DNA of 64,000 nucleotides from Burkholderia seminalis DSM 23518 (GTDB lineage Bacteria; Pseudomonadota; Gammaproteobacteria; Burkholderiales; Burkholderiaceae): the NCBI RefSeq assembly GCF_902832885.1, contig NZ_CADFDK010000007.1, forward strand, positions 302,178-366,177. The letters are read 5' to 3'. Of the stretch, positions 1 to 64,000 are shown one piece after another. Below the pieces are notes generated by a model that saw nothing but the letters and a program-made list of their open reading frames with translations, searched no databases and had not been told where the DNA came from. A program made the translations under genes and the position numbers. Numbering within the stretch: the stretch's first letter is position 1; every line of letters begins with the position of its first letter.

Positions 1-132
1 CCCGAGCGCCTCGACGGCTTCCAGCACGCGCGCCCGCGTCGCCTCGCCCACCCGGCCGCGGCCGCGCAGCACGTTCGACACCGTCGCGGCCGTCACGCCG
101 GCGCGACGCGCCACTTCATCCAGGGTTGCCAT
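1..132 (-). CDS. LacI-family transcriptional regulator, N-terminal part
   Basis: Only the first 44 codons are in the window; the gene runs off the left edge. They encode a typical LacI DNA-binding head: [20 protein letters not shown] is the helix-turn-helix, followed by the hinge-proximal helix ([18 protein letters not shown]). The start ATG is on the minus strand at 132. The gene is divergent from the sugar ABC transporter and beta-galactosidase operon. With the AAGCGCTT-centred palindrome in between, this suggests a local repressor responding to an imported galactoside. The ligand-binding domain is not visible, so the effector is inference. Confidence 0.9.
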
Positions 133-168
133 CGTTTGCTCACTATATGAGACGTCGATCCAATATTT

Positions 169-185
169 GCTTCGCTCACCGAAGC
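169..185. promoter_or_regulatory. Inverted repeat GCTTCG-N5-CGAAGC in the lacI/ABC divergent promoter
   Basis: A perfect 6-bp inverted repeat with a 5-bp spacer lies 37 bp upstream of the lacI-type start and about 150 bp upstream of the transporter gene. It could be a second operator. No known consensus supports it beyond its symmetry and place. Confidence 0.3.
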
Positions 186-266
186 GGCGCACTATCGCCG
201 CACACCTTGCCGCCGCCCGACGGGCGCGACTCGGACGCGATCGCATCGCCTCTTTTTTTGATCGCG

Positions 267-286
267 ATGATTAAGCGCTTAATCAT
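267..286. promoter_or_regulatory. LacI-family operator, 20-bp perfect palindrome
   Basis: ATGATTAAGCGCTTAATCAT is a perfect 20-bp palindrome centred on CpG, the layout typical of LacI/GalR-family operators (AANCGNTT core). It sits 34 bp before the ATP-binding protein start and downstream of the divergent lacI-type gene. It is therefore the probable operator for repression of the sugar-uptake operon. Confidence 0.7.
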
Positions 287-320
287 GCAGTACGGCGCAT
301 TAAAACATGGAGCGGAGACA

Positions 321-1469
321 ATGGCGAGCATCTCGATGCGGCGCGTGCAGAAAGCCTACGGCGATCACGCGCCGGTGATACGCGACGTCGATCTGGAGAT
401 CGGTGCGCACGAGTTCTGCGTGTTCCTCGGGCCGTCCGGTTGCGGCAAGTCGACGCTGCTCCGCATGATCGCCGGGCTCGAGGACCTGAGCGCGGGCGAA
501 CTGTCGATCGACGGCCGCCGCGTCGACGACGTGCCGGCCGCCGAGCGCGGCGTAGCGATGGTGTTCCAGAGCTACGCGCTGTTTCCGCACATGACGGTGT
601 ACGAGAACATGGCGTTCGGGCTGAAGCTCGCACGGGTGCCGAAAGTCGAGATCGACCGCAAGGTGCGCGACGCCGCGCGCATCCTGCAGCTCGACACGCT
701 GCTCGACCGCAAGCCGAAGGCGCTGTCCGGCGGTCAGCGGCAGCGCGTCGCGATCGGCCGCGCGATCGTGCGCGAGCCCGGCGTGTTCCTGTTCGACGAA
801 CCGCTGTCGAATCTCGACGCGGCGCTGCGCGGCCAGACCCGCATCGAGATCGCGCGGCTGCACCGGCAGTTCGAACGCGCGAGCGTCGTCTACGTGACGC
901 ACGACCAGACCGAAGCGATGACGCTCGCCGACAAGATCGTGCTGCTGCACGCCGGCGCGGATACCGCGCAGCACGGCAGCATCGCGCAGGTCGGCGCGCC
1001 GCTCGACCTCTACCACCATCCGGCCAGCCGCTTCGTCGCGGGTTTCATCGGGTCGCCGCGCATGAACTTCCTGCCGGCCGTCGTGACCGCGTGCGACGCG
1101 CATCGCACGACCGTCACGCTCGTGCCGTCCGGCGAGACCTTCGCGCTGCCGCGCGACGGCTCGGCACTTGGCGCCGGCGCCGCCGTGACGCTCGGCATTC
1201 GCCCCGAACACCTGACGCTCGGCGCCGCGCTCGACGCCACGACGCTCGCGCGCGACGTCGCGCTCGTCGAACGCCTCGGCGAACAGACCTACGTGCACCT
1301 CGACGGGCCCGGCGGCGCACCGCTGATCGCGAAGGTGCCCGGCGACGCGCAAGTGCGCGCCGGCGAGCGCGTGCACCTGCATGCGCCGGCCGCGGCCTGC
1401 CATCTCTTCACCGAAGACGGCCGCGCGGTGCCCGCGTGCGCCGACGTCCACGTCCACCACTACGCATAA
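321..1469 (+). CDS. Sugar ABC transporter ATP-binding protein (MalK/UgpC type)
   Basis: This 382-residue protein is the cytoplasmic ATPase of a carbohydrate importer. Walker [10 protein letters not shown] is at residues 37-45, the ABC signature LSGGQ at about 135-139 and Walker B FLFDEP near 156-161, followed by the His-switch stretch [14 protein letters not shown]. The C-terminal third is a TOBE/MalK regulatory domain (GIRPEHL). The ATG at 321 was chosen because a purine-rich GGAGCGGAG precedes it and MALK-like proteins begin here; longer upstream frames add unrelated sequence. It is the first gene of an operon with the beta-galactosidase, binding protein and two permeases, so it probably energises uptake of a galactoside or galacto-oligosaccharide. 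Confidence 0.93.
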
Positions 1470-1477
1470 GGATCGGC

Positions 1478-3469
1478 ATGCGCCTCGGAGCCTGCTACTA
1501 CCCGGAACACTGGCCGGAATCGATGTGGGCCGATGACGCCCGCCGGATGAAAGCGCTCGGCATCGAGCAGGTGCGGATCGCCGAATTCGCGTGGAGCCGC
1601 ATCGAGCCGTCGCCGGGCGAATACGACTGGGGCTGGCTCGACCGCGCGGTCGACGTGCTCGGCGCGGCCGGCCTCGAGATCGTGATGTGCACGCCGACCG
1701 CGACGCCGCCGAAATGGCTGGTCGACCGCCATCCCGACATCCTAGCGATCGGTGCCGACGGCCGGCCGCGCGCGTTCGGCTCGCGCCGCCACTACGACTT
1801 CTCGTCGCCGACCTATCTGGAAGCGTCGCGGCAGATCTGCACGGCCGTCGCCGAACGCTACGGCCGCCATCCCGCCGTGCGCCACTGGCAAACCGACAAC
1901 GAACTCGGCTGCCACCAGACCGTCGTCAGCTACTCGCCGGCCGCGCTCGTGCGCTTCCGTGCGTGGCTGAAGGCGCGCTACGGCACGATCGACGCGCTGA
2001 ACCGCGCATGGGGCACCGTGTTCTGGAGCATGGAGTATCGCCATTTCGACGAAATCGACGCGCCCGTCGGCACCGTGACCGAAGCCCATCCGTCGCATCG
2101 TCTCGATTACCGGCGCTTCGCATCCGACGAAGTCGCGCGCTATCACCGGATGCAGGTCGACGTGATCCGCGCGCATTCGCCGGGCCGGCCGGTCGCGCAC
2201 AACTTCATGCAGCTGTTCACCGAGTTCGATCACTACGAGGTGGCGCGCGACCTCGACATCGCGACGTGGGACAGCTACCCGCTCGGCGCGCTGGAGGAGC
2301 TCTGGTTCGCGCCCGACGTGAAGGCGCGCTGGCTGCGCACCGGCCATCCGGATTTCGCGTCGTTCAATCACGATCTGTATCGCGGGATGTCGAAGCTGCC
2401 GTTCTGGGTGATGGAACAGCAGCCGGGGCCCGTGAACTGGGCCCAGTGGAACCCCGCGCCGCTGCCGGGCATGGTGCGCCTGTGGAGCTGGGAAGCGTTC
2501 GCGCATGGCGCCGGCTGCGTGTCCTACTTCCGCTGGCGGCAGGCGCCGTTCGCGCAGGAGCAGATGCATGCGGGCCTCAATACGCCGGACAACCGGCTCG
2601 ACGAAGGCGGCCGCGAGGCGCAGCGCGTCGCACGCGAAATCGCCACCGTGCTCGATGCCGGCGCCGATGCCGACGCGAACGGCACGGTGCGCGCCCCGGT
2701 CGCGCTCATGTTCGACTATGAAGCGAAGTGGCTGTTCGAAGTGCAGCCGCAAGGCGCCGATTTCCACTACCCGCGCGTCGCGTTCGACTACTACTCGGCG
2801 CTGCGCTCGCTCGGCCTCGACGTCGACATTGTGTCGCCGCACGCGCCGCTCGACGGCTATCGCCTCGTCGTCGTGCCGCCGCTGCCCGTCGTGCCGGACG
2901 ATTTCGCGGCACGGCTCGCCGCCTCGGGCGCGCATGCGGTATTCGGGCCGCGTACGGGTTCGAAGACCGTCGACCTGCAGATTCCGCCGACGCTGCCGCC
3001 CGGCCCGCTCGCGTCGATCCTGCCGGTGCGCGTGTGGCGCGTCGAATCGCTGCGGCCGAACGTGACCGAGCGGATCGACGGCACGTTGCGCGACGGCTCG
3101 CCGCTCGCGGGCGACGCGCGCCACTGGCGCGACTTCGTCGAGCTCCACGACGAAACGCGCAGCGTCGTGCATGCGCGTTTCGCCGACGGTCATCCGGCCT
3201 GCGTGTCGCATGGCGCGCTGCACTACTGGGCCGCGCTGTTCGACGCCGCGACCACCGCGAAGCTGTTCGCCGACGTCGCGACCGACGCGGGCCTCGCGCC
3301 GACGCCGCTCGGCGACGGCGTGCGGGTGAGCCGGCGCGGCGGCCTGACCTACGTTTTCAACTACGGCAACGCGCCGCACACGATCGATGCGGTGCCGCCG
3401 TCGGCGTTCGTGCTCGGCGCCGCGCAAGTCGAGCCGCAAGACGTGGCCGTGTATCGAAGCCGTTCGTAG
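1478..3469 (+). CDS. Beta-galactosidase, glycoside hydrolase family 42
   Basis: A 663-residue GH42 enzyme that hydrolyses terminal beta-galactosides. The N-terminal TIM barrel begins [14 protein letters not shown]. The proposed acid/base is E142 in TDNELG and the nucleophile E313 in VMEQQPG. The trimerisation and small C-terminal beta domains follow, giving normal family length. No signal peptide is present, so it acts on imported sugar in the cytoplasm. It starts 8 bp after the ATPase gene and is followed by the binding protein and permeases. The arrangement resembles galactan/galactooligosaccharide operons (gan type), where GH42 cleaves imported short beta-1,4-galactans. The exact substrate cannot be read from sequence. 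Confidence 0.93.
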
Positions 3470-3535
3470 CCCCCCGCCACCGGCGCCGCGACGCGCCGGT
3501 CACGCACAAGACGACACACTGGAATGGAGACACGC

Positions 3536-4795
3536 ATGACACATCGCCCCCTTCGCGCCGCCGCCCGGCTCGCCGCGGCCGCCACCGTCGCGTTCGCATC
3601 GCTCGGCACGACGGCGCCCGCCGATGCCGGCACGCTGACCATCAATATCGCGTTCAAGGGCGCGAGCCAGCGCGCGGTCTGGCAATCGACGCTCGACGCG
3701 TTCCACAAGGCGCATCCCGACATCGACGTGAAGGCGACCTTCGTCGACGAGGAAGCGTACAAGGTGCAACTCCCCGCGTGGCTGACGACCGTCGCGCCGG
3801 ACGTCGTGAACTGGCACGCGGGCGAGCGGATGGCGTACTACGCGAAGCGCGGGCTGTTCGAGGACCTGAGCGGCGACTGGACCAAGAACGGCTGGGGCGC
3901 GATGTACGCGTCGACGCGCGATGCCTCGTCGTACAACGGCAAGCAGTATGCGGCGCCCACCGTCTACTACTCGTGGGGGCTGTTCTACCGCAAGGACCTG
4001 TTCCGCAAGGTCGGCATCGCCGACGAGCCGAAGACGTGGGACCAGTTTCTCGACGCGTGCAAGAAGCTGAAGGCGGCCGGCATCACGCCGGTCGCGATCG
4101 GCGGCCGCGACGCGTGGACGCTTGCCGGCTGGTTCGACTATCTCGACCTGCGCCTGAACGGCAACGCGTTCCACCAGCAACTGATGGCCGGCGACGTGCC
4201 GTACACCGACCCGCGCGTGAAGAAGGTCTACACGACGTGGAAGTCGCTGATCGACGCCGGCTACTTCATCGACAACGCGCTGTCCTACGATCTCGACGGC
4301 GCGCAGCCGTTCCTGTTCCAGGGCAAGGCCGCGATGATGCTGATGGGCACCTTCATCGCGGCGGGCTTTCCGCCGAACGTGAAACCGGAAATGGGCTACT
4401 ACCGCTTCCCGATCATCGACCCGAAGGTGCCGACCGCCGAGGACGGCCCGGTCGAATCGCTGCACATCCCGACCAAGGCGAAGAACAAGGCCGATGCGCG
4501 CACGTTCCTCGCATTCGTCGAAACGCCCGAGATGGGCGCGAAGCTCGCGGAAGGGCTCGGCTCGCTGTCGGCCAACAGCAAGTCGCCCGAGCCGGCCGAT
4601 CCGGTCTCGCGCATCGGGTTCCGGATTCTCGCCGACACGAAGGGCGGCGTCGCGCAGTTCTACGATCGCGACATGACGAAGGAAATGGCCGACGAAGGGA
4701 TGAAAGGCATGCAGCAGTTCCTCGCGAATCCCGCGCAGCTCGATACGGTGCTCGCGCAACTCGAACAGACCCGCAAGCGGATCTACAAGAAGTGA
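3536..4795 (+). CDS. Extracellular sugar-binding protein of ABC transporter
   Basis: A 419-residue family-1 extracellular solute-binding protein. The N-terminus has a basic then hydrophobic signal peptide (RPLRAAARLAAAATVAFASL) with cleavage likely after an Ala-rich stretch ending ADAG. Mature sequence starts TLTINIAFKGASQ, typical of sugar-binding proteins. An alternative ATG lies 12 bp upstream (3524), but GGAGA at 3526-3530 is well spaced for 3536. The protein should capture the substrate in the periplasm and deliver it to the two permeases downstream. The ligand is inferred as a galactoside from the GH42 neighbour. Confidence 0.9.
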   Translation: MTHRPLRAAARLAAAATVAFASLGTTAPADAGTLTINIAFKGASQRAVWQSTLDAFHKAHPDIDVKATFVDEEAYKVQLPAWLTTVAPDVVNWHAGERMAYYAKRGLFEDLSGDWTKNGWGAMYASTRDASSYNGKQYAAPTVYYSWGLFYRKDLFRKVGIADEPKTWDQFLDACKKLKAAGITPVAIGGRDAWTLAGWFDYLDLRLNGNAFHQQLMAGDVPYTDPRVKKVYTTWKSLIDAGYFIDNALSYDLDGAQPFLFQGKAAMMLMGTFIAAGFPPNVKPEMGYYRFPIIDPKVPTAEDGPVESLHIPTKAKNKADARTFLAFVETPEMGAKLAEGLGSLSANSKSPEPADPVSRIGFRILADTKGGVAQFYDRDMTKEMADEGMKGMQQFLANPAQLDTVLAQLEQTRKRIYKK

Positions 4796-4849
4796 CCGCG
4801 TGACCCAACCGGCGGCCGCGCGCCGCCCTGTCCGTTCAGGAGGCTTGCC

Positions 4850-5812
4850 GTGTCCAGTCCGATCACGTCCCCCCCCCCCCCCCCCCCCCCCCCGCGCGCC
4901 GGCACCGCGCCGCCGCCGCGCGGGACATCCGCCGCCGCGTTGCCCGCGCGCCGCCCGTCGCCCGCCGTGCGGCGGCAACGGCGCGCCGCGTGGCTGTTTC
5001 TCGCGCCGGCCTGCGCGATGGTGGCCGTCTATGTGATCTGGCCGATCCTGTCGACGCTGTGGCTGAGCCTGTACAACTGGGACGGGATGACCGAGCGCAC
5101 GTTCGTCGGTCTCGCGAACTATGCCGAACTGCTGCAGGCGCCGACCTTCTACACGGCGCTGCGCAACAACGTGATCTGGCTCGCGCTCTTCATGCTCGCG
5201 CCGCCGCTCGGCCTCGCGCTCGCGCTGTACCTGAACCAGGCGGTCGGCGGCATCCGCCTCGTGAAATCGCTGTTCTTCGCGCCGTTCGTGCTGTCCGGCG
5301 TGGTCGTCGGCCTGATCTTCTCGTGGTTCTACGATCCGACCTTCGGGCTGCTCGCGTTGATCGTCGGGCACGGCATCCCGGTACTCGGCGACGCACGCTA
5401 CGCGACGCTCGGCGTCGTGTTCGCCGCGCTGTGGCCGCAGACGGCGTACTGCATGATCCTGTACCTGACCGGCCTCACGTCGGTCAACCCGGAACAGATC
5501 GAGGCCGCGCGGATGGAAGGCGCGCGCGGCTTCGCGCTGCTGTGGCACGTCGTGCTGCCGCAGTTGCGGCCGACCACTTTCATGGCGATCGTCGTCACGG
5601 TGATCGGCGCGCTGCGCAGCTTCGACCTGATCTCGGTGATGACGAGCGGCGGCCCGTTCGAGAGTTCGACCGTGCTCGCGTATTACATGTACGACCAGGC
5701 GATCAAGTATTACCGGCTGGGCTATTCCGCGTCGATCGCCGCCGTGCTGTTCGCGATCATGCTCGTCTACATCGTGTTCCAGTTGCGCCGCATGCTGCGC
5801 AACGAGCAGTGA
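4850..5812 (+). CDS. Sugar ABC transporter permease (MalF/UgpA type)
   Basis: A 320-residue inner-membrane permease with six predicted membrane spans and the EAA cytoplasmic loop (EQIEAARMEGARGFALLWHVVLPQLRP) that docks on the ATPase. The start is GTG at 4850, preceded by AGGAGG at 4838-4843. The first 50 residues are unusual: a run of about eight prolines encoded by an uninterrupted tract of 25 cytosines, followed by a Pro/Ala/Arg-rich stretch before the first span (AAWLFLAPACAMVAVYVIWP). No good internal start exists before the first span, so any change in the C tract that is not a multiple of three would abolish the protein. Confidence 0.9.
   Translation: MSSPITSPPPPPPPPRAGTAPPPRGTSAAALPARRPSPAVRRQRRAAWLFLAPACAMVAVYVIWPILSTLWLSLYNWDGMTERTFVGLANYAELLQAPTFYTALRNNVIWLALFMLAPPLGLALALYLNQAVGGIRLVKSLFFAPFVLSGVVVGLIFSWFYDPTFGLLALIVGHGIPVLGDARYATLGVVFAALWPQTAYCMILYLTGLTSVNPEQIEAARMEGARGFALLWHVVLPQLRPTTFMAIVVTVIGALRSFDLISVMTSGGPFESSTVLAYYMYDQAIKYYRLGYSASIAAVLFAIMLVYIVFQLRRMLRNEQ
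4869..4893 (+). repeat. Poly-C homopolymer, 25 bp, inside permease coding sequence
   Basis: Twenty-five consecutive C residues begin 19 bp after the GTG start of the permease. The present length keeps the downstream permease frame open. A tract this long is expected to be unstable in replication and is also a common site of sequencing or assembly error. Confidence 0.95.
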
Positions 5813-5832
5813 CCCACCGGAGAGGCTTCATC

Positions 5833-6684
5833 ATGTTTCCGACGCCCGTTGCCCAATGGAAGCCCGTCTCGCGCCGGCTGTACAAGCTGTCGCTGCCCGT
5901 CGCGCTGCTGATCTGGCTGATGCCGATGATCGCCGTGTTCGTCACGTCGGTGCGCTCGACCGAAGAACTCGTCGAAGGCCACTACTGGGGCTGGCCGCGC
6001 CACTTCGCGATGGTCGAGAACTACCGCGACGCGCTGACGACGTCGCCGATGCTGCATTACTTCTGGAACAGCGTGCAGATCACGGTGCCGTCCGTGATCG
6101 GCTCGATCGCGCTCGCGGCGATGGCCGGCTTCGCGCTCGCGACCTACCGGTTCCGCGGCAATACCGCGCTGTTCGGCACGTTCGTCGCCGGCAACTTCGT
6201 GCCGGTGCAGGTGCTGATGATTCCGGTGCGCGACCTGTCGCTGAGGCTCGGCGTGTTCAATACGGTCGAAGCGCTGATCCTGTTTCACGTCGCGTTCCAG
6301 ACCGGGTTCTGCACGCTGTTCCTGCGCAACTTCATCAAGCAGTTGCCGTTCGAGCTGATCGAGGCGGCGCGCATCGAAGGCGCGGGCGAATGGACGGTGT
6401 TCTGGCGCATCGTGCTGCCGCTGATCCGGCCGGCGCTGGCCGCGCTGGCGATTCTCGTGTTTACGTTCGTGTGGAACGACTACTTCTGGGCGCTGTGTCT
6501 CACGCAGGGCGACGAGGCCGCGCCGATCACCGCCGGCGTCGCGGCGCTGAAGGGGCAATGGACGACGTCGTGGAATCTCGTGTCGGCCGGGTCGATTCTC
6601 GCCGCGCTGCCGTCGGTCGCGATGTTCTTCGCGATGCAGAAGCATTTCGTCGCGGGGCTCACGTTCGGCGCGACGAAAGGCTGA
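5833..6684 (+). CDS. Sugar ABC transporter permease (MalG/UgpE type)
   Basis: A 283-residue partner permease with six membrane spans. The first is LPVALLIWLMPMIAVFVTSV, and the EAA loop ELIEAARIEGAGEWTVFWRIVLP is in the expected place about 90 residues from the C-terminus. The start ATG at 5833 follows GGAGAGG by 8 bp. It closes the importer operon, 20 bp after the first permease, and is followed by a rho-independent terminator. Confidence 0.92.
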   Translation: MFPTPVAQWKPVSRRLYKLSLPVALLIWLMPMIAVFVTSVRSTEELVEGHYWGWPRHFAMVENYRDALTTSPMLHYFWNSVQITVPSVIGSIALAAMAGFALATYRFRGNTALFGTFVAGNFVPVQVLMIPVRDLSLRLGVFNTVEALILFHVAFQTGFCTLFLRNFIKQLPFELIEAARIEGAGEWTVFWRIVLPLIRPALAALAILVFTFVWNDYFWALCLTQGDEAAPITAGVAALKGQWTTSWNLVSAGSILAALPSVAMFFAMQKHFVAGLTFGATKG

Positions 6685-6733
6685 ACGCGCGCCGCAAGCG
6701 TTTTTCGCATCTCCCCCTCCGCATCGTGAGGTT

Positions 6734-6755
6734 GCCCGCTTCGGCGGGCTTTTTT
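6734..6755 (+). terminator. Rho-independent terminator of the sugar-uptake operon
   Basis: Stem GCCCGC / GCGGGC closed by a TTCG tetraloop, then six T. It lies 50 bp past the last permease stop. Confidence 0.85.
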
Positions 6756-6791
6756 CATGCCGTGCGGATTGGAAGGCGATGCCGCTCGATG

Positions 6792-7508
6792 TCACCTGTC
6801 GGCGCGCCTGCCCTGGCGCAGGCGCTCGACGATCACGACCTCCGTGTCGTCTCGCGCCCGCAACGCGAGCCACGTTTCATCGCGAACGGCGATGCCGTCG
6901 CGTTGCGCCAGCCTGATCGGCCCGACGTCCAGCCGCCCGTGATCCGCAACCAGATAGGCGGCGCCCGGTAGCGGCAACCCGTGCTGCATCGTCGTGCCTT
7001 CGCGCAGCATCGCGATACGCACACGTGCGTCGGCGTGAAGGGGCAGCGCGCCGGCGCGAACATCGTCTGGATCGCCGCTCGCCACCGTCACGAATCGGCC
7101 GTCGCGACATCCGGGCGAACAGACGCGCGTCGCGCAGCGCGCGGTGCCGGCCGGTGTGCGCGGACGCAGCCAGATTCGGAACTGCCGCGCGGGTACGTTT
7201 TCCTCGTTGCGCTCGGCGTGATGAAACGCCGCGCCGGCACTCGTCACATGGACGGAATCGGCGACCAGACGCACGCGATTGCCCGCGTCGTCCTCGTGCG
7301 TGATGGCGCCCGAACGCACCCATGTGACGATCTCGACGTCGCGGTGAACCTGCATGCCGAGGCCCGAGTGCGGCGCGAATTCGACGTCGTCCCATCCGTA
7401 GAGCGGGCCGGGCAGCGCAGGGTCGACGCCCTCGCGGAAATGCCGGCGGGCGTCGACACCGCCGCGCCGCAGCACGCCCAGCGCAAGAAAAGGCCGATGT
7501 TCGATCAT
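6792..7508 (-). CDS. Pirin family protein (bicupin)
   Basis: A 238-residue pirin/YhaK-type protein, slightly shorter than E. coli YhaK relatives but of family form. The N-terminal cupin contains the metal-binding pattern (GMQVHRDVEIVTWV, then HEDDAG and HHAERNE), so a metal-dependent dioxygenase fold is intact. Some members show quercetin 2,3-dioxygenase activity; the physiological role is generally unknown. The ATG at 7508 begins MIEHRPF, the usual start of the family. It lies 84 bp downstream of the SDR gene on the same strand, so the two may be co-transcribed. Confidence 0.8.
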   Translation of the reverse strand: MIEHRPFLALGVLRRGGVDARRHFREGVDPALPGPLYGWDDVEFAPHSGLGMQVHRDVEIVTWVRSGAITHEDDAGNRVRLVADSVHVTSAGAAFHHAERNEENVPARQFRIWLRPRTPAGTARCATRVCSPGCRDGRFVTVASGDPDDVRAGALPLHADARVRIAMLREGTTMQHGLPLPGAAYLVADHGRLDVGPIRLAQRDGIAVRDETWLALRARDDTEVVIVERLRQGRRADR

Positions 7509-7592
7509 GATGAAGCTCGATTCGGGTACGCCGGGTGCGGATCGCGATCGTCGAAGACCGCGCCCCCCACACCCCGGGCGCCCCGGCAACGC

Positions 7593-8357
7593 TCAGATCT
7601 GCTGCTGACCGCCATCGACGAACAGTTCGATGCCGTTCACGAAGCTCGCGTCGTCCGAGGCCAGGAACAGCGCCGCGCTCGCGATCTCGCCGGGCTCGCC
7701 GAGCCGCCCCATCGGGATCTGCGCAGCCAGATAATCGGCCAGCCCCTGGCGCTGCGCGGCGTCGTCGCCGGCAAGATCCAGCAGGCCCGGCGTACGGGTC
7801 GCGCCCGGGCTGATCGTGTTCACGCGCACACGGCGGTCCTTGAGGTCGAGAATCCAGCTGCGCGCAAACGCCCGCACCGCCGCCTTCGAAGCCGAGTACA
7901 CGCTGAACGCGGCAGTGCCCGCGCTACCGGCCGTCGAGCCGGTGAGAATCACCGATCCGCCCTCGGCAAGCAGCGGCAGCGCTTTTTGCACCGTGAACAG
8001 CACGCCCTTCACGTTGCGGTCGAAGGTGTCGTCGTAGTGCGCTTCGGTGATGTTGCCAAGCGGCAGCATCGAGCCGCCGCCGGCGTTCACGAACAGCACG
8101 TCGAGGCGGCCCTGTTCTTCCTTGATTTGCGCATACAGCGCGTCGAGTTCATCGAGCCGGGTGGAATCCGAACGGACGCCGGTCGCGTTGCCGCCGGCTT
8201 CGCGAATGCCTTTCACGGCGGCATCGAGTTCCGCCTGTCGGCGGCCCGTGAGATAGACGTGCGCGCCTTCCGCCGCGAAGCGTTGCGCGGTGGCGAGGCC
8301 GATGCCGCTGGTTGCGCCGGTGACGAGTGCGATCTTGTTGTCGAGTTTGCGTGCCAT
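7593..8357 (-). CDS. SDR family oxidoreductase
   Basis: A 254-residue classical short-chain dehydrogenase/reductase. The nucleotide-binding GATSGIG is at residues 14-20, NAGG follows strand 4, and the catalytic set is Ser in ILTGSTAGS plus YSASK. The C-terminus [16 protein letters not shown] is the usual cofactor-binding end. The substrate cannot be deduced. It is divergent from a LysR gene, with a TTGAT-N4-ATCAA palindrome between them, and is probably co-transcribed with the pirin gene. SDR/pirin/LysR clusters often relate to electrophile or oxidative stress; here that is inference. Confidence 0.88.
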
Positions 8358-8453
8358 GGTAGTGCTCCTTTCGATGAGTCGGTGATGTTTGCGTCGCAGC
8401 GGCTTGCTGCGATGTGAGGAGAATATCGACGGCCTTATCTTTTCGAAATAGAA

Positions 8454-8467
8454 TTGATTGCAATCAA
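8454..8467. promoter_or_regulatory. Perfect 14-bp palindrome TTGATTGCAATCAA (FNR/ANR-type consensus)
   Basis: The site fits TTGAT-N4-ATCAA exactly. It lies 27 bp before the LysR start and 97 bp before the SDR start. The same symmetry could serve the adjacent LysR protein, so its owner is undecided. Confidence 0.5.
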
Positions 8468-8494
8468 ACGTTGCATAAATGAAAAGACAAGGAC

Positions 8495-9412
8495 ATGGCT
8501 CAACTTCCCGATTTCGAAGGGCTCGCGATGTTCGCGAAGGTGGCCGAGCACGGATCGTTCGCAGCCGCGGCGCGCGCGACCGGCGTGTCGGTCGCCACGG
8601 TCTCGCGCGGCGTGGCCCGCCTGGAGGACCGGCTGGGCGCGCGGCTGTTCAATCGCACGTCGCGTCAGCTCTCGCTCACCGAGTTCGGCCGGACGATCAG
8701 CGAGAAAGCCGGCGAGATCTATCGCCAGGCCGAGGAGGCGGAAAGCTCGGCGCGCGAAATGTCGGTACAGCCGCGCGGGCTGGTGCGGCTGGCCGTGCCG
8801 ATGTCGTACGGGCTGCGCTGGGTCGCGCCGTTGCTGCCCGGCTTCTTTCGCGCATACCCGGAGGTGTCGATCGACCTGCATCTGTCGGACGCGTCGGTCG
8901 ATCTGGTCGGCGACGGGTTCGACGCCGCCCTGCGTATCGCCGCGCTGCCGGATTCGTCGCTGGTCGCCCGGCGGCTGTGCGCGGTCACGCAATACGTGGT
9001 GGCGTCGCCGGAGTATCTGCGGCGCGAAGGGCGGCCCGCGCATCCGCGCGAACTGGCGAACCGTCCGTGTCTCTCGTACGCGTACCGTGCACGCAGCGCC
9101 GTGTGGCGCTTCACGAACGACGCGGGCGAGGAGGAACCGGTGATGCCGGCGGGCCCGCTGCGCGTGACGAACGCCGATGCGCTGCTGCCCACGCTGCTCG
9201 AGGGCCTGGCGATTGCCGAACTGCCCGAGTTCATCGCCGGCGAATATCTGGCCGACGGGCGTCTCGAAGCGATCCTCACCGACTGGTCGCTGACGAAGGG
9301 CGGTCTTTACTTCGTGACGCCGTCGGCGCGCGCGCGACCGGCGAAGGTCGCGGCGCTGTCCGATTACTTCGCCGAACATCTGAGCGATCCGACCTGGCGA
9401 TGGCCGAAGTGA
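8495..9412 (+). CDS. LysR-family transcriptional regulator
   Basis: A 305-residue LysR regulator. The winged helix-turn-helix occupies residues 5-64 ([22 protein letters not shown]...[23 protein letters not shown]), and an effector-binding domain similar to the CrgA/DmlR group follows ([10 protein letters not shown]...). It is divergent from the SDR-pirin pair and likely controls it. ATG at 8495 follows AAGGAC. Confidence 0.9.
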
Positions 9413-9638
9413 CGGCCTGGACAACGGGTCGAGCAACGCGCGTCATGGCACGCATGCAACGACGGGTTTCAAGCACGTCCACCGCCTGACGGTTGATCGT
9501 GGCCGTCGGCCATGGCTACGCCCGTCCGCGCGCGACGTACGCACGACCTGTTTCAGCAAACGTCGACGCACGCCGAACAGGCCGCAGTTGCCGGATGCAG
9601 CCGGATCGGCTGACCGACTTTGAAAGGACCGATCCGGA

Positions 9639-11063
9639 TTACCTGGACGGTTTGCCCCGGCCGCCGGCAGGCTTGCCCGCTGGCTTGCCGCCAGGTTTGC
9701 CGCGCGGCTTTTTCACGCTGAACGGACTGCCGATGGTGTAGTCCGGCCCGCCGTCGGCCGGCTTCGCATGCTGCGCCGCAGGCTTGCGCTGCCCTTCGCC
9801 GCCCGGCGATCGCGGCTTCTTGCCGGGCGCCGGCTTGGCAACCGGCGCGGCGTGCTGCACCTTGGGCTTCTTCGGTTTTTTAGGTTTCTTGATGATCTGC
9901 CCCGTCGCGCTCGTCTCCGGCACGCGGTGTTCGGCTTCGAAACCCGGCTCTTCCTCGCGCCGCAGCGTTTGCCGGATCAACGCTTCGATCGCGGCCAGTT
10001 GCGGCGCTTCATCGGCACACACGAGCGACACGGCCACCCCGCTGGCACCCGCGCGGCCGGTCCGGCCGATGCGGTGCACGTAGTCCTGCGCGACGATCGG
10101 CAGATCGACGTTGATCACCAGCGGCAGATCGTCGATATCCAGCCCGCGCGCCGCCACATCGGTGGCGACCAGCATCTGCACTTCGCGTGCCTTGAAGCGC
10201 TCCAGCGCCCGCAGGCGCGCGGGTTGCGGCTTGTCGCCGTGGATGGTGTCGACCGCATAGCCGGCTTCATCCAGCATGGCCGCCAGATAGTCGACGCCAT
10301 TGCGGGTCTTGACGAATACCAGCGCGTGCTCCCAGTTGTTCTCGGCCACCAGGTGCATGAACAGATCGGGCTTGTTCCGCTTGTCGACCGTCACCACCCA
10401 CTGCTTGATCTTGCTGGCCGTGACGTTGGGCGGGCTGACGCTGATATCGACCGGATTGCGCAGGATGCCCGCCGCCATCGCGCGGATATCGTCGGTAAAC
10501 GTGGCGGAGAACAGCAGTGTCTGGCGCCGCGTCGGCAACGCGGCGAAGACGGCATTGAGCTCGCGCGCAAAGCCGAGATCCAGCATGCGATCGGCTTCAT
10601 CCAGCACCAGCGTCTGCACCTGATCGAACTGCACCGCGTTCTGGCGATTGAGGTCGAGCAGGCGGCCCGGCGTGGCAACGAGCACGTCCACGCCCTTGCG
10701 CAACTTCATCATCTGCGGGTTGATGCTCACGCCGCCGTAGGCGGCCAGGAAACGCAGATCGAGGCCCTTGCCGTACTCGACGAAGCTTTGCAGCACCTGT
10801 TCGGCCAGTTCGCGCGTAGGCACCAGCACCAGCACGCGCGCGCGGTTGCTGGATACCGCCGGGCCGTGTTGCACGAGCCGTTGCAACAGCGGCAGCGCAA
10901 ACCCTGCCGTCTTGCCGGTGCCGGTTTGTGCCGCGGCCATGACGTCCTTTCCGTTCAGCACCGCAGGAATCGCCTTGGCCTGCACCGGCGTAGGTGTCTG
11001 GTAATTGAGGCCCTGCAGGTTACGCAGCAGCGGCTCGATCAGGCCAAGCGAGGCAAAAGACAT
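9639..11063 (-). CDS. rhlE: DEAD-box ATP-dependent RNA helicase RhlE
   Basis: A 474-residue helicase that remodels RNA in ribosome assembly or decay. It has the motif set of the family: Q motif with QTPTPVQAKAIP, motif I AAQTGTGKT, DEAD (VLDEADRML), motif III SAT, and motif VI HRIGRTGRAG. After the helicase core (about 370 residues) comes a low-complexity basic tail with KKPKKPKKPK and Gly/Pro/Lys repeats (GKPGGKPAGKPAG), typical of betaproteobacterial RhlE and used for RNA contact. The start is ATG at 11063 (MSFASLGL). The gene stands alone, 35 bp after the next gene upstream on this strand. Confidence 0.93.
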   Translation of the reverse strand: MSFASLGLIEPLLRNLQGLNYQTPTPVQAKAIPAVLNGKDVMAAAQTGTGKTAGFALPLLQRLVQHGPAVSSNRARVLVLVPTRELAEQVLQSFVEYGKGLDLRFLAAYGGVSINPQMMKLRKGVDVLVATPGRLLDLNRQNAVQFDQVQTLVLDEADRMLDLGFARELNAVFAALPTRRQTLLFSATFTDDIRAMAAGILRNPVDISVSPPNVTASKIKQWVVTVDKRNKPDLFMHLVAENNWEHALVFVKTRNGVDYLAAMLDEAGYAVDTIHGDKPQPARLRALERFKAREVQMLVATDVAARGLDIDDLPLVINVDLPIVAQDYVHRIGRTGRAGASGVAVSLVCADEAPQLAAIEALIRQTLRREEEPGFEAEHRVPETSATGQIIKKPKKPKKPKVQHAAPVAKPAPGKKPRSPGGEGQRKPAAQHAKPADGGPDYTIGSPFSVKKPRGKPGGKPAGKPAGGRGKPSR

Positions 11064-11098
11064 GGACGTATTCCGGGCTAAAACCGCAATTCTAGCGG

Positions 11099-11596
11099 TT
11101 ACGGCGCGGGTTGCGCCCCGTGCGCCGCACCGCGCAGCCACACCGCCACCGCCCCGATATTCTTCTCGTGCGCGACCAGCATCAACGACAGCGCGTGATG
11201 CATGTCCCGATCGGCAAGCGTCGGCAGCAACGTCTGCAGCTTGCGCACGACCCAGCGCTGGCCGCGGTTCAGGAACGCCAGCCGCTGCGCCAGATCGTCG
11301 ATCGCCATCGCCTGCTCGTGGAACGCGCCCGTCGCGCGCGTCGGTACGGCATCGAGCGACCGGATCGCGTCGACGAGCACGCTGCACCCGTGCGCGTCGT
11401 CCTGGCGAATGCGCGCGATCAGCCGATGCAGCTCCGGATCGCCGGTTACCTCGGCTGCCGTTTCGGAAGCCACACGTGCGCTCGCGCGCTCGGCCTCCAG
11501 CAGTTCGTCGAGCGTCGCCAGCAACGCCGTGCGGTCATCTTGCGGATTCGGGCCGGCGTGGGTATCAGGGCCGCCGCCATGCGTCGGCATCGACAT
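11099..11596 (-). CDS. Helical protein of unknown function (ferritin-like/DUF6306 type)
   Basis: A 165-residue, mostly alpha-helical protein with no signal peptide or membrane segment. The body (TALLATLDELLEAERASARVASETA...HGCSVLVDAIRSL...HALSLMLVAHEKNIG) is rich in Glu, His and Ala on helices, like a four-helix bundle of the ferritin-like sort, and I recall similar Burkholderia proteins filed as DUF6306. The start at 11596 is set by a strong AGGAGG 7 bp upstream. No enzyme motif is convincing. It lies just upstream of rhlE on the same strand. Confidence 0.6.
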   Translation of the reverse strand: MSMPTHGGGPDTHAGPNPQDDRTALLATLDELLEAERASARVASETAAEVTGDPELHRLIARIRQDDAHGCSVLVDAIRSLDAVPTRATGAFHEQAMAIDDLAQRLAFLNRGQRWVVRKLQTLLPTLADRDMHHALSLMLVAHEKNIGAVAVWLRGAAHGAQPAP

Positions 11597-11783
11597 GCAG
11601 CATCCTCCTGTCGGGATCGATGGCGTAACACGCTCGACGGTACACGGCGCGTATTGCACGAATGTGCCAATCAGCGCGCGCTGTTCGCCGGATACGTCAC
11701 ATCATGATGCATTGGCGTGTCAACCCGCGTCGTCAACGCACGTCACTTGATCGACGTCATCGCCCGAACGCACCAGCGCTTGC

Positions 11784-12554
11784 TCAAGTCCACCCTTCGA
11801 GCCGCAACGTCGAACGTACGAGCCGCTGTTCCTCCTGCTCGATCTCGCGCAGATACTCGACGCACTGGCGGATATGTTCGCTCGCGGCCTTGCGTGCCTG
11901 GTCGGGCAACCGCCCGGTAACCGCGTTGTAGAGCCGCGCATGCTGGCGGTCGATCTGCTTCTTCAACGGCTCGCGGTGATAGAGGTTGTTCACCGACGCG
12001 AACACCGAACTGAGCAGCAGGTCGGTCAGCGACTGCAGCGTATTGACGAGCACGGGGTTGTGCGACGCCTCGCAGATCGCGAGATGGAACGCGTGATCGA
12101 GCTTCGCGCGCGCGGCGGGGTCGAGATCCTGCGCGTCGGCCGCCGTCATTTCCTCGTAGCGGCGCCGGATCAGGATGAAATCGGCCGGCGTGCCGCGCAG
12201 CGCCGCAAGCCGCGCGGCCTCGGCCTCGAGCATCCCGCGCACCTCGAACAGGTCGTACAGCGTGCGCGGCTGCGAGCCGAGCAGATGCATCATCGGCGTG
12301 ACCTCGCGCTGCGGGGTCAGGCTCGCAACGAACGAGCCCTTGCCGTGCGCCGTGTCGATGATCCCGCGCGCGTGCAGCAGCTTCATCCCTTCGCGCACGG
12401 CCGTACGCGACACGCCGAGCTTCTCGGTCAGCCGCCGTTCGGACGGCAACGCCTGCCCGGCCTTCAGCACGCCGTCGACGATCAGCTGTTCGATCCGCTC
12501 GGCGACGACATCGGCCACGCGCCGCGCCGGCCCTTCTCGATCCTGCATTCCCAT
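11784..12554 (-). CDS. glcC: GntR-family (FadR/FCD) regulator of glycolate utilisation, GlcC
   Basis: A 256-residue regulator with an N-terminal winged helix (PSERRLTEKLGVSRTAVREGMKLL) and an all-helical FCD ligand domain. From memory it is close to E. coli GlcC through the FCD domain, for example DHAFHLAICEASHN, TLQSLTDLL, SVFASVNNLYHR and KKQIDRQHARLYNAV. It is divergent from glcDEFGB, as in enterobacteria, and should activate that operon with glycolate or a related acid. The start is uncertain: ATG at 12554 lies immediately beside an operator-like palindrome, and a GTG at 12596 would add 14 residues. Confidence 0.88.
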   Translation of the reverse strand: MGMQDREGPARRVADVVAERIEQLIVDGVLKAGQALPSERRLTEKLGVSRTAVREGMKLLHARGIIDTAHGKGSFVASLTPQREVTPMMHLLGSQPRTLYDLFEVRGMLEAEAARLAALRGTPADFILIRRRYEEMTAADAQDLDPAARAKLDHAFHLAICEASHNPVLVNTLQSLTDLLLSSVFASVNNLYHREPLKKQIDRQHARLYNAVTGRLPDQARKAASEHIRQCVEYLREIEQEEQRLVRSTLRLEGWT

Positions 12555-12556
12555 AC

Positions 12557-12567
12557 TGGTATGACCA
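12557..12567. promoter_or_regulatory. GntR/FadR-type operator TGGTATGACCA, proximal
   Basis: TGGT-N3-ACCA palindrome within ACTGGTATGACCACTT. It directly abuts the putative glcC start, fitting autoregulation. The core matches the TGGTN3ACCA form used by LldR/GlcC/PdhR-like regulators. Confidence 0.65.
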
Positions 12568-12662
12568 CTTTGGACGGATATCGCCGATTTTCTCACAAAG
12601 CCTTGTTCCTACTGGTTTTTCCTGGCCCGCCACGACTATCTCAAAAGGCTCGATCGAAAAAC

Positions 12663-12673
12663 TGGTACGACCA
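12663..12673. promoter_or_regulatory. GntR/FadR-type operator TGGTACGACCA, distal
   Basis: Second copy, within ACTGGTACGACCACCTT. It is 106 bp (about ten helical turns) from the first and 100 bp before glcD, so the pair could support cooperative binding across the divergent promoter. Confidence 0.65.
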
Positions 12674-12772
12674 CCTTGAAGACATCTGGACACACCCGCG
12701 CGGCCCGCCAAGAATCCCTTCCTTCCGGCGTGCCGCGCATCGCGCGGCCGCCTGCATGGTGGAGACAGACCG

Positions 12773-14272
12773 ATGAGTTTCATCTACGACGAACGGATCG
12801 ACGGCGCGCTGGCGACCGTCGACCGTGACACGCTCGTCGCCGCGCTGCATGCGGCGGCGCCCGGCCTCGACGTGCTGCACGAACGCGAGGCGCTCAAGCC
12901 GTTCGAATGCGACGGCCTCGCCGCGTACCGCACGGTACCGCTCGCGGTCGTGCTGCCCGACACGGTCGACCAGGTGCGCGCGGTGCTGCGCGTCGCGGCC
13001 GCGCACGGCGTGCCGGTCGTCGCGCGCGGCGCGGGCACGGGGCTGTCGGGCGGCGCGATGCCGCTCGAAAAAGGCCTCCTGCTGGTGATGGCGAAGTTCA
13101 ACCGGATTCTCGACATCGACCCCGATGCCGGCATTGCACGCGTGCAGCCCGGCGTGCACAATCTCGCGATCTCGCAGGCGGCCGCGCCGCATGGCCTTTA
13201 CTACGCGCCCGATCCGTCGTCGCAAATCGCATGCTCGATCGGCGGCAACGTCGCCGAAAACGCGGGCGGCGTGCACTGCCTGAAATACGGGCTCACGGTG
13301 CACAACATCCTGAAGGTCGAGATCCTGACGATCGACGGCGACACGCTCACGCTCGGCGCCGATGCACTCGACGCGCCCGGCTTCGACCTGCTCGCGCTGT
13401 TCACCGGCTCCGAAGGCATGCTCGGCATCGTCACCGAAGTGACCGTGAAGCTGCTGCCGAAGCCGCCGAGCGTGAAGGTGCTGATGGCGAGCTTCGACGA
13501 CGTCGCCGAGGCCGGCGTCGCGGTCGCGCGAATCATCGGCGCGGGCGTGATTCCCGGCGGCCTCGAGATGATGGACAACCTCGCGATCCGCGCGGCCGAG
13601 GATTTCATCCATGCGGGCTACCCGGTCGATGCGCAGGCGATCCTGCTGTGCGAACTCGACGGCGCGGCGAGCGACGTCGACGAGGATGCCGAGCGCGTCG
13701 CCGCGCTGCTGCGCGACGCGGGCGCCACCGAGATCCGCGTCGCGCGCGACGAGGCCGAGCGCCAGCGCTTCTGGGCCGGCCGCAAGAACGCGTTTCCCGC
13801 GGTCGGCCGCATGTCGCCCGACTACTACTGCATGGACGGCACGATCCCGCGTCGCGAGCTGCCGCGCGTGCTCGAAGGGATCGCCGCGCTGTCGGCCGAA
13901 TACGGGCTGCCGGTCGCGAACGTGTTCCACGCGGGTGACGGCAACATGCACCCGCTGATCCTGTTCGATGCGAACCGGCCCGGCGAGCTCGATCGCGCGG
14001 AAGCGCTCGGCGGCAGGATCCTCGAGCTGTGCGTCGCGGCGGGCGGCAGCATCACCGGCGAGCACGGCGTCGGGCGCGAGAAGATCAACCAGATGTGCGT
14101 GCAGTTCAACGCCGACGAAATCACGTTCTTCCACGCGGTGAAGGCCGCGTTCGACCCGCAGGGGCTGCTCAATCCCGGCAAGAACATCCCGACGCTGCAC
14201 CGCTGTGCCGAATTCGGCGCGATGCACGTCCATCACGGCCAGCTGCCGTTTCCCGAACTGGAGCGCTTCTGA
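12773..14272 (+). CDS. glcD: Glycolate oxidase subunit GlcD (FAD-linked)
   Basis: A 499-residue FAD-linked oxidase subunit that, with GlcE and GlcF, oxidises glycolate to glyoxylate and feeds electrons to the respiratory chain. The PCMH-type FAD domain spans roughly residues 40-230, with PVVARGAGTGLSGGAMP and the strand GLYYAPDPSSQIACSIGGN. The C-terminal FAD-oxidase domain carries VANVFHAGDGNMHPLILFD and SITGEHGVGREK. Length matches E. coli GlcD. It is the first gene of a tight operon, and its stop overlaps the glcE start in TGATG. Confidence 0.95.
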   Translation: MSFIYDERIDGALATVDRDTLVAALHAAAPGLDVLHEREALKPFECDGLAAYRTVPLAVVLPDTVDQVRAVLRVAAAHGVPVVARGAGTGLSGGAMPLEKGLLLVMAKFNRILDIDPDAGIARVQPGVHNLAISQAAAPHGLYYAPDPSSQIACSIGGNVAENAGGVHCLKYGLTVHNILKVEILTIDGDTLTLGADALDAPGFDLLALFTGSEGMLGIVTEVTVKLLPKPPSVKVLMASFDDVAEAGVAVARIIGAGVIPGGLEMMDNLAIRAAEDFIHAGYPVDAQAILLCELDGAASDVDEDAERVAALLRDAGATEIRVARDEAERQRFWAGRKNAFPAVGRMSPDYYCMDGTIPRRELPRVLEGIAALSAEYGLPVANVFHAGDGNMHPLILFDANRPGELDRAEALGGRILELCVAAGGSITGEHGVGREKINQMCVQFNADEITFFHAVKAAFDPQGLLNPGKNIPTLHRCAEFGAMHVHHGQLPFPELERF

Positions 14273-15348
14273 TGCGACGCGACATCGAATCGATCGACGA
14301 CAGCGCGGCGCTCGTCGCGCAGGTCGACGCGGCGATCCACGATCGCCAGCCGCTGCACATCCGCGGCGCCGGCACGAAGGCGTGCCTCGGCCGCCCCGTC
14401 GAAGGCCGCACGCTCGACGTGCGCATGCATCGCGGCGTCGTCTCGTACGACCCGACCGAGCTCGTCGTCACCGCGCGCGCGGGCACGCCGCTCGCCGATC
14501 TCGAAGCAATGCTCGACACGGCCGGCCAGATGCTGCCGTGCGAGCCGCCGTCGTTCGGCGGCGCGGCGACGGTCGGCGGGATGTTCGCGGCGGCGCTGTC
14601 GGGACCGCGCCGCCCGTGGGCCGGCGCGGTACGCGACTTCGTGCTCGGCTGCCGCGTGATCACCGGCCACGCGAAGCACCTGCGGTTCGGCGGCGAAGTG
14701 ATGAAGAACGTCGCGGGCTACGACGTGTCGCGGCTGCTCGCGGGCAGCTTCGGCTGTCTCGGCGTCGTGACCGAGGTGTCGCTGAAGGTGCTGCCGAAAC
14801 CGCGCGCGACCGGCGATCTCGCGTTGACGCTCGCGGCCGGCGAAGCCGTTCAGCGCGTCGCCGCATGGCGGCGCGCGGGGCTGCCGCTCGCGGGCGCGTG
14901 CCACGCGGACGGCGTGCTGCGCGTGCGCATCGAGGGTGGCGACGGCTCGGTCAAGGCCGCGCGCGACACGATCGGCGGCGATCCGATGGACGACGCCGGG
15001 GACGCGTTCTGGGCACGGTTGCGCGACCTTGCGCTGCCGTTCTTCGACGATCCGCGCCCGCTGTGGCGCGTGTCGGTGCCGGCTGCCGCGCCGCTCGACG
15101 CGTTACCGGGCGCGCAGCTCGTCGACTGGGGCGGCGCGCAGCGCTGGCTGAAGAGCGACGCCGCGCCGGCCGACGTGCAGCGGCTCGCCGCGCAATGGGG
15201 CGGCCACGCGACCTGCTTCACGGCGGGCGCCGCACACGCGCCGTTCCAGCCGCTGCCGCCCGCGCTGCTGCGCGTCCACCGGCAGCTCAAGGCGCAGCTC
15301 GACCCGTACGCGATTTTCAACCCCGGCCGGCTCTACGCCGACTTCTGA
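14272..15348 (+). CDS. glcE: Glycolate oxidase subunit GlcE
   Basis: A 358-residue FAD-binding subunit resembling a shortened GlcD: LHIRGAGTKACLGRP, then EPPSFGGAATVGGMFAAALSGPRRPW, then the C-terminal LDPYAIFNPGRLY. It is needed for glycolate oxidase activity with GlcD and GlcF. The ATG overlaps the glcD stop by one base, so translation is probably coupled. Confidence 0.93.
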   Translation: MRRDIESIDDSAALVAQVDAAIHDRQPLHIRGAGTKACLGRPVEGRTLDVRMHRGVVSYDPTELVVTARAGTPLADLEAMLDTAGQMLPCEPPSFGGAATVGGMFAAALSGPRRPWAGAVRDFVLGCRVITGHAKHLRFGGEVMKNVAGYDVSRLLAGSFGCLGVVTEVSLKVLPKPRATGDLALTLAAGEAVQRVAAWRRAGLPLAGACHADGVLRVRIEGGDGSVKAARDTIGGDPMDDAGDAFWARLRDLALPFFDDPRPLWRVSVPAAAPLDALPGAQLVDWGGAQRWLKSDAAPADVQRLAAQWGGHATCFTAGAAHAPFQPLPPALLRVHRQLKAQLDPYAIFNPGRLYADF

Positions 15349-15372
15349 CGCGAACCCGACCCCGACCCGCCG

Positions 15373-16593
15373 ATGCAAACCAATCTCAGCGAAGCAAGCA
15401 AGGCCCTCGCCCGGGCCGACGAAGCGGAAGCGATCCTGCGCGCCTGCGTGCACTGCGGCTTCTGCAATGCGACCTGCCCGACCTACCAGGTGCTCGGCAA
15501 CGAGCTCGACGGGCCGCGCGGCCGCATCTACCTGATCAAGCAGCTGCTCGAAGGCGAGCCGTGCGGCGAGCGCACGCAACGGCATCTCGACCGCTGCCTG
15601 ACGTGCCGCAACTGCGAGACCACCTGCCCGTCCGGCGTGCGCTACCACACGCTGCTCGACATCGGCCGCGCGGAAGCCGAGAAGCGCGCGCCGCGGCCCG
15701 CGCGCGAACGATGGCTGCGCGCGGGGCTGCGTCACGTCGTGCCGCGTCCGGCGACGTTCGCCGCGCTGCTGAAGGCCGGTCGCGCGCTGCGCCCGCTGCT
15801 GCCCGGCACGCTGCGGGACAAGATCCCGGCCGCCGTCCCCGCGGCGGCCGCGCGCCCCGCCGCGCGTCACGCCCGGCGCGTGCTGATGCTCGAAGGCTGC
15901 GTGCAGCCGTCGCTGTCGCCGAACACCAACGCGGCCGCCGCGCGCGTGCTCGACCGGCTCGGCATCAGCGTCACGCCGGCGCGCGAGGCCGGCTGCTGCG
16001 GCGCGACCGAATATCACCTGAACGCGCAGGAGGCGGGCCTGGTCCGCGCACGCCGCAATATCGATGCGTGGTGGCCGGCGATCGAAGCCGGCGCGGAAGC
16101 GATCGTGCTGACGGCGAGCGGCTGCGGCGCGTTCGTCAAGGAATACGGCGACCTGTTGCGCTCCGACCCCGTCTATGCGGAGAAGGCGCGGCGCGTCAGC
16201 ACGCTCGCGCGCGATCTCGCCGAAGTGATCGCGGCCGAGCCGCTCGACGCGCTGGCCGATGGGACGCCGCGCCGCATCGCGGTCCACTGCCCGTGCACGC
16301 TGCAGCACGCTCAGCGCCTCGGCGGCGCGGTCGAAAGCGTCCTGACGCGGCTCGGCTTCGATCTGACGAATGTCGCCGACGGCCATCTGTGCTGCGGCTC
16401 GGCCGGCACGTATTCGCTGACGCAGCCCGAGCTCGCGACGACGCTGCGCGACAACAAGCTCGATGCGCTCGAAGCCGCGCGGCCGGACCTGATTGTCACG
16501 GCCAACGTCGGCTGCCAGACTCACCTGAACGGCGCGGGTCGCACGCCCGTACGCCACTGGATCGAGCTCGTCGACAACCGGCTCGTCAACTGA
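15373..16593 (+). CDS. glcF: Glycolate oxidase iron-sulfur subunit GlcF
   Basis: A 406-residue electron-transfer subunit. Two 4Fe-4S motifs of the ferredoxin type are present: CVHCGFCNATCP near residue 27 and CLTCRNCETTCP near residue 76. Two CCG (cysteine-rich) domains follow, with EAGCCG and HLCCGSAGTYS. No membrane span is evident, so it probably associates with the membrane through partners. It starts 24 bp after glcE. Confidence 0.94.
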   Translation: MQTNLSEASKALARADEAEAILRACVHCGFCNATCPTYQVLGNELDGPRGRIYLIKQLLEGEPCGERTQRHLDRCLTCRNCETTCPSGVRYHTLLDIGRAEAEKRAPRPARERWLRAGLRHVVPRPATFAALLKAGRALRPLLPGTLRDKIPAAVPAAAARPAARHARRVLMLEGCVQPSLSPNTNAAAARVLDRLGISVTPAREAGCCGATEYHLNAQEAGLVRARRNIDAWWPAIEAGAEAIVLTASGCGAFVKEYGDLLRSDPVYAEKARRVSTLARDLAEVIAAEPLDALADGTPRRIAVHCPCTLQHAQRLGGAVESVLTRLGFDLTNVADGHLCCGSAGTYSLTQPELATTLRDNKLDALEAARPDLIVTANVGCQTHLNGAGRTPVRHWIELVDNRLVN

Positions 16594-16616
16594 CCGGATT
16601 CCGGAGGAATGCCACC

Positions 16617-17021
16617 ATGCAGACGAAACCCGAACTCGAACTGGCCGATGCCGACCGCATGCTCGCCGCCGCCCGCGCGGAAGCGGAACGCCACGGCTGG
16701 GCCGTGTCGATCGCCGTCGTCGACGACGGCGGCCACCTGCTCGCGTTCGCGCGGCTGGACGGCGCGTCGCCGGCCAGCAGCGACATCGCGCAGGACAAGG
16801 CGCGCGCGGCGGCGCTCGGCCGTCGCGAGACGAAGGCGTATGAGGATATGATCAACGGTGGCCGCACCGCGTTTCTCAGCGCGCCGCTGAGCGGGTTGCT
16901 CGAAGGCGGCGTGCCGGTCACGGTCGGCGGCCGGATTGCGGGCGCGATCGGCGTGTCTGGCGTAAAGTCGGAGCAGGACGCGCAGATCGCCCGTGCCGGC
17001 ACACAGAGCGTCGCGGAATAA
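16617..17021 (+). CDS. glcG: GlcG/HbpS-type protein (DUF336) of the glycolate operon
   Basis: A 134-residue GlcG family protein with the usual pattern VSIAVVDDGGHLLAFARLDGA near residue 30 and a C-terminal GGVPVTVGGRIAGAIGVSG. In several bacteria glcG sits between glcF and glcB, as here. Its biochemical role is not settled; related HbpS proteins bind heme. The start ATG at 16617 is preceded by CGGAGGAA at 9 bp. Confidence 0.88.
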   Translation: MQTKPELELADADRMLAAARAEAERHGWAVSIAVVDDGGHLLAFARLDGASPASSDIAQDKARAAALGRRETKAYEDMINGGRTAFLSAPLSGLLEGGVPVTVGGRIAGAIGVSGVKSEQDAQIARAGTQSVAE

Positions 17022-17063
17022 CCAGCCAAGCCGCGCGCGCATTTTTCCCCGGGAGGATTAACG

Positions 17064-19238
17064 ATGATCGACCAAGCAGGACTGCAAGTCGCGCCAGCGC
17101 TGAGCCAGTTCATTGAAAACGAAGCGCTGCCGGGCACCGGCATCGACAAGGCCGCGTTCTGGAGCGGTTTCTCGGCCCTGGTGCACGACCTCGCGCCGCG
17201 CAACCGCGAACTGCTCGCGGAACGCGACCGCCTGCAGCAGGAACTCGACGCGTGGCACCGTGCCCACCCGGGCCCCGTACGCGACCACGCCGCGTACCGT
17301 GCCTTCCTCGAACAAATCGGCTACCTCGTGCCGGTCCCGTCGAACGTCGCGGCAGCCACCGCGAACGTCGACAGCGAGATCGCCACGCAGGCCGGCCCGC
17401 AGCTCGTCGTGCCGCTGTCGAACGCGCGCTACGCGCTGAACGCCGCGAACGCCCGCTGGGGCAGCCTGTACGACGCGCTGTACGGCACCGACGCGCTGCC
17501 CGAAGACGGCGGCGCCGAACGCACCGCGGCCTACAACCCCACGCGCGGCCAGCGCGTGATCGACTATGCGCGCAACGTGCTCGACAACGCGGCGCCGCTC
17601 GCGAGCGGCTCGCACCGCGACGCGCTGCGCTATCGCGTGCAGGACGGCCAGCTCGCCGTCGAAACCGCGAAAGGCAACGTATCGCTCGCGCAGCCGGCGC
17701 AGTTCGTCGGCTACCAGGGCACGGCCGACGCGCCGTCCGCGATCCTGCTGAAGCACAACGGCCTGCACCTCGAGATCCAGATCGACGCGTCGACGCCGAT
17801 CGGCCGCGCCGATCTCGCGAACGTGAAGGACATCGTGCTCGAAGCGGCGGTCAGCACGATCATCGACTGCGAGGATTCGGTCGCGGCGGTCGACGCCGAC
17901 GACAAGGTCCAGCTCTACCGCAACTGGCTCGGCCTGATGCAGGGCACGCTGGCCGAGGAGGTCGCGAAGGGCGGCAAGCACTTCACGCGCCGCCTGAACG
18001 CCGACCGCGAGTACACCACGCCCGACGGCGGCACGCTGTCGCTGCACGGCCGCTCGCTGCTGTTCGTGCGCAACGTCGGCCACCTGATGACCAACGGCGC
18101 GGTGCTCGACCGCGACGGCAACGAGATCCCCGAAGGCATCCTCGACGGCGTCGTCACGACGCTGTGCGCGCTGCACGACCTGAAGGCGAAGCGCAATTCG
18201 CGCACGGGTTCGATCTACATCGTGAAGCCGAAGATGCACGGCCCGGTCGAAGTCGCGTTCGCCGATACGCTGTTCGCGCGCATCGAGGATCTGTACGGCC
18301 TGCCGCGCAACACGCTGAAGATGGGCATCATGGACGAGGAGCGCCGCACCAGCGTGAACCTCGCCGCGTGTATCGCCGCGGCGGCCGCGCGTGTCGCGTT
18401 CATCAACACCGGCTTCCTCGACCGCACCGGCGACGAGATGCACACCGCGATGGAAGCGGGCCCGATGATCCGCAAGGGCGACATGAAGTCGTCCGCGTGG
18501 ATCCAGTCGTACGAGCGCAACAACGTGCTCGCGGGCCTGTCGGCCGGCCTGCGCGGCCGCGCGCAGATCGGCAAGGGCATGTGGGCGATGCCGGACCTGA
18601 TGCACGCGATGCTCGAGCAGAAGATCGCGCATCCGCGCGCCGGCGCGAACACCGCCTGGGTGCCGTCGCCGACCGCCGCGACGCTGCACGCGCTGCACTA
18701 CCACCTCGTCGACGTGCAGGCCGTCCAGCAGGAACTCGAGAAGACGCCGTACGCGAGCGAACGCGACACGCTGCTCGAAGGGCTGCTGACCGTGCCGGTC
18801 GTCGAGCGCGCCGCGTGGAGCGAGGCCGAGATCCTGAGCGAGGTCGAGAACAACGCGCAGGGCATCCTCGGCTACGTCGTGCGCTGGGTCGAACAGGGCG
18901 TCGGCTGCTCGAAGGTGCCCGACATCCACGACGTCGGCCTGATGGAAGACCGTGCAACGCTGCGCATCTCGAGCCAGCACATCGCCAACTGGCTGCGCCA
19001 CGGCGTGATCACCGAGGCCTTCGTGCTCGACGTGTTCAAGCGGATGGCGCGCGTCGTCGACCAGCAGAACGCCGGCGACCCGAACTATCGCCCGATGGCG
19101 CCCGGCTACGACCAGTCGACCGCATTCAAGGCCGCGTGCGCGCTCGCGCTGCAGGGCACGTCGCAACCGAGCGGTTACACCGAGCCGCTGCTGCACCAGT
19201 TCCGCCTCGCGTTCAAGGCGCAACAGCACGGCGCCTAA
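17064..19238 (+). CDS. glcB: Malate synthase G
   Basis: A 724-residue isoform-G malate synthase that condenses glyoxylate with acetyl-CoA to malate, completing the path from glycolate to the TCA cycle. Family features include [16 protein letters not shown] in the core, [27 protein letters not shown], and the C-terminal Asp region near [25 protein letters not shown]. Length is normal. ATG at 17064 follows GGGAGGA at 8 bp. It is the last gene of the operon, before a strong terminator. Confidence 0.96.
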
Positions 19239-19276
19239 ACCTGCGCATGCGGGCCGGTCCGCATGCCGGCCTGACC

Positions 19277-19306
19277 AAACGGGCGGCCCTCGCGGCCGCC
19301 CGTTTT
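19277..19306 (+). terminator. Rho-independent terminator after glcB
   Basis: A 12-bp perfect stem (AAACGGGCGGCC / GGCCGCCCGTTT) with a 5-base loop and short T tail. It is symmetrical, so it may also stop leftward transcription. Confidence 0.85.
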
Positions 19307-19802
19307 CATATTCGCGTTGACACGGCCACTGCAATCGTCCGCTGAAACCGATAATCGGTACATACCACGTGCATTCAAGTATCTCGGACGCCCGCCGTTA
19401 AACCAGTGGAATCGCCGGCCATACGCGGCGCGGCACCCTTTTGCATACCGCAAAGCCTTGTACCGCAACGCTCTGCCCGATATTTGCAAGTCCGTGAATT
19501 CACTATAATTTGATCCGGATCAACGGGTCGCAACATTTTCCGCGCACACGAACGCGCGCGTTATACTCCGTTGAATCCACGCCACCCGATTCGCCGGATC
19601 GTCGAATCGCGGCAGATGCCACCGGTGAATCGATGATTTACCGGTTAATCCGGCCGCGATTGCCGATAATCGGTGTCAACTTTCTCCGCCGAACGGCGGG
19701 AAGGCGCCGGAAGGGCCGCGCACCGGATCGCCGCCGACACGTCATACGAACAATCGCATCGGCCCGCCGCCAGGCGGCGATGCCCATCGATCCACACGGA
19801 CC
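19307..19802 (+). other. 496-bp AT-richer promoter region before the diguanylate cyclase gene
   Basis: No gene is supported here. The stretch is clearly less GC-rich than its surroundings. It holds two copies of CCGATAATCGG (19348-19358 and 19663-19673), a TATAAT hexamer at 19504-19509, an FNR-type palindrome at 19510-19523 and a TATACT at 19562-19567. This suggests a complex regulated promoter for the downstream gene. Confidence 0.5.
19510..19523. promoter_or_regulatory. FNR/ANR-type box TTGATCCGGATCAA
   Basis: Perfect match to TTGAT-N4-ATCAA, directly after TATAAT and about 58 bp before the start predicted from TATACT at 19562-19567. It would fit either oxygen-dependent repression of the first or activation of the second. 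About 280 bp separate it from the diguanylate cyclase start. Confidence 0.55.
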
Positions 19803-21368
19803 ATGGCAGAAACCGACTACGCAATGCCCAGCGAATCCGGCCCGACGCGCCGTGTCGCCGCTCATCTGCGCAGGTTCCTGCTGCCGCACCTGATTTTCTA
19901 TACCGGGCTGCTGATCGCGCTGCTCCTGCTGCTCCTGTGCGGCATCGTGCTGTACGAAGGCCGCATCGACGCGCGCGACCGTTCCATTGCGATGCAGCAG
20001 AACCTGGCGCTGATGGCGTCGTGGGACATCGAGCGCAACATCGAGATCTATTCGCTGTCGCTGCAGGCCGTCGTCGAAGGCGCGACCGACCCCGAAGTCG
20101 TCAAGCTGCCGATGCCGCTGCGCCGCCAGGTGCTGTTCGACCGCGCGACGACCGCCAAGTACCTCGGCGGCATCTACGTGCTCGACGCGAAGGGCGACAT
20201 CGCGGTCGACGGCAAGAGCGATGTGCCGCGCAAGGCCAATTTCGCCAACGAGCCGTATTTCGCCGTGCACCGCGACCATCCCGACGTCGGCCTGTACGTC
20301 AGCCCGCCGTATCACTCCCGGCTGCGCGGCGGCTCCCCGAGCATCGCCCTCAGCCGGCGGATCGCGAAGCCCGACGGGTCGTTCGGCGGCGTCGCCGTGA
20401 TGTCGATCCGGCTCGAATATTTCCAGAACCTGTTCTCGCGCCTGTCGCTCGGCGATCGCGGCTCGATCGCGCTGATCAACACGGACGGCAAGATGGTCGC
20501 GCGCGAGCCGTACGACCCCAAGATCGTCGGCCGCGACATCAGCCATGCCAGCACGTTCCGGCGCTTCATGACGGCCAACGAAGGCAGCTTCGCCGACACC
20601 GCGACGATCGACGGCGTGCGGCGCCTGTACGTGTTCCGGCACCTCGAGCACCTGCCGCTCATCATCATGGTCGCGCGCTCGGAGGCGGACACCTACGCCG
20701 CGTGGTACGACCGCGCGATTCCGATCGGCTCCGCGATGGCCGTGCTCGCGATCGGCTTCGTCGGCCTGTCGCTGCTGCTCGACGTGCAGTTGCGCAAGCG
20801 CCACCGCGCGGAAACCGAACTGCAGGCGCTCGCGCGCACCGACGGCCTCACGGGCCTCGACAACCGCCGGATGCTCGACGTCACGCTCGCGCGCGAATGG
20901 CGCCGCGCCGCGCGCGAGCAGCACGCGCTGTCGCTGCTGTTCATCGACGTCGATTACTTCAAGCGCTACAACGACACGCAGGGCCACCAGGCCGGCGACG
21001 ACGCGCTCGCCGCGGTCGGCCACTGCATCGCCGGCTGCCTGCGCCGCCCGGCCGACTATGCGGCGCGCTACGGCGGCGAGGAGTTCGTCGTCGTCCTGCC
21101 CGACATCGACACGGACGGCGCGGTGACGATCGCCGAGGCGATCCGCACGGGCATCCTCGATCTCGGCATCCGGCATGACGCCGGCACGGCCGGCCGCCTG
21201 ACCGTGAGCATCGGCGTGACGACGAGCTACCCCGAACGCGACGACGACATACAGGCCGCGCTGAAGCTCGCCGACGACGCGCTGTATCGCGCGAAGGAAA
21301 CCGGGCGCAATCGCATCGTCGTGCAGACGGCCGCGCCGCCGGACCATTTCGAATCGCGGCGGGCCTGA
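19803..21368 (+). CDS. Membrane diguanylate cyclase with dCache sensor
   Basis: A 521-residue c-di-GMP synthase. A first membrane span (about residues 27-48) and a second (about 302-323) enclose a periplasmic dCache-type sensor. The cytoplasmic GGDEF domain begins LARTDGLTGLDNRRMLD. The active site is intact as GGEEF (residues 424-428). The product-inhibition I-site RxxD is present (RPAD, 415-418) at the correct five-residue distance. The sensor ligand is unknown. Upstream lies an unusually long AT-richer promoter region with an FNR-type box, so oxygen control is possible. Transcription direction matches the two-component pair downstream, but 133 bp separate them. Confidence 0.92.
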   Translation: MAETDYAMPSESGPTRRVAAHLRRFLLPHLIFYTGLLIALLLLLLCGIVLYEGRIDARDRSIAMQQNLALMASWDIERNIEIYSLSLQAVVEGATDPEVVKLPMPLRRQVLFDRATTAKYLGGIYVLDAKGDIAVDGKSDVPRKANFANEPYFAVHRDHPDVGLYVSPPYHSRLRGGSPSIALSRRIAKPDGSFGGVAVMSIRLEYFQNLFSRLSLGDRGSIALINTDGKMVAREPYDPKIVGRDISHASTFRRFMTANEGSFADTATIDGVRRLYVFRHLEHLPLIIMVARSEADTYAAWYDRAIPIGSAMAVLAIGFVGLSLLLDVQLRKRHRAETELQALARTDGLTGLDNRRMLDVTLAREWRRAAREQHALSLLFIDVDYFKRYNDTQGHQAGDDALAAVGHCIAGCLRRPADYAARYGGEEFVVVLPDIDTDGAVTIAEAIRTGILDLGIRHDAGTAGRLTVSIGVTTSYPERDDDIQAALKLADDALYRAKETGRNRIVVQTAAPPDHFESRRA

Positions 21369-21501
21369 ACGCCCGGGTGCCCGGCGGCGGCGCCGCCCGC
21401 GCGCAAAATCGCCGACAATGTCGGCTCGATCCGCCGCCGCGCCGCCGCGCGGCTGACGCGCCCGGCCGGCCCGCGCCGGTTCGCGGCCGCTTCGCACCAC
21501 C

Positions 21502-22914
21502 ATGAGACTCAAGGCAAAGATCTTCCTTCTGGCCGTCGTGCCGTTCCTGCTCGCGATCGCCGGCATCGGCTTCGGCGTGCGCCAGCAGGCGACGTCGCTC
21601 GCGCGCACGCAGCACGCGACGATCCAGGCCGCGTACCTGTCGAGCAAGGAAGTCGAGCTGAAGCACTATGTCGAGCTCGCGACGAGCGCGATCATGCCGC
21701 TCTACGACGCGAGCGGCCGCAATGCGCGCGACGACGCGCTGCTGCGCACGCAGGCGCTCGCGATGCTGCAGAAAATGGATTTCGGCCCGGACGGCTATTT
21801 CTTCGTGTACGACCTGCACGGCAATGCGCTGATGCATCCGCGCGAGCCCGAACGGGTCGGCCACAACTACTGGTCGATGCGCGACCCGCAGGGCGCGCTG
21901 ACGATCCAGAAGCTGATCGGCGCGGCGTCGAGCGGCGGCGGCTACGTGCGCTACGCATGGCAGCGACCGTCGACGGGCCGCGTCGCGCCGAAGCTCGGCT
22001 ACGTCGTCGCGCTCGAACGATGGGGCTGGATGGTCGGCACCGGCATCTATCTCGACGACGTCGACACCGCGCTGCAGCGCATCGACGCGCGGGCATCCGC
22101 GAACATCAAGCGCACGATGAGCTGGCTCACCGCGATCGCGCTGACCGGCGCGGCGGCGATCGCCGTATGCGCGCTGGTGCTGAACGTCAGCGAGTCGCGC
22201 AGCACCGACGCGAAGCTCAAGCTGCTCGCGCAGCGCATCGTCGAATCGCAGGAGCAGGAGCGTGCGCGGCTGTCGCGCGAGCTGCACGACGGGATCAGCC
22301 AGATGATGGTGTCCGCGAAGCTGATGCTCGAATCCGCGCTCGCGCGCTTCGAGCGCGGCACGGCGCGCGTGCCCGAAGCCGAGCAGGCGCTCGCGTCGGG
22401 TGTCGGTCGGCTCGGCGACACGCTGCGCGAAGTGCGGCGCATCTCGCATGCGCTGCGGCCGTCGATGCTCGACGATCTCGGCCTCGCGGCCGCGCTCGAA
22501 CAACTCGTGCGCGAACTCGGCGCCGAAAGCGGCATCGACATCGGCTATACGCAGGTCGCGCACAGCGGCGCGCAGCCGCTGCCCGAGGCCGTCAACACCG
22601 CGCTGTTCCGGATCGCGCAGGAAGCGTTGAGCAACATCGTGCATCATGCGCAGGCGTCGCGCGCGGCCGTCACGCTCGACGTCGGCGCGCACGCCGTCAC
22701 GCTGACCATCGCCGACAACGGCTGCGGCTTCGACGCCGAACGCTCGCAGGCCGACGCGCGCCGCGGCATCGGCCTGCGCAACATGCGCGAGCGCCTCGAC
22801 GCGCTCGGCGGCACGCTGACGATCGCGTCGCAGGTCGGCCACACGATCGTCGCCGCGCGCGTGCCGCTGCGCGGCGTGACGACACGCCCCATGACAGGAG
22901 ACTTTCACGCATGA
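21502..22914 (+). CDS. Sensor histidine kinase, NarL-partner type (HisKA_3) with Cache domain
   Basis: A 470-residue membrane kinase. A first span (residues 7-25) and a second (about 207-230) flank a periplasmic single Cache domain (GPDGYFFVYDLHGNALMHP...MVGTGIYLDDVD). The HisKA_3 dimerisation helix has the phospho-acceptor H262 in SRELHDGISQMM. The HATPase_c domain shows the N box QEALSNIVHHAQ and G boxes (IADNGCGFD, RGIGLRNMRERL). Its stop overlaps the response regulator start (ATGA), so the two form a two-component pair. Cache domains of this kind often bind small organic acids; the ligand here is unknown. Confidence 0.92.
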   Translation: MRLKAKIFLLAVVPFLLAIAGIGFGVRQQATSLARTQHATIQAAYLSSKEVELKHYVELATSAIMPLYDASGRNARDDALLRTQALAMLQKMDFGPDGYFFVYDLHGNALMHPREPERVGHNYWSMRDPQGALTIQKLIGAASSGGGYVRYAWQRPSTGRVAPKLGYVVALERWGWMVGTGIYLDDVDTALQRIDARASANIKRTMSWLTAIALTGAAAIAVCALVLNVSESRSTDAKLKLLAQRIVESQEQERARLSRELHDGISQMMVSAKLMLESALARFERGTARVPEAEQALASGVGRLGDTLREVRRISHALRPSMLDDLGLAAALEQLVRELGAESGIDIGYTQVAHSGAQPLPEAVNTALFRIAQEALSNIVHHAQASRAAVTLDVGAHAVTLTIADNGCGFDAERSQADARRGIGLRNMRERLDALGGTLTIASQVGHTIVAARVPLRGVTTRPMTGDFHA

Positions 22915-23555
22915 GCGCCCCCGACTCCGCCCGGCCCGCCGCCCGACTGCTGCTCGTCGACGATCATCCGCTCGTGCGCGACGGCCTGCGGATGCGGCTC
23001 GAGGCGGCCGACCTGTCGGTGGTCGGCGAAGCCGGCAACGCCGACGAGGCGCTCGCGCTCGCCGCGTCGCTCGAACCCGATCTCGCGCTGATGGACGTCG
23101 GCATGAACGGGATGAACGGCATCACGCTCGCGGGCGTGTTCCACGATCGGTTTCCCGGCATCCGCGTGCTGATGCTGTCGATGCACGACAACGTCGAATA
23201 CGTGACGCAAGCCGTGCGGGCCGGCGCGAGCGGCTACCTGCTGAAGGATTCGCCCGCGAGCGAGATCGTCCGCGCGATCGGCGCGGTGCTGGCCGGACAG
23301 ACGTTCTTCAGCGAAGGACTGGCCGCGCGGATGATCCACGCGAGCGCGACCGCGTCGCCGCTGGATCGGCTGACGCCGCGCGAACGCGACATCCTCGATG
23401 CGCTGGCGCAAGGGTTGTCGAGCAAGCAGATCGCGCAGCAGACGGGGCTGTCGGTGCGCACGGTCGAAACGCACCGGCTCAACCTGAAGCGCAAGCTGGA
23501 GATCGAAGGGCAGGCCGAGCTGATCAAGTTCGCGGTCGAGCATCGGCGGCGGTAG
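22911..23555 (+). CDS. Response regulator, NarL/FixJ family
   Basis: A 214-residue regulator. The receiver domain has the acidic pair DD17-18 and the phospho-acceptor D62 (LMDVGMNGMNG), with the conserved Lys in YLLKDSP. A LuxR-type helix-turn-helix follows (LTPRERDILDALAQGLSSKQIAQQTGLSVRTVETH). The start codon overlaps the kinase stop by four bases, indicating co-translation. The target genes are not evident from the window. Confidence 0.93.
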   Translation: MSAPDSARPAARLLLVDDHPLVRDGLRMRLEAADLSVVGEAGNADEALALAASLEPDLALMDVGMNGMNGITLAGVFHDRFPGIRVLMLSMHDNVEYVTQAVRAGASGYLLKDSPASEIVRAIGAVLAGQTFFSEGLAARMIHASATASPLDRLTPRERDILDALAQGLSSKQIAQQTGLSVRTVETHRLNLKRKLEIEGQAELIKFAVEHRRR

Positions 23556-23687
23556 GTCGGTACCCCAAGCGCATCCCCTCTCGATTCGCCGTTCAATTTC
23601 ATACTCGTCCAATCGACCGCTCCCCGGGTCGATGGAATCCTTTCGCTTGCCGCAGCAGGCGACATCGTCATGAGCCGCGCCCTCCCG

Positions 23688-23706
23688 CGCGTGACGTCGT
23701 CACGCG
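23688..23706. promoter_or_regulatory. Inverted repeat CGCGTGAC-GTC-GTCACGCG
   Basis: Perfect 8-bp arms with a 3-bp centre, 52 bp upstream of the PAAR gene. It may be an operator or a hairpin in the leader. It has no T tail, so a terminator for the response regulator gene is less likely. Confidence 0.4.
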
Positions 23707-23757
23707 GCACACGGTATCGCCGACACGGGTCGGCGACCGGAACCGGGGAGCGAAATC

Positions 23758-24321
23758 ATGAAACGCCGTATCGCGGTGGTCGGCGACGCGCTGGAGACCG
23801 GGGGAAGCATCCTTGCCTATGCGGGGCCAACATTCACGTTCGGCAGCCCCGGTCGCCAGGTTGCGTTGATCGGCGGTCTCGCATTCTGCGATGCATGCCA
23901 AGGCACCGGGCCGATCGCCAAGGCCGGCGGGCCGCGACGTCTCGAATTCATGGGTGAAACGGCCGCCGATGGTGACGTCGTCTTATGCGGCTGCCCGACA
24001 CCGCCGCGCATCGTCGCGGTCCTCGCCGGCGAATCATGGTGCGATGACATGGCGGAAACGGCAGGCATTGTGACGTCCGGCGAAAATCGGAAAGGCGGTG
24101 TCGTGTCGATCATCGCGGGCGCTTACGACGAATCCGTTCACGCCATCGGAAGTGGTGCGTCGACAGGCTATCCGTACGTTATCGAAACGTCGGACGGACG
24201 CATCCACTCGGGCCACCTCGATGACAGCGGGCATCTGCCGCGCATTCACACTGCCAGTGAGGATGAATACGTCGTCTATTGGGGCGACGAAGCGCTCGCC
24301 CGATCAAGCGGGGACGCATAG
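23758..24321 (+). CDS. PAAR-domain protein, type VI secretion spike tip
   Basis: A 187-residue protein whose first ~90 residues form a PAAR-type fold: VVGDALETGGSILAYAG, GRQVALIGGLAFCDACQGTGPI, DGDVVLCGCPTPPRIVAVL. PAAR proteins cap the VgrG spike and carry effectors. The C-terminal ~90 residues (SIIAGAYDESVHAIGSGAS...HLPRIHTASEDEYVVYWGDEAL) have no motif I recognise and may adapt to the amidase encoded next. Its TAG stop overlaps the GTG start of the downstream gene. Codon use is less GC-rich than in flanking genes, consistent with a mobile effector cassette. No VgrG or structural T6SS genes are in the window. Confidence 0.82.
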   Translation: MKRRIAVVGDALETGGSILAYAGPTFTFGSPGRQVALIGGLAFCDACQGTGPIAKAGGPRRLEFMGETAADGDVVLCGCPTPPRIVAVLAGESWCDDMAETAGIVTSGENRKGGVVSIIAGAYDESVHAIGSGASTGYPYVIETSDGRIHSGHLDDSGHLPRIHTASEDEYVVYWGDEALARSSGDA

Positions 24322-24914
24322 TGCCGAACCCGAGGACAACCGTGAAGACAACCGCCGTGCCGGAATCGCACAAGGCAGTCGAGTTGAAGTCCGTGACGTT
24401 TTCCGAGCTCTGGAACAACTATGCTCACGGCAATCCGTACGACGATCCGAACGGACAATACAAGAACCAGTGTGCAATCCGGATGAGCGTGACGCTGCAC
24501 AAGGTCGGCATCGCAATGAAGTCGTTTTCGCAGAAGCGGGTTCGGCCGATGCCGGGCAAACCGACGATAGGCCGCCTTCTCATCGACGGTAAACCGACCG
24601 CGACTCGTGCATACGAGTTCGCCGAATGGTTGAAGCTGCGGCCGGTCGCCGGCGTGCTGCCTCCCGAGAACATTACGGGACCCGATTGGGCACGCAAAGT
24701 AGCAGGCCGAACCGGAATTGTCTTTTTCGATGGCTACTGGTTGCAGGACGGCGATTCGCCAGATAATTTGAGCGGCGGGCATATCGACCTCTGGAACGGA
24801 CGCAGGCTCACCGGTTTCGCATCAGGCATTCGGATTTCATGGAATATAGTCATAGCGGGCTTCTGGTCTGATTTCCGTCACTCAAAAACCATCCTGTTCT
24901 TTCCCGTCAAATGA
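24321..24914 (+). CDS. Type VI secretion amidase effector, Tae4-like
   Basis: A 197-residue predicted peptidoglycan amidase. The Tae4 signature is visible: TFSELWNNY followed by QYKNQCAIRMSVTLHKVG with the catalytic Cys at residue 51, and later GGHIDLWNG with the catalytic His at 154. These are NlpC/P60-like Cys-His dyads that cut the peptide stems of peptidoglycan in competitor cells. The GTG start at 24321 overlaps the PAAR stop. An in-frame start further upstream would lie inside the PAAR gene and is less likely. The last four bases overlap the start of a small membrane protein that may confer immunity. Confidence 0.82.
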   Translation: MPNPRTTVKTTAVPESHKAVELKSVTFSELWNNYAHGNPYDDPNGQYKNQCAIRMSVTLHKVGIAMKSFSQKRVRPMPGKPTIGRLLIDGKPTATRAYEFAEWLKLRPVAGVLPPENITGPDWARKVAGRTGIVFFDGYWLQDGDSPDNLSGGHIDLWNGRRLTGFASGIRISWNIVIAGFWSDFRHSKTILFFPVK

Positions 24915-25138
24915 AACTCGTTGCCGCTGTAGCGGGCGCACTTGTCGGCGCAGCCTGCGCGACCTTGTTCTGCTGGGGCGCGCTCTACGCATACGGAACG
25001 TTCGTCCTGCATGGCAGGGGCAGTCTTTTCGATACGAACCCGGAAATCGCGAATGCATTCTTCGCAGGATGGGGTGGGCTGTCTGTCATCGTTGCGATCG
25101 TCTCGGCGAGCATCGTAACTCGCAGGAAATCACGTTAA
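24911..25138 (+). CDS. Small two-span membrane protein, candidate immunity partner
   Basis: A 75-residue protein with two hydrophobic segments (residues 4-31 and about 50-69) joined by a short loop (HGRGSLFDTNPEIANA), ending in basic TRRKSR. The ATG overlaps the amidase effector stop in ATGA, the position where effector immunity genes sit. The known Tae4 immunity protein Tai4 is, as I recall, a soluble periplasmic protein with a signal peptide. This protein looks different: either a distinct immunity solution, a truncated remnant, or unrelated. I do not recognise the family. Confidence 0.6.
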   Translation: MKLVAAVAGALVGAACATLFCWGALYAYGTFVLHGRGSLFDTNPEIANAFFAGWGGLSVIVAIVSASIVTRRKSR

Positions 25139-25248
25139 TTCTCGGACACGCGGCCAAGAATGAAGCGTCGTCACCGGAAACGAATCGTGCGGCATTCGTC
25201 GATGCGGTGGTCGACGACTGCCTGCGGATGCTCGGCATCGGCACATGA
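25139..25248 (+). pseudogene. Possible gene remnant, C-terminal fragment
   Basis: Directly after the small membrane gene, one frame reads without stop through HAAKNEASSPETNRAAF and VVDDCLRMLGIGT to a TGA at 25246-25248. It resembles the last helix of a TetR-type regulator, but there is no start or N-terminal part. It may be the scar left when the effector cassette replaced or interrupted a gene. Evidence is weak. Confidence 0.2.
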
Positions 25249-25271
25249 CGCACAGTCAACGCGCAGCCATG

Positions 25272-25297
25272 AAAAAAGGGCGCCCGAGGGCGCCCTT
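25272..25297 (-). terminator. Rho-independent terminator after hpnM
   Basis: Read on the minus strand: stem AAGGGCGCCC / GGGCGCCCTT followed by a run of T. It ends 33 bp past the hpnM stop. Confidence 0.8.
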
Positions 25298-25329
25298 CAT
25301 GCATCCGGACCGCGGCCTTGAATCAGCCG

Positions 25330-25926
25330 TCAGTTCGTCCGCGAATTGTGCTTCTGCAGATACGCGATGAGCCCGTCGATCCCGCCCGACGACAGCTGGC
25401 TCTTGAACTGCCCCTGGTACACCTGGATCAGCCACGCACCCGACATGTCGATGTCGTAGATCTTCCAGTCGTTGCCGACCTTGCCGAGACGGTAGCCGAC
25501 CGACTGGCTGTCGCCCGGCGTCGTGACCGTCGACTGCACGAGCGCGTCGGCGCCCGACGCGCCGCCGGCCTTGAACGAGAACTTCGCGTCCTGGCTGCCG
25601 AGCTGCGCGAGCGACGCGGCGTAGGTGCGCGTCATCAGCAGCCGGAACTGCTTGTACAGCTCCTGCTGCTGTTGCGGCGTGGCCTGCTTCCACGCATCGC
25701 CGACCGCGATGCGGGTCGTGCGCTCGAAGTTGGTCGCGGGCAGGAAGCGCTGCTCGACGACTTGCGAGACCTTCGCCATGTCACCGCCGCGCGCGGCCGG
25801 GTCGGCCTTCATCGCATTGACGGTGCCCTCGACCGCATTGCGGACGATGTCGACCGGCGCGCTCTGCGCGAAAGCGGAAACCGACACGGCGGCGGCCGCG
25901 AAGAAAGCAAACAGATGACGTTTCAT
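25330..25926 (-). CDS. hpnM: MlaC/Ttg2D-type periplasmic lipid carrier, HpnM
   Basis: A 198-residue secreted protein of the MlaC (toluene tolerance Ttg2D) family. Signal peptide MKRHLFAFFAAAAVSVSAFAQ is followed by the family's helical/NTF2-like body (VEQRFLPATNFERTTRIAVGDAW...YGLGK-like VGNDWKIYDIDMSGAWLIQVY). It is divergent from hpnN and close to hopanoid genes, where such proteins are named HpnM and are thought to shuttle lipid or hopanoid between membranes. The general Mla role (phospholipid trafficking) is the alternative. Confidence 0.82.
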   Translation of the reverse strand: MKRHLFAFFAAAAVSVSAFAQSAPVDIVRNAVEGTVNAMKADPAARGGDMAKVSQVVEQRFLPATNFERTTRIAVGDAWKQATPQQQQELYKQFRLLMTRTYAASLAQLGSQDAKFSFKAGGASGADALVQSTVTTPGDSQSVGYRLGKVGNDWKIYDIDMSGAWLIQVYQGQFKSQLSSGGIDGLIAYLQKHNSRTN

Positions 25927-26236
25927 ACGGATATCGCACTCGATGGGAAAAAACGACCGGCTCCTTGCATCGGCCGGTGAAGCAAAGTATACCGGGCCCG
26001 ACGCCCCGGTGCCTCACGGTGACCGACTGTTACCTTTCAGCCGCATTTGTCACAGGCCGCGCGGCCCCGCACCGATTATGTAAATATCCCCATACAAACG
26101 AACCGGTCATCGGTACCGATTTCGCCGCCACGAGCAAATCTCCTTCCCGCCCCGAAACCCGCAACGTCACGACCGCCGCCACGCCGCGCCGGTATACTTG
26201 GCTACTTTGCCCTTGCCAGCCGCTCCCCACCGCCAC

Positions 26237-28870
26237 ATGGTGACATCTCTCATCGTCCGACTCGTCGCATGGTCGGTGCGCCGCCCCGTCTGGGTCGTCG
26301 TCCTGTCGCTCGTCATCGCCGCCGTCAGCGGCGTCTACGTCGCGCAGCATTTCAAGATCAACACCGACATCAGCAAGCTCGTCGATGCCGAGCCGCAATG
26401 GGCCGCACTCGGGCAGGCCGTCGACAAGGCGTTCCCGCAACGCAACGGCACGATCCTCGCGGTCGTCGAGGCACCCGCGCCCGAATTCGCGACTGCCGCC
26501 GCGCATGCGCTGACCGAAGCACTGCGGAAGGACGCGGCCGCCGGCCGCATCGGCCAGGTCGCCGAGCCCGGCGGCGGGCCGTTCTTCGAGCACAACGGCC
26601 TGCTGTTCCTGTCGCCGCAGGAAGTCGCCGATACGACGTCGCAGCTCGCGAGCGCGCGCCCGCTCGTCAACGAACTCGCGAAGAACCCGAGCCTGACCGG
26701 GCTCGCCACCACACTGGCCACCACGCTCGGCCAGCCGCTGCTGACGGGCCAGGTGAAACTGCCCGCGATGGCGAAGCTGCTCGCGCGCAGCGCGGCGACG
26801 GTCGACGACGTGCTGGCCGGCAAGCCGGCCGCGTTCTCGTGGCGCGCGCTGGTCGACAACGATGCCGCGCGGCTGCCCGCGCGCGCGTTCGTCACCGTGC
26901 AGCCGGTGGTCAACTACGGCGCGCTGAAGGCCGGCGCGGAAACGAGCCAGGTGATCCGCGACGCGGCCCGTTCGCTCGACCTCGAGAAGCGCTACGGCGC
27001 GGCCGTGCGCCTGACCGGCGAGCAGCCGCTCGCCGACGACGAATTCGCGTCGGTCGAAGACGGCGCCGCACTCAACGGCGTGCTCACGCTGCTCGCCGTG
27101 CTCGTGATCCTGTGGCTGGCGCTGCGCTCGAAGCGGATGATCGGCTCGGTGCTCGTCACGCTGTTCGTCGGTCTCGTCGTGACCGCCGCGCTCGGCCTCG
27201 CGATGGTCGGTTCGCTGAACATGATCTCGGTCGCGTTCATGGTGCTGTTCGTCGGCCTCGGCGTCGACTTCTCGATCCAGTACGGCGTGAAGTACCGCGA
27301 GGAACGCTTCCGGGATCCGCGCATCGATCACGCGCTGATCGGCGCCGCGCACTCGATGGGCATGCCGCTCGCGCTGGCCACCGCGGCCGTCGCCGCGAGC
27401 TTCTTCTCGTTCATCCCCACGGCTTATCGCGGCGTGTCCGAACTCGGGCTGATCGCGGGCGTCGGGATGTTCGTCGCGCTGCTGACCACGCTCACGCTGC
27501 TGCCCGCGCTGCTGCGCCTGTTCGCGCCGCCGGGCGAATCGAAGACGCCGGGCTTCCCGTGGCTCGCGCCGGTCGACGACTACCTCGATCGTCATCGCAA
27601 GCCGATCCTGATCGGCACGCTCGCGGTCGTGATCGGCGCGCTGCCGCTGCTCGCGTTCCTGCACTTCGACTTCAACCCGCTGCACCTGAAGGATCCGAAC
27701 AGCGAATCGATGGCGACGCTGCTCGCGCTGAAGGATTCGCCGGAAGCCGCGGTCAACGATGTCACGCTGCTCGCGCCGTCGCTCGCCGAAGCCGACGCGG
27801 CCGCGAAGCGCCTCGACACGCTGCCCGAAGTCGGCCGCACGACCACGCTGTCGACCTTCATCCCCGCCGACCAGCCGGCCAAGCGCGCGGCGATCGCCGC
27901 GGCCGCGAGCGACCTGCTGCCGGCGCTGACGCAGCCGGCCGCGCCGCCCGCGACCGATGCGCAGCGCGTGGCCGCGCTCAAGCGCGTGTCGGACTTGCTC
28001 GGCTACGCGGCCGAAGATCACCCGGGCCCCGGCGCGGCCGCCGCGCAGCACCTGTCCGCGTCGCTCGCGAAGCTCGCGGCGGCCGACAGCGCGACGCGCG
28101 ACCGCGCCGAGCGCGCGTTCGCCGACACGCTGCGCATCGCGCTCAACCAGCTCGCGTCGCTGCTGCAGCCGCAGGACATCACGCGCGAATCGCTGCCGCC
28201 GCAACTCGTGCGCGACTGGGTCGCGCCGGACGGCCACGCGCTCGTGCAGATCTCGCCGAAGGTGCCGAAGGGCGTCGATCCGAACGACGACACGATGCTG
28301 CGCCGTTTCGCGAAGGCGGTGAAGGCCGCGGAACCGGGCGCGACCGGCGGGCCGATCTCGATCCTGCATTCGGCCGACACGATCATCAACGCGTTCCTGC
28401 ACGCGGCGCTGTGGTCGATCATCTCGATCACGATCCTGCTGTGGATCACGCTGCGCCGTTTCGGCGACGTGCTGCGCACGCTGGTGCCGCTGCTCGTGTC
28501 GGGCATCGTGACGCTCGAGATGTGCGTCGTGCTCGGCATGTCGCTCAACTTCGCGAACATCATCGCGCTGCCGCTGATGCTCGGCGTCGGCGTCGCGTTC
28601 AAGGTGTATTTCGTGATGGCATGGCGCGCGGGGCAGACGGGGTTGCTGCACTCGAGCCTCACGCATGCCGTGCTGTTCAGCGCCGCGACGACGGCGACCG
28701 CATTCGGCAGCCTGTGGCTGTCACACCATCCGGGCACGTCGAGCATGGGCAAGCTGCTCGCGCTGGCCCTGACCTGCACGCTGATCGGCGCCGTGGTGTT
28801 CCAGCCCGTCCTGATGGGCAAACCGCGCGTCAAACGTGCCAAGAACCAATCGCAAGGAATCAATGAATAA
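26237..28870 (+). CDS. hpnN: Hopanoid-associated RND transporter HpnN
   Basis: An 877-residue MMPL/RND-type membrane exporter. It has two internally repeated halves, each with one N-terminal span, a large periplasmic domain and a bundle of five spans (for example [20 protein letters not shown] then [20 protein letters not shown]). HpnN moves hopanoids to the outer membrane in the alphaproteobacteria studied. The start chosen is ATG at 26237 ([18 protein letters not shown]), the usual beginning of the family; a TTG at 26198 would add 13 residues with no better ribosome site. Its end overlaps mlaA by 8 bp. Confidence 0.88.
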
Positions 28871-29834
28871 GGTGCGAATCATTGCGGCGACCGTCGCCGC
28901 CAGCGCGATGCTGTCCGGCTGCGCGACGGGACCGAACCGCAATCCCGACGACCCGCTCGAGCCGATGAACCGGGCGATGTACAAGTTCAACGACACGGTC
29001 GACACGAACATCGCCCAGCCGATCGCGAAGGGGTACCAGAAGGTCACGCCGACGCCGGTGCGGACCGCGATCAGCAACTTCTTCTCGAACCTCGGCGATC
29101 TCGGCAACATGGCGAACAACCTGCTGCAGTTGCGCATCACCGATGCGACGCAGGATCTGATGCGCGTGGCGATGAACTCGCTGTTCGGCGTCGCCGGCCT
29201 GATCGACATCGCGACGCCGGCCGGGCTGCCGAAGCATCACCAGGATTTCGGGTTGACGATGGCGCGCTGGGGCATGCCGTCCGGCCCGTACCTCGTGCTG
29301 CCCGTGTTCGGGCCGAGCACGGTCCGCGACGGCGTCGGCCGCGCGGTCGACGTGCGCTTCAACCTGCTGAACTACATCGAGCCGGCCGCGCGCAACCCGA
29401 TGTACATCGCGCAGTTCATCAGCGCGCGTTCGGACCTGCTCGGCGCGACCGACCTGCTGAAGCAGGCCGCGCTCGATCCGTATTCGTTCGTGCGCGACGC
29501 ATACCTGCAGCAGCGCAAGTCGCTGACGTACCGCAGCCAGTCGTCGTCGGCCGCGCTGCCGACCTACAACGAGCCGGGTGAAGCCGGCGCCGTGCCGGCC
29601 GCGACGCCGGCCGTGCCGGGGCTGCCGAACTACGAGGATCCGGGCGATGCGGGCGGCGCATCGGGCGCCTCGCCGAACCCCGCGCCGGCTGCGCCGGGGT
29701 TGCCGCAGTACGACGACCCGGGCGCGGACAATGCGATGCCCGCGAGCGCGCCTGCCGCGGCGTCGGCCGTGGTACCGGCGGCGACCGTGCCGGCTGCTCC
29801 GACGGCACCCGCAAGCAGTCCGGCCGCGCAGTAA
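28863..29834 (+). CDS. mlaA: MlaA/VacJ family outer-membrane lipoprotein
   Basis: A 323-residue lipoprotein: lipobox SGC at Cys20 after a short signal peptide, then the MlaA core ([66 protein letters not shown]). MlaA forms a channel removing misplaced phospholipids from the outer leaflet. The last ~100 residues are Pro/Ala-rich and contain three related units, [22 protein letters not shown] and [11 protein letters not shown], unlike E. coli MlaA, which lacks such a tail. ATG at 28863 lies inside the end of hpnN and is preceded by AAGGA, so translation is coupled; the pair may link hopanoid and phospholipid transport. Confidence 0.88.
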
Positions 29835-29860
29835 CGCCGCACCGGCGGCCGCGCAAGGAC

Positions 29861-29893
29861 AAAGAGCGCTGCATCACGCAGCGCTCTTTTTTT
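29861..29893 (+). terminator. Rho-independent terminator after mlaA
   Basis: A 12-bp stem AAAGAGCGCTGC / GCAGCGCTCTTT with loop ATCAC and a continuing T tail. It is symmetrical and lies between convergent mlaA and hpnG, so it may work in both directions. Confidence 0.88.
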
Positions 29894-29948
29894 GTCCGTA
29901 CGAAACGGAGAATCCGGGAGGAGGGGAGACAGCCGCGGCGCGGGCCGC

Positions 29949-30656
29949 TCAGACGATCCGCATCGCGCCCGTCCGCTCGAACGCGTGCCGCGCCTGGATC
30001 AGCGTCGTACGCGCCGCGCGCGCGTCGCTGGCGACCTGCAGCAGCGGGCCGAGCTGCGACGGCTGCTTCAGCAGTTCACGCAGGATCGGCAGGATCGCCG
30101 TGCTGCCGTCGTCGCGCAGGCCGGCCGTCGCCGCGCGCGGCAGCGTGCGCCACGCCGGATCGACGATCGCGCGGCACACCGCGAACGGCACGCCGCGCGC
30201 CGCCGCGAAGGCCGCCGCGATGTGCGACTCCATGTCGACGGCCAGTGCGCCCTTCGCGTGGTGCAGCGACGTCTTCTCCTGTTCGCTGACGACCGGCGCG
30301 CCGACGGCCGCGATCGTGCCGCGCGTGACACGCGCCCACACCGGCGTGTCGTGCAGCGAGGCGACGAGCCGCGTACTCCAGCCCGCGTCGGTCTCCACAC
30401 GGCCGAACGGCCCGTCGATCGCGTTCGCGATCACGAGCGCGCCGGGCGCCAGATCGGGCGAGAGCCCGCCGGCCGTACCGAAGCTGACGATGCCCGCGCA
30501 ACCGCGCGCGGTCGCGTCGGCCAGCGCGCGTTCGAGCCGGTCGGCCCGCGCGGCAAACACGGCCTCGACGCCGTCGCCGCGCGCGATGCGCGCCTCGAAC
30601 GCCATCCCCGTCACCGCGATGACGGGCAATGCGCCGTTGTGTCGTGACACGCCCAC
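29949..30656 (-). CDS. hpnG: Hopanoid-associated phosphorylase HpnG
   Basis: A 235-residue member of the PNP/MTA phosphorylase superfamily, with ALPVIAVTGMAFEARIARG at the start, VSFGTAGGLSPDLAPGALVIA in the core and LAVDMESHIAAAFAA as the nucleoside-site segment. HpnG removes adenine from adenosylhopane on the way to bacteriohopanetetrol. HpnH, which makes adenosylhopane, is not in the window. It is the last gene of the hpnD-hpnE-shc-hpnG operon, 3 bp after shc. Confidence 0.88.
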   Translation of the reverse strand: MGVSRHNGALPVIAVTGMAFEARIARGDGVEAVFAARADRLERALADATARGCAGIVSFGTAGGLSPDLAPGALVIANAIDGPFGRVETDAGWSTRLVASLHDTPVWARVTRGTIAAVGAPVVSEQEKTSLHHAKGALAVDMESHIAAAFAAARGVPFAVCRAIVDPAWRTLPRAATAGLRDDGSTAILPILRELLKQPSQLGPLLQVASDARAARTTLIQARHAFERTGAMRIV

Positions 30657-30659
30657 GCG

Positions 30660-32633
30660 TTACATCCCGACCGTGACGCGCGTCGCGTTGTCGCGCTTCA
30701 GGTTGCGGTAGCGCGCGAGCGCCCACAGCGGGAAGAACTTGCGATAGCCGTGGTAGCGCAGGTAGAACACGCGCGGGAAACCCGTCGCCGTGAAGCGCGT
30801 CTCGTCCCACAGGCCTTCTTCGTTCTGCTGCGCGATCAGGTAGTCGACCCCGCGCGCAACGGCCGGGTGGTTCACTTCGCCGGCCGCCATCAGGCCGAGC
30901 AACGCCCAGGCCGTCTGCGACGCCGTGCTCGGCGCCTGCTCGAAGCCGCGGTAGTTCAGCTTGTAGCTGTCGCCGTCCTCGCCCCAGCCGCCGTCCTTGT
31001 TCTGGATCGACAGCAGCCACTGCGCGCCGCGCTTCATGCGCGGATCGTCCGGCGTCAGGCCGGCCGCGTTCAGCGAGCACAGGGCCGTCCACGTGCCGTA
31101 CACGTAGTTCATCCCCCAGCGGCCGTACCAGCTGCCGTCCGGTTCCTGTTCCTTCAGCATGTAGTCGAGCGCGCGGCGGGCCGGCTCGCTGTTCAGCGGC
31201 GTCTCGCCGAGCTGCGACAGCATCGACAGGCAGCGGCCCGACACGTCGGCCGTCGGCGGATCGAGCAGCGCGCCGTGATCGGAGAACGGGATGTTGTTCA
31301 GGTAGTACTGCGTGTTTTCCGGTTCGAACGCCCCCCAGCCGCCGTCGCTGCTCTGCATGCCGACGACCCATTCGCGCGCACGCGCCATCGAATCGCGATA
31401 GGTGTCCGACTGCTTGAGCTTCTGCGCGCGATCCATCGCCATCACGACCACGGCCGTATCGTCGACGTCCGGGTAGTGCGCGTTCGCGTACTGGAACGCC
31501 CAGCCGCCGGGCCGCACGTGCGGGCGGCGCGAGATCCAGTCGCCGCGCACGTCGAGGATCTGCAGCGGACGCAGCCATTCGAGGCCGCGCAGCACGGCTT
31601 CTTCCGCGCGCGCATCGCCCGTCTCGAGCAGCGCATGCGCGGCGAGCGACGTGTCCCACACCGGCGACAGGCACGGCTGGCAATACGCCTCGTCCTCGTG
31701 CACGACGAGCAGCTTCTCGACCGACTTGCGCGCGAGCGCGCGGTTCGGATGATCTTCCGCGTAGCCGAGCGCGTCGTACATCATCACCGCGTTGGCCATC
31801 GCCGGATAGATCGCGCCGAGGCCGTCCTCGCCGTTCAGGCGCTCGTCGACGAACGACACGGCCTGACGGATCGCGCGTTCGCGCGTATAGCTCGGGAACA
31901 GGCCGTCGACCGCGCGCAGCGCATGGTCGACCACACGGAAGAACGCGAACCAGCCGGCGCTTTGGTGGCCCTGGCGCGGCAGCAGCCCGGCGTTGACGGG
32001 CGGATCGATGAACAGCTCGTCGATGCGCACGCCGCGCGGGTTCTTCGCGATCGGGCGCTTCGCGTTCAGCACGAGCAGCGGCACGATCACGGTACGCGCC
32101 CAATACGACACCTTCGACAGGTGGAACGGGAACCACTGCGGCAGCAGCATGATCTCGACCGGCATCATCGGCACCGCGCGCCACGGAATCGCACCGTACA
32201 GCGCGAGCTGGATGCGCGTGAACACGTTCGACATCTCGGCGCCGCCCATCGCGTGGATCGCCTTGCGGGCGCGCTGCATGTGCTCGGCGTTCTCGTCGTC
32301 GCCGATCACCTTCAGCGCGAAGTACGCCTTCACGCTCGCGCTGATGTTCGGCGCGCCGTCGGTGAACAGCGGCCAGCCGCCGTCGGCCTGCTGAATCCGG
32401 CGCAGATAGTTGCCGATCTTCTGCTCGAGCGCGAGGTTCGGCGTCTCGCCGAGATAGTGGACGAGCAGCACGTATTCGGCGGGAATCGTCGAATCGGCTT
32501 CGAGTTCGTAGACCCAGTGTCCGTCCGCTTGCTGTGCGGCCAGCAGCTCGTCGGTCGCACGCGCGACGGCCGCGTCGACGCCGGCCGGCACCGCGCCGGC
32601 GGACAGGGTAGCCATTTCGGTGAGATCGTTCAT
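30660..32633 (-). CDS. shc: Squalene-hopene cyclase
   Basis: A 657-residue terpene cyclase (HpnF) that folds squalene to hopene and hopanol on the inner membrane. The protonating motif DVDD is at residues 389-392 (YPDVDDTAVVVMAM). Several QW repeats are visible, e.g. QQADGHWVYELEAD, QQADGGWPLF, QSSDGGWGAF, EQEPDGSWYGRWG, NKDGGWGEDGDSY and QNEEGLWDE. No signal peptide is present. The gene lies between hpnE (12 bp upstream) and hpnG. Some Burkholderia carry a second shc elsewhere, which cannot be judged here. Confidence 0.96.
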   Translation of the reverse strand: MNDLTEMATLSAGAVPAGVDAAVARATDELLAAQQADGHWVYELEADSTIPAEYVLLVHYLGETPNLALEQKIGNYLRRIQQADGGWPLFTDGAPNISASVKAYFALKVIGDDENAEHMQRARKAIHAMGGAEMSNVFTRIQLALYGAIPWRAVPMMPVEIMLLPQWFPFHLSKVSYWARTVIVPLLVLNAKRPIAKNPRGVRIDELFIDPPVNAGLLPRQGHQSAGWFAFFRVVDHALRAVDGLFPSYTRERAIRQAVSFVDERLNGEDGLGAIYPAMANAVMMYDALGYAEDHPNRALARKSVEKLLVVHEDEAYCQPCLSPVWDTSLAAHALLETGDARAEEAVLRGLEWLRPLQILDVRGDWISRRPHVRPGGWAFQYANAHYPDVDDTAVVVMAMDRAQKLKQSDTYRDSMARAREWVVGMQSSDGGWGAFEPENTQYYLNNIPFSDHGALLDPPTADVSGRCLSMLSQLGETPLNSEPARRALDYMLKEQEPDGSWYGRWGMNYVYGTWTALCSLNAAGLTPDDPRMKRGAQWLLSIQNKDGGWGEDGDSYKLNYRGFEQAPSTASQTAWALLGLMAAGEVNHPAVARGVDYLIAQQNEEGLWDETRFTATGFPRVFYLRYHGYRKFFPLWALARYRNLKRDNATRVTVGM

Positions 32634-32645
32634 TGGTCCCTCTGT

Positions 32646-33899
32646 TTATTGCGTCTGGAGCACGTCCGCGGCCAGCTGGCCGGAACGGATCGCGCCCTCG
32701 ATCGTGGCGGGCAGGCCGGTGGCAATCCAGTCACCCGCGAGCACGAGATTGGTCCAGCGCGTACGCACGGCCGGACGTTTCATTTCCTGCGACGGCACCG
32801 CCGCAAAACCCGCGCGCGGCTCGACGACGAGCTGCCACGCGGGGATGGTTTCCGGGTTCGCGCCGGTCACGCGCGCGACGTCTTCCCAGATGCGCCGCGC
32901 GAGCGTGTCGCGCGGCGTGTCGAGCCAGCGGCCCGCGTCGCGGATCGTCGCCGCAAGCTGGCCGCCGCCGGTGCGCACCGCATCGACGATGCCGTTCACG
33001 ACGGCCGTCTGCAGCGGATGGCCGGCTGGAGACTCCACCGCGAAATACGCGGTCACGACCGCGCTGAACGTATCGGGCGCGGTGAGTTCGGGCACCAGCG
33101 GCCGCGCGACCTCGGGCGGCACGGCCAGCACCACGGCGTCGCCCGGCGCGAGATCGACGCGCTCGCCGCCGACCGAAACCGCATCGACCGCATTGCCGTG
33201 CGCGCCGAATTCGAATGCGTCGAGCCGCGAATTCAGCCGGATCTGCGCGCCGCCGTGCTGCAGCATCCGCAGCGCCGGTTCGACGAATGCGCTGCCGAGC
33301 CCGTGGCGCGCGACGAGCGGGCGGCTGCCGGGGCCACCCGCGCCGAACGTGCCGCACAGTGCGGCGCGCGCCAGCTCGGCGCTTGCGTGGCGCGGCTCGA
33401 CGTTCAGCACACCGAGGAAATACGGCCGCAGCCAACGATCCCACAGCACGCCGTCGCATCGCATCGTCTGGGCGAGCGAGCGGCCCGTGCGCGCGAACGC
33501 GAGCGGCGCGAGCGCGAGGTAGTCGAGCGGCGTCGTGCCCGGCGCGCGCGACGCGGCGTCGAACAGCCACGACGGCCAGCGCCCGTCGCCGAAGCGCAGC
33601 GTCCAGCGCTGCCGCGATGCGACGTCGACGACTGGACATTCAGGCAGCGCGGGCCCCGCGAGCTGATCGGCCGCGCCGATCGCGCGCAGGTAGCGCTGCG
33701 TCGCGGGCTGTCCCGCGAAGACCGTGTGCAATCCGCTGTCGAGCGTCGCGTTCAGCGTCCCGTCGAACCACGAACGGCAGCGGCCGCCTGCGTGTGCGTG
33801 CGCGTCGTGCAGCACGATGCGCCGCCCGCGGCGTTGCAGCTCGACCGCGGCCGACAGGCCCGCGAGTCCGGCGCCGATCACGTGGACGGTTCTGGGCAT
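32646..33899 (-). CDS. hpnE: Hydroxysqualene dehydroxylase HpnE
   Basis: A 417-residue FAD-dependent amine-oxidase-like flavoprotein. It begins with the dinucleotide fold VHVIGAGLAGLSAAVELQRRG and GGRCRSW, and ends with the FAD-binding TNLVLAGDWIATGLPATIEGAIRSG. HpnE converts hydroxysqualene to squalene in the three-step HpnCDE route. It starts 13 bp downstream of hpnD and 12 bp upstream of shc, so it is co-transcribed. Confidence 0.92.
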   Translation of the reverse strand: MPRTVHVIGAGLAGLSAAVELQRRGRRIVLHDAHAHAGGRCRSWFDGTLNATLDSGLHTVFAGQPATQRYLRAIGAADQLAGPALPECPVVDVASRQRWTLRFGDGRWPSWLFDAASRAPGTTPLDYLALAPLAFARTGRSLAQTMRCDGVLWDRWLRPYFLGVLNVEPRHASAELARAALCGTFGAGGPGSRPLVARHGLGSAFVEPALRMLQHGGAQIRLNSRLDAFEFGAHGNAVDAVSVGGERVDLAPGDAVVLAVPPEVARPLVPELTAPDTFSAVVTAYFAVESPAGHPLQTAVVNGIVDAVRTGGGQLAATIRDAGRWLDTPRDTLARRIWEDVARVTGANPETIPAWQLVVEPRAGFAAVPSQEMKRPAVRTRWTNLVLAGDWIATGLPATIEGAIRSGQLAADVLQTQ

Positions 33900-33912
33900 C
33901 GACGCGATCGGC

Positions 33913-34761
33913 TCAGAACAGCGCGTAGCGCGCGGCGATCATCAGCATGCGCGCCTTCGGCTTGCGCAGCGGCGCGCGCGGCGCGGCAAAGCCGCGTGCG
34001 ATCGCGGCTTCGAGAATGCAGCGATACGCGCCCGACATGATGCGCGGCGCCTTCACCTGTGCACGCGGGCAGGTATCCATCACCGCGTCGGCCTGGCGGA
34101 AGTGCTCGAGCGCGCGCTCGACGAGCGTCGCGCACACGCGCGGCAGCGCCGGATCGCGCACGATCGTCGCCGGGTCGGTGATCGCGATGCCTTCGCGCGC
34201 GAGCAGTTCGCGCGGCAGGTAGCAGCGGTTGATCGCCGCGTCGTCGTCGATGTCGCGCAGGATGTTCGTCAGTTGCAGCGCGCGGCCGAGGTGGTGCGAC
34301 AGCTTGATCCCTTCGGCTTCCGGCATCCCGAAAATCCTCACCGACAGCCGGCCGGCGGCGCTCGCCACGCGATCGCAGAAGAGGTCGAGCGTCGGCTCGT
34401 CGGGCGCGCAGATATCCTCGACCGCATCCATCGCCATCCCGTCGATCATCGCGTGGAAATCGGCGCGCTGCAGGTTGAACGCGCGGATCTCGCGGTCGAG
34501 CGCGACCAGGTGGCGCGGCGGGCGGCCCGCGAAGCACGCGTCGATGTCCGCGCGCCAGCGGTCGAGGCCCGCGTTGCGCTCGGCGCGCGGCAGGTCGCTG
34601 TCGGCGATGTCGTCGACCGCGCGGCAGAACGCGTAGACCTGGAACATCGCGTCGCGCTGCACGGCCGGCAGGATGCGCATCGCCAGATAGAAGGAACTGC
34701 CCGATGTGACGGCAGCGGCGTCGGTTTCTTGTTCGTCCACGACGGAATGGGAAACGGCCAA
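33913..34761 (-). CDS. hpnD: Presqualene diphosphate synthase HpnD
   Basis: A 282-residue trans-isoprenyl diphosphate synthase of the squalene/phytoene family. The two Asp-rich motifs are FCRAVDDIADSD and LTNILRDIDDD, binding the farnesyl diphosphates through magnesium. It makes presqualene diphosphate from two FPP. I chose the TTG at 34761 (LAVSHSVVDEQE) because GGAG lies 6 bases upstream; a GTG at 34785 would add 8 residues. It opens the hopanoid operon. HpnC, the next enzyme of the HpnCDE route, is not adjacent. Confidence 0.9.
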   Translation of the reverse strand: MAVSHSVVDEQETDAAAVTSGSSFYLAMRILPAVQRDAMFQVYAFCRAVDDIADSDLPRAERNAGLDRWRADIDACFAGRPPRHLVALDREIRAFNLQRADFHAMIDGMAMDAVEDICAPDEPTLDLFCDRVASAAGRLSVRIFGMPEAEGIKLSHHLGRALQLTNILRDIDDDAAINRCYLPRELLAREGIAITDPATIVRDPALPRVCATLVERALEHFRQADAVMDTCPRAQVKAPRIMSGAYRCILEAAIARGFAAPRAPLRKPKARMLMIAARYALF

Positions 34762-35020
34762 GACGAGCTCCACGGAGACACCCACGCGGGGCGATTGAAG
34801 AAGCCATGCCCGGCTGGGATGGTCAGGGTGTCAAATGCGTGCGAGATATGCGAACGATCGACACAGACAGGCACAAATTACCGGCCGGAAGCCGGAATTG
34901 GGCGAAAGTATAGCAATCTTTGAAGTTCGATGGCGGACACGCGCCAAGCCCGGCGGGGCGCCGGAGGCCGCCGGCAGCCGGGCGCGGCCGGCCCCGGCGG
35001 GACCGGGCGCCGGCGGCGGG

Positions 35021-35353
35021 TCAGCCGTAAACGATGTCGCGCTGCAGATCGAGCGCGATGAGCCCCATTTCACGCGTGAGCTGCAGCATCGAGCGGCGTT
35101 CGAGGCGCGAGCCCATGAAGCTCGTCACGCCGCCGTCGGGCTCCGCGGTGAACTGGAACACCGCACCGCCGGTGCCGAACCATGCGCCCGGCACGTCCGG
35201 CGATTCCTGCCAGTCGATCTGCTCGAACACGCGCGCGATACCCGCGCGCACCACGTCGCCCGGGCCGATCGGCGGCGCGATGTCGCCCAGGTCGTCGAGC
35301 GAATAGGGGCCGGGCTTGTCAGGCTTCCGGTAGAAAAGATAGTCGACGTTCAT
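35021..35353 (-). CDS. Hypothetical protein, 110 aa
   Basis: A small soluble protein without signal peptide or membrane span, starting MNVDYLFYRKPDKPGPYSLDDLGD and ending MGLIALDLQRDIVYG. Codon usage is normal for the region, which supports it being real. I do not recognise the family. The sequence (AWFGTGGAVFQFTAEPDGGVTSF) suggests a small beta-sheet protein. It lies upstream of hpnD on the same strand, 259 bp away, with GC-rich hairpins between. Confidence 0.6.
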   Translation of the reverse strand: MNVDYLFYRKPDKPGPYSLDDLGDIAPPIGPGDVVRAGIARVFEQIDWQESPDVPGAWFGTGGAVFQFTAEPDGGVTSFMGSRLERRSMLQLTREMGLIALDLQRDIVYG

Positions 35354-35545
35354 GGGGCGCAATCGCAAGTAAAGCGACAAAGTAGCGTGCTTCGGCACAA
35401 ATGCCTATCGGATCCGGACGAAATGTGGCCTGCACGAGACAAAGGGGACGGATCGAGGCCCGTCACGCGATCGCCCTGCGCGTTCGCGTCTGGATGACGG
35501 CCGGTTCGTCTAAGATGACACCTTTCTCGAAAAAATACGGACATC

Positions 35546-36430
35546 ATGGAGACGAACGATACCGCCCCCCCGCCGTCCGGCCATCCCGTTTTCGTGCTCG
35601 TGCACGGCGCCTGGCACGGCGCCTGGTGTTACGCACACGTCGCGGCGGCGCTGGCCGCGCGCGGCTATCTGTCGATCGCGCGCGACCTGCCCGCGCACGG
35701 CATCAATGCCCGCTTTCCCGCGTCGTATCTCGAACGGCCGCTCGACAAGGGTGCGTTCGGCGCCGAACCGTCGCCGGTCGCGAACACGACGCTCGACGAT
35801 TATGCGACACAGGTGATGCAGGCCGTCGACGACGCCTACGCGCTCGGCCGCGGCAAGGTCGTGCTGGTCGGCCACAGCATGGGCGGCCTCGCGATCACGG
35901 CGGCCGCCGAGCGCGCGCCGGAGAAGATCGCGAAGATCGTCTATCTCGCGGCCTTCATGCCGGGCTCGGGCGTGCCGGGCCTCGACTACGTGCGCGCGCC
36001 GGAGAACAAGGGCGAGATGCTCGGCCCGCTGATGCTCGCAAGCCCGCGCGTGGCCGGCGCGCTGCGCATCGATCCGCGCAGCGGCGACGCCGCGTATCGC
36101 GACACCATGAAACGCGCGCTCTATGAAGACGTGTCGCAGGCCGACTTCGACGCCGTCACGAACCTGATGACCTGCGACGTGCCGGCCGCGCCGTTCGCGA
36201 CCGCGATCCCGACCACCGCCGCGCGCTGGGGTGCGATCGACCGCCACTACATCAAGTGTCTCGAGGATCGCGTGATCCTGCCCGCGCTGCAGCAGCGCTT
36301 CATTGACGAAGCCGACACGCTCGCGCCCGGCAATCCCACCCACGTGCACCAGCTCGACAGCAGCCACTCGCCGTTCGTGTCGCAACCGGCCGTGCTGGCC
36401 GGCGTGCTCGCCGACATCGCGAAAAGCTGA
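35546..36430 (+). CDS. Alpha/beta hydrolase (EstC/methyl-esterase-like)
   Basis: A 294-residue alpha/beta hydrolase. VFVLVHGAWHGAWCY holds the oxyanion HG motif, VVLVGHSMGGLAIT the nucleophile elbow with Ser, and HVHQLDSSHSPFVSQP the catalytic His near the C-terminus. The HGAWHGAWCY motif is typical of the plant methyl-esterase/EstC-like group acting on small esters or hydroxynitriles. The start ATG at 35546 is clear; no signal peptide is seen. Substrate unknown. Confidence 0.85.
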   Translation: METNDTAPPPSGHPVFVLVHGAWHGAWCYAHVAAALAARGYLSIARDLPAHGINARFPASYLERPLDKGAFGAEPSPVANTTLDDYATQVMQAVDDAYALGRGKVVLVGHSMGGLAITAAAERAPEKIAKIVYLAAFMPGSGVPGLDYVRAPENKGEMLGPLMLASPRVAGALRIDPRSGDAAYRDTMKRALYEDVSQADFDAVTNLMTCDVPAAPFATAIPTTAARWGAIDRHYIKCLEDRVILPALQQRFIDEADTLAPGNPTHVHQLDSSHSPFVSQPAVLAGVLADIAKS

Positions 36431-36448
36431 GCGAGGGGCGCGCGCGGT

Positions 36449-37387
36449 CTACGCGTAGGCGACCGAACGATCGCGCCCGAGCCGCTTCACGCGATAGAGC
36501 GCGGCGTCGGCCTCGCTGACGAGCACGTCGCTGGTCGGCGCGCCGTTCCTCGCGCATGCGCCGCCGACGCTCGCCGTCACCGGCACGCTGACGCCCTCGG
36601 CATCGACCGGCATGCTGCCGATCGCGTCGCGCACCTTGTCGGCCACCCGCATCGCCTCGTCGAGATTCGTGCACGGCAGCAGCAGCGCGAATTCCTCGCC
36701 GCCGAAGCGGCCGAACGTATCCTGTCCGCGCACGATCGACGCGACGCGGCGCGCCGTCTCGCGCAGCACGGCGTCGCCCGCCGCATGCCCGAAGCGGTCG
36801 TTGATCGTCTTGAAATGGTCGAGATCGAACAGCAGCACCGACAGGTCGCCGCCGTAGCGCTGCCAGCGCGCGAATTCGTCGCCGAGCCGCGCCTCGAAGA
36901 AACGCCGGTTCGCGATGCCGGTCAGCCCGTCGCGATTCGCGTGTTCGCGCAGCTTCGCGACGGCTTCCTCGCGCTCGCGCTGCATCACGCTCACATGCGT
37001 GACGTCGGAAATCGTCACGCACACGGCCTCGACGTCGCGGCCGCGCGTGAGCGGCATGAACGTGCAGTCCTGCTGCATGTAGTCGACCCCGCCGGTGATC
37101 GGGCGGTCATGCTCGAAGCGGAACAGGTAGGGCCGCTGCTCCCACGAACTGAATGCGAAGCTGCCGAGCTGGAACACGCTTTCGAGCTTGCGCGACAGCC
37201 ACGCGCGCGGCAGGTCCGGAAAGCAGTCGAACAGGTTGCGGCCGATCACGTCGGCCGCCGCAATGCCGCTGTGATCCTGCATGAAGCGGTTCCACATCAG
37301 CACGGTCATCGAGCGGTCGAGCACGAACAGCCCGAAGCCGACCCGCTCGATCACGAGGTCGCTCAGCGACGGAACGGCGGCCGTCAT
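36449..37387 (-). CDS. PAS-GGDEF diguanylate cyclase
   Basis: A 312-residue soluble protein: N-terminal PAS domain (residues ~10-120; GFGLFVLDRSMTVLMWNRFMQDHSG) and a GGDEF domain starting HANRDGLTGIANRRFFE. The catalytic motif GGEEF is intact and is preceded by an I-site RGQD at the correct spacing, so it should make c-di-GMP with product inhibition. ATG at 37387 overlaps the stop of the CheC-like gene (ATGA). It is the last gene of a CheY / CheC-like / GGDEF operon, which suggests that the receiver and the CheC-like protein feed into c-di-GMP production. Confidence 0.9.
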   Translation of the reverse strand: MTAAVPSLSDLVIERVGFGLFVLDRSMTVLMWNRFMQDHSGIAAADVIGRNLFDCFPDLPRAWLSRKLESVFQLGSFAFSSWEQRPYLFRFEHDRPITGGVDYMQQDCTFMPLTRGRDVEAVCVTISDVTHVSVMQREREEAVAKLREHANRDGLTGIANRRFFEARLGDEFARWQRYGGDLSVLLFDLDHFKTINDRFGHAAGDAVLRETARRVASIVRGQDTFGRFGGEEFALLLPCTNLDEAMRVADKVRDAIGSMPVDAEGVSVPVTASVGGACARNGAPTSDVLVSEADAALYRVKRLGRDRSVAYA

Positions 37388-38010
37388 AGCGCGGAGAGCA
37401 ACGCGTCGAGCGCGTCGCCCATCAGCCGGATCGAATCCTCGGCCATCAGCATCACGAAGTGCGCGCGGAACGTGTGGTCCTCGAGCCCGAAGTTCACCTC
37501 GAGCAGCAGCGCGACGCTCCACGCGAGCATGTTCGGCTCGAACACGTCGTCGAACGATACGTTCGCGCCGAGCAGCCCCGGCGGGAAGAACACGGGCTTG
37601 CGGCCGAGCTCGTCGAGGATCGACGCGACGCACGCGCCCATCAGCACGTTCGCGACGTCGAACACGAGTTCGTCCGGGCTCGCCATCCCGCCGTAGACAC
37701 CGTCGCCGAACGTGCGGTCGACGACCGACGTGAGCCGCGCGACGCTCGCGCTGCGGCACAGTACGATCGCCTCGCCCTTGATGTCGGAACGGAAGCCCTG
37801 GCGCACGGCGGTCACGTTGTCGTGAATGCCCGTCATCTCGCGCAGCGCATTGCCTGCGTCGGCCGCTTTCACGACGCGCACGCGCGGCACCGACAATTCG
37901 ATGAAGCGCCCGAGCAACAACGCAAGCCGCGCGGCGGCGCGGCCCATTGCCAGGTTGGCGATCTCCTGCAACGCGTCGCGTTGCTCCGCCGTGAACACCG
38001 ATTCAGGCAT
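37384..38010 (-). CDS. CheC/CheX-like chemotaxis phosphatase
   Basis: A 208-residue CheC-like protein. The first helix carries a complete phosphatase signature DALQEIANLAMG (E and N in ExxN). The second repeat, FDVANVLMG, has Asp in place of Glu, so one of the two CheY-P dephosphorylation sites may be weak. The ATG at 38010 is preceded by AAGGAG at 10 bp and lies within the last codons of the response regulator gene. It probably dephosphorylates that regulator. Confidence 0.82.
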   Translation of the reverse strand: MPESVFTAEQRDALQEIANLAMGRAAARLALLLGRFIELSVPRVRVVKAADAGNALREMTGIHDNVTAVRQGFRSDIKGEAIVLCRSASVARLTSVVDRTFGDGVYGGMASPDELVFDVANVLMGACVASILDELGRKPVFFPPGLLGANVSFDDVFEPNMLAWSVALLLEVNFGLEDHTFRAHFVMLMAEDSIRLMGDALDALLSAL

Positions 38011-38371
38011 ACAACCCATACTCCTTGAGAATGGGCAGCAATGCCTCCGACGTCACGGGCTTGGCAACGAATGCGATCGCGCCCAATTCACGCACGCGTG
38101 CTTGCGCCTGCGGCTGGATATCGGCGGATACCACGATCACGAACGTGTTCAGATCTTCGTGGCGCAGTGTCTCGAGGACCTGATATCCGCTCATGTCGGG
38201 CATCGTCAGGTCCAGAAACATCACGGAAGCTTTGCCGTCACGATAAAGCGCCAAGGCCTCGCGACCATTCGCGGCATACGCGACTTCAACGTCCCAGTCT
38301 CCCGGCAGCGCCTTTGTCAGAAGTTTGCGAGCGAGCAGCGAATCGTCGGCAATTACAATCGGCAAAGGCAT
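38003..38371 (-). CDS. Stand-alone CheY-like response regulator
   Basis: A 122-residue receiver domain with no output domain: acidic pair DD at residues 9-10, phospho-acceptor D54 (VMFLDLTMPDMSG) and conserved Lys at 104 (FVAKP). It opens a three-gene operon with a CheC-like phosphatase and a PAS-GGDEF cyclase, all with overlapping ends. Its input kinase is not adjacent in the operon; the hybrid kinase encoded divergently 435 bp away is a candidate. Confidence 0.9.
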   Translation of the reverse strand: MPLPIVIADDSLLARKLLTKALPGDWDVEVAYAANGREALALYRDGKASVMFLDLTMPDMSGYQVLETLRHEDLNTFVIVVSADIQPQAQARVRELGAIAFVAKPVTSEALLPILKEYGLYA

Positions 38372-38806
38372 GGGGCGATGCGGTATACGGAATGGTCTCT
38401 CTCGCGTTAACGACCGCGCGGCGCACTTCTTTAGGGGGCCATGCGTTCGGGCGCGGGGCAACCGCCTTGCGGCCGTGCGCGGGTATCGCGACGCGGGTGC
38501 GCGCGATGCCCGCGCGGCGGTCGCCGGCGGGCGCATCTATCTGTCATAGGGAAAGCAAGGCGCGATTCTCGGAGTAAACCGGAGGCGATGCAACTCGCCA
38601 TTTTCACCATTTCGAACAGAATTGGTCCGATCGCCCGTCATTCCGAAAACAGCCGCGATCATTTTCGAGATAAGCACGCAAAATTTTTCCTTGTGTACGT
38701 TTGCGCTGCCGGATTCGTCGCGTTTTCAATCTGACAATCTCCCCCTGTCGGAATCGACAGGATCGCGGCGCGGCGGGGCTGCGCGGCCGGCCGCCGCAAC
38801 TCGTTT
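38372..38806. other. 435-bp divergent intergenic region
   Basis: No gene is supported. It separates the CheY operon (leftward) from a hybrid kinase (rightward). It contains an AT-richer segment at about 38590-38740 and an inverted repeat CTGTCG-GAAT-CGACAG at 38745-38760. Promoters for both directions are expected here, but no element is strong enough to name. Confidence 0.4.
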
Positions 38807-41092
38807 ATGATGGCAGGCACCTCCGCTTCGCCCGCCTCTTCGATGACGTCCGACCGGCCCGCCGACTCCCACGCTCCCGCCTCCCCGCCCGCCGATGACT
38901 GGCAGGACGACGGCGGCTACGCGTCCGGCGCACCCGAACACGATTTCGCGGTCCGCCGCGTGACGCTGATCGTGCTGCTGGTCGCGGCGATCGTGCTGCC
39001 GTGCATCTACGTGGTGGTGATGGCGTACAACGACCTGAAGACGCGCGAGGCCGCCGCGAGCGACGTGACGATGCGCACCGTGCGGGTCGCCGAGGAACAC
39101 GCGCTCAAGGTGTTCGACCTGAGCGAGACGCTCGACGCGCGCATCGTCGACCTCGTGCAGGACATGGACGACGCCACCGTGCGCGACAAGGAGTCCGACA
39201 TCCACGAAGCGCTGAACACGATCGGCGGCGGCTATCCGCAGGTGGCCGCCGTGTCGATCTTCGGCGCGAGCGGGATGCTGCTCGCCAACAGCCTCTACTA
39301 CCCGGCGCCGTACGCGTCGATCGCGAACCGCGACGACTTCGCGGGCATCCGCGACGGCAAGGTCATCGAACACATCTCGCGGCTGATGATGGGTCCGCTC
39401 AAGCTCGAGAACATTCCGGTGTTCAACACGGGCGTCGCGCGCCGTCATAGCGACGGTTCGTTCGCCGGGATGGTGTCGATCGCGCTGAAGTCGTCGTATT
39501 TCAATGCGTTCTATCGCGACCTGCTCGGCGGCGCGAGCACGCCGATGACGATGGCGCTCGCACGCTCGGACGGCGCCGTGATCGCATCGTATCCGCCGCC
39601 GCCGTCGCTCGCGCACACCGATCGCTCGGTCACGTTCGGCGACACGCGCAACGATCCGCGCGCGGGCGTCGTGCGCGTGCGCCACGATGGCGCGAGCAGC
39701 GAGATCGTCGCGTACCGCCAGGTCGGCAGCTATCCCGTGTACGTGACGTGCGCGTACCGCACGTCGGCGATCTGGCATGAATGGTACGAACACCTGAGCG
39801 TGCCGTTCATCTCGATGTTCGCACCGTCGATCGCGCTGTGGTCGGTGATCTGGCTGTCGCTCAAGCGGTTGAAGGCGGAAGAGGAGGCATGGGATCGCTG
39901 GCAGGCCGAAGCATCGATGCGGCGTTCGATCGAGTCGGCATACCGGCAGTCGCGCAAGATGCAGGCGCTCGGCAACCTCGTGGGCAGCGTCGCGCACGAC
40001 TTCAACAACCTGCTGATGATCATCTCGAGCAACGTGCAGATCGCGCGGCGGCGCGGTGTCCAGCATCTCGACAAGGAACTCGGCGCGATCGAGCGCGCGC
40101 TGAAGAACGGGCAATCGCTCACGCGCCAGCTGCTCGGCGTCGCGCGCAAGCAGCCGCTGCACAACGAGACGATCGACGTCGGCCAATGGCTCGGCACGTG
40201 CCGCGAACTGCTGAAGACGTCGCTCGGTTCGAAGTCGTCGCTGGTCGTCGCGATCGAGCCCGGCGTCTGGCCGATCCGTGTCGACGTCGCGGAACTCGAG
40301 CTCGCGGTGATCAATCTCGCCGTCAACGCACGCGACGCCATGGCGGCCGGCGGGCGCTTCACGGTCGGCGCGCGCAACGTGACGCTGCGTCGCGAGGACG
40401 GCTTCCCGCTGACCGGCGACTTCGTGCAGATCTCGCTCGACGATACGGGTTCGGGCATGGCGCCCGACGTGCTCGCGCGCGCCTTCGAGCCGCTGTTCAC
40501 GACCAAGGCGCCGGGGATGGGGACGGGGCTCGGCCTGCCGCAGGTGTTCGCGTTCTGCGAGCGCTCGGGCGGCCTGGCGACGATCGACAGCGCGGTTGGC
40601 GCCGGCACGTCGGTGCGCCTCTACCTGCCGCGCGCACGCGCCGAGGACGTCGTCGCGCGGCCGCAGGCCGTCGCGCACGATGCCGGTTCGGGCACGCTCG
40701 CCGGCCTGCACGTGCTGCTCGTCGAGGACAACAGCGAGGTCGCGGCCGGCACGGAAGCGCTGCTGTCGCTGCTCGGGCACCGCGTGACCTATGCGCCCAC
40801 CGCCGACGACGCGTTGCGCCTGATCGAAGGCGCGGCCGCGAACGACGCGTTCGACCTCGTGATTTCGGATATCCACATGCCGGGCCGCCTGAACGGCATC
40901 GACCTCGCGGAAGCGGTCGACAAGCGGCCGGGGAAGTTGCCCGTGATTCTCGTCACGGGTTATGCGGAGGAACTCGACCGCACGCGCACCGTCAACGTCC
41001 GCGTGCTGTCGAAGCCGTTCGACATCGCGCTGCTCGACGAAATCCTGCTGGGCATCCGTGAGGCGCGCGACGCACGGCACGCCGGCGCGTGA
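38807..41092 (+). CDS. Hybrid sensor histidine kinase with C-terminal receiver
   Basis: A 761-residue membrane protein. After a Pro/Ser-rich N-terminus, one span (about residues 52-73) and a second (about 333-350) enclose a periplasmic dCache-like sensor. The kinase core has H397 in GSVAHDFNNLLMIIS, an N box VINLAVNARDAM and G boxes (LDDTGSGMAP, GTGLGLPQVF). A receiver domain follows with D688 (LVISDIHMPG) and Lys in VLSKPFD. The HDFNN sequence marks the group often linked to hybrid kinases without a DNA-binding partner. Starts at 38807 or 38810 (ATGATG) are equivalent. Confidence 0.9.
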   Translation: MMAGTSASPASSMTSDRPADSHAPASPPADDWQDDGGYASGAPEHDFAVRRVTLIVLLVAAIVLPCIYVVVMAYNDLKTREAAASDVTMRTVRVAEEHALKVFDLSETLDARIVDLVQDMDDATVRDKESDIHEALNTIGGGYPQVAAVSIFGASGMLLANSLYYPAPYASIANRDDFAGIRDGKVIEHISRLMMGPLKLENIPVFNTGVARRHSDGSFAGMVSIALKSSYFNAFYRDLLGGASTPMTMALARSDGAVIASYPPPPSLAHTDRSVTFGDTRNDPRAGVVRVRHDGASSEIVAYRQVGSYPVYVTCAYRTSAIWHEWYEHLSVPFISMFAPSIALWSVIWLSLKRLKAEEEAWDRWQAEASMRRSIESAYRQSRKMQALGNLVGSVAHDFNNLLMIISSNVQIARRRGVQHLDKELGAIERALKNGQSLTRQLLGVARKQPLHNETIDVGQWLGTCRELLKTSLGSKSSLVVAIEPGVWPIRVDVAELELAVINLAVNARDAMAAGGRFTVGARNVTLRREDGFPLTGDFVQISLDDTGSGMAPDVLARAFEPLFTTKAPGMGTGLGLPQVFAFCERSGGLATIDSAVGAGTSVRLYLPRARAEDVVARPQAVAHDAGSGTLAGLHVLLVEDNSEVAAGTEALLSLLGHRVTYAPTADDALRLIEGAAANDAFDLVISDIHMPGRLNGIDLAEAVDKRPGKLPVILVTGYAEELDRTRTVNVRVLSKPFDIALLDEILLGIREARDARHAGA

Positions 41093-41137
41093 CCCGCTGC
41101 ATGCGGGCCGGCGCCGGCGGCGGGGCGGGCGTGACGC

Positions 41138-41692
41138 TCAGGCCGATTTGAGCAGGCGCACCCAGCCCGCGTAGCGATCGACGAAGCCCTGCAGGAACTT
41201 GCGGGTGTCCTCGCTGACGATCTGGCCTTGATCGTCGATACGAGCGGGATCGTGCTTGATGAACATCTCGGGCTGACCGAGCGTCTTCACGTCGAGGTAC
41301 GCGAGCACGTTGCGCAGGTGCTGCTGCGCGAGCGCGGTGCCCGCGGCGCCCGGCGACGTGCCGAGCACCGCACCCGGCTTGCCCGACCACGAGTTGGAAC
41401 CCCACGGGCGCGAGCCCCAGTCGAGCGCATTCTTCAGCACGCCGGGAATCGACCGGTTGTATTCGGGCGTGACGAACAGCAGCGCGTCGGCGGCTTCGAT
41501 CGACTGCTTGAAGCGCTTGGCGACGTCCGGGAAATCCGCGTCGTAGTCCTGGCTGTACAGCGGCAGTTCGCCGATCTCGACGAACTCGAACGAAAAATCG
41601 GCGGGGGCGAGCGAGATCACGGCGTGCGCGAGCGCACGGTTCGTCGAAGTACGGCGCAGGCTGCCGACGACGACCGCAACACGATAGGACAT
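41138..41692 (-). CDS. NADPH-dependent FMN reductase
   Basis: A 184-residue flavodoxin-like reductase of the ChrR/azoreductase group: VVVGSLRRTSTNRALAHAV for the FMN phosphate loop and VTPEYNRSIPGVLKNALDWGSR as the signature. Such enzymes reduce quinones, chromate or azo compounds using NAD(P)H and protect against redox stress. ATG at 41692 follows AAGGAGA. It is convergent to the hybrid kinase gene and stands alone. Confidence 0.88.
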   Translation of the reverse strand: MSYRVAVVVGSLRRTSTNRALAHAVISLAPADFSFEFVEIGELPLYSQDYDADFPDVAKRFKQSIEAADALLFVTPEYNRSIPGVLKNALDWGSRPWGSNSWSGKPGAVLGTSPGAAGTALAQQHLRNVLAYLDVKTLGQPEMFIKHDPARIDDQGQIVSEDTRKFLQGFVDRYAGWVRLLKSA

Positions 41693-42059
41693 GGCATTCT
41701 CCTTCCGGTGAGTGAGGAATCGGATCGATTGCTTCCGAATGGGCGACAAAGGTCTGTTTATAGGCAAGCCAGCCCGCGAGCCGTCCCACGGGGCCGTCCG
41801 GCCGACTTTCCACAAGGTTTTCCACAGAAATTGTGGATAACTCGACCGTTATGTTCCGACGTTACAGATTGCCCGCCGCGCGACGCCGTCGACGCGCGAG
41901 CCGGGGTTCGGCAAGCATAGCGCAGCCGGCAGGCCGGTTTCGTGAAATCGTGACCGAACATGCGTTGCGGGCAAGCGGCGCGCCCAGTAAACTGCTCGCA
42001 CCGCGATGCGCGCGCTCTGTCGCGCAGGCGCGACCGTTTCGACACACTGCAACCCAGAC
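41693..42059. other. 367-bp divergent gap carrying a DnaA-box-like cluster
   Basis: No gene is supported between the FMN reductase (leftward) and the ECF sigma factor (rightward). Its notable content is the DnaA-box-like cluster at 41807-41840; the rest is unremarkable. Confidence 0.5.
41807..41840. promoter_or_regulatory. Cluster of three DnaA-box-like sites
   Basis: Within 34 bp lie TTTCCACAA (41807-41815), TTTTCCACA (41818-41826) and, inverted, TGTGGATAA (41832-41840, the complement of a perfect TTATCCACA). The last two form a CCACA...TGTGG inverted pair. The cluster sits 2.5 kb from parA. Confidence 0.55.
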
Positions 42060-42659
42060 ATGCCGTCCGCCTACGACGATCCCGTTTATCTCGCACAACT
42101 GCGGCGCGATCTGCTGCGCTTCGCGCGACTCCAGCTCCGCGATGCCGACGCGGCCGAAGACGCCGTGCAGGAGGCACTGACCGCCGCGTGGTCGCACGCG
42201 GGCGATTTCGCCGGGCTGTCGGCTCACAAGACGTGGGTGTTCGGTATCCTGCGCAACAAGCTGATCGACGTGCTGCGCGCGCGGCAGCGGACGGTCAACC
42301 TGTCCGCGCTCGACGCCGAACTCGACGGCGAATCGGTGCTCGACCGCGAACTGTTCAAGGAAAACGGGCACTGGGCCGCGCATGCGAAGCCGCGACCGTG
42401 GCCGAAGCCCGAGACGCTGTTGCAGCAGCAGCAGTTCTGGACGCTGTTCCAGGCCTGTCTCGACCACCTTCCGGAACAGATCGGGCGCGTGTTCATGATG
42501 CGGGAGTTCCTCGACGTCGAGATCACGGACATCTGCAGCGAATTGACGCTGACGACGAATCATTGCAGCGTGCTGCTGTATCGGGCGCGCACGCGCCTGC
42601 GAACCTGCCTGAGCGAAAAAGGGATGACGACCGAAGATGCTGCCGGGGAAATGTACTGA
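42060..42659 (+). CDS. ECF-family RNA polymerase sigma factor
   Basis: A 199-residue extracytoplasmic-function sigma factor. Region 2 is LRRDLLRFARLQLRDADAAEDAVQEALTAAW with the core-binding KTWVFGILRNKLIDVLR. Region 4 is LPEQIGRVFMMREFLDVEITDICSELTLTTNHCSVLLYRARTRLRTCL. An insert between the regions (KENGHWAAHAKPRPWPKPET) is typical of the sigma-70 subfamily that Burkholderia and Ralstonia pair with small zinc-binding anti-sigmas. ATG at 42060 is chosen because MPSAYDDP starts the family. Its end overlaps the next gene by 23 bp. Confidence 0.9.
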   Translation: MPSAYDDPVYLAQLRRDLLRFARLQLRDADAAEDAVQEALTAAWSHAGDFAGLSAHKTWVFGILRNKLIDVLRARQRTVNLSALDAELDGESVLDRELFKENGHWAAHAKPRPWPKPETLLQQQQFWTLFQACLDHLPEQIGRVFMMREFLDVEITDICSELTLTTNHCSVLLYRARTRLRTCLSEKGMTTEDAAGEMY

Positions 42660-42852
42660 CATCACGCGACTGCTGTCGGATGCGCTCGATCGGCATCTGA
42701 CACTGCACGAGCGACTGCAGGTGCGCGTGCATCTGCCGACCTGCAGCGGATGCAGGGCCTATCGCGGACAGATTTCGCTGTTGCGGACGGCCGCGAAAGC
42801 GGCGGCGGGGCGGGCGCCGGACGATGACGGTGCGCCGTCCGGTGAACGCTAG
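42637..42852 (+). CDS. Small zinc-finger (ZAS-like) putative anti-sigma factor
   Basis: A 71-residue protein with the HxxxCxxC motif HLPTCSGCRAY after an amphipathic helix (DALDRHLTLHERLQVRV), as in zf-HC2 anti-sigma domains. It has no membrane span. It overlaps the 3' end of the ECF sigma gene by 23 bp, the usual genetic linkage of sigma and anti-sigma. Release by a redox or metal signal at the Cys/His site is inference. Confidence 0.78.
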   Translation: MLPGKCTDITRLLSDALDRHLTLHERLQVRVHLPTCSGCRAYRGQISLLRTAAKAAAGRAPDDDGAPSGER

Positions 42853-42982
42853 GATCCGGTTCGTCGTGTTGTCGCCGTCGTTCGTCGCGTCGCGGGCGGC
42901 CGATGGCCCGGCGATCGCGTCGGCGTCGGATGCCGGTGCGAACGTCGGGCTGATGCAATAAGAAAAATACGCCGGGCAATAA

Positions 42983-43342
42983 TTATTCGAACAGCGCCTT
43001 CACCGATTCGGGCGGCCGGCCGATGGCCGCCTTGCCGCGGTACACGACGATGGGCCGCTGCAGCAGAATCGGGTGCGCGGCAATCGCGGCATAGGCTTCG
43101 GCGTCGGTGAGATCCGCGCGAGCCAGATTCAGCGCCTTGTACGGCTCCTCGCCATCGCGCAGCATGTCGCGAACCGGGCGGCCGAGCTGCCGATGCAGCG
43201 TTTCCAGTTCCTCGACCGTCGGCGGCGTCTTCAGGTACTCGACGACGTTCAGCGGCGTGCCGGCGGCATGCAGCGACTCGACCAACGCAAGCGTCTCGCG
43301 CGACTTCGAGCATCGGGGGTTGTGGTAGATCGTGATCATCAT
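42983..43342 (-). CDS. arsC: Arsenate reductase, glutaredoxin-dependent ArsC
   Basis: A 119-residue ArsC/Spx-fold protein. The catalytic Cys is in YHNPRCSKSRETL (about residue 11 from the MM start), and the substrate-binding Arg region is LLQRPIVVYRGKAAIGRPPE. It reduces arsenate to arsenite using glutathione and glutaredoxin. No arsB or arsR neighbour is present, as is common for this chromosomal ArsC type (YfgD-like). It lies just outside the parS cluster. Confidence 0.9.
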   Translation of the reverse strand: MMITIYHNPRCSKSRETLALVESLHAAGTPLNVVEYLKTPPTVEELETLHRQLGRPVRDMLRDGEEPYKALNLARADLTDAEAYAAIAAHPILLQRPIVVYRGKAAIGRPPESVKALFE

Positions 43343-43523
43343 TCAGGCCTGGAGGGTAGAGCCCGGTATTGTAGCCAGTCTGTGCCGGGGGCCCCGAAGG
43401 TGGTCAGGGGCGGGCGCGAGTGGGCTGGTGTATCGCCGCGGCGATCGGACAGGTGGCGCCTCGTCGATGCGAGCCGCGAGAGGGGTGTGCTATCCGGAGA
43501 ACTCGAGTCAAAGAATGGATGTG

Positions 43524-43537
43524 TTTATGCGCATAAA
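43524..43537. other. parS: parS centromere site 1 (TTTATGCGCATAAA)
   Basis: Perfect 14-bp palindrome, extended to GTTTATGC|GCATAAAG. This is the ParB-binding consensus I recall for chromosome 2 of Burkholderia cenocepacia. Confidence 0.9.
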
Positions 43538-43634
43538 GTCGGGCAGCGTGCAATCGCGGGATGAGGCGCGGGATCTGCGAGCCAATGCATCGTGGCTCCC
43601 TTTGAGGCGGCGGGGAATGGCGTGGGCCGCTTGG

Positions 43635-43648
43635 TTTATGCGCATAAA
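43635..43648. other. parS: parS centromere site 2
   Basis: Perfect TTTATGCGCATAAA palindrome, 111 bp from site 1. Confidence 0.9.
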
Positions 43649-43820
43649 TTCCGGTCGCCGGAGGAGGTGCGTCGCGATTCACGGCGTGGTTGCATGTCGA
43701 TACCCCACGGCCTCGAGGGGCCGTTGTATCGATATGCGGCTTGGCCACGGCATCATCGCGCATCGGATTCAGGCGGAGACTGCGCGTGGCCCGTCGTTCA
43801 TCGTCATCGAGCGTCACCGG

Positions 43821-43834
43821 TTTATGCGCATAAA
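43821..43834. other. parS: parS centromere site 3
   Basis: Perfect TTTATGCGCATAAA, followed by C. Confidence 0.9.
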
Positions 43835-43992
43835 CGCGTCGCGCCTGAACAGGCCGTCGCATCGATGCCCACGCGCTCAAACCACACGCACCATTAAAGC
43901 CACATGCTTGGTCAGGGTACGCCGCTCACGACCCTCGCTCGCGAACGACAGCCCATTTGGCCTCGATGTTGATCCGCTCGATCCCCGCCGAG

Positions 43993-44006
43993 TTTATGCG
44001 CACAAA
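43993..44006. other. parS: parS centromere site 4, one mismatch
   Basis: TTTATGCGCACAAA: a single T-to-C change in the right arm breaks perfect symmetry. It may be a weaker ParB site. Confidence 0.8.
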
Positions 44007-44187
44007 CTCCCCGACTCTCTGGCAAGCGTCCCCCCATCCATCGAAAGGGCAGTGCTTCGGGACATCGTAGAGCGCGCCCACTCAACTCGCCGACATCGAT
44101 CGCCGCGACACATCCATCGAGTAGTCCATCGACATCGCCAGGCCTCCGCCACACGATCCGATCGAGCCATCGATCTCCTCCGTCCCG

Positions 44188-44201
44188 TTTATGCGCATAA
44201 A
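44188..44201. other. parS: parS centromere site 5
   Basis: Perfect palindrome with GTTTATGCGCATAAAC extension (full 16-bp symmetry), 101 bp before the parA start. Confidence 0.92.
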
Positions 44202-44228
44202 CCGATAGCCCGAATGGCTAATGCGTAG

Positions 44229-44275
44229 TTGTCGAACGACAATTTCATTGAAATTCAAATATCGTCCTGTAGAAT
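44229..44275 (+). promoter_or_regulatory. parAB promoter with two palindromes
   Basis: A -35-like TTGAAA (44248-44253) and -10 TAGAAT (44270-44275) are 16 bp apart. AATTTCA-T-TGAAATT (44241-44255, perfect 7-bp arms) covers the -35, and TTGTCG-AA-CGACAA (44229-44242) lies just upstream. Both are candidate operators for autoregulation by the partition proteins or another DNA-binding protein nearby. Confidence 0.55.
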
Positions 44276-44301
44276 TCCAACGACCAAAACAGGAGTGAAA
44301 A

Positions 44302-44964
44302 TTGGCCGCGGAAATCATTGCAGTCACTCAACAAAAAGGCGGCGTCGGCAAAAGCACGATTGCCATGCACCTCGGCGCCGCGTTCCATGAAAAAGGGAAG
44401 CGCGTCCTCGTCATCGACGCAGACCGTCAAAACACGCTGGTTCACTGGTCGAGCGCATCCGGCGACAGCGACAACGGCATCCCGTTTCCGGTCGTCAACC
44501 TCGCCGAAGCCGACGGCCAGATCCATCGCGAGATCAAGAAGTTCATCAACGACTACGACATCATCGTCGTGGACTGCCCGCCGTCGATCACCGAGAAGGT
44601 GTCCGGCGTCGTCCTGCTCGCCGCATCGATTGCCGTGATCCCGACTTCGTCGTCGCCGGCCGACTACTGGTCGAGCGTCGGGCTGGTCAAGCTGATCCAG
44701 CAGGCGCAGGTCATGAACGAAGACCTCCGCGCGGTCTTCCTGCTGAACAAGACCGAAGAGAAGCGCATGCTGACCCGCGAGCTCAAGCGCGCGCTCGAGG
44801 AACTCGGCTTCCCGTTGCTGAAAACGCAGATCCCGACCCGGGAAGCGTACAAGCAGGCGATGGCGCTCGGTCAAACCGTGCTGCAGATGAACGATCGCGG
44901 CGGCAAGCTGGCCGCCGCCGAAATTCGCGCATGTGCCGACGAAATCGTCGCCATGCTGCCCTGA
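44302..44964 (+). CDS. parA: Chromosome partitioning ATPase ParA
   Basis: A 220-residue ParA of the short type, without an N-terminal DNA-binding domain. The deviant Walker A motif KGGVGKST is at residues 12-19, then VLVIDADRQNTLVHW (A') and YDIIVVDCPPS (B). The start is TTG at 44302, preceded by AGGAG at 7 bp; no ATG fits. It drives segregation of the replicon by ATP-dependent nucleoid binding and interaction with ParB on parS. It is followed 23 bp later by parB, with a parS site in the gap. Confidence 0.95.
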   Translation: MAAEIIAVTQQKGGVGKSTIAMHLGAAFHEKGKRVLVIDADRQNTLVHWSSASGDSDNGIPFPVVNLAEADGQIHREIKKFINDYDIIVVDCPPSITEKVSGVVLLAASIAVIPTSSSPADYWSSVGLVKLIQQAQVMNEDLRAVFLLNKTEEKRMLTRELKRALEELGFPLLKTQIPTREAYKQAMALGQTVLQMNDRGGKLAAAEIRACADEIVAMLP

Positions 44965-44965
44965 C

Positions 44966-44979
44966 TTTATGCGCATAAA
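44966..44979. other. parS: parS centromere site 6, between parA and parB
   Basis: Perfect TTTATGCGCATAAA two bases after the parA stop; its last bases (AAAGGAG) run into the parB ribosome-binding site. ParB binding here could couple parB expression to partition-complex state. Confidence 0.92.
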
Positions 44980-44987
44980 GGAGTCAC

Positions 44988-46049
44988 ATGAAACCTTCCC
45001 AATTTGCCAAAGGATTCCAAGCGCGCCCGGATATCACGACGAGCGAGAAGCGCACCGCGCTTGATCGGCTCAATGCGATCGACGGCATCGTCAAGTCCGA
45101 GACGCCCACGCCGACGCCGACCAAATCCGCAAAGAAAGACATCGCTCCGCCCCCGGCTCCGGAATTCACGATCGATCCGTCGATCGACGAGTCGCCGCAA
45201 TATCGTGCGTGGCGCCTCGAGAATCGTTACGCACCGGGCCAGGTGATCGAGCTGTCGCTGAAGGCGATCAAGCACAGCCCGTTCAACCCGCGGCACTTCT
45301 ATCTAAAGGCGTCGATTGCCGAACTCGCGGTCAACCTCGCGAAGCAGGGGCAACAGCAGGCGATCCACGTGATTCCGGATTACGACAATCCGGGCACGTA
45401 TTTCGTCAGCGACGGCGGTCGTCGCGTGCGGGCGCTGAAGGAAGCGAACAAGGAGTCGGTCAAGGCGATCGTGATCGACGTGCCGATCGGCATCCAGAGC
45501 TACAAGCTCGGCTACGACCTCAACGTCCAGCGCGATTCGCAGACGGTGTTCGACAACGCCGTCGTGTGGCGCCGCTTCCTCGACGACAAGCATTTCCAGA
45601 GCCAGAAGGAGCTCTCCGAGCACCTCGGGCTCGACGAGTCGACGGTGGCCGTTGCGCTGTCGATCGGCAAGCTGCCGGAAGCGATCATGCAGGAAATGGT
45701 CTCGCGTCCGGACCGCTTCGGTTCGAACATGGCGTATCAGGTCGGCCGCTATCACAATGCGCGCGGGACCGAGGCGACGCTGCGGCTGATCAACAAGATC
45801 GTGTCGGACGATCTCAGCACGCGCCAGGTGTCGGACATCGTCAAGGGCCGCGTCGCGGCGCAGGAAACGCCGAAGGCCGCGGGCCGCCAGCGCTATGCGC
45901 AGCGTCTCGAGATCAAGCTCGGCGGCAAGTCGGTTGGCGACCTGAAGTCGTATGGCGAGGATCGCATCGAGTTGCGCCTGCGCGGCCTCCCGAAGGACAA
46001 GCGCGACGCGATTCTCGAGCAGCTCGAGCGGATGCTGTTGTCGGAGTGA
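44988..46049 (+). CDS. parB: Centromere-binding protein ParB
   Basis: A 353-residue ParB. After a Pro/Thr-rich linker (KSETPTPTPTKSAKK), the N-terminal ParB/Sulfiredoxin-like nuclease/CTP domain contains SPFNPRHFY, VNLAKQGQQQAIHV and SDGGRRVRALKEA. The helix-turn-helix QKELSEHLGLDESTVAVALSIGKLPEAI reads parS, and the C-terminus is the dimer domain. The CTP-binding box is GGRRVRA here rather than GERRxRA. AAGGAG within the overlapping parS serves as ribosome site. Confidence 0.94.
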   Translation: MKPSQFAKGFQARPDITTSEKRTALDRLNAIDGIVKSETPTPTPTKSAKKDIAPPPAPEFTIDPSIDESPQYRAWRLENRYAPGQVIELSLKAIKHSPFNPRHFYLKASIAELAVNLAKQGQQQAIHVIPDYDNPGTYFVSDGGRRVRALKEANKESVKAIVIDVPIGIQSYKLGYDLNVQRDSQTVFDNAVVWRRFLDDKHFQSQKELSEHLGLDESTVAVALSIGKLPEAIMQEMVSRPDRFGSNMAYQVGRYHNARGTEATLRLINKIVSDDLSTRQVSDIVKGRVAAQETPKAAGRQRYAQRLEIKLGGKSVGDLKSYGEDRIELRLRGLPKDKRDAILEQLERMLLSE

Positions 46050-46115
46050 TGGAAACGGCCGGCAGGGCCTGGTGAGGACGCCGGGCCCGCCCGATCGAGG
46101 GTCGGGGCCGGCGGC

Positions 46116-46131
46116 GGCCCGTCAGCGGGCC
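46116..46131. terminator. Hairpin between convergent parB and repA
   Basis: GGCCCG-TCAG-CGGGCC stem-loop in a very GC-rich 90-bp gap. There is no T tail, so it is a possible bidirectional terminator only. Confidence 0.35.
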
Positions 46132-46141
46132 TGAGCGGGCC

Positions 46142-47509
46142 TCAGGCGGCCCGCGACTGGTTCAGCGTGAACGACAGCAGGTCGCCGTCCGTCGGCTCAC
46201 CCCAGGTCTTCTGGGCCAGCCAGTCGAAAAAGGCCGTCTCGGCCAGCTTGGAATCGAGGCCGCGCTTGCGCCAGTCGTCGCGCAGATGCGAGCCCATCGT
46301 CGGCAGCGCCTCCGCTTCGAACGATTCGCGCGCCACTTCGCGCTCCGCGTCGCCCTGCTCTTCGTACAACACCTTCGCTTCCTTGCGGCGGAACGCCGAG
46401 AACTCGCTCAGCAGGCGCGCCTTCAGGTCGTCAGGCTGGGCCGCCGCGACCTTCGCGGACGGCGTGCCGGCCGGCAGCGCATCGACCGACTCGACCGGCG
46501 GCGCATACCCCTTCTTCAGCGCATCCTTGAACAACGCCGGCGCGCTGCGCACCGGCGGCAGCGTCGTGCTGCGCATCCGCTGTTCGGTCATCTGCAGTGC
46601 GGCGCGAATCCGGTTCTCCTCGCTGTCCGCATAGAGCGTCTGCGCTTCCTTCAGCGGGATCCCGAGCTTCACCATCCGGTCGACCAGCGTGCTGTCGAAC
46701 ACGTTCGGGTGTTCGTCGAGCGCGAGCATCGGCTGCTTGCGCTCGGTCACGCGGAACTGGATCTCGGCCACCCGGCGTCCTTCGCGGTGCTCGATCAGCT
46801 CGACGAAGATGTTGGTGACCGCGTTGACTTCCGCGATCGCGGGGCGCAGGTAGTCGCGCTTGAAGTACTTGTACTCGCGCTTCGCCTCGTCGCCGGCTTC
46901 CGTATCGGGCGTACCCGACAGGATCGGCCGCCACCATTCCCACGGCTCGCGCATCGTCAGGTGGCTCGGGTTCGTCAGGTAGCGCACGCAGATCTCGTAC
47001 AGTGCAAGACCCGCGCTGCTGCGCAGCTGGCTCTGGAACTGCAGGCTCAGGCGCGCGTACTGGACCGGGTCGAGCAGTTTCTTCTTGATCTTCGGCGCGA
47101 ACGAGAATTCGACCCACACGCGGCGGGTCGTCGGATCCTCGAGAATTTCGGCGTCGGCGATCAGCGTCGAGATCCCCCACTTGCGGCCAGGCTTCTGGCT
47201 CGACGTCCCCGTGCTCCATTCGACCTGCACCGACACCATGCGGCGCAGGTGTTCCTTCACCAGTGCGGTGTCGTTCGAATCGAAAGCGGAGTTGGCAACG
47301 ATGTCCGACAGCAGCGCGCGGTAGGTATCGCCCGAGTCGTCGGCCTGCTGCGCGACGGCCAGCAGGACATTGAACAGCTTGCGAGTGAGGAGCGTGATCT
47401 TGCCGCTTTTCGGCTGAATGGCAATCGCCTCGACGGCCTTGCGCAATTCGGCGGAACTGGCACTCACCACATCCACATCGGTTTTCTTGGCGCGCTTCGT
47501 CGTGGCCAT
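46142..47509 (-). CDS. repA: Replication initiator protein (Rep_3/RepB-like), RepA
   Basis: A 455-residue plasmid-type replication initiator. Residues about 35-270 form the paired winged-helix Rep_3 domain (ITLLTRKLFNVLLAVAQQ, SLQFQSQLRSSAGLALYEICVRYL, LRPAIAEVNAVTNIFVELIEHREGRRVAEIQFRV). The C-terminal ~180 residues are a helical extension not found in small plasmid Reps, seen in secondary-chromosome initiators of this genus. It is transcribed away from the iteron array that starts 14 bp upstream of its start codon, and is convergent to parB. It should bind the iterons and open the origin of this replicon. Confidence 0.92.
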   Translation of the reverse strand: MATTKRAKKTDVDVVSASSAELRKAVEAIAIQPKSGKITLLTRKLFNVLLAVAQQADDSGDTYRALLSDIVANSAFDSNDTALVKEHLRRMVSVQVEWSTGTSSQKPGRKWGISTLIADAEILEDPTTRRVWVEFSFAPKIKKKLLDPVQYARLSLQFQSQLRSSAGLALYEICVRYLTNPSHLTMREPWEWWRPILSGTPDTEAGDEAKREYKYFKRDYLRPAIAEVNAVTNIFVELIEHREGRRVAEIQFRVTERKQPMLALDEHPNVFDSTLVDRMVKLGIPLKEAQTLYADSEENRIRAALQMTEQRMRSTTLPPVRSAPALFKDALKKGYAPPVESVDALPAGTPSAKVAAAQPDDLKARLLSEFSAFRRKEAKVLYEEQGDAEREVARESFEAEALPTMGSHLRDDWRKRGLDSKLAETAFFDWLAQKTWGEPTDGDLLSFTLNQSRAA

Positions 47510-47522
47510 ACGTCGGGTCGGA

Positions 47523-47538
47523 GGTGAAGTTTCCCGGA
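47523..47538 (-). repeat. Degenerate inverted iteron next to repA start
   Basis: GTGAAGTTTCCCGGA resembles the iteron complement GTGAGNNTTTTCGGGA and lies 14-29 bp upstream of the repA start, where binding by RepA could repress its own gene. Several mismatches. Confidence 0.4.
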
Positions 47539-47628
47539 AGGATAGCGCCTGCGGTGATGTGCGTCCAGAACGACATGCTCACCATAGCCGGTGAAGCACG
47601 CGTGCAAAACAGCACTCACCCCAGCGAC

Positions 47629-48936
47629 TCCCGAAAACCCTCACCGGTCCGTCATTGCGGCGTTCCGGACTCTTCCAGACGTGCCGCGGGATGCGCGGAT
47701 TCACAGAATTTCACCTGTGCTCGACACGTGCGGAATTCGCTCCCGTATCGGCTCACCTTTCGATTTGTCGTAATTTTGCGACTTCACGGCCGGGGGTTCG
47801 GCACAGGGTTGCGATTGCCTCGCACCCTGCGTTCCGGATCGCCTCGCAGCGGCCTGTATGCATGTACAGGCGCGGCTCGCGGGAAGATCGGAATCGGGTC
47901 CGGCGTTCGACACGGCGCCGTCGAAACCGGCTCGTGCGGCCCGATCGGGCCTGATTTGCAGGTCCGGGCGCGCATTGTACAGCGGCCCAATCGGATCAGG
48001 TCCCGAAAATACTCACCTTGAGCACAGCTTGTTCTTTTGCCTGGATGCCGACGAAGGCCCGACTCACGCGGGATTGACCGGTACCGCCTCCCGAAAACGC
48101 TCACATTGTCGAAAAAAGGCTGTGCGTCGACAGGCACGGGAATGGCTCCCGAAAAACCTCACCGTAACCACCCCGGTATCAAAAACCTCAATGCGTTCCG
48201 ATACTTATGCACAGAAGGCATTTGGCTGTGCGCGGTAGATGTCCCCCGAAAAGCCTCACCTTTCGGCGGGAATCCTTCATACGACGACCCTGGGTCCGCC
48301 CCCGAAAAATCTCACCTGTGCCAAAAAGTGGCACAGCAAAAACGAGATTTCTTCCAGTCCTGGCGGGCTTTTCGGCGAATTCGGCCGCTCAAGGGTCCCG
48401 AAAAGCCTCACCTTTGCCCATTTTTCGGGCAAATTCCATTCCCGAAAAGTCTCACCTGTGAGCGAGCGCACAGCCTGTGATCCATGCCCCGAAAAAGCTC
48501 ACCTCAGCGGGATCAGGGCAGGAAAACCCGGATTTCCCTCCCGAAAAACCTCACCTTTAGGGCATCACGGGCCCCTGAACGCACTTTTGCTGTGCAAAAT
48601 GGCGCTCGGTTCCCGGAAATCCTCACAGCAAAATCTCGCGGAGTCCCGTGAAACCTCACCTTTCGCCCAAACTGCCTAAAAGATGGGCAGAATCGGGGCG
48701 CAAAGAAGGTCCCGCAAATTCTCACCTGTGTCTGCACAGGCAGAAAACTGTGCAGTCAGGCAGCGCGCGGGTTCCGCGGCTGTGCGGCCCCGAAAACGCT
48801 CACCTTTGGGAAATCTCGTGTTTCACTGTGATCCCGAATCCGCTCACGACCTTTCCTGCAACGGCTCACGCTGCTCCCTGAACCCCATCACGTCGGCTCC
48901 CGCAGACGATCACCTTGGCTCCCGTAAAACTTCACC
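47629..48936 (+). repeat. Iteron array, consensus TCCCGAAAANNCTCACC, 18 direct copies
   Basis: Eleven copies keep CCCGAAAA-NN-CTCAC exactly; 17-bp units start at 47629, 48001, 48089, 48147, 48244, 48300, 48396, 48440, 48487, 48539 and 48788. Seven diverged copies start at 47741, 48611, 48644, 48710, 48832, 48898 and 48920. All are in the same orientation; spacing is irregular (22 bp to over 250 bp), unlike compact plasmid iterons. Most are followed by TTT or TGTG. Expected to bind the RepA encoded on the left. Confidence 0.93.
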
Positions 48937-48956
48937 TTGTCGGCTGGAAAGCCTTG

Positions 48957-49060
48957 CTACATAAGGCTGTGCCGTGGCGTTAACGTTTTTAACTAAGGGT
49001 TCAAGGGTGTTTACTTCTAATACTCTCAAGACATCGGCTGACGAGTTTTCCACAGACCCC
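48957..49060. other. AT-rich putative DNA unwinding element with DnaA-box-like site
   Basis: Starting at the end of the iteron array, this stretch is markedly AT-richer than its surroundings (GTTAACGTTTTTAACTAAGG and TTTACTTCTAATACTCTC). It ends with TTTTCCACA at 49046-49054, one mismatch from the DnaA box TTATCCACA. Position and composition fit the site of initial strand opening. Confidence 0.6.
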
Positions 49061-49280
49061 CCAACCCCTGAACACGCGCCGGCAAACGGATCCGTCGGCA
49101 TGTGAAACAAATGCCCAAATTCGGGGTCCGCAGGAAAATGCTTGTACAACAAAGACTTGGCTGCTTTTCTTCGCTTTGTTTCACGGAATCCCGAACCACA
49201 TTCGTCCGGATAGGCTCACAGACCCGCTTTCTGTGCATTACGACGTAAATTCACCACGCCTGCACAAAATTGGTATCAGG

Positions 49281-49292
49281 AAATACGTATTT
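49281..49292. promoter_or_regulatory. Palindrome AAATACGTATTT upstream of the KfrA-like gene
   Basis: Perfect 12-bp palindrome 39 bp before the start codon, followed by a -10-like TATGAT at 49296-49301. KfrA proteins of plasmids bind inverted repeats over their own promoter, so this is a candidate autoregulatory operator. Confidence 0.45.
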
Positions 49293-49331
49293 CGTTATGA
49301 TTGCCACACTTCAACGTTTGTGAGCCTGGTC

Positions 49332-50513
49332 ATGACCCTGGATGAAATGCGCCAAGTCATTCGCGACGAACTGGAATCGCTGCGTGCCAGCGGTGCACGT
49401 CGTCAGGAATTGTCGCTGCATGCATGCAAGCGGTTGTTCTTCGATCTCGGCATCCGGCCATCGGCCGCCAATGTCCGCGATCTCACCCAGACCGGCAGCG
49501 CCAGCGACATTCCGAAAGACATCGATCATTTCTGGGAGCGCATCCGTTCCGCGTCCAAGATTCGGCTCGACGGTGCGGCGATCCCGAAGGCCGTCGAGGA
49601 AAAAGCCGGTGCATTGCTCGGCGCACTCTATGAAGAAGCGCTGAAAGCCGCGCGCGACAGCCTCGATGGCGATCGTGAACAGGTTCGCGCCGGCATGGCC
49701 GACGCCGAACGGCGGTTGCGCGACGCAACCATCCGCCAGGAGACGCTGGAAGAGGCGCTCGCCCGCGGCGAAGCCCGGAACGAGCAACTGCAGGCCCGCG
49801 TGACCGAACTCGAAGTTCAACTCGTGTCGCAATCGACGCACGGTTCGGCAAGCGAAGCCACGTTGCTCACCACAATCGCCCGACTGGAAAAGGAACTGGC
49901 CGCGGCGGCGGCCCGCATCGACACCGAGCAGGCGCAAAACGCTGCGTTGCGCGACCGTATCGATGCATTGCAGGCCGAATTGCAGCAGCGCACCGAGCAC
50001 TACGCGCAGCAAATCAAGGACGCCGTGGCCGAAGCCGAACGCCGCGTCAAGCCGATGCTGGTCGAGCTGGACTCGTTGCGCAGCATGGCGTCGAGCTATC
50101 AGAGCGGGTTACGCGACGTTCAGCGCAAGGAATTCGATTTTCTGCAGCAACTGAGTTCGGCCAAGGCCCGCGCGGACCGGCTCGAAGAACAGCTGCGCAC
50201 CCAGGGCGATGAGCTGGAACGCGCGACTCGCGACGCGAATGCGCTCCGCGCGAGCCGAGGAATGAATCCGGAAATCGCCGCGCTGATCCGGCGCCTGGCG
50301 GATGCCGGGCAGCTGGATGCGGAAGCGTTTTCCGCGATCGGCACGGCACTGGATCAGGACATTCCGGTGCCGGCCGAGTGCCCGCATTGCGACGGGGAGC
50401 CCGAGCTGTCACACAGCGAAGAAGGGTTTGAAGTGGCGTGCCCGGAATGCGAACACGCGTCGGGCGCATGGCCGTCCCGGTTCGAAGCCGTCGCGCGTTT
50501 TGCGCGTTCCTGA
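49332..50513 (+). CDS. KfrA-like coiled-coil DNA-binding protein with C-terminal Cys4 motif
   Basis: A 393-residue protein. The N-terminal ~110 residues fit the KfrA_N DNA-binding domain (MRQVIRDELESL...SLHACKRLFFDLGIRPSAANVRDLTQ). Residues about 120-310 are a long Ala/Glu/Arg/Gln coiled coil. The C-terminus adds CPHC (350-353) and CPEC (370-373), a likely zinc ribbon that plasmid KfrA proteins lack as far as I recall. Plasmid KfrA is an autoregulator tied to partition and stability. Next to the origin, this could organise the ori region. Start ATG at 49332 has a weak ribosome site; GTG at 49320 is an alternative. Confidence 0.8.
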   Translation: MTLDEMRQVIRDELESLRASGARRQELSLHACKRLFFDLGIRPSAANVRDLTQTGSASDIPKDIDHFWERIRSASKIRLDGAAIPKAVEEKAGALLGALYEEALKAARDSLDGDREQVRAGMADAERRLRDATIRQETLEEALARGEARNEQLQARVTELEVQLVSQSTHGSASEATLLTTIARLEKELAAAAARIDTEQAQNAALRDRIDALQAELQQRTEHYAQQIKDAVAEAERRVKPMLVELDSLRSMASSYQSGLRDVQRKEFDFLQQLSSAKARADRLEEQLRTQGDELERATRDANALRASRGMNPEIAALIRRLADAGQLDAEAFSAIGTALDQDIPVPAECPHCDGEPELSHSEEGFEVACPECEHASGAWPSRFEAVARFARS

Positions 50514-50555
50514 CCCGAAGATCGGCAGCGCCTGCACAGGTGAGAGGATCCGGGA

Positions 50556-50585
50556 CGCTTGAGGTGAGGTTTTTCGGGAGCTGTG
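50556..50585 (-). repeat. Outlying inverted iteron, perfect core
   Basis: GGTGAGGTTTTTCGGGA (50563-50579) is the exact complement of the array consensus, within the longer element CGCTTGAGGTGAG...TTCGGGAGCTGTG shared with a copy at 55.4 kb. It lies between two convergent genes. A diverged partner GGTGAGAGGATCCGGGA starts at 50539. Confidence 0.85.
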
Positions 50586-50650
50586 AAACGGTGAGGCTGC
50601 GTCACGCAAGGCTGCTCACGGATCGTGTCGCGTGAGCAGCCGTTTCCGGA

Positions 50651-51670
50651 TCAGTGAGTTTCGTCGCTGTCGGTTGCGTCACCGTTGTGCGGGGCCAGGC
50701 CATCGCGCCAGTTTTTCCACGCGCGATGCAGGCGGTTCGACGAGACCGGCCGCATGAAGCCCAGCCATTTACCCACGCGCTCGGGTGGCACATCGTGTTC
50801 GAACAGTTCGGCCGCATAGGTATTGCGCAGCGTTTGCGGGCTCGCACGCGCGGTGCGCGATGACGTGAGCCCGGCCGATTCGACGATCGCGTCGATCGCG
50901 CGCAGCATCGTCGCCTTGTGCATCGGCCGCCCGGCGTGCGATGCCGGGAACACGAGCTCTCCGGGGATGTCCTGGCGCTTGCGTTCGGTGAGCCATGCCT
51001 CGAGCAGCGCGATCGCAAACGACGCCAGATGGGTCTCGCGCGCGTAATCCGGATGCGCCGCCTCGATCCGCAGCGACGTGCCGCTCGTATTGATGCAACT
51101 AATCGTGAGTGCCCGCGCTTCGCCAGTCTTGATGCCGGCGCCGAGAAACGCGGCGACGAGCGCCCGGTCGCGCCGTTCTTTCCAGTACGCGGAACCCGAT
51201 ACGCCGATCGGCGAAAACAGATAGGCGAGCAACGTCGCGCGCTCGGCCGGGGTGAGGAAGCCGGTCGGCTCGTTGTCGCGTGCCTTGCGCCAGTTCGCTT
51301 CGCCATCCTGAGCAATGAAGCGGGCCGGGTTCGTCGATGCGTATTCGGTGCGCCGGATGTGGTCGAGCACACGCTCGATCAGGCGCAGATAGCGCATGCG
51401 CTGCGTTTTCCTGATCGGCAGCTCGCCGACGAAGTTGGCGATGGTTGCCGTATCGACCGTTGCCAGATTCTTTTGATGTGCACGCATCCACGTGAGAAAG
51501 GCGCCCCATTGCGCACGATAGACGTCGGCCGACGAGCGACGATAGTCCTGCATCGCAAGCCATGCGTCGAACGCGGCTTCGGGCGAGACGATCCAGTCGG
51601 ATGCGCCGCGGTCGAACAGATCCGGTTCTTCCGGGCGTGTGGCGGTGCCGGGCGAGGTGGGAAGGGACAT
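50651..51670 (-). CDS. Tyrosine-recombinase-fold protein lacking catalytic residues
   Basis: A 339-residue protein with the integrase layout: an N-terminal SAM-like core-binding domain (DYRRSSADVYRAQWGAFLTWM...NFVGELP) and a C-terminal domain resembling XerC/XerD. Aligned by eye, the catalytic set is degraded. The first Arg (GLRxxE) reads GIKTGE, HxLR reads QTLR, LGH reads LGF, and no Tyr lies where the nucleophile should be (SSNRLHRAW). Only the second Arg persists. It is full length and open, so it is probably a non-catalytic DNA-binding relative retained near the origin, not a decaying integrase. Confidence 0.8.
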   Translation of the reverse strand: MSLPTSPGTATRPEEPDLFDRGASDWIVSPEAAFDAWLAMQDYRRSSADVYRAQWGAFLTWMRAHQKNLATVDTATIANFVGELPIRKTQRMRYLRLIERVLDHIRRTEYASTNPARFIAQDGEANWRKARDNEPTGFLTPAERATLLAYLFSPIGVSGSAYWKERRDRALVAAFLGAGIKTGEARALTISCINTSGTSLRIEAAHPDYARETHLASFAIALLEAWLTERKRQDIPGELVFPASHAGRPMHKATMLRAIDAIVESAGLTSSRTARASPQTLRNTYAAELFEHDVPPERVGKWLGFMRPVSSNRLHRAWKNWRDGLAPHNGDATDSDETH

Positions 51671-51772
51671 GGTATTTATTCCGTTAGTTGCGTATATGGT
51701 AGCCCTTTCCGCAACGTCTCGGGCAGCAGGAGGCTGGACCGGCCGCCGTGCGCAACGGCCGGGGCTCGGCCA

Positions 51773-52150
51773 TCAGTCGCCCCACGCCTTGGACGGACGA
51801 TGAGCACGCTCGCGAGGCGCCTTGTCGTGCGACGCGGCCGCGGCTTCATACGCGAGGACCGCGAACGAAAAGACGGCGGGCAGCGCATTCGAGCGCCCGA
51901 AGTCGATGGGGTCGTCCGTTTCGGGAAACGTCATGTCCGACGGTCGTTCGAACAGTTGACGCATGCCGGCTTCGTGCCGGCTGGCAAAGCCGAGGTCGGC
52001 GAGCGCCTCGGCTTCGATCGCGTGCAGCAGGCGCCACGTGAGCGGCACGCGCTGGCGGATGTAGCGCCCGGCGATATGTCGGACGATCAGTTCGAGATCG
52101 TGCGCGGCAGCCTTGAAGCTGAGCGCGGCCAAATCTTGTTCTTCTGTCAT
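51773..52150 (-). CDS. Hypothetical protein, 125 aa
   Basis: A soluble acidic protein, mainly helical, starting MTEEQDLAALSFKAAAHDLELIVRHIAGRY and ending AAAASHDKAPRERAHRPSKAWGD. GGAGCCTGCA before the ATG at 52150 gives a fair ribosome site. I recognise no family. It lies 102 bp upstream of the recombinase-like gene on the same strand, so the two may be co-transcribed; a role near the origin is possible but unsupported. Confidence 0.65.
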   Translation of the reverse strand: MTEEQDLAALSFKAAAHDLELIVRHIAGRYIRQRVPLTWRLLHAIEAEALADLGFASRHEAGMRQLFERPSDMTFPETDDPIDFGRSNALPAVFSFAVLAYEAAAASHDKAPRERAHRPSKAWGD

Positions 52151-52289
52151 TGCAGGCTCCTGTCGACCGGGGCGGGCGCCTCGGTGCGCCGGCTCCGGCC
52201 CGTGCATGGCGGAATGTCCGTATACTGTACAAACATACAGTGTTTTCCGCAACTGGCCTGCATGGCCTGTTGGCCAGCTATCCGTGCCG

Positions 52290-52901
52290 TCAGCGATGGA
52301 TCACGATCAGCAGTGCCCGCGCTTCGGCCTTGCCGGGGTTGCGGATCGCGTGCGGCTCGTCGGCCGGGTAGCGTGCGGTGTCGCCCACTTTCAGGCGCCG
52401 GCTGGCCGCGGCGGCTTCGATTTCCATCGCGCCCTGCAGCACGGTGAGGTGCTCGCGCGTGCCGGGTTCGTGTGCGTTCGATACCAATGCACCGCCGCCC
52501 GGCAGCGTCAGTTCGTACCACTCGAACTTGCCGGCGAGGTCGATCGGGCCCCATACGCGCAGCTGGTACCGGCCGTCGTGGCCGGCGAGCGTCGGAATGT
52601 CGTGCGGGCCGTCCACACGGATCGTCTCGGGCGCCTTCGGCTGCGAGAACAATTCGTCGAGCGTGATGCCGAGCGCATTCGTCAGCCGCCACGCGACGGC
52701 GATCGTCGGGTTGGCCTTGTCGCGTTCGATCTCGGAGAGCATCGATTTCGATACGCCGGCCGCGCGCGACAGGTCGTCGAGCGTCAGCTTGCGCTCGTTG
52801 CGCAGCCGCTGGATCTGTTCGCCGACACGCGGCGGTGTCGCGGCCGGCGGCTGCGGTGCGGCACCGGCAGGCGTGCGCCGCGATCCGGGGGAACTTGCCA
52901 T
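52290..52901 (-). CDS. XRE-family regulator with C-terminal cupin domain
   Basis: A 203-residue regulator. The helix-turn-helix is at residues ~27-85 (IQRLRNERKLTLDDLSRAAGVSKSMLSEIERDKANPTIAVAWRLTNALG), and a cupin sensor follows (HEPGTREHLTVLQGAMEIEA, ADEPHAIRNPGKAEA). It is divergent from kbl-tdh, and an inverted repeat lies between. This is the usual setting of a pathway-specific regulator, here probably of threonine degradation. The ligand is unknown. Confidence 0.88.
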   Translation of the reverse strand: MASSPGSRRTPAGAAPQPPAATPPRVGEQIQRLRNERKLTLDDLSRAAGVSKSMLSEIERDKANPTIAVAWRLTNALGITLDELFSQPKAPETIRVDGPHDIPTLAGHDGRYQLRVWGPIDLAGKFEWYELTLPGGGALVSNAHEPGTREHLTVLQGAMEIEAAAASRRLKVGDTARYPADEPHAIRNPGKAEARALLIVIHR

Positions 52902-52927
52902 TTGGATTCCGTTCGCTTAGAGTTGTT

Positions 52928-52957
52928 CGATATTTCGAATTCTAGTTCGGAATATCG
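52928..52957. promoter_or_regulatory. Inverted repeat in the xre/kbl divergent promoter
   Basis: CGATATTTCGAA and TTCGGAATATCG are 12-bp arms with a single mismatch around the 6-bp TTCTAG. It lies 27 bp before the regulator start, the likely binding site of the XRE-cupin protein. Confidence 0.6.
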
Positions 52958-53062
52958 GATAAATGCGGTCAACCGAACGACCGACTATAACAGTAGCAGG
53001 CCGTTGCGCCGCCGCCACGAGCGGTGCGCTGCGGAATGCGAATCCCTGTCAGGAGCTTTGCG

Positions 53063-54262
<1,200 letters not shown>

Positions 54263-54275
54263 CGGAGGCGCGACC

Positions 54276-55304
<1,029 letters not shown>

Positions 55305-55318
55305 GTCGAGTATCGAGA

Positions 55319-55356
55319 CGGGGCAGGGCGGCGCGTTTGCCGCCCGCCCCGCTTTC
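55319..55356 (+). terminator. Terminator after tdh
   Basis: A long GC-rich hairpin: CGGGGC-A-GGGCGGC paired with GCCGCCC-GCCCCG, loop GCGTTT, then CTTTC. One bulged A; the T tail is short. Confidence 0.75.
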
Positions 55357-55396
55357 GTTGACATGCACATGGTCGGCATCGACGTGCGTGATTCAA

Positions 55397-55426
55397 CGCT
55401 TGAGGTGAGACTATTCGGGAGCTGTG
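55397..55426 (-). repeat. Outlying inverted iteron-like element
   Basis: GGTGAGACTATTCGGGA (55404-55420), one mismatch from the array consensus. It lies within CGCTTGAGGTGAG...TTCGGGAGCTGTG, which is identical in flanks to the element at 50.6 kb. It is in the gap between convergent tdh and a hypothetical gene, about 6.9 kb from the array centre. The rest of the 382-bp gap (55305-55686) holds the tdh terminator and nothing else recognisable. Confidence 0.8.
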
Positions 55427-55686
55427 TTTGCGGGCGCGAATCGCACATCGGTGACTTGCGATTGCCCGTTCGCTTCACCTGTCAGCCTCTGCTTCGCTTC
55501 TTCCGTTTACGCCGTTCGGCGCGTGCCCTCCCTTTCCACGTGCTTCCCTGCTTCGCTCGCCGAGCGCTCGTTCGCGATGCGCCGCCTGCGAGGCCGAATC
55601 GAATCGCGCCATCAACCGTGAGCCTGCGAACGTCGTTGCGACTCACTCATACGCGTCGCGCACGGCGTTCGACGGTGCGCGGATCG

Positions 55687-56103
55687 CTACCTGCTTTCTT
55701 CACCCTTCAACCATCGCGGTTCGAGCTGAAGATTCAGCACGACGAGCCAGCGTTTCGGGCATTGCGGCGCAACGTCAACGGGATCGCCGTGTGCACCGGG
55801 AACGGTGACGAACCCGTGCTGCGCCGCGTACCGATACGCGCGCAGGGCATCCGCCTGCAGCCAGAAGCTGACGAGCGCGCACGTCACGAAACGGAATAGC
55901 AGCACCGTTGCGGCGTCCGGCGCGAAACCGGCCGCGACCAGCAGGCGGTCGAACGCGAACGTCAGCACATGCGCAACCGCGATCGTGACGATCGTCAGCT
56001 TCATCACGCCGCGCAGCCGCAGCGCAGCACGCACGCGCGCCTGGCGGACGTCGAGCGGTGCGCGATCGTTGCCGCCGTCGCGTTTCGGCACGTCGTGCTT
56101 CAT
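55687..56103 (-). CDS. Hypothetical membrane protein, 138 aa
   Basis: A basic N-terminus is followed by two hydrophobic segments (VMKLTIVTIAVAHVLTFAFDRLLVAAG and ATVLLFRFVTCALVSFWL), then a soluble tail ending NLQLEPRWLKGEESR. The family is not recognised. The start at 56103 is the longest plausible; MKLTIV 99 bp inside is an alternative. It stands alone and is convergent to tdh. Confidence 0.5.
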   Translation of the reverse strand: MKHDVPKRDGGNDRAPLDVRQARVRAALRLRGVMKLTIVTIAVAHVLTFAFDRLLVAAGFAPDAATVLLFRFVTCALVSFWLQADALRAYRYAAQHGFVTVPGAHGDPVDVAPQCPKRWLVVLNLQLEPRWLKGEESR

Positions 56104-56300
56104 GACGCGGCACCTGCTTGCCGCACGACGACGCGGCCGACGAGCCGCTTTGCATAAGCCGCATGAGCGCGCGCGGGGCGCGCGGATTCCGGTCGCTGCA
56201 TGATGTCCTTGTGCCCAGACAGGGTGACCGAAGTGTAGTGAGCGCCCCGTATCGCCTTCAAGAAAAAATGTCGTAAACGCGCGCCGTCAGGCCGCGCTTC

Positions 56301-56325
56301 AGCCCTTTCGCCGACAGGGCTTTTT
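56301..56325 (+). terminator. Rho-independent terminator-like hairpin without an upstream gene
   Basis: AGCCCT / AGGGCT stem with a 9-base loop and five T on the plus strand. No plus-strand gene lies between tdh (which has its own terminator) and this point, so it may end a small RNA or be a leader element of the TetR gene. Confidence 0.45.
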
Positions 56326-56345
56326 CACACGGGGGTTGACGATGG

Positions 56346-56359
56346 AGAACGATCGTTCT
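56346..56359. promoter_or_regulatory. TetR operator AGAACGATCGTTCT
   Basis: Perfect 14-bp palindrome 11 bp upstream of the tetR-type start. It lies directly after a -35-like TTGACG (56336-56341), where bound repressor would block polymerase. Typical autoregulation site. Confidence 0.7.
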
Positions 56360-56370
56360 ACCGTAAACGC

Positions 56371-56976
56371 ATGAACCCATCTCACGACTCCTCCGGCGAA
56401 CCGGGTGTTCGCGACCGGCTGCTCGACGCGGCCGAAGCGCTGATCTATTCGGGCGGCATCCACGCAACGGGCATCGATGCGATCGTCAAGCGATCCGGCG
56501 CGGCACGCAAGAGCGTTTATTCGCATTTCGAATCGAAAGAGGCGCTGGTGGTCGCCGCCCTCGAACGCCGCGACGAGCGCTGGATGCGCTGGTTCGTCGA
56601 TGCCACGCAGGCACGCGGCAAGGCGCCGCGCGCGCAGCTGCTCGGCATGTTCGACGTGCTGCGCGACTGGTTCGGGCAGCCCGACTTTCACGGCTGCGCG
56701 TTCCTGAATACGTCGGGCGAGATCCCCGACGCCGACGATCCCGTGCGTGTCGTCGCGCGCGAGCACAAGGCACGGCTGCTGGCATTCGTGCGCGCGTGCT
56801 TCGATGCGTACGCCGACGAAGCCGGCATCGAGCGCCGCGGGCTCGCCCGCCTCGCGCGCCAGTGGCTCGTGCTGATCGATGGCGCGATCGGCGTGGCGCT
56901 CGTCAGCGGCGATGCAAACGTCGCGCGCGATGCGCGCGCGACGGCTGAACTGCTGCTCGATACCGTGTCGCGGTAG
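56371..56976 (+). CDS. TetR-family transcriptional regulator
   Basis: A 201-residue TetR regulator. The helix-turn-helix is in residues ~14-60 (VRDRLLDAAEALIYSGGIHATGIDAIVKRSGAARKSVYSHFESKEAL). The C-terminal ligand domain (GCAFLNTSGEIPD, LARQWLVLIDGAIGVALVSGD) fits the TetR_C group of YxaF/LmrA-like repressors. It is followed 63 bp later by a SnoaL-like gene on the same strand that it probably controls together with itself. Confidence 0.9.
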   Translation: MNPSHDSSGEPGVRDRLLDAAEALIYSGGIHATGIDAIVKRSGAARKSVYSHFESKEALVVAALERRDERWMRWFVDATQARGKAPRAQLLGMFDVLRDWFGQPDFHGCAFLNTSGEIPDADDPVRVVAREHKARLLAFVRACFDAYADEAGIERRGLARLARQWLVLIDGAIGVALVSGDANVARDARATAELLLDTVSR

Positions 56977-57039
56977 CCGACGCAGCGAATTCGAACCGGC
57001 TGCGTTCGTTCGCGGCCAGAACCTGAACAGGAGCAACCC

Positions 57040-57519
57040 ATGTCCGCTTCCCCCGAAGTCCGCCCGCCCGTTCCGCCCTTCACGCTCGAAACGGCACGCC
57101 AGAAGGTGCGCGCCGCCGAGGACGCGTGGAATACGCGCGACCCGCAACGCGTGTCGCTCGCCTATACGCCGCAAAGCCGATGGCGCAATCGCGCGGAGTT
57201 CGTGACGGGCCGCGACGAGATCGTCCGGCTGTTGCAGCGGAAGTGGACGCGCGAACTCGACTACCGGCTGATCAAGGAGCTGTGGGCGTTCGACGGCAAT
57301 CGCATCGCGGTGCGTTTTGCGTACGAATGGCGCGACGATGCGGGCAACTGGTTCCGCTCGTACGGCAACGAGAACTGGGAGTTCGACGAGAACGGCCTGA
57401 TGGCGCATCGTCATGCGAGCATCAATGATCTGCCGATTCGCGAGGCGGATCGGCTTTATCACTGGCCGCTCGGCCGTCGCCCGGACGATCATCCGGGGCT
57501 GTCCGACCTCGGGCTGTGA
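57040..57519 (+). CDS. SnoaL-like protein, DUF1348 (NTF2 superfamily)
   Basis: A 159-residue NTF2-fold protein of the DUF1348 family: [67 protein letters not shown]. The function of the family is unknown; the fold often binds small hydrophobic molecules. The start follows AGGAGCAACCC. It is likely co-transcribed with the TetR gene. Confidence 0.85.
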
Positions 57520-57567
57520 GATGCGTGTCGACTCGGCGGAACGCCGCACGCCTCGCCGAGGTTCAAT

Positions 57568-57614
57568 GGTGAGGAAATTCGGGAGTCGATGCGCTGAGGT
57601 GAGATTATTCGGGA
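57568..57614 (-). repeat. Two outlying inverted iteron-like sites in tandem
   Basis: GGTGAGGAAATTCGGGA (57568-57584) and GGTGAGATTATTCGGGA (57598-57614), 30 bp apart. The second has the CGCTGAGGTGAG prefix seen at 50.6 and 55.4 kb. They lie in the gap between the convergent SnoaL-like and tartrate dehydrogenase genes. The rest of the 389-bp gap (57520-57908) shows no gene or other clear element. Confidence 0.8.
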
Positions 57615-57908
57615 GGAGGTGAAATGTCGCGTCGGACTGTGTACTTCGCGCAGATCGACGCGACATGGCGCGGGTGACGCAGGCACGTCGATGCGCATCG
57701 GTGTGTTCCGCCGCGTGATGCATCTCACCGATCTCACCGGGTCAGGCATCGCCGATCGGTGTGCGCGCGCGTGACGTGCCACTCACCGATCGGATCGACT
57801 TCGTTGCGCACGCGTCCGGCGAGGTTGCACGAGTGCGCGAACGCATCGCGTGTTGCTCACCGCGCACGGATGCACGAAGTGCTGCCCGGCCCGCGCCGGG
57901 CATGACCG

Positions 57909-58994
57909 TCAGCCCGCGATCCGCGCGGCGATCGCCTCACCCACGGCCTGCGTTCCTGCGTCACCGCCGAGATCGCGCGTACGCGGCCCGGTGCGCAGCA
58001 CATCCTCGATCGCGGCGACGATCGCGTCGTGTGCTTCGCGTTCGCGGCCCGCGCCGTTACCGAGAAAATCGAGCATCATCGCGGCCGACCAGATCATCGC
58101 GACCGGGTTCGCGATGTATTGCCCCGTGATGTCGGGCGCGGAACCGTGCACGGGTTCGAACAGCGACGGGAACGTGCGGTCCGGGTTCAGGTTCGCCGAC
58201 GGCGCGATGCCGATCGTGCCCGTGCAGGCCGGCCCGAGATCCGACAGGATGTCGCCGAACAGGTTCGATGCGACGACGACGTCGAAGCGGTCCGGCTGCA
58301 GCACGAAGCGCGCGCACAGGATGTCGATGTGCTGCTTGTCGACGGCGATCTCCGGATAGCGTTCGGCCATGTCGGCCGCGCGCGCATCCCACCATGGCAT
58401 GCTGATCGCGATGCCGTTGCTCTTCGTCGCGACGGTGAGGCGCTTCGCGCGCCGCTGCGCGAGCTCGAATGCGAATTTCAGCACGCGTTCGGTGCCGTGC
58501 CGCGTGAAGATTGATTGCTGCATCACGACTTCGCGATCGGTGCCTTCGAACATCGTGCCGCCGACCGACGAATATTCGCCCTCGGTGTTCTCGCGCACGA
58601 TCATGAAGTCGATGTCGCCCGGGCGGCGGCCGGCGAGCGGCGACGGCACGCCGTCGAACAGGCGCGCGGGCCGCAGGTTGATGTACTGGTCGAATTCGCG
58701 GCGGAATTTCAGCAGCGAGCCCCACAGCGAGATGTGATCGGGCACCGTTGCGGGCCAGCCGACCGCGCCGAACAGGATCGCGTCCATGCCCGACAGCTGC
58801 GCCTTCCAGTCGTCCGGCATCATCTTGCCGTGCTGCGCGTAGTAGTCGCAGCTCGCCCAGTCGATCTCGACGAAGTCGAAGCGGATGCCGAAGCGCGCGG
58901 TCACGGCCGCGAGCGCACGCAGGCCCTCGGGCATCACTTCGCGGCCGATGCCGTCGCCGGGAATCACGGCAATTCTGTAGGTCCTGTCGGTCAT
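57909..58994 (-). CDS. Tartrate / D-malate dehydrogenase (decarboxylating, TtuC/DmlA type)
   Basis: A 361-residue enzyme of the isocitrate/isopropylmalate dehydrogenase family. Motifs: IAVIPGDGIGREVMPEG, MIVRENTEGEYSSVGG, KSNGI and NLFGDILSDLGPACTGTIGIAPSANL, with C-terminal EPVHGSAPDITGQ. Such proteins oxidise tartrate or D-malate with NAD and a divalent metal. Divergent from a LysR gene resembling DmlR, as in the E. coli dmlA-dmlR pair, which favours D-malate; the substrate cannot be settled from sequence. Confidence 0.88.
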   Translation of the reverse strand: MTDRTYRIAVIPGDGIGREVMPEGLRALAAVTARFGIRFDFVEIDWASCDYYAQHGKMMPDDWKAQLSGMDAILFGAVGWPATVPDHISLWGSLLKFRREFDQYINLRPARLFDGVPSPLAGRRPGDIDFMIVRENTEGEYSSVGGTMFEGTDREVVMQQSIFTRHGTERVLKFAFELAQRRAKRLTVATKSNGIAISMPWWDARAADMAERYPEIAVDKQHIDILCARFVLQPDRFDVVVASNLFGDILSDLGPACTGTIGIAPSANLNPDRTFPSLFEPVHGSAPDITGQYIANPVAMIWSAAMMLDFLGNGAGREREAHDAIVAAIEDVLRTGPRTRDLGGDAGTQAVGEAIAARIAG

Positions 58995-59111
58995 GCAAAT
59001 CTCCTTGGCTGGTCGGCCGGCTGCCGAGGGAGGCGGCGGCCCGTCACGTCATTCTATTTATTTCCATTCGGATTAGAATCGTGTGAAAGGTTAATCGACT
59101 TTCTACGAATC

Positions 59112-60035
59112 GTGAACAAATCACCGAATCTCGACGACCTGCGCGTGTTCAGCCTGGTGGTCCGCCTGACGAGCTTCAGCGCGGCCGCCGAGCAGCTCGC
59201 GGTGTCGCCCGCGTACGTCAGCAAGCGCATCGCGCTGCTCGAGGCGCAGCTCGGTACGCGCCTGCTGCATCGCTCGACGCGCCGCGTGACGGTTACGGAA
59301 GCCGGCGAACGCGTGTTCGCGCGTGCCGAGAAGATTCTGGACGACGTCGATCATCTCGTCGAGGACGTGTCGACCACGCGCACGGTGCCGCGCGGCACGC
59401 TGCGCATCTCGAGCAGCTTCGGTTTCGGCCGGCATGTCGTCGCGCCGGCGCTGCTCGACTTCAGCGCGCGCTACCCGCAACTGAACGTGCGGCTCGATCT
59501 GTTCGACCGGCTCGTCGATGTCGCGGGCGAAGGCTACGACCTCGACGTGCGCATCGGCGACGAGATCGCCGATCACCTGATCGCGCGCCGCCTCGCCGCG
59601 AACCATCGCGTGCTGTGCGCGTCGCCCGACTATCTCGCACGACGCGGCACGCCGCGCTCGCTCGCGGATCTCGCGTCGCACGACTGTCTGGCGATCAAGG
59701 AGCGCGATCATCCGTTGGGTGTATGGCGACTGAACGTGCGCGGCGAGACGGTCACGGTGAAGGTCGGCGGCGCGCTGTCGACGAACCACGGCGAGGTGGC
59801 CGTGCAATGGGCGCTTGCCGGGCGCGGGATCGTGTTGCGCTCGATCTGGGAGGCCGCGCCGCTGATCGAACGCGGTGAACTGTGTCGCGTGCTGCCGGAC
59901 GCGATTCAGCCCGCGAACATCTGGGCCGTGTATCCGGAACGCGTGGCGGCGTCGGCGAAGGTGCGCGTGTGCGTGGACTTTCTGGCGGAGACGCTGGCCG
60001 GCATGAATGCCGCGGCGGGCGGCGATACGACCTGA
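59112..60035 (+). CDS. LysR-family regulator, DmlR-like
   Basis: A 307-residue LysR regulator. The helix-turn-helix VVRLTSFSAAAEQLAVSPAYVSKRIALLEAQLG is near residue 16, followed by RLLHRSTRRVTVTEAGE and an effector domain beginning PRGTLRISSSFGFGRHVVAP, close to DmlR/TtuA regulators. GTG start at 59112. Divergent from the tartrate/D-malate dehydrogenase gene with a 117-bp AT-richer spacer, so it likely activates that gene when its substrate is present. Confidence 0.9.
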   Translation: MNKSPNLDDLRVFSLVVRLTSFSAAAEQLAVSPAYVSKRIALLEAQLGTRLLHRSTRRVTVTEAGERVFARAEKILDDVDHLVEDVSTTRTVPRGTLRISSSFGFGRHVVAPALLDFSARYPQLNVRLDLFDRLVDVAGEGYDLDVRIGDEIADHLIARRLAANHRVLCASPDYLARRGTPRSLADLASHDCLAIKERDHPLGVWRLNVRGETVTVKVGGALSTNHGEVAVQWALAGRGIVLRSIWEAAPLIERGELCRVLPDAIQPANIWAVYPERVAASAKVRVCVDFLAETLAGMNAAAGGDTT

Positions 60036-60046
60036 AATAGGCTAAA

Positions 60047-60063
60047 GGTGAGCTTTTACGGGG
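60047..60063 (-). repeat. Outlying inverted iteron-like site
   Basis: GGTGAGCTTTTACGGGG: complement CCCCGTAAAAGCTCACC, close to the diverged array copy at 48920. It lies 12 bp after the LysR stop, between convergent genes, 11.5 kb from the array. Confidence 0.65.
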
Positions 60064-60144
60064 GCGTGCGCAGGCATCGGCACAGCGCCGGATGCGACGC
60101 CGGTCGGCCTGGCGGGCAGGCCTTCGACGATGCCTGCGCGCAAA

Positions 60145-61086
60145 TTACGCCGCGCTCGACGCACCGAGCATCAGGTCGAGATTCTGTACGGCTGCACCGG
60201 ATGCCCCTTTGCCGAGATTGTCGAACACGGCGGACAGCAGCACCTGACCGTGATCCTCGTTGACGAATACGCCGAGCCGCAGGTCATTGGTGCCGTTCAG
60301 CGCTTGCGGATCGAGATGCGTGATCGCGCGCGCATCGGCAAGCGGCGTGACGTCGACGTGACGCGTGCCGGCGTAATGGTGCGCGAGACACGCATGCAAT
60401 CGCTCACCGGTCACGCCGGCCGGCAGCAGGCGCAGTTCGATCGGTATGGTGAGCACGATGCCTTGCCGGTAGGCACCGTAGGCCGGCACGAAGAACGGGC
60501 GGTGTGCGAGCCCGGCGTGCAGCCGGATCTCGGGCGCGTGCTTGTGCTCGAGTGCCAGGCCGTACACCTGCAGCGGCCGCCCGCGTGCGGCGGCATCGCC
60601 CGATTCGAATGCTTCGACGGCCGCCCGTCCGCCTCCCGAGTAACCGGAAACCGCATGGATGCTCACCGGGTAGTCGCGCGGCAGCAGGCCGGCCTGTTGC
60701 AGCGGGCGAAGCAGGCCGATCGCGCCTGTCGGATAGCAGCCTGGATTGGTGACGCGCTTTGCGTGCGCGATGTGCTGCGCGTGTCCGTCGGCCATCTCGG
60801 GAAAGCCGTAGACCCATTCGGGCTGCGTGCGGTGAGCGGAACTCGCGTCGATCACGCGCACCGCCGGGTTCAGGATGAAGCCGACCGCTTCGCGCGCGGC
60901 CGCATCGGGCAGGCACAGGATCGCGATGTCGCACGCGTTGAGCGCGTCGGCGCGCCGTACGGGGTCTTTGCGTTCGGCAGCCGGCAGCGTGAGCAGCCGT
61001 ACGTCGGTGCGGTCGCGCAGGCGCTCGTGGATCAGCAGTCCGGTCGTGCCCTGGTCGCCGTCGATGAAGACAGTGGGAAAGCGCAT
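60145..61086 (-). CDS. argC: N-acetyl-gamma-glutamyl-phosphate reductase, short type
   Basis: A 313-residue NADP-dependent reductase of the arginine pathway (type 2 ArgC, about 30 residues shorter than type 1). It begins [23 protein letters not shown]; the catalytic Cys is in [16 protein letters not shown] and the His region is [14 protein letters not shown]. Start ATG at 61086. Divergent from a LysR gene; Burkholderia usually carry another argC elsewhere, so this may be a regulated or specialised copy (inference). Confidence 0.9.
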
Positions 61087-61155
61087 GATGGTCGTGTTCC
61101 TCGCGTTCGGTCGTCGGGGGAAAGCCGTATCGTCCGCCGAACGCCTAGAATAGGA

Positions 61156-61189
61156 AAAGTTGAATTTGCTGACCGTCTGATTCAACTTT
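61156..61189. promoter_or_regulatory. Inverted repeat in argC/lysR divergent promoter
   Basis: AAAGTTGAAT and ATTCAACTTT: perfect 10-bp arms with a 14-bp spacer, 20 bp upstream of the LysR start. Likely LysR binding site, overlapping both promoters. Confidence 0.65.
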
Positions 61190-61208
61190 CCTGAACGAGA
61201 GGTGCTTG

Positions 61209-62093
61209 ATGCGCGAGATCAGTCTCGATCGCCTGCGTACGCTGGTCGCGATTGCCGACCAGGGATCCTTTGTCGCGGCGGCGCAATGGCTTCATCTCGC
61301 GCCGCCGACCGTCAGTCTTCATATCGCCGAGCTGGAAAGCCGCGTCGGCGCGCCGCTGCTGTCCCGCACGCGCGGAAACGTGCGGCCGTCGACGATCGGT
61401 GAAGTGCTGGTGGAGCGGGCGCGGCGTCTGCTGGCCGAGGTCGAGGCCACGCTGGACGACGTGCAGCGACAGGTGCAGGGGCTGACCGGGCGGGTACGCC
61501 TCGGCGCATCGACCGGTGCGATCGCACACCTGTTGCCGCAGGCGGTGGCGCGGCTGCGTGAACAGCATCCGGATATCGACGTCCAGATCGCGGTGCTCAC
61601 GTCGCAGGACACGCTGGCGCGCATCGCGCAGGGCACGCTCGACGTCGGGCTGGTGGCGCTGCCACAGGCGCCGGTCGCGGGGCTGTCGATCCGCGCATGG
61701 CGGCGCGATCCGGTGATGGCCTTCCTGCCTGCGGACTGGCGGCTTCCGGCGCGTGTGACGCCGGCCTATCTGGCGGCGCGTCCGCTGATTCTCAACGATG
61801 CGACCACGCGCCTGTCACGGCTCACGACGGAATGGTTCGCGCTTGGCGGCCATCGGCCCGAGCCGCGGATCGAGCTCAACTACAACGATGCGATCAAGAG
61901 CCTGGTCGCCGCGGGTTATGGGGCGACGCTGCTGCCGCACGAGGCCGGGGCGCCGCTGCCGGATGCGCGCATCGTCATGCGGCCGCTGCGCCCGGCGTTG
62001 TGGCGCGAACTGGGTATTGCCCATCGGGCCGGCCCCGTCGAACGAGCGACGCAGCACGTGCTCGATGCGCTGCGGGCGGTCGGCGCGCGATAG
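61209..62093 (+). CDS. LysR-family transcriptional regulator
   Basis: A 294-residue LysR regulator: helix-turn-helix [39 protein letters not shown], then a LysR substrate domain ([51 protein letters not shown]). ATG at 61209 is preceded by GAGAGGTG; an upstream TTG at 61206 is adjacent. Divergent from argC and probably its regulator. Confidence 0.9.
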
Positions 62094-62136
62094 CGGATCG
62101 CGGCGCCGTTGCCCGCACGCGCCGGGCGCGCATTGT

Positions 62137-62601
62137 TCAGAGCCGGTTGTCCTTCGCGAGCATCAGCACGCGTGCCCAGCGCTGCGCGTCGCGCTTGTCC
62201 GTCATCGGCAGCTTCCATTCGCCGCGCCCGGCGTCGCGCACACGTACGACGAGATGCCAGCGGCCGCCGATCGGGGCAGCCTGGCAGCCGTCGAGCTGCG
62301 ACAGCGTATAACGACCGTCGGCGCCGTCGTGCGACAGCCAGAGCAGCCCTTGCGTCGCGGACAGCCGCAACTCGCCCCACGCGCGATGCACGATGTGCGT
62401 CCAGCCCTCTTCCTTCGTATTCGGTGCGATGTCGCGGCGGCGCTTGATCCACCACGCGACCAGTGCGATCGCGATGGCGGCGGCGAGCACGGCGGCCGCG
62501 ATCGCGACCGGCTGGCCGAACTGCGCGGCGATGACGTGAAACAGGTGAACCGCGCCCCATCCAATCGCGATGAGCGCGAACAGTGCAATGAAAATCGGCA
62601 T
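62137..62601 (-). CDS. Membrane protein of unknown function, 154 aa
   Basis: Two N-terminal spans (PIFIALFALIAIGWGAVHLF and VAIAAAVLAAAIAIALVAWWI) followed by a cytoplasmic domain of about 95 residues (EEGWTHIVHRAWGELRLSATQGLLWL...LVVRVRDAGRGEWKLPMTDKRDAQRWARVLMLAKD). No family recognised. The ATG at 62601 has no good ribosome site; ATG at 62637 would add 12 residues. It lies 60 bp downstream of the patatin gene on the same strand. Confidence 0.65.
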   Translation of the reverse strand: MPIFIALFALIAIGWGAVHLFHVIAAQFGQPVAIAAAVLAAAIAIALVAWWIKRRRDIAPNTKEEGWTHIVHRAWGELRLSATQGLLWLSHDGADGRYTLSQLDGCQAAPIGGRWHLVVRVRDAGRGEWKLPMTDKRDAQRWARVLMLAKDNRL

Positions 62602-62661
62602 GGTGAATCTGAAAGGAGAACGGCCCGGCGCATGCATCGCGCCGGGCCGCCGTACACGGCA

Positions 62662-63879
62662 TTACCGGCGGCGGTGAATGTCGTGCGTGACGAAGCCCGC
62701 GTCGTTGTTGGGCAGCGCGAGGCCGTCCTTCACCGCGAGCGTCTTGCGGATGTCGTCGAGCCCCGCGGACCAATGGTCGCGCATCGTCGACAGACCGAAC
62801 TGATAGTCCTTGTAGTGATGTTCGTACGCCTTCTGCTGGTAGATCAGGTGCTGGATGTTGTACTTCTTCCCGCTCGACATCGCTTCTGCCTCGACGCACC
62901 ACGGGTCGTTCTTGCGCTGCTCTTCCGGCACTTGTTCGAGCACGTGACGCAGCACGTTGCGATAGCGCTGTTCGCGCTGCAGCGTGTCGGTGACGAAACG
63001 CGTACGGCTCGAATACTGCACGTCCTTCGTGCGTTCGGCGACGTCGGCCATCGTGCGCGGCAGCGGCCCGCGTGCGCTCCACAGATCGACCTGGAACGCG
63101 AGCGTGTCGCGGCGCGGCCGGGCGCGGAGCACTTCCATCAGCGGCGTGTTCGACACGACGCCGCCGTCCCAGTAATACTCGCCGTCGATCTCGACGGGCG
63201 GGAACGCGGGCGGCAGCGCACCGGACGCCATGAAGTGCTCGGGCGCGAGGCGGATGCGCGAGTTGTCGAAGTACACGAAGTTGCCGGTGCCGACGTTGAC
63301 CGCGCCGACCGACACGCGTGTCTCGCCCGAATTGATCCGGTCGAAATCGCACAGTTTCAGCAGCGTCGTGCGCAGCGCCGACGTGTCGTACCAGCTGATT
63401 TTCTCGGGATGGTCGGACACGCCCGGCAGCGGTGGCGGAAAGCGCGGCACGAAGAAGCCTTGCTGGCCCTGCATCATCGCGCTGGCCGCCTGCGACGCCG
63501 TGAAGAACGTGCGGATCTGGTCGATGCTGTTGAACAGCGCGAATTCGAACGCGGCCGGAACCGTCGGAAAGAATGCCGGCTGGCAGATCGTTTCCCAGAA
63601 CTCACGCAGGCGCTCGACGCGATGCTCGGGCGCATTGCCGGCGATCAGCGCGGTGTTCAGCGCGCCGATCGAGATGCCCGCGATCCAGTCGAGCGGAACG
63701 CCCGCCTCGTGCAGTCCTTCGAACACGCCGGCCTGGTACGCGCCGAGCGCGCCGCCGCCCTGCAGGACGAGCGCGATCGTTTCGTACGGCAGCGATCGCG
63801 CGGGGGCCGGCGCGCCGGCTTCGTGTTGCAGGTCCGCCGCATCGACGGCCTGCTTTTCCGTGCGGGCGTGCGGCTTCAT
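62662..63879 (-). CDS. Patatin-like phospholipase (with DUF3734-type C-terminus)
   Basis: A 405-residue lipid acyl hydrolase. The oxyanion loop [16 protein letters not shown], the nucleophile GISIG (GxSxG) and the Asp of DGG ([12 protein letters not shown]) complete the Ser-Asp dyad. The C-terminal part ([34 protein letters not shown]) matches the extension of patatin proteins encoded next to 3-hydroxybutyrate dehydrogenase. It overlaps the upstream SDR stop by four bases (ATGA), suggesting roles in hydroxybutyrate or polyhydroxybutyrate metabolism; this is inference from context. Confidence 0.9.
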
Positions 63880-64000
63880 TGCATGAACCAGCCGTGGCTG
63901 ACGATGAACGACTGGCCCGTGAGCGCGGCGCTCGGGAACGCCGACAGGAACAGCACCGTCTGCGCGACGTCCTGCACCGTCGTGAACACGCCGTCGACCG
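63876..64000 (-). CDS. 3-Hydroxybutyrate dehydrogenase-like SDR, C-terminal part
   Basis: Only the last 41 codons are in the window. The sequence [21 protein letters not shown] followed by [14 protein letters not shown] is the C-terminal end of the SDR group that includes 3-hydroxybutyrate dehydrogenase. It is translationally coupled to the patatin gene by an ATGA overlap. The rest lies beyond the right edge. Confidence 0.8.

What the first reader, a model, noticed from the sequence alone, without database searches (positions are those of the whole stretch)
50539..60063. Inverted iteron-like sites scattered up to 11.5 kb from the origin, all in convergent gene gaps
Five 17-bp copies of the RepA iteron complement (GGTGAGNNTTTTCGGGA type) start at 50563, 55404, 57568, 57598 and 60047. 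All have the opposite orientation to the origin array. All lie between convergent genes (KfrA-like/recombinase-like, tdh/hypothetical, SnoaL-like/tartrate dehydrogenase, LysR/argC), so they avoid promoters. Three share a longer flank (CGCTTGAGGTGAG...TTCGGGAG), so they form a subfamily, not chance hits. Orientation bias and placement suggest selection for a role in replication control: titration of RepA, handcuffing with the array, or a timing element comparable in concept to outlying RctB sites of Vibrio chromosome 2. I know of no description for this genus.
Basis: partly seen in the sequence, partly recalled or inferred. Interest (0 to 1): 0.88.

Follow-up and report, generated by a model that had tools for sequence, protein, structure and literature searches.

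The report
Initiator-binding sites scattered far from ori2
The DNA word recognised by the protein that starts copying of the second chromosome in Burkholderia is repeated at conserved places far from that chromosome's start point, and inside the start point of the third chromosome in many species, which suggests a built-in circuit that keeps these chromosomes from being copied too often or out of turn.

Summary
The five sites are real: 21 matches in the window, 0.04 expected. The word is the published c2 iteron of B. cenocepacia. In 29 near-complete genus genomes an exact pattern gives 747 hits against 9 for the reversed pattern; 151 of 151 hits within 35 kb on the kfrA side face against the array. 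Sites stay nearly invariant inside drifting gaps.

It missed a site inside hpnD, kept by rare codons, and a second cluster 140 kb away; Du et al. 2016 mention such a cluster and scattered copies in one legend. 'Convergent gaps only' fails at the next pair.

New here as far as I could search: a pair of chr2-type iterons inside ori3, beside chr3's own iterons, in 14 of 20 loci, with no chr3-type iterons in the window or 40 chr2 loci. The window's own genome has only a remnant of that pair.

Best explanation: RepA2-binding negative-control sites (titration, handcuffing), comparable to V. cholerae outlying RctB sites. RepA2 binding is untested. Boldest open reading: RepA2 also times chr3.

The parts
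34326..34342 (-). outlying chr2-type iteron inside the hpnD coding sequence
   Evidence: perfect match; rare codons kept in 21 of 21 sequences; control homologues differ
33913..34785 (-). hpnD-like gene (squalene/phytoene synthase family) that hosts the site
46142..47509 (-). repA2, Rep3-family initiator of chromosome 2
   Evidence: Rep3_N and Rep3_C domains; 64 of 64 genus genomes have a match
47629..48936 (-). ori2 iteron array, 17 copies at 10 bits or more, all on the repA2 strand
50539..50555 (+). weak outlying iteron, 24-bp partner of the next site
   Evidence: 13.4 bits; stronger partner in many relatives
50563..50579 (+). outlying iteron, kfrA/integrase gap
   Evidence: 35.8 bits; 21 of 21 arms; 77 of 78 loci that reach it, four genera
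55404..55420 (+). outlying iteron, tdh gap
   Evidence: 28.1 bits; 19 of 21 arms
57568..57584 (+). outlying iteron, SnoaL-like gap, first of a pair
   Evidence: 20.3 bits
57598..57614 (+). outlying iteron, SnoaL-like gap, second of a pair
   Evidence: 26.4 bits; a site in this gap in 21 of 21 arms
60047..60063 (+). outlying iteron, 11 bases after the lysR stop
   Evidence: 31.2 bits; 21 of 21 arms, also in 6 arms with no argC homologue beside it

Best explanation
The sites are outlying binding sites of the chr2 initiator RepA2 and form a negative-control network for ori2. After ori2 fires, the kfrA-side sites (to about 19 kb in near relatives), the hpnD site (about 14 kb) and then the second cluster (97-275 kb) are duplicated within minutes at the published fork speed of about 33 kb per minute. 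The new copies take up free RepA2 and can pair through RepA2 with the ori2 array (handcuffing), so ori2 cannot fire again until RepA2 rises. Shown: the same word as the array iteron, position, orientation, and conservation above flanks and above codon preference. Inferred: RepA2 binding, titration or handcuffing, and any effect on timing.
For: Same consensus as the published c2 iteron. 747 hits against 9 reversed in 29 genomes; 151 of 151 kfrA-side, 27 of 27 other-side and 294 of 294 array hits obey one strand rule; 144 of 144 non-array matrix hits in 20 arms face against the array. Site columns 0.92-0.97 pairwise identity against 0.47-0.81 in flanks. hpnD codons. Second cluster in 27 of 29 genomes. 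Remnant replicons of 61-72 kb keep array iterons but have no outlying hit of 17 bits or more in the parts scanned. V. cholerae precedent: outlying chrII RctB sites inhibit chrII replication (PMC3937223, passages).
Against: No binding or copy-number data. Titration alone does not require a fixed orientation or fixed places. In V. cholerae, mutating three prominent outlying RctB sites had minimal effect (PMC11711613, passages). Strand rule has exceptions: 6 of 165 kfrA-side hits in the named loci, and G203 and G138 in other genera. G015 and G028 show no second cluster by pattern. Loss of sites in the reduced genomes could be general decay.
Confidence: 0.62

Rival explanations
1. Architectural or orientation-dependent role: RepA2 on outlying sites loops or bridges the ori2 domain, or acts as a polar element met by the outgoing fork, rather than counting initiator molecules.
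For: Fixed strand relative to the array, fixed places across species and in-phase short pairs; none of these is required by titration. Du et al. report slightly fewer ori-proximal left-arm sequences on c2, unexplained.
Against: The second cluster carries both orientations in 21 of 21 loci, and other genera have mixed orientation (G203, G138). The motif is G- and T-rich, so leading-strand skew could favour one strand.
Confidence: 0.22
2. Transcriptional role: RepA2 or another protein uses the sites to control or terminate neighbouring genes.
For: Several sites lie close behind a stop codon, the lysR site 15-65 bases after the gene end; the 16-19 kb pair and the trio lie upstream of genes.
Against: Neighbours are unrelated; the lysR site stays where argC is absent; one site is inside a coding sequence. 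RctB appears to regulate only its own transcription (PMC11711613, passages).
Confidence: 0.08
3. The sites bind a protein other than RepA2 that shares the word, such as the KfrA-like protein.
For: No binding data; kfrA lies beside the array.
Against: The word is identical with the initiator iteron array, and the array persists with repA2 in reduced replicons. Whether kfrA persists there was not checked.
Confidence: 0.05
4. Relics: decaying copies left by origin duplication or rearrangement, without function.
For: A few copies are degenerate and the window's genome has only a remnant at ori3.
Against: Conservation above flanks in four gaps, codon evidence, and 747 against 9 hits.
Confidence: 0.03

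Closest known systems
Vibrio cholerae outlying RctB sites on chrII (Baek and Chattoraj 2014, PMC3937223; passages read)
   Same: Copies of a secondary-chromosome initiator's iteron lie outside the origin on the same chromosome, about 40 kb away, and will double early; there they bind RctB and inhibit replication.
   Different: [quoted passage not shown] Here an ordered set kept across the genus, with a strand rule, a 23-bp-spaced array, a copy inside a coding gene, and copies in ori3. Function here is not tested.
crtS of V. cholerae (review PMC6090056, passages; PMC11711613, passages)
   Same: A site on another replicon that links replication of two replicons; compare the chr2-type pair in ori3.
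   Different: crtS is on the main chromosome and is a new kind of site. Here I noticed no recurrent chr1 site (not formally tested); the pair is iteron-like and on the third replicon.
c2 iterons of Burkholderia cenocepacia J2315 (Du et al. 2016, PMC4948915; abstract, sections and passages read, supplements not readable)
   Same: Same consensus; the S1 Table legend mentions others throughout the genome and a second c2 cluster 140 kb anticlockwise.
   Different: No analysis of conservation, orientation, placement, the hpnD site or ori3 seen in the parts read.
E. coli datA (as described in PMC3937223, passages)
   Same: A locus off the origin with several initiator sites, replicated early, that restrains initiation.
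   Different: datA acts on DnaA-ATP by hydrolysis; RepA2 belongs to the Rep3 plasmid family and no such chemistry is known to me (recalled).

Membership tests
Iterons of the c2 initiator RepA2 | sequence matches the ori2 iteron consensus | tested here: met
Iterons of the c2 initiator RepA2 | bound by RepA2 | not testable with these tools
   no binding data found in the papers seen
Outlying initiator-titration sites (RctB chrII type) | initiator-type sites away from the origin, on the same replicon and near it | tested here: met
   665 of 747 hits on chr2; within 35 kb or in a cluster at 97-275 kb
Outlying initiator-titration sites (RctB chrII type) | extra copies reduce replication from the origin | not testable with these tools
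   experiment needed
crtS-type inter-replicon trigger | conserved initiator-type site on another replicon | tested here: met
   chr2-type pair in ori3 in 14 of 20 loci, one copy in 1, none in 5 including the own genome
crtS-type inter-replicon trigger | the site lies on the main chromosome | tested here: inconclusive
   chr1 hits are few and no recurrent place was noticed, but they were not aligned between genomes
crtS-type inter-replicon trigger | replication of the site triggers the other origin | not testable with these tools
   experiment needed

The most novel reading that the evidence does not exclude
RepA2 is a relay between replicons. It binds a pair of its own iterons built into ori3, between a lone inverted chr3 iteron and the chr3 array, and holds ori3 off or primes it. 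When chr2 fires and its outlying sites double, RepA2 is drawn away from ori3, so chr3 initiates after chr2. This would give a molecular basis for the c1-c2-c3 order reported for B. cenocepacia, with one-way control: chr2-type sites in ori3, no chr3-type sites in the chr2 loci tested.
Probability: 0.3. Interest if true: 0.92.

Novelty: new variant of a known kind. Interest (0 to 1): 0.8.

Why it matters
Du et al. (2016) argued that for a large plasmid-derived chromosome to be stable, either its replication control must have been augmented in some way or it must come from plasmids that already replicate early (passage). A 2026 survey treats timers beyond V. cholerae crtS and A. tumefaciens methylation control as still to be identified (PMC13342612, passage). 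Here is a specific, conserved, removable set of DNA sites that could be that augmentation, and a pair in ori3 that makes the order of chr2 and chr3 replication testable.

Tried and rejected
Chance: rejected (reversed-pattern controls). 'Convergent gaps only' as a rule: rejected. hpnD site explained by protein constraint alone: rejected, because 28 homologues from other families use other codons there, mostly with other residues as well. The ori3 pair being ordinary chr3 iterons: rejected, since the 8 pair sites cross-scored in 4 loci score 4.9 bits or less on the chr3 matrix. A crtS-like chr1 iteron: none noticed, not formally excluded. Joint change of motif and RepA in distant relatives: not testable here, since the listed homologues are either at least 78% or at most 41% identical (list cut). 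A paper search on a mini-pC3 origin listed nothing relevant. The 197-kb replicon of G028 with a 33-bp pair was looked at and left open.

Dropped or partial rows: the first tally covered 21 of 29 genomes; the other 8 were added. The listing was cut within G018; G018 to G024 were re-read. One of 31 loci (L072) was left out of the matrix. For ori3, 20 loci were fetched (own and 19 others); G002, G008, G011 and G014 also have a repA3-like hit and were not fetched. For hpnD the 20 relatives were chosen because the pattern matched there (27 of 29 match), and one search used the 30 best loci of 105 genomes with a match. G090 and G125 were matrix-scanned over 40 of 66 and 40 of 61 kb, though pattern-scanned whole.
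Full report
They are copies of the chr2 iteron: Du et al. 2016 (PMC4948915; abstract, two sections and passages read, supplements not readable) print the c2 consensus ctCCCGAAAAacCTCACCTtt, the reverse complement of this word. A matrix from 343 unique array iterons gives the five 20.3-35.8 bits, and the reversed window gives no hit at 10 bits.

Conservation. An exact pattern, GGTGAGNNTNTNCGGGR, was run over 29 near-complete genomes of the genus (2 to 7 contigs each) and the window's own genome. The 29 gave 747 hits; the reversed pattern gave 9 (sum of the control columns). By distance and strand: at the array 294 of 294 hits are on the repA2 strand; on the kfrA side to 35 kb 151 of 151 are on the opposite strand; on the other side at 10-30 kb 27 of 27 are on the repA2 strand, one in each of 27 genomes (none in G014 and G041). 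82 of 747 are off the chr2 contig, and by hand count about 34 of the 665 chr2 hits are scattered further away. In 80 named loci around repA2 from Burkholderia, Paraburkholderia, Caballeronia and Trinickia the matrix finds 167 outlying hits at 15 bits or more against 1 in the reversed loci. The first kfrA-side site is present in 77 of the 78 loci that reach it, and 159 of 165 kfrA-side hits face against the array; 6 do not.

Anatomy near ori2. In the kfrA-side arms of 20 further genomes, 144 of 144 non-array hits at 15 bits or more face against the array, with no reversed-control hit. With the window counted, the same gaps are used: kfrA/integrase 21 of 21, tdh gap 19 of 21, SnoaL gap 21 of 21, after lysR 21 of 21, the last also in 6 arms where no argC homologue was found beside it. 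The 8 remaining genomes follow the same strand rule. In alignments of four gaps the site columns average 0.92-0.97 pairwise identity against 0.47-0.81 in the 50 bases on either side; the site window ranks 1st, 2nd, 3rd and 4th of 181. Beyond the window a 22-bp-spaced pair follows at 16-19 kb; in 14 of 15 genomes checked it lies between divergent ORFs (names recalled from the translations: acetoacetate-decarboxylase-like and PAP2-like), and in the 15th no right-hand ORF was seen. In 8 of 19 arms the tdh-gap site lies between tdh and tetR on the same strand. So the convergent-gap rule holds only locally: in the window's stretch 4 of 4 convergent gaps and 0 of 7 other gaps carry a site (1/330, by hand from my gene list).

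A site inside a gene. The perfect copy at 34326 lies in hpnD (SQS_PSY family; the gene name is recalled). All 21 sequences compared keep TCG GTG AGG/AGA ATN TTC GGG there (AGG in 20, AGA in 1), although AGG is 0.3% of Arg codons in the rest of these genes. The 20 relatives were chosen because the pattern matched; it matches in 27 of 29 genomes. Of 31 further homologues read, the three on the repA2 contig near it (L067, L081, and L241 at 37 kb) keep AGG at the Arg position and GGG at the final Gly; none of 28 from other families of the order has AGG at the first or GGG at the second. Most of those 28 also have other residues there, so the comparison is of both protein and codon. DNA-level selection is the simplest reading.

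The second cluster. In the window's contig, 140 kb on the hpnD side, ten iterons at near-multiples of 23 bp lie in a convergent gap, and three more in the opposite orientation lie about 3 kb further, across a gene with CoA-binding and acetyltransferase domains. In 21 of 21 loci read (own and 20 others) there are 7-13 array copies at 8 bits or more plus an opposite trio, with no reversed-control hit. Of six more divergent loci one has a 7-copy array and five have only a few sites on each side; these were matched by layout, not by genes. Counting G033, seen by pattern only, the cluster was found in 27 of 29 genomes, at 97-275 kb from ori2, on the kfrA-side arm in four (G017, G021, G062, G063); G015 and G028 show none by pattern. 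Du et al. mention such a cluster in one legend sentence.

Sites inside ori3. Scanning about 19 kb around repA3 in 20 genomes (10 kb in L126; 370,971 bases in all) gives 30 hits at 12 bits or more against 0 reversed. They are a pair of chr2-type iterons 32-34 bp apart on the repA3 strand in 14 of 20 loci, one copy in 1 (L124), and one weak hit of another form in L140. The pair lies 1.6-1.8 kb upstream of repA3, but 3.1 kb in L139. Five loci have no such site, among them the window's own genome, which keeps one degenerate copy. A chr3 iteron matrix (218 unique seeds, consensus AAGGTAGCCnTTTATGGGA) finds 15-19 copies per ori3 locus, none in the window and none in 40 chr2 loci. In 13 of the 14 pair loci the pair sits between a lone inverted chr3 iteron and the main chr3 array, and the 8 pair sites cross-scored in 4 loci score 4.9 bits or less on the chr3 matrix. 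By pattern G002, G008 and G011 also have at least one copy 1.7 kb upstream of repA3. A further single site on the opposite strand lies 18-60 kb upstream of repA3 in at least ten genomes (coordinates); the five fetched were confirmed. The window's contig C30 carries a copy with like flanks.

Natural experiments. Four genome-reduced relatives (1.1-1.2 Mb) keep repA2 (78-83% identical) on replicons of 61-72 kb. They hold 6-11 array iterons at 12 bits or more; outlying hits are weak (16.2 bits in G070; 13.0 and 12.4 in G116). Two contigs were matrix-scanned whole and two in part; all four genomes were pattern-scanned whole with no outlying hit. In other genera outlying sites sit at other places: kfrA-side hits face against the array in 11 of 11 (G211), 10 of 10 (G109), 7 of 8 (G103), but 2 of 4 (G138) and a minority in G203.

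Mechanism. Shown: the same word as the ori2 iteron, placement, orientation, selection. Inferred: RepA2 binds. Most likely role: negative control by titration and handcuffing once the sites double after initiation, as proposed for RctB in V. cholerae (PMC3937223, passages). Against simple transfer of that model, a later study found minimal effect of mutating three prominent outlying RctB sites (PMC11711613, passages), and titration does not explain a fixed orientation. The ori3 pair suggests a relay from chr2 to chr3, in keeping with the c1-c2-p1/c3 order; c3 segregates more loosely (PMC4948915 abstract), which would fit an imperfect relay but also no relay. That five of 20 ori3 loci lack the pair shows it is dispensable in some species.

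Print status. Paper searches listed no paper whose title or abstract describes these sites; of the listed papers I saw passages of four and the outline of one besides PMC4948915. Subscription papers and the supplements of PMC4948915 were not visible, so a note there on c2-type iterons at the c3 origin cannot be excluded.

Noticed in passing
window 43523-44202: Five copies of GTTTATGCGCATAAAC with at most one mismatch (two perfect), none expected; they lie beside parA/parB-like genes and look like parS2 sites (recalled).
   Followed up: partly
G211:C1, 6.68 Mb (L235, L236): repA2, the iteron array and outlying sites lie on one 6.68-Mb contig that is nearly the whole genome, perhaps a chromosome-chromid fusion or an assembly join.
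   Followed up: no
G030:C2, 4.85 Mb (L139): A repA3-like gene and a chr2-type pair lie on a 4.85-Mb contig, perhaps a fusion of chr3 with another replicon.
   Followed up: no
L217 (G028:C3, 197 kb), 9664 and 9697: A 197-kb replicon carries a chr2-type pair with the same 33-bp spacing as in ori3; its initiator was not identified.
   Followed up: partly
L223-L234 (genus g8 genomes): 1.1-1.2 Mb reduced genomes keep a 61-72 kb replicon with repA2 and array iterons, apparently a shrunken second chromosome.
   Followed up: partly
contigs other than chr2 in G002, G008, G024, G036, G039, G057 and own C10: The same 17-base word GGTGAGCGTTTCCGGGA recurs outside chr2 and chr3; it was not tested whether it is one shared place.
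   Followed up: no
L218-L222: The single chr3 outlying site is followed by what looks like a terminator-like inverted repeat (by eye).
   Followed up: no
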